From a virus: a stretch of 20,622 nucleotides of DNA. The translations under genes were made by a program, and so were the position numbers. Position 1 is the first letter of the stretch, and every line of letters starts with the position of its first letter. The notes under the pieces were generated by a model. That model did not search any database. It saw nothing but the letters and a program-made list of their open reading frames with translations, and was not told the DNA's origin. Positions 1 through 20,622 of the stretch are shown one piece after another. The stretch is taken from positions 1-20,622 of the IMG/VR virus record IMGVR_UViG_3300030102_003882, one strand, 5' to 3'.

Positions 1-6557: not shown

Positions 6558-8237
6558 ATGGCTAATGAAAACTTAAAAGAAAAACTTAGTTTAACCGCTC
6601 AACTTAACCAAATCAAACAAGAGGCGTTAGAGTTTGAAAAGGATAACAATGAGTTGGGTAGAATATCAAAAGATTTAGCTTCAAAAGCTAATGAATTGGC
6701 TATGGAAAAACGTCCAATATTAGCAAAAAATTATAAATTAGCATCTGATGATGTGAAAAAACAAATAGCTAAAAATAAATTAGATGAACGAAATAATAAA
6801 ATTAGAGAACAAGCTTTATCTGCAGCTAATGGTTTAGCTAATTCATTATTGACACAAATAGGTTTAGCTGGTGGATTGACAGCAATATTTACAAAATTCA
6901 ATTCTTTAACAAGGGCGATTGGTGAAAACTTTGGTGCAATTGGAATGCAAACACCAGAAATTAAAAATGGATTATTAGAAGCTAGTGTTGAAGCTACTGG
7001 ATTGGGTAAAAGTATAAGTGACAATATAGATATTGTAAATGAATTAACAACAAGTTTTGGTTTTGGTTTAGAAGAATCTATAAATTTATCTAAATCAGTT
7101 TTAGATACTTCAGTAGCTTTAGGGTTAAGTAATTCTGAAGGTGCTAAATTAGTTGGAACACTCTCACAAGTGTCTGGTTTATCATTAGACGCTGCTAATC
7201 AATTTGCAAAACAAACGGCTTCATTAGCTAAACAAGAGGGTGTATCACCAGTTGCAGTATTGAAAGACATTGCACAATCTTCAGAATCAATAGCTAAATT
7301 TACCGCCGATGGTGGAGAAAATATTGGTAAAGCCGCTATATTGGCTACAAAATTAGGAACAAGTTTTGATAAAGTAGCTAGTATAGCTGAGGGATTATTA
7401 GATTTTCAAGGTTCATTAAATAAGGAAATTGAGGCATCTATATTAATTGGTAGAAATTTAAACTTTCAAAAAGCTAGAGAGTTAGCATTAAATAATGACA
7501 TTGAAGGTGCCGTTGCAAACGTAGTTCAACAACTTGGTACAGAACAAGAGTTCAATAGATTGAATTTAATTCAACGAAGAGCATTAGCAGACTCAATAGG
7601 GGTAGGTGTTGATGAATTAGCTAAATTTGTAACTAATCAAGAAAAGGCAACAACCTTACAAGAACAAATAAGTAAACAACCATTTGAAAAATTAGTGGGT
7701 AGAGAAGCATTAGATGATATAGCAAAAATTGTAAATGACTTTCAAACAATTGGGGCTGAATTAATCGTATCAATTGGTCCTTCATTAGCGTCATTTGCTA
7801 GTGGTATTGCAAAAATAACAAAAGGTTTAGCTGAAGCGAGATTGTTAGTTCCGATTATTGCCGCTGGTTTTGCATTGATGGCGGTTCGTTCTTTATCTGT
7901 AGCCTACGCTTCTTTAGTAACAGCTGGTGCATTGAAGGGTGGTGGACTTGGTGCCTTAATAGGAGCTACAGCTGGTGCTGGACTTCTTTTAGCTGGTGTT
8001 GGTGCTATAAAAGCTGAGAGGTTTCAAGACTTACCAATGGGAGAAACCGCTACTCTAACAAGAGGTAGTGCGATATTTGATGCAGGTGAAACAGTTGTAA
8101 GAACAGAATCCTTACAAAATATGAATCGAGAAACCAATGCTTTGTTAAGAAAACAAATAGAACAACAAGACGCTATAATATCTGAACAAAGAAGACAGGC
8201 TGGAAAATTTGCATCAGCTATGGAGAATTTATCATAA
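6558..8237 (+). CDS. Tape-measure-like / baseplate hub protein (gp29 position)
   Basis: 559 residues, close to T4 gp29 (590), the tape measure that sets tail length. The N-terminal ~100 residues are charged and likely coiled coil (LTAQLNQIKQEALEFEKDNN). A hydrophobic stretch follows (LANSLLTQIGLAGGLTAIF, about residues 91-110), then a long Ala/Ser/Leu-rich helical body. Two strongly hydrophobic Gly/Ala segments lie at about residues 430-485, as in many tape measures that insert in the host membrane. The C-terminus has GSAIFDAGETVVRTESLQNM and a Gln/Glu-rich helix. It directly follows the chaperone region and precedes a gp48-like gene, the T4 order 26-51-...-29-48. No strong ribosome-binding site is visible, so translation may be coupled to the upstream gene. 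Homology to gp29 itself is inferred from position and character. Confidence 0.75.
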   Translation: MANENLKEKLSLTAQLNQIKQEALEFEKDNNELGRISKDLASKANELAMEKRPILAKNYKLASDDVKKQIAKNKLDERNNKIREQALSAANGLANSLLTQIGLAGGLTAIFTKFNSLTRAIGENFGAIGMQTPEIKNGLLEASVEATGLGKSISDNIDIVNELTTSFGFGLEESINLSKSVLDTSVALGLSNSEGAKLVGTLSQVSGLSLDAANQFAKQTASLAKQEGVSPVAVLKDIAQSSESIAKFTADGGENIGKAAILATKLGTSFDKVASIAEGLLDFQGSLNKEIEASILIGRNLNFQKARELALNNDIEGAVANVVQQLGTEQEFNRLNLIQRRALADSIGVGVDELAKFVTNQEKATTLQEQISKQPFEKLVGREALDDIAKIVNDFQTIGAELIVSIGPSLASFASGIAKITKGLAEARLLVPIIAAGFALMAVRSLSVAYASLVTAGALKGGGLGALIGATAGAGLLLAGVGAIKAERFQDLPMGETATLTRGSAIFDAGETVVRTESLQNMNRETNALLRKQIEQQDAIISEQRRQAGKFASAMENLS

Positions 8238-9841
8238 TGGGTTTAGAGAACTTAAAAAGTATATTTGATGATGATTTGGTAAAACAAACAGATGATTTTA
8301 TTTCAAACAATGTTATAAATGTTAATGAAACCAGATTATTTAATGAACCACCTCAACCACCAAGTATTATCGCTACAAATCCAACAGATTTTTCTACAGC
8401 TGGTATTCAAGAGACACCATTCACACCTTTGAGTCAATTAGGTTTAGCACCATTGGATGGATTAAGTTGGGAAAATTTATATAACGCCAATCATACAGTA
8501 AAAGATTCAGCTACATTTAAAGGGTTATCTCCTGTTTCATATCCTATTGTTAATAGAGATAAGTTGAACATTCGAGATAATGGCACAAGGCCAAGTATTT
8601 TTAATTTATCAAGAAATCCATTAGGAAGTTCACAAAGTGAACCATATGTTGTTAGTGATATTCCAACAAGTCAAGGATTAAATGGGGGGAGATTGCAAAA
8701 CTTTGGTAGTCGTAACTCGCCATTAACAAGAGCGATAACTGATAGTGTAAGAATTGGAAAATACTTATCATCTCCAAGTGGGTTAGAATTTGTTGCATCA
8801 CAAAATGCTTTAGGAGTTGTTGGTTCAAGGAGTGAATCACCATTATTATCTTTACGAGGAGAACAACCACCAACTTTAGTATCACCACAAAGATTCAATT
8901 CATTATATAGCCCATTGGCAACACTAGCTACCATTGGTGGAAGATTAACAGGTACAACACCAAATGTATTAATAAGAAAAGACTCTCCTTTACCAAGTAG
9001 TTTCATAGGGTATGATAATGTTTCACGATTTAATTATAAGATAGAGAATACATTTACGGGTAATAATGGTTTATTAGGATTAGGTAATCCAATCATAGAC
9101 GCTTCTACAGGATTTCCGATAGCATCTGGAACTAAATTTAAAAACCCAGCTTCTAAATCAGGTGATAAAATGACTCTAGCTAATATGGTATCAGGTGAAA
9201 GTCTTGTTTCAATATTACAAACGAGTGTGATTAGTACAGAGGATGCTAATATAACACCAATAGGTGTAAACATTGAAAAAGTACAGAATGGATTACCATT
9301 TTATTTTAAAGATATGCGAGATAATACTTATATTTTTTTTAGAGCTTATATTGATTCAATATCAGAAAACATATCACCATCATATGCCTCACATAATTAT
9401 CTTGGAAGAAGTGAACCTGTTTACACATACGAAAGAGCTGAAAGAGAAATACAAATGGAGTTAAAACTCGTTGCACAGACAAGTGATGAATTAGTTTCAA
9501 TTTATAAAAAGATGGATAGATTAACATCATTATGTTATCCAGAATATACTAATGATACTTATGGTAATAGAATGAAAACACCATTAACTAAATTAAGATA
9601 TGGAGAAATGTTTGGTCGTGTTAACAAAGAGTTAAATGGATATATTAAATCAATAGCATATTCAGTAGATAATACATCACCATATGAAACTGAAGTTGGG
9701 AAAAGAGTACCAAGACATGTAAATGTGGGTATTGGTTATCAGGTGATACATGAAAGCGCACCACGATTGGGAACAAAATTTTATGGTATAAATTATAATG
9801 AATCGGATGATGATTCAGTTTTAGGAATTTTAGGATTGTAA
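8237..9841 (+). CDS. gp48: gp48-like baseplate tail tube cap / initiator
   Basis: 534 residues; T4 gp48 has 364. The C-terminal part (about residues 350-460) has the conserved block LPFYFKDMRDNTYIFFRAYI, then ENISPSYASHNYLGRSEPVY and 'YERAEREIQMELKLVAQTSD', then KMDRLTSLCYPEY. I recognise this as typical of gp48/gp54-type proteins of marine T4-like phages, which cap the baseplate hub and start tail tube polymerisation. The N-terminal ~300 residues are Ser/Asn/Pro/Gly-rich, low in predicted structure and account for the extra length. The ATG overlaps the upstream TAA by one base. Position right after the tape measure agrees with the T4 order 29-48-54. It cannot be decided whether it replaces both gp48 and gp54. 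Confidence 0.8.
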   Translation: MGLENLKSIFDDDLVKQTDDFISNNVINVNETRLFNEPPQPPSIIATNPTDFSTAGIQETPFTPLSQLGLAPLDGLSWENLYNANHTVKDSATFKGLSPVSYPIVNRDKLNIRDNGTRPSIFNLSRNPLGSSQSEPYVVSDIPTSQGLNGGRLQNFGSRNSPLTRAITDSVRIGKYLSSPSGLEFVASQNALGVVGSRSESPLLSLRGEQPPTLVSPQRFNSLYSPLATLATIGGRLTGTTPNVLIRKDSPLPSSFIGYDNVSRFNYKIENTFTGNNGLLGLGNPIIDASTGFPIASGTKFKNPASKSGDKMTLANMVSGESLVSILQTSVISTEDANITPIGVNIEKVQNGLPFYFKDMRDNTYIFFRAYIDSISENISPSYASHNYLGRSEPVYTYERAEREIQMELKLVAQTSDELVSIYKKMDRLTSLCYPEYTNDTYGNRMKTPLTKLRYGEMFGRVNKELNGYIKSIAYSVDNTSPYETEVGKRVPRHVNVGIGYQVIHESAPRLGTKFYGINYNESDDDSVLGILGL

Positions 9842-9842
9842 A

Positions 9843-10112
9843 ATGGCTAGATACGAGAATACAAAACAAAATAGAAAAAATAAAAAAAATTATTATGCTA
9901 CAACTATTTATAATACAGTTGATGAAAAAAATAGTGACATGTACTTTATATCTACTGAGGGTGATAGGTGTGATAATTTAGCTAATAGGTTTTATAACGA
10001 CCCAACACTTTGGTGGTTTATCGCTAAAGTCAATAATTTAACCACAAATAATATACCCGCAGGAACATCATTAAGAATACCAATCAGTACAGAAAACGCT
10101 AAAGGTTCTTAA
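9843..10112 (+). CDS. Small LysM-like baseplate protein (gp53/gpX type)
   Basis: 89 residues. After a basic N-terminus, residues 38-80 (STEGDRCDNLANRFYNDPTL, then WWFIAKVNN and IPAGTSLRIP) form a LysM-like module: the 'GDRxDxLAxxFYxDPxxWWxIAxxN...PxGTxLxIP' pattern is typical of small phage tail LysM proteins and of the N-terminal part of T4 gp53. Such proteins sit in the baseplate and hold hub and tube or wedge together. It starts three bases after the gp48-like stop codon begins, and the hub-like gene follows within four bases, so the three genes are one translational cluster. It is much shorter than gp53 (196), so only the domain, not the full gene, is assigned. Confidence 0.75.
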   Translation: MARYENTKQNRKNKKNYYATTIYNTVDEKNSDMYFISTEGDRCDNLANRFYNDPTLWWFIAKVNNLTTNNIPAGTSLRIPISTENAKGS

Positions 10113-10115
10113 ATT

Positions 10116-13100
10116 ATGATTAATCAAAGACTATTTGGATCTCCAATTTCTGGAAAAGTAAAAGAAGAATTGGAAAGAAGACAACAAGGAGAAACTTTAA
10201 CAGAGGGAGAATTTGGAGAATCTCTTAATGTAACGGGGAATAATGGATTTAATTTAAATGAAAGAACACCCTTTGCACGAATGTGGACTTCTGTTAAATT
10301 TATTCAACCAGAAAGAGTTGCTGAGGTTTACAAAGAATTTAATGTAAATGATGATGAGGGCTCTCAAATATCTGAAGTAAAAGCTAAGCTTTATAGTAAT
10401 GAGAATCCGGGCACACAAGTTATACCTATCAAAGATAATTCAGAATTAGATGTATTAGGTCGTCCTAAAATAATAAAATACATTGTAAAAACACCAGGTG
10501 ATGATGAAAGGGGTGCGAGAGAAAAAGTCGATTTTGCAAGAAAGATTTATGTAATTGGTGATTATAATTATCAAGAATCAGCTGATAAGGGGACAACAAA
10601 TAGTTTACAAATATTTGATTCCGTTTCACTAAACGGGATGTCAGGCATTGGTGTAGCATCACAAAATGATGTTGACGCATTGTTTCCTAATCAATTAAAA
10701 AATAACGAATTGATAAAACCTCAAACTGGTATCACATCAATTAACACAGAAACCGAAGGTACTTTGGGTGTTATAAAAAGAACAACTGTAAACTTCGTGG
10801 TTCATAACTTTGATGATTTTGATAAAATTTATAATAAATATTTTCTCAAACCAGGTGCTACTGTATTTGTTGATTTTGGATGGAGCTCTGTTGAAAACCT
10901 CTATAATCCATTAGATTTAATCACAAGTGATAATATAAAAGAATATTTATATGGTTCAAAGGATGTTCCTGGTTATGAAGATGATGAAAACCAAGAGTCA
11001 ATTGAAGTAGAGGAAAAAATAGGATTTATTACTGAAAATCAAGGTTATGTGGATGTAATTCAAGGAATCGTTGTAGACTATAATGCAAAAATATTAGAAA
11101 ATGGAAGTGTTGAATGCTCCATTACATTAACCTCATCAAATAATGCCCTACTTGGACAAGAAACCAATGAAATAGTTGTAAGACAAATTCAAAATGTCTT
11201 ATATGAGGGAGCATTGTATCTTGGCATACAAAGTACTTTAAGTGAAATAGAAGAATCAGAGGATGAAATATCTGACACTAGAGAATTTTTTATTACACCT
11301 AATAAGGACGATAGTGCAGAGGATTTAGATACATATAATAAAAAATTACAAAATCTAGCAAAAAAACAATTAGGTAGTACAAATTTTGGATTAACACCAA
11401 GTGGTAATGCTATTAGAACCGGTGTTTTTATTGATAGTTTGAATGTTGATGATGTGTACGTTTGTTGGGGATTCGTTGAAGATATAATAATTAATGAAAA
11501 GTTTGGGTTTGGTAGTGGAACGAAAAATATTAAAGATGGAAATAACTTACAAGTAAGAATGGATTCTTCAAATTCTTTTACAACTTGGAATAAGGTATTT
11601 GAGGAAAGACAAAAAACCTTAGCTAATGTACCTGAATCAACACCTAATTTTTTATATCCGGAATGGTGGGGTAATTCTGATCCGGATGGTGATTCTGTCG
11701 AACTTGATGAAGGTATTCGAGGTACTTCTTATAGTTATTTCAATAATAAATATCCAAAATTATTCTACAATGGTGATAGCCAAACTGATGAGGATATTAA
11801 AAAAAATAGAATACCTATAAGAGAAGTTTTTATAAATGCTGATATGATTTTAGGTGCTTTTAGAAGAAACAATACCATTAGAAAAGTAATAAATGATTTA
11901 TTAGGTGAAATAAATAAAAGTAGTGATGGGGTTTTTGATTGGAAAATGATTTCAGGTGAAACCGATAGTGAGTTAATTATTATTGATAATAATCGTGTTG
12001 ACATACAACAAAGAATAAATGATTCTGGACAATCTAATATTGAAAATCAACAAGACGCTTTTGTAGAAATGTTTCAATTTAACATCATGTCACCAAATTC
12101 TATAGTGAAAGATTATAATTTAGAGTTTTCTTTACCAGAAGGTAATATTGGTAACATGTATGCAGTGCAAGGTATGAGCCATGAAAATAAATTATTCCCA
12201 TTATCAAATCAATTAGATGACGCTTTAGCTATAAATTCATTGGATGTTGATGCACTATCAATAGTTTATGAGCCAGACAACAGTGGATTTAGAGCTAATC
12301 AAATAGATACAAATGAAAATAGAGATGGTGAATTAAATGATGTGTTTGAAAATGCCAAACTATTGATATCTGATGACATTTACAAAACATCAGCTATTCG
12401 TAGTGATGAACAATTAGAAAGCATTTTGACTTCATATACAAGTGAAAACCTTGACGATTCACCTGAGTTAACAGAGGATGAGAAGAAAAAACAACAACAA
12501 AGATTAATTAAAATAAATATAGATAGATTAAATGCACAAGGATTTAGAGTCGTAAGTGATTTTACTAATTATTATAAAGTCAAAGAAATTCAAGAAGTTG
12601 TTTTAAAAACAAGACCTAATTTATTACCATTTACACTTTCATTAACCACATATGGTATTTCATCCATTCAACCGGGCGATACATTTAGAGTAGATTATTT
12701 ACCACAAATGTATTTAGATAATGTTTATTTACAGGTAATGAAAGTATCACATGGAATTAATTCAGACGGTTGGTTTACCACTTTAGATACACAATTTAGA
12801 CCAAGGCCTGAAGTAAAAGAATCACATTATATTGATATTAATACCGACAAAGTAAGGTTATCACCAAAAGTACTACATAATTTAGATTTAAAAGTTTTTT
12901 ACTATGTAGAGGAAAGAAATTATATTGTAACAACGATTAAAACACGAAAAAAACTTAAAATTACAGAACTTACACCCTACATAACTGACTTAAAAATTTA
13001 CACAAAGAACTTTAACAACATAGGTTTAGTTTTATCTTTTAAAACAACTTCATTATCTGATAGTTTAAAAAATAATTTAAGGTTTTACAATTATGCTATT

Positions 13101-13367
13101 TCAAGATTTAATTTGGATGCATATCAAAAACTAAAAGATAAATATGAAATAATTTATATATCAGATGAGAGAGGTGGTGTAGAGGAAGGTAATGACGCAT
13201 CAACAACAACTGGTTTAAGAACCACGCATATAACACCACCAGCGATAACTTTAAATTCTAACACAAATTATTATATTGTAATACAAAACCAAGGTTTTTT
13301 TATTACTGATAGTGAAAGCATGATAACAGATTTTGATTTTCCAACTTCACAATTACGTTTTGGTTAA
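10116..13367 (+). CDS. Very large baseplate hub-like structural protein
   Basis: 1083 residues, the largest gene in the window. The segment at about residues 834-899 contains 'SSIQPGDTFRVDYLPQMY', then DNVYLQVMKVSHGI and SDGWFTTLDTQFRPRPE. This PGD...Y..V..V.H....GW.T.L pattern resembles the C-terminal domain of hub proteins of the gp27/late-control-D type. Around residue 235 the stretch RTTVNFVVHNFDDFDKIYNK precedes 'FLKPGATVFVDFGWSS', reminiscent of hub-ring beta domains. Long acidic, Asn-rich linkers separate these parts, and a C-terminal region after residue ~900 has no recognisable family. The position after gp48-like and LysM genes fits the central baseplate. Alternatives are a wedge protein or a tail fibre anchor; no collagen-like or fibre repeats are seen. 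Confidence 0.6.
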   Translation: MINQRLFGSPISGKVKEELERRQQGETLTEGEFGESLNVTGNNGFNLNERTPFARMWTSVKFIQPERVAEVYKEFNVNDDEGSQISEVKAKLYSNENPGTQVIPIKDNSELDVLGRPKIIKYIVKTPGDDERGAREKVDFARKIYVIGDYNYQESADKGTTNSLQIFDSVSLNGMSGIGVASQNDVDALFPNQLKNNELIKPQTGITSINTETEGTLGVIKRTTVNFVVHNFDDFDKIYNKYFLKPGATVFVDFGWSSVENLYNPLDLITSDNIKEYLYGSKDVPGYEDDENQESIEVEEKIGFITENQGYVDVIQGIVVDYNAKILENGSVECSITLTSSNNALLGQETNEIVVRQIQNVLYEGALYLGIQSTLSEIEESEDEISDTREFFITPNKDDSAEDLDTYNKKLQNLAKKQLGSTNFGLTPSGNAIRTGVFIDSLNVDDVYVCWGFVEDIIINEKFGFGSGTKNIKDGNNLQVRMDSSNSFTTWNKVFEERQKTLANVPESTPNFLYPEWWGNSDPDGDSVELDEGIRGTSYSYFNNKYPKLFYNGDSQTDEDIKKNRIPIREVFINADMILGAFRRNNTIRKVINDLLGEINKSSDGVFDWKMISGETDSELIIIDNNRVDIQQRINDSGQSNIENQQDAFVEMFQFNIMSPNSIVKDYNLEFSLPEGNIGNMYAVQGMSHENKLFPLSNQLDDALAINSLDVDALSIVYEPDNSGFRANQIDTNENRDGELNDVFENAKLLISDDIYKTSAIRSDEQLESILTSYTSENLDDSPELTEDEKKKQQQRLIKINIDRLNAQGFRVVSDFTNYYKVKEIQEVVLKTRPNLLPFTLSLTTYGISSIQPGDTFRVDYLPQMYLDNVYLQVMKVSHGINSDGWFTTLDTQFRPRPEVKESHYIDINTDKVRLSPKVLHNLDLKVFYYVEERNYIVTTIKTRKKLKITELTPYITDLKIYTKNFNNIGLVLSFKTTSLSDSLKNNLRFYNYAISRFNLDAYQKLKDKYEIIYISDERGGVEEGNDASTTTGLRTTHITPPAITLNSNTNYYIVIQNQGFFITDSESMITDFDFPTSQLRFG

Positions 13368-13400
13368 AAAAAAGATTTGGATTTTATAATAAAATAGTTA

Positions 13401-13418
13401 TATATTTAGATATGGATA
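13401..13418 (+). promoter_or_regulatory. Degenerate copy of the candidate late promoter, overlapping a start codon
   Basis: TATATTTAGATATGGATA differs from the consensus at two positions (T to G and A to G). Unlike the other copies, its ATG (13412) is the only sensible start of the downstream gene, and no ribosome-binding site is present. It may be a weak promoter, a relic, or chance in AT-rich DNA. Confidence 0.3.
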
Positions 13419-14719
13419 ATCATTACATTGTAATACCTATATATTCTAACCCATCATTGCATCCTATACACAACGGTAATGATTTATCTTTATTGTATAT
13501 TCAACAATATGATGCAAAAAATAAATCATTAATTGGTGACTCAAAATTCATTACACAATTTCATCCAGATTCTACAAATGTTATGGAAGATTATTCTATA
13601 ATTTCTAAAAATAAAGGTTTAATATTTACACCTGATGGTAAAAACCTACAACCAATATTCTCAAATTATAAACAAGTGTTTTGTGTAAATCAAGCCCATT
13701 GGTGGATTCATGGAAAACCAATGGATTTTGAAGTTCGAAACAATGCGATAGACTTTTTATCAAATAAATTTTATAATGTGAAAAAATTAAATCAAATCAT
13801 TCCATTAATAAAACATAAAGAGTATTGTGATAGCATTAGAGATAAAATGTTTAAGTTTTTAAATAAAGAGTTAATAAATTTAACAAACGATGGTGGTTGG
13901 TTTGATAATAGTAATTTATCTGAACAGGCTTTTTACAATATAGAAAAACATGGTGTAATGGTAAGTGATAATGTGTGTGATGTGTTTGACATTAGAGTAA
14001 AAAAACATATTTCAAATGGGAAATTGTATAGTAACTACAATTTATTCACCACGACAGGTCGTCCAAGTAATTCATTTGGTACAGTAAACTTCGCAGCACT
14101 ACCACCGGATAAACGAAAAGTATTCATAGCTGAAAATGATTATTTGGTTGAATTTGACTTTGATGCATATCATTTGAGGTTAATAGCTGACTTGGTTGAT
14201 TATAATTTTGGTGAGGAATCAGTACATGAACATCTAGCAAAACATTATCAATGTTCCTACGAAGAGTCAAAACAAAAAACTTTTAAACTTTTATATGGTG
14301 GCATTGATAAACAAACAAGAGAGAGTGTTCCTTTCTTTAATAAAGTACATAATTATATAAATAAAAAATGGAATGAAATAAATACACATAATTTAGTATT
14401 TACAGATATTTATAGACGGAAACTATTATTTAAAAATTATGAGGATTTAAACAGAAATAAAGTTTTTAATTATTTGATTCAGGCTTTAGAAACAGAATTA
14501 AATGTTAAAAAGATTTTAAAAATTCAAGACTATTTATTAAATAAAAAAACAAAATTGGTTTTATACAATTATGATAGTTTCTTATTCGACTTTTCAAAAG
14601 AAGATGGAGTGGAAACTTTGAAAGACATAAAATCAATTTTAGAAGAAGGAAAACATTTTACCAAATCCAAAATGGGATTGAATTATGGTGAAATGCAAGA
14701 TATTACAAAGAGGTTATAA
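13412..14719 (+). CDS. Divergent family A DNA polymerase-like protein lacking an exonuclease domain
   Basis: 435 residues. The second half has the family A polymerase motifs in order: TTTGRPSNSFGTVNF (Arg217) leading to VFIAEN; motif A 'LVEFDFDAYHLRLIADL' with metal-binding Asp249; motif B 'SKQKTFKLLYGG' with Lys287, Phe291 and Tyr295 spaced like Lys758, Phe762 and Tyr766 of E. coli Pol I; and motif C 'LYNYDSFLFDF' with Asp388. It should bind template, primer and dNTPs. Odd points: the steric-gate Glu of motif A is His254, the motif C HDE is YDS, and the motif B Arg754 equivalent is Tyr. The first ~200 residues show no 3'-5' exonuclease motifs and are unrecognised. T4-like phages normally use a family B polymerase (gp43), so this may be an accessory enzyme or a replacement. 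There is no ribosome-binding site, and the start overlaps a promoter-like motif. Confidence 0.8.
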   Translation: MDNHYIVIPIYSNPSLHPIHNGNDLSLLYIQQYDAKNKSLIGDSKFITQFHPDSTNVMEDYSIISKNKGLIFTPDGKNLQPIFSNYKQVFCVNQAHWWIHGKPMDFEVRNNAIDFLSNKFYNVKKLNQIIPLIKHKEYCDSIRDKMFKFLNKELINLTNDGGWFDNSNLSEQAFYNIEKHGVMVSDNVCDVFDIRVKKHISNGKLYSNYNLFTTTGRPSNSFGTVNFAALPPDKRKVFIAENDYLVEFDFDAYHLRLIADLVDYNFGEESVHEHLAKHYQCSYEESKQKTFKLLYGGIDKQTRESVPFFNKVHNYINKKWNEINTHNLVFTDIYRRKLLFKNYEDLNRNKVFNYLIQALETELNVKKILKIQDYLLNKKTKLVLYNYDSFLFDFSKEDGVETLKDIKSILEEGKHFTKSKMGLNYGEMQDITKRL

Positions 14720-16885
14720 ATGAATCATATTTCAAAAATTATAGAAGATATATTAGTAGAATGGGCATATCGTGTTCACGATGGAATGCCTAATCCAAAA
14801 AACGCACAACATATCCAAGAACTTCGTGAATCAATGGAAGAATTGAATTTACCAAATAAAGTTATTTATGAGGTTATTCAAAATTTAATCAATGAACAAG
14901 ATGATGAGAAGGTAACATTTAAAGACCCACGAACAGGTGATATGAGAACCATCACGATGAAAACTGCTAGACAATATGCTTCAGATATCAAACAAGGAAA
15001 AGGAAATGATGAAAAAGAAGCAGCTGTAAAAGCAGCTAACCTTGATAGTAAGGATACCAAACAAGATAAAGAAGATGATAGCGGAAAATTAAGTGCTGAT
15101 GATTTCGATACAGAAAAGAGTGGTTATTTAAGGAAAAAAAGTAGTGGGGAATCTAACCGTACACAAAATCTAAGTGATGAAAATAAAAAAATAGTTAATG
15201 ATTTTGAAAAAAGGGTACAAGATAGAGTTGAAAATTTAAGTGATGATAAAAAAACTTTAGTCAAAGATTCGTTGGATAAAATCGCAATTATTTATGATGA
15301 CAACTCCTCACTTGAACAGAAAAAAGAAGCAGCTCAATGGTTAGTCAATAATGCTGGATTTTCTACAAATGATAGTCGTAAAAAAGCCTACTTAAACAAA
15401 TTAGGTGGGGATAGAAAAATCATATCAGGTGATGCTGGAACTAAAAAATCAGCTGATTTAGTTAATAAGGTTTCTGATTTAGTTGAATTAAAAACTTTTG
15501 ATGCTAAAAGTGTTAAACAAGGATTTACAACGGCAGCTAAACCTGATTTAGGTAATGACAATATAGTAAAACCAAAAGATGATAGTCGTGTTGCTGAGTA
15601 TTTTTCTAATCACCCTATCTTACAGAAAATAAGAGGTGGTTTACATGGTATATATGGTGTAATCGGTGAAGATGGTAAAATTAAAATGCCAAGTAGTGAA
15701 CATTCAAAAGATTATTTAACTCAAAGTTTTAATAATCCAGCGTTACAAAATACAATAGATTTTGCTAGGAAACAAGTTGAATCTGGTAATGTTGATGGTG
15801 GAGTTGTTACAACTTTAGAAACTCACCAAAGTAATTTAAAAAATATTTTAGAAAATTATGAAATACCAAGTGAAGAAGCACAACAAGCAATTGCAGATAG
15901 TTATAATGATTTAATGGTTGGTTTACATAAATCTGATTCTGACATAGCTAATTCAATTATGAAACAAATTGCTGAAAATAATTTATATGAACAAGAACTT
16001 GCTAATGGTGAAGAGGTTTATTTACCATCTGCTGGTAACTTCCCTGCTGGTGATAAAATAAAAGGTGGGACTACAGAAAGAGTTGCATTAGTTAGTTGTA
16101 AGTTTGGTAAGTCAGGTAGAATTTATGGTTGTCCTGCTAATTCAAAAACCATTTGTGAACTACATCAAAATGAATCTAAAAGAAATAATCAAGGACAATA
16201 TCTTGGTGAGGACGGACATACATTACTTATAAATGATAATTTAATAAAAGGTGAAAATAAAGAGGAAACAAAAGAAAAAACAAAAGGATTTATTAAAAAA
16301 ACATTAACTGAAGTTGGATTGGGTAATGTATTTTCAGATGATGAAATAGACGAAATATCCAACATATCATCTGATTATATGGAAGAGATTGACAACATTA
16401 AAAAAGAATTAGATGATATGAATTTACCTGATGCTTCCTCTTATTGGAAAGAATTTGGTAAAAGAATTGGTAATATAGAGGATAAATATAAACAAAGAAT
16501 GGGTAAAGTTGTTACTAAAGAGAAGGCAAAAGATTTAATTGGTGAAAATAACGTTCCAAACTTAGTACAAACAGGCGGTGTCAAAGTGGAAAGTATCATG
16601 TCAGCTATAGAAATAGCTAATAATATTAGAACAAATGAATCTCTATTGGAATTAGAACATAATAAACAATACTATGATGAAAATAATGAACCTAAATTCG
16701 TTACAGATAAAGGAACACAAAATCCAAATGATTACTCAATAACATTTAGAACCAAAAGAACTGCTGGTAGGACTGGTGGTGGTTGTCAATTATCATTTAC
16801 AGGTGATGGAACACCTCCAAAAAATAATTTACAAGATGATGGTAGTTTGACAAGTGGTGAAACTGGTAAGGAAATAGAAGCATAA
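14720..16885 (+). CDS. Large charged protein of unknown function with conserved N-terminal module
   Basis: 721 residues, ATG directly after the polymerase stop, with AGAGG just upstream. Residues 8-57 contain EWAYRVHDGMPNPKN (from Glu14), then HIQELRESMEELNLP and a helix ending IQNLI; from memory, similar N-termini head several otherwise unrelated proteins of marine T4-like phages. Residues ~60-200 are very rich in Lys, Asp, Glu and Ser and look unstructured. A folded stretch at about 430-505 has Asp445 followed by VALVSCKFGKSGRIYG (Ser459-x-Lys461) and PANSKTICELH, loosely like a D...(E/S)xK nuclease core, but this is weak. The C-terminus is Gly-rich (GRTGGGCQLSFTGDGTPP). No membrane segment. 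It could be an injected virion protein or a replication-associated factor; function is unknown. Confidence 0.7.
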   Translation: MNHISKIIEDILVEWAYRVHDGMPNPKNAQHIQELRESMEELNLPNKVIYEVIQNLINEQDDEKVTFKDPRTGDMRTITMKTARQYASDIKQGKGNDEKEAAVKAANLDSKDTKQDKEDDSGKLSADDFDTEKSGYLRKKSSGESNRTQNLSDENKKIVNDFEKRVQDRVENLSDDKKTLVKDSLDKIAIIYDDNSSLEQKKEAAQWLVNNAGFSTNDSRKKAYLNKLGGDRKIISGDAGTKKSADLVNKVSDLVELKTFDAKSVKQGFTTAAKPDLGNDNIVKPKDDSRVAEYFSNHPILQKIRGGLHGIYGVIGEDGKIKMPSSEHSKDYLTQSFNNPALQNTIDFARKQVESGNVDGGVVTTLETHQSNLKNILENYEIPSEEAQQAIADSYNDLMVGLHKSDSDIANSIMKQIAENNLYEQELANGEEVYLPSAGNFPAGDKIKGGTTERVALVSCKFGKSGRIYGCPANSKTICELHQNESKRNNQGQYLGEDGHTLLINDNLIKGENKEETKEKTKGFIKKTLTEVGLGNVFSDDEIDEISNISSDYMEEIDNIKKELDDMNLPDASSYWKEFGKRIGNIEDKYKQRMGKVVTKEKAKDLIGENNVPNLVQTGGVKVESIMSAIEIANNIRTNESLLELEHNKQYYDENNEPKFVTDKGTQNPNDYSITFRTKRTAGRTGGGCQLSFTGDGTPPKNNLQDDGSLTSGETGKEIEA

Positions 16886-17283
16886 TGAAATCACAATTAC
16901 TAGCAACGTTTACAACTAAAAGTAATCTTGATGAAACAATTGAGAAAATCACAGACGCATATATAATTACATTCAATAAAGTATATGTATTACAAAATGA
17001 AAACAATGTGAATGAATTAATTTGCACTTATAATGTAGATACACAAAATGGAGTTGATTACAATAAAGTGGAGGGAACGATTTCCCTACATAGAAAAAAA
17101 CATTCCAATACATTGTACACCATTAATGCATTGAATGAATGTATTAAAAATTTAAACAATGGTGTTTTAGATAATAAATTCATGATACCGTGGGAAAATT
17201 TTAAAAATATGTTAATGGTAACAAACGCAGATGGGTTGAACAAAATAAATACTAGAATTTATAAAATTGAAAAAATAAATTAA
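16885..17283 (+). CDS. Conserved-looking small protein of unknown function
   Basis: 132 residues, ATG overlapping the upstream TAA by one base (TAATG). It is soluble, with an alternating beta/alpha look: MKSQLLATFTTKSNLDETIE, 'VYVLQNENNVNELICTYNV', a central ISLHRKKHSNTLYTINALNE and an Asn/Leu helix, ending INTRIYKIEKIN. From memory, proteins with this 'LHRKK..NTLYTINALNE' block occur as hypothetical proteins in marine T4-like phages. No enzyme motif is seen. The tight coupling to the preceding large protein suggests they are made together. Confidence 0.8.
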   Translation: MKSQLLATFTTKSNLDETIEKITDAYIITFNKVYVLQNENNVNELICTYNVDTQNGVDYNKVEGTISLHRKKHSNTLYTINALNECIKNLNNGVLDNKFMIPWENFKNMLMVTNADGLNKINTRIYKIEKIN

Positions 17284-17300
17284 TTTATAAAAAAAATATA

Positions 17301-17314
17301 TATATTTATATACA
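17301..17314 (+). promoter_or_regulatory. Candidate late promoter element (copy 6)
   Basis: TATATTTATATACA, the same variant ending (TATACA) as the copy at 1422. It ends 18 bases before the ATG at 17333, with AGGAG (17319-17323) in between. Confidence 0.55.
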
Positions 17315-17332
17315 CATTAGGAGAAATAGGTT

Positions 17333-18064
17333 ATGTCAAAAGTAAAAGAAAAAAACACTCAGGTTATAGAGGAAGAACAATCATCCCCATTATATTATTT
17401 TTATTCAGTAGGTTGTGGTTTTTGTAAAAAAGCAGACCCAATTGTTGATGAATTAATTAATGAAGGACATGATATTCTAAAACTTGATACAGCGGAACCA
17501 GAAAATAGACAAATTGTAGAAGAACTTAAAAAAGAATATAAAGTTCAATGTGGCACACCTTGGTTTATAAATGCAGAAACAGGTAAAGGTGTGTGTGGAT
17601 ATCGAGAAAAAGATATTATTGAAAAATGGTTAAATGGTGAGGATATTCCCGCACCACCAAGACCAACGGCACCAATGCCTAAACCACCATTAATGGGTGC
17701 AAGTGGAAAAGAAGAGACAAAATGGAAAAAGGAATATAAAAAGTGGTCTGAGGAAAATTCACATCTACCAAACATACAATCAGCAAACCAAATTTTATCT
17801 CGACCAAGACCAAAAACTGAGCCACCTAAACCTCCAAATCCACAAGGTACTGATGAGGAATTAACTTTATGGGGTAAAGAATATGATAAATGGAAAGATG
17901 AAAATTCACATCTTCCAAACTTACAACCATCGTCTGTGATACTACAGAGATTTAAACAACAGACACAACAACCGCCTGTCCAAAACACACAAGGTTTAGA
18001 GCAAAGAATAACAATAATGGAACAAAAACTCGATAAATTAATGAGTCATTTGGGAGTGAAGTGA
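17333..18064 (+). CDS. Glutaredoxin/thioredoxin-like protein with two proline-rich 42-residue repeats
   Basis: 243 residues. Residues ~18-100 form a thioredoxin-fold domain: active-site Cys28-Gly-Phe-Cys31 after the strand LYYFYSVG, and a cis-proline motif GTPWF (Pro76). This should reduce or form disulphides. The rest is unlike ordinary glutaredoxins: a Pro-rich linker and two tandem repeats (residues 116-157 and 165-206) of the form PKPP...EY.KW..ENSHLPN..., ending IL.R, then a C-terminal coiled coil (LEQRITIMEQKLDKLMSHLG) that could oligomerise the protein. The start has AGGAG and a candidate late promoter. The next gene overlaps its stop (GTGA). Late expression hints at a virion or assembly-related redox job instead of the nucleotide-reductase role of T4 NrdC, but that is inference. 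Confidence 0.85.
   Translation: MSKVKEKNTQVIEEEQSSPLYYFYSVGCGFCKKADPIVDELINEGHDILKLDTAEPENRQIVEELKKEYKVQCGTPWFINAETGKGVCGYREKDIIEKWLNGEDIPAPPRPTAPMPKPPLMGASGKEETKWKKEYKKWSEENSHLPNIQSANQILSRPRPKTEPPKPPNPQGTDEELTLWGKEYDKWKDENSHLPNLQPSSVILQRFKQQTQQPPVQNTQGLEQRITIMEQKLDKLMSHLGVK
17678..17950 (+). repeat. Two tandem 126-base coding repeats in the redoxin gene
   Basis: Copies at 17678-17803 and 17825-17950, each exactly 42 codons, separated by 21 bases. The encoded repeats share PKPP at the start, Glu-Tyr-x-Lys-Trp-x-x-Glu-Asn-Ser-His-Leu-Pro-Asn in the middle and Ile-Leu-x-Arg at the end. The DNA of the copies has drifted, so the duplication is not recent. Confidence 0.85.
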
Positions 18065-18465
18065 AATTTAACTTTAAACCAAAAGTAACAAAAGATAGAG
18101 AAGCTACCGAAGAAGAATTACAATGTATTGAAAAAACTGAAAGAATGTTGGAGAATGAAAAAAAATTGCCACCAACATCTCAAATGGTTAGAGATTTAGC
18201 TGTAACTCATTGGAAATCTTTAAAGTCTTGGGTTAAAGGTTCTCAAGTCATAACCACACAAAAAGAAGCCGAACGTAGATGGAATATTTGTAAAGCATGT
18301 CCGGAACTTTTATATGATGAAACTAATCCAGATACAGGTAAAAAAGATGGTAGATGTCCTCATTGTGGATGTTTCATGAATGTTAAAGTACACTATGCGA
18401 TCGCAGAGTGTCCAATAGGAAAATGGGATAAAAAATGTGGGTGTGATGAAACTAAAGAGTGTTAA
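18061..18465 (+). CDS. Small cysteine-rich, probable zinc-binding protein (GTG start)
   Basis: 134 residues, starting at GTG 18061, which overlaps the upstream TGA (GTGA); GGGAG at 18052-18056 supports it. The C-terminal half has a zinc-ribbon-like cysteine pattern: Cys77-x2-Cys80 (RRWNICKACPE), Cys99-x2-Cys102-x-Cys104 (GRCPHCGCFM) and Cys117 in ECPIGKW. Further Cys residues lie at the extreme C-terminus. This 'C..CP...GRCP.CGC.M..K...A...CP.GKW' pattern is a recurrent small phage domain of unknown function. The N-terminal half is helical and charged. It is co-transcribed with the redoxin gene, so thiol chemistry or metal loading linking the two is a tempting idea without direct support. Confidence 0.85.
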   Translation: MKFNFKPKVTKDREATEEELQCIEKTERMLENEKKLPPTSQMVRDLAVTHWKSLKSWVKGSQVITTQKEAERRWNICKACPELLYDETNPDTGKKDGRCPHCGCFMNVKVHYAIAECPIGKWDKKCGCDETKEC

Positions 18466-18484
18466 AAAAAAATAAAAAAATAGC

Positions 18485-18514
18485 TTGTTTTATATATTAA
18501 AAAAGATATATATT
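18485..18514 (+). promoter_or_regulatory. Possible sigma70-like promoter for gp32
   Basis: TTGTTT (18485-18490) and TATATT (18509-18514) are separated by 18 bases, upstream of gp32. The late element seen elsewhere is absent here, consistent with an earlier expression class. In such AT-rich DNA a match of this quality can be chance. Confidence 0.3.
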
Positions 18515-18529
18515 ATAGTTAATAGGTTA

Positions 18530-18551
18530 TATGGTTATAAGATTAACCATA
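18530..18551 (+). promoter_or_regulatory. Hairpin in the gp32 leader (possible translational operator)
   Basis: TATGGTTA (18530-18537) and TAACCATA (18544-18551) form a perfect 8-bp stem with a 6-base loop, ending 38 bases before the gp32 ATG. A second GGTTA (18525-18529) could compete for the same TAACC arm. T4 gp32 represses its own translation through a structured leader followed by an A/T-rich unpaired stretch; here the stretch after the hairpin is also A-rich. No T-run follows, so it is not a terminator. Confidence 0.4.
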
Positions 18552-18589
18552 AATAATAAACGATAAAAGATAAAACATAGGAGAAAATA

Positions 18590-19360
18590 ATGGATATAAA
18601 TGCAATAAAATCCAAACTCAATCAACTACAATCAACAACATCAACAAAAGAAAACTTTTGGAAACCTGAACCAGGTACACAAGTTGTTCGTATTGTTCCT
18701 TACAAACACAATAAAGACAATCCATTCATTGAATTGTTTTTTCACTATAATTTAGGTAATAACAAAACTTACCTTTCACCAATGTCGTTTGGTCGCCCCG
18801 ACCCAGTCGCTGAATTTGCTGACAAACTAAAATCAACAGGTAATAAAGACGAGTGGATTCAAGGTAAAAGACTTGAACCTAAAATGAGAACTTTTGCACC
18901 TGTGATAGTTAGAGGTAAAGAATCTGAAGGTGTTAAGTTTTGGGGTTTTGGTAAGACTGTTTATCAAGAACTACTTGGTGTAATCGCAGATCCTGATTAT
19001 GGTGATATTACAGACGCTACTAATGGTAGAGACATTGGTATTGAAAGACAGACACCTGCAGAAGCTGGTAACCAATATGGTAAAACCACTGTACGAGTAA
19101 AACCAAATCAAACAACTATTACCGATGACGCAAATCTATTGAGTAATTTATTAGAAAATCAATCTGAATTGACAGAACTTTATACTGAACCATCTTATGA
19201 TGATTTAAAAGAAGTTTTACAAAACTATTTGAACCCATCTGATGATACTCAAACTGTAGAAACAAGTAATACAAATACAACCGAAACAGTTGCAACACAA
19301 ACCTCTACAACAACAACAGGTGAAGTATCGGATGCGTTTGATAAATTATTCAACGATTAA
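18590..19360 (+). CDS. gp32: Single-stranded DNA-binding protein (gp32-like)
   Basis: 256 residues; T4 gp32 has 301. It coats ssDNA in replication and recombination. Visible features: an N-terminal helix with a Lys/Asn region (MDINAIKSKLNQLQS), an OB-fold core with 'KENFWKPEPGTQVVRIVPYK', RTFAPVIVRGKESEGVKFWG and 'FGKTVYQELLGVIADPDYGD', and a Thr-rich linker ending in an acidic tip (SDAFDKLFND) like the T4 protein-interaction tail. The protein contains no cysteine at all, so the zinc-binding site of T4 gp32 is absent. AGGAG precedes the ATG. It sits immediately upstream of uvsX, its functional partner. Expression may be controlled through the leader hairpin. Confidence 0.92.
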   Translation: MDINAIKSKLNQLQSTTSTKENFWKPEPGTQVVRIVPYKHNKDNPFIELFFHYNLGNNKTYLSPMSFGRPDPVAEFADKLKSTGNKDEWIQGKRLEPKMRTFAPVIVRGKESEGVKFWGFGKTVYQELLGVIADPDYGDITDATNGRDIGIERQTPAEAGNQYGKTTVRVKPNQTTITDDANLLSNLLENQSELTELYTEPSYDDLKEVLQNYLNPSDDTQTVETSNTNTTETVATQTSTTTTGEVSDAFDKLFND

Positions 19361-19375
19361 TCAATAAAAATCCAT

Positions 19376-19437
19376 TGTGTGGTTGTTGAAGACTTGGATA
19401 AAACCGCTAAGTATTTGTTACCGGATACAACCACATA
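19376..19437 (+). promoter_or_regulatory. Structured RNA element in the gp32-uvsX intergenic region
   Basis: TGTGGTTGT (19378-19386) pairs perfectly with ACAACCACA (19427-19435); adding a G-T and a T-A pair gives 11 bp closing a ~40-base interior. Inside, ACTTGG (19392-19397) pairs with CTAAGT (19407-19412) around a 9-base loop. No T-run follows, and the uvsX AGGAG lies just downstream, so a leader or processing element is likelier than a terminator. It matches no riboswitch class I recognise. Confidence 0.5.
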
Positions 19438-19454
19438 TTAATTAGGAGAACAAT

Positions 19455-20573
19455 ATGTCAGAAAAAGACGAATTGGCTGGTGTTATAGCCAATGAATTAA
19501 ATAAACAATTCAAACATCAACAAGTCGCTTACTTTTTAGAAGAAGGCTCTAACCCAACTGATGTTACGGATTTCATTTCGACTGGTTCGACAATGTTGGA
19601 TTTAGCGATATCAAACAGACCAAATGGTGGGATTGCTGTAGGTAAAATTACTGAATTAAATGGTTTAGAAGGTAGTGGTAAGTCTTTAATAGGTTCTCAT
19701 TTGTTAGCTTCGACACAGAAGAAAGATGGTATAGCAGTTTACATTGACACAGAATCAGCAGTATCTCAAGAGTTCTTGAGAGCTATTGGTGTGGATACTA
19801 AAAATATGTTATATGTGCACTTGGAAACTGTCGAAGAAATATTTGATACTATTGAAACAATTGTTACCAAAATCAGAGAATCAAATAAAGATAAGTTAGT
19901 TACAATTTTGGTTGACTCATTAGCAGCTGCATCCACCAAACAAGAAATGGATACAGATTTTGATAAAGATGGTTGGGCTACAGCCAAGGCGATTATAATA
20001 TCAAAAGCGATGAGAAAAATTACACAAATGATAGCTAGACAAAAAGTTGCTCTTGTTTTTACAAATCAACTTCGTCAAAAGTTAGGTGTAATGTTTGGAG
20101 ACCCTTGGACTACAAGTGGTGGTAAAGCTTTACCATTTCACTCATCAACTCGTGTTCGATTCAAAAATGCCGGACAAATCAAAGACAAATCAAACAATAC
20201 TATTGGTATTAAAATAAAAGGACAGGTGATTAAAAATCGTCTCGGCCCTCCAATGAGAACGGCTGATTTTCCTTTGTATTTTGATACAGGTATTGCTGAC
20301 TTTGATAGTTGGTTAACAGTAATGAAAGAGCACAAGATATGTAAAGTAGGTGGTGCTTGGTATACATTACAACACTGTGATACTGAAACTGGTGAATTAA
20401 TTAAGGAATACAAATTTCAATCTAAAGATTTTGAAGAGTTAATGTTAACAAATTCAGAACTAAAAGATTATTGTTATGAACAAATCTGTGAAGCTTGTAT
20501 TTTAAAATATGATTCTAAAGAGTTAGGTATCGATGATGTTAACGAAACAGATGAGGTAGTGGATGAACTCTAA
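19455..20573 (+). CDS. uvsX: UvsX, RecA-like recombinase
   Basis: 372 residues; T4 UvsX has 391. An ATP-dependent strand-exchange protein for recombination-dependent replication and repair, loaded on gp32-coated DNA. Walker A is GLEGSGKS (residues 70-77), followed by 'AVYIDTESAVSQEFLRAIGV'; Walker B is LVTILVDSLAA. The segment 'KAMRKITQMIARQKVALVFT' followed by NQLRQKLGVMFGDPWTTSGG covers the L1/L2 DNA-binding loop region of RecA/UvsX. The C-terminus is acidic. The start is supported by AGGAG at about 19443. A further gene starts inside its last codons. Assignment is secure. Confidence 0.96.
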   Translation: MSEKDELAGVIANELNKQFKHQQVAYFLEEGSNPTDVTDFISTGSTMLDLAISNRPNGGIAVGKITELNGLEGSGKSLIGSHLLASTQKKDGIAVYIDTESAVSQEFLRAIGVDTKNMLYVHLETVEEIFDTIETIVTKIRESNKDKLVTILVDSLAAASTKQEMDTDFDKDGWATAKAIIISKAMRKITQMIARQKVALVFTNQLRQKLGVMFGDPWTTSGGKALPFHSSTRVRFKNAGQIKDKSNNTIGIKIKGQVIKNRLGPPMRTADFPLYFDTGIADFDSWLTVMKEHKICKVGGAWYTLQHCDTETGELIKEYKFQSKDFEELMLTNSELKDYCYEQICEACILKYDSKELGIDDVNETDEVVDEL

Positions 20574-20622
20574 AAAAGATTTAAATGAAAAATATTTATC
20601 TTTTTTAGACAAAACAAAAGAT
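20563..20622 (+). CDS. Start of a further gene overlapping the uvsX end (partial)
   Basis: ATG at 20563, with GAGG at 20553-20556 six bases upstream, opens a frame that stays open to the window edge (20 codons: MNSKKDLNEKYLSFLDKTKD). It overlaps the uvsX stop by 11 bases, the same type of coupling used elsewhere here. Too short to identify; a replication or recombination gene is expected from position. Confidence 0.6.
   Translation, partial: MNSKKDLNEKYLSFLDKTKD

Follow-up and report, generated by a model that had tools for sequence, protein, structure and literature searches.

The phage polymerase family divPolA1 was named in 2024 (Yutin et al. 2024, Virol J 21:200, PMC11348598). The passages of that paper on which we draw describe family A DNA polymerases with a truncated thumb, an inactivated 3'-5' exonuclease and preserved catalytic palm residues, encoded with replication genes downstream by 14 phages that also have a regular DNA polymerase of family A, B or C. 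In the same passages a role of divPolA1 in replication is suggested, and that of the 'regular' enzymes is considered less obvious. The divPolA2 proteins are likewise extra PolAs found beside a PolB, but they have another N-terminal domain and a variable neighbourhood, and the published description sets them apart from divPolA1 (PMC11348598). A third described system is CCPol-MP of SCCmec (Bebel et al. 2020, PMC7581432), in which, according to the sections cited here, a PolA-family polymerase without exonuclease domains acquires priming activity from a small neighbour, MP. T4 gp43, a family B enzyme, is also found in T4-like phages and belongs to an unrelated family; many of the divPolA1 records analysed below carry a separate gp43-like PolB.

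The locus studied here lies in a 20,622-base virus fragment (hereafter the window). Matches to UvsX-like, SSB and baseplate-wedge proteins inside it support a T4-like setting, as a preliminary description of this DNA had proposed. The gene of interest is a single open frame in the ORF check of the window (ATG at 13412, stop at 14719), and the opposite strand of 13412-14719 has no comparable frame.

13412..14719, + strand: divPolA1-type accessory family A DNA polymerase, 435 aa (frame, Pfam, homologues, model, published family)

Pfam DNA_pol_A matches the window protein with an E-value of 2.4e-6, which is under the curated cut-off, and 25 of 56 divPolA1 family members (best E 5.7e-12). With the threshold relaxed to E 10, the Pfam matches of this protein include DNA_pol_A and FAST_1 but not DNA_pol_B (PF00136). 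A profile of the family reached the Klenow/KlenTaq sequences at E about 1e-3, and a single-sequence search of the PDB with the window protein gave a best E of 1.8. At E 0.01, relatives were found in 6 of 50,697 phage records, namely four records of Flavobacterium phage immuto, the uncultured phage LR756508 (484 kb) and Microcystis phage Mel-JY01. The immuto protein is the closest annotated homologue (33% identity, 83% of the window protein covered, tblastn E 2e-48), and since the cited part of PMC11348598 names the immuto records among the divPolA1 genomes, we count the window protein as a divPolA1.

Scans of IMG/VR with representatives of three clades yielded 414, 312 and 109 tblastn-confirmed stretches, sets that may overlap, and 80 relatives were kept per scan. 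Among bacterial genomes, 88 pattern matches included a single relative, on a Flavobacteriales MAG contig; the LR756508 protein used as a query found no relatives by pattern. The 241 loci scanned gave 230 polymerase frames, 207 of which were closed and 201 of which were 395-475 aa long. These 201 full-length members, from IMG/VR plus the one MAG contig, compare with 14 phages in the published set (PMC11348598, as cited above). Keeping 55 members at 85% identity and adding the window gave a non-redundant alignment of 56 rows (A3), with a mean column identity of 45%. We conclude that 13412-14719 encodes a real, conserved protein belonging to the phage family divPolA1.

An AlphaFold2 model was computed from the 56 aligned members (mean pLDDT 92.6, pTM 0.90). 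Foldseek searches of the PDB with this model rank Pol I enzymes first (6vdc, E 3.4e-16), and VIA-align 2 superposes it on KlenTaq 4n56 (Z 26.8, rmsd 3.2, 355 residues aligned) and on Bst 4f3o (Z 26.4, rmsd 3.8, 394 residues aligned). The predicted Pol I fold, including the superposition on the PolA palm and fingers, thus agrees with Pfam and the family profile on the family A assignment made earlier from the PolA motifs. The aligned model ranges extend from residue 1-2 to residue 428-430, residues 1-430 pairing with Taq 302-832 and Bst 312-876. Therefore, the N-terminal 200 residues, which had been called unfamiliar, correspond to the exonuclease-like region and the thumb of a shortened Pol I, the protein having 435 residues versus about 540-580 for the solved Pol I chains.

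13412..13741, + strand: predicted shrunken 3'-5' exonuclease-like domain without DxE acidic residues, residues 1-110 (boundary approximate; model superposition)
13799..14011, + strand: predicted thumb-like helices, residues 130-200 (boundary approximate; model secondary structure, thumb truncation published)

In the thumb-like region, the model predicts two long helices, 132-159 and 163-180. In the first 110 residues, H17 and K77 are the sole invariant positions of the 56-member alignment, and when intact phage PolAs are aligned beside divPolA1 proteins, nothing in the latter matches their catalytic DxE. The preliminary description had stated that no exonuclease domain is present; this holds for the catalytic DxE but not for the domain itself, as an exonuclease-like domain superposes on Taq and Bst Pol I. 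CCPol, in the published account, has no exonuclease domain altogether, whereas divPolA1 appears to retain a shrunken one (PMC7581432, sections cited). Searches of 13 records with PF01612 (3'-5' exonuclease) matched only the full PolA of immuto (1/13). A profile-profile comparison of divPolA1 with the full PolAs that coexist with it, in which the full-PolA side consisted of three near-identical rows, gave no match. On the basis of the model, we are confident that divPolA1 has a Pol I fold with an inactivated exonuclease-like domain.

The polymerase motifs are found in the second half of the protein.

14048..14071, + strand: TTTGRPSN motif, residues 213-220 (T215, R217, P218 and N220 in 56/56)
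14150..14179, + strand: motif A EFDFDAYHLR, residues 247-256, with catalytic D249 and with H254 at the steric-gate position (D249 and H254 in 56/56 and 205/205)
14258..14299, + strand: motif B / O-helix, residues 283-296, with Y283 (Klenow R754 position), K287, F291 and Y295 (all 56/56)
14468..14503, + strand: NYLIQALETELN, residues 353-364 (N353, Q357, E360, T361 and N364 in 56/56)
14564..14578, + strand: motif C YNYDS, residues 385-389, with catalytic D388 (Y385, Y387 and D388 in 56/56)

The residues D249, H254, K287, F291, Y295 and Y387-D388-S389 are where the preliminary description had placed them, and the Asp pair whose conservation it had singled out, D249 and D388, is invariant in both the non-redundant and the unfiltered alignments. 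In the latter, D249, H254, Y283, K287, F291, Y295 and D388 are present in 205 of 205 rows (201 members, the window, immuto, Mel-JY01 and LR756508), many of them near-identical; D251 is present in 55 of the 56 non-redundant members. HMMER pairs DFDAYHLR of motif A with DYSQIELR of Taq/Klenow, and aligns the Tyr that precedes the O-helix Lys with an Arg. His254 is at the position of Klenow Glu710 and Tyr283 at that of Klenow Arg754 (Klenow numbers), and K287, F291 and Y295 correspond to positions 758, 762 and 766 of the Klenow O-helix (Lys, Phe/Tyr/Leu and Tyr). In Pol I, Arg754 faces the incoming triphosphate; the O-helix Arg and the steric-gate Glu are common in family A without strictly defining it. 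Thus, divPolA1 shares with Klenow, KlenTaq and Bst Pol I the whole fold, motifs A, B and C and the catalytic Asp pair, but it differs from them by His in place of Glu710, Tyr in place of Arg754 and YD(S/A) in place of HD(E) in motif C. The second of these replacements had been absent from the earlier list.

We compared the nucleotide pockets by aligning five canonical phage PolAs beside three divPolA1 proteins. The position of Klenow Arg754 is occupied by Arg in all five canonical enzymes and by Tyr in the 56 divPolA1 members, and the steric-gate position by Glu in four of the five, by Gln in that of CRP-7 and by His in all 56 members. Because the 778-aa PolA of immuto is one of the five, the genome of that phage carries both pocket types. 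As His254 and Tyr283 are invariant in the 56 non-redundant members, the altered gate is no quirk of one sequence, and with an invariant His254 divPolA1 may tolerate ribonucleotides. With the Arg754 equivalent lost in all members, divPolA1 could use nucleotides weakly or in an unusual way, which counts to some extent against the reading favoured below. The word 'steric' is absent from the text of Yutin et al. 2024 (PMC11348598), the part of the paper covered by our literature search, and that search found no description of a histidine gate in family A. The invariant His/Tyr signature and the constant ~130-aa neighbour presented below are added here to the description of divPolA1, without a claim to priority.

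Downstream of divPolA1, the window encodes the following proteins.

14720..16885, + strand: modular protein directly downstream, 721 aa, with a conserved ~60-aa N-terminal segment and a variable remainder
16885..17283, + strand: proposed divPolA1 partner, ~130-aa conserved protein of unknown function (126/126 loci; same 6 phage records; model pLDDT 93.9)
17333..18064, + strand: thioredoxin-domain protein, window clade only
18061..18465, + strand: Cys-rich protein (DUF6171-like), window clade only
18590..19360, + strand: single-strand DNA binding protein (phrog_1192, E 2.4e-24)
19455..20573, + strand: UvsX-like recombinase (phrog_97, E 3.7e-68)

In all three clades, a protein of ~130-150 aa, an SSB, a UvsX/RecA, a 5'-3' exonuclease and a DnaB-like helicase are encoded downstream of divPolA1. 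SSB genes were found near divPolA1 in 13/15, 30/30 and 37/37 loci of the three clades. For two clades, UvsX was found in 26/26 and 34/34 loci and the exonuclease in 23/23 and 29/31; the stored loci of the window clade end too early for these two counts, and in that clade UvsX is present in the window, and the exonuclease and the helicase were seen in two genomes (G002 and G008). The identity of the 5'-3' exonuclease was confirmed with PF02739 in one member per clade. Scans of positions 13000-19500 detected no promoter above shuffles, and terminator-like hairpins on the minus strand only.

Some genes of these clusters are peculiar to one clade or phage. The modular protein is of a type found in the window clade (L004-L073). 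Its ~60-aa N-terminal segment harbours a EWAYRVHDGMPNPKN-type motif in 57 of 58 cases, and beyond this segment 56 proteins form 8 mutually dissimilar groups. Ten members had no Pfam match over the cut-off, and that of the window had no match in the 50,697 phage records. From its sequences, the modular protein looks like a tag carrying exchangeable payloads. The thioredoxin-domain protein (17333-18064 in the window, 9239-10042 in L036) contains repeated Pro-rich segments. A thioredoxin gene is present near divPolA1 in 17/21 loci of the window clade and in 0/31 and 0/46 loci of the others, and on these counts a T7-like thioredoxin processivity factor for divPolA1 was set aside. The Mel-JY01 cluster includes an S-adenosylmethionine lyase-like protein (L002 11712-12998, Pfam E 4.4e-10). 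RM378 was rejected as a precedent for a split PolA: its record encodes a PolB of 532 aa but lacks a short PolA.

The small protein was detected downstream of divPolA1 in each of the 126 loci with 3.5 kb or more of downstream sequence (36/36, 33/33 and 57/57 across the three clades), a count that falls to 4/57 in the Mel clade if an ATG start is required. Conversely, when loci were fetched via the small protein, divPolA1 was found in 164 of the 170 with testable upstream DNA. Of the six others, three have divPolA1 elsewhere in the contig and three are contigs of 4.9-8.3 kb without it; 46 of the 216 small-protein loci, which lack a divPolA1 match and have less than 2,500 nt of upstream sequence, were left uncounted. 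In the collection of 50,697 phage records, the 6 that match one of the two proteins are also the 6 that match the other, as compared with 162 records matched by the neighbouring SSB and 2,091 by the exonuclease. With immuto queries, the small protein matched 6 records and the polymerase 8, the two extra ones being short faecal fragments (E 4e-6 and 2e-4). As the 6 phage records represent three lineages only, this strict co-occurrence may partly reflect shared descent. In one locus (L370, genome G037), extra genes that by eye are HNH-like and radical-SAM-like separate divPolA1 from the small protein, and both are kept. The predicted model of the small protein is an alpha+beta fold (pLDDT 93.9) for which Foldseek proposed no convincing known family (best E 0.14) and VIA-align gave a best Z of 6.9 over 65 residues, with ACT-like domains, which is within the range of unrelated models. 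We infer that the small protein binds divPolA1 as a dedicated partner.

CCPol-MP is similar to this system in that a polymerase-only PolA, an adjoining small partner gene and a helicase gene form a cluster (PMC7581432, sections cited). As divPolA1 has an equally constant small neighbour and a changed gate, it might also be a two-subunit primase-polymerase that initiates synthesis de novo on single strands, with ribonucleotides as possible substrates given the gate His, but we consider this unlikely. CCPol is reported in those sections to keep the equivalents of E710 (E174 in CCPol) and F762, where divPolA1 has His254 at the gate, and to prime with dNTPs only; a gate His is thus unnecessary for priming. 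The two systems also differ by host element, helicase type and partner, and the small protein of divPolA1 has no convincing structural match. Moreover, DnaG-like primase genes were found in every divPolA1 record of at least 137 kb (11/11), eight of these records being identified by a match to our DnaG-like profile (A7) and three contributing the sequences that form it. This profile detects T4 and RM378 weakly and had no DnaG-like match in five smaller divPolA1 records; PF01807 alone is a poor primase test, as T4 itself is negative. The phages therefore do not need divPolA1 as their only primase, and such a function is unlikely. The primer-making activity evoked in the preliminary description is thereby disfavoured in that form, and divPolA1 may still have a special primer-making role.

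The dead exonuclease and shortened thumb, the altered O-helix and gate, and the adjacent UvsX and SSB genes would also be in line with a mutasome-like polymerase for damage bypass that UvsX and the small partner activate, with low processivity, no proofreading and a rebuilt pocket. This hypothesis appears improbable to us, because no lesion-related gene was found with divPolA1 and no lesion-bypass feature specific to the family was identified.

A second full-size polymerase is encoded in 16 of the 20 divPolA1 records of 100 kb or more. It is a PolB in nine (G002, G017, G018, G019, G020, G036, G037, Mel-JY01 and LR756508) and a full PolA of 778-796 aa in seven (immuto, G010, G011, G012, G013, G014 and G016). 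No second polymerase was found in G001, G003, G015 and G042, the last of which was searched for PolB only, and in these four divPolA1 or its partner is within about 1-17 kb of a contig end; in the complete cases, about 15-45 kb separate divPolA1 from the other polymerase. These data, which come from relatives of the 20.6-kb window fragment, support the earlier proposal of an accessory enzyme, in this case accessory to a separate full-size PolB or PolA. That divPolA1 is instead the main replicase, the other polymerase being specialised, is very improbable: the replication cluster does surround divPolA1 rather than the regular polymerase, a point made in the cited passages of PMC11348598, but divPolA1 is short and without proofreading, the coexisting full PolAs keep their exonuclease acidic motifs (consensus), and in G002 an AAA ATPase gene that looks like one for a clamp loader lies two genes after that of the PolB.

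Two further observations concern the coexisting polymerases. The family B polymerase of G019 is divided between two frames (C1:53555-55532, 610 + 306 aa), as is that of LR756508 (260623-266900, 1022 + 625 aa). In immuto, a deazaguanine DNA-modification set (annotated QueC, QueD, QueE, FolE and DpdA) is found near the full-size PolA (L514, NC_055915 13279-63000), and modified DNA could relate to the presence of a second polymerase.

The reading that we favour, at somewhat better than even confidence, is that divPolA1 is a catalytically competent, proofreading-less accessory polymerase involved in gap filling and recombination. Polymerisation by divPolA1 is likely, and the gene neighbourhood, namely the adjacent flap exonuclease, SSB and UvsX, is what suggests gap filling. 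The T4-like phage would thus carry divPolA1 in addition to its main replicative polymerase, and divPolA1 would perform short synthesis at gaps, at Okazaki junctions and at recombination intermediates made by UvsX. Its co-workers would be the dedicated ~130-aa partner, SSB, UvsX, the separate 5'-3' exonuclease and a DnaB-type helicase. In effect, such a system would be a split Pol I, with the polymerase and the flap exonuclease on separate genes of one cluster.

The divPolA1 family is abundant in IMG/VR and heads a recombination-replication cluster. With its odd but invariant pocket and its constant partner, the 'divergent PolA' becomes a two-protein system amenable to expression and assays, and Flavobacterium phage immuto offers a cultured host-phage pair for genetics. 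More speculatively, divPolA1 and its ~130-aa neighbour might be a two-subunit enzyme representing a second, independent invention of the CCPol-MP type, with a His254/Tyr283 pocket that takes ribonucleotides or the modified nucleotides of the phage and that starts or patches DNA on strands covered by SSB and UvsX. We regard this as doubtful; if true, such a two-subunit enzyme would be carried by aquatic T4-like phages that form a very common group.
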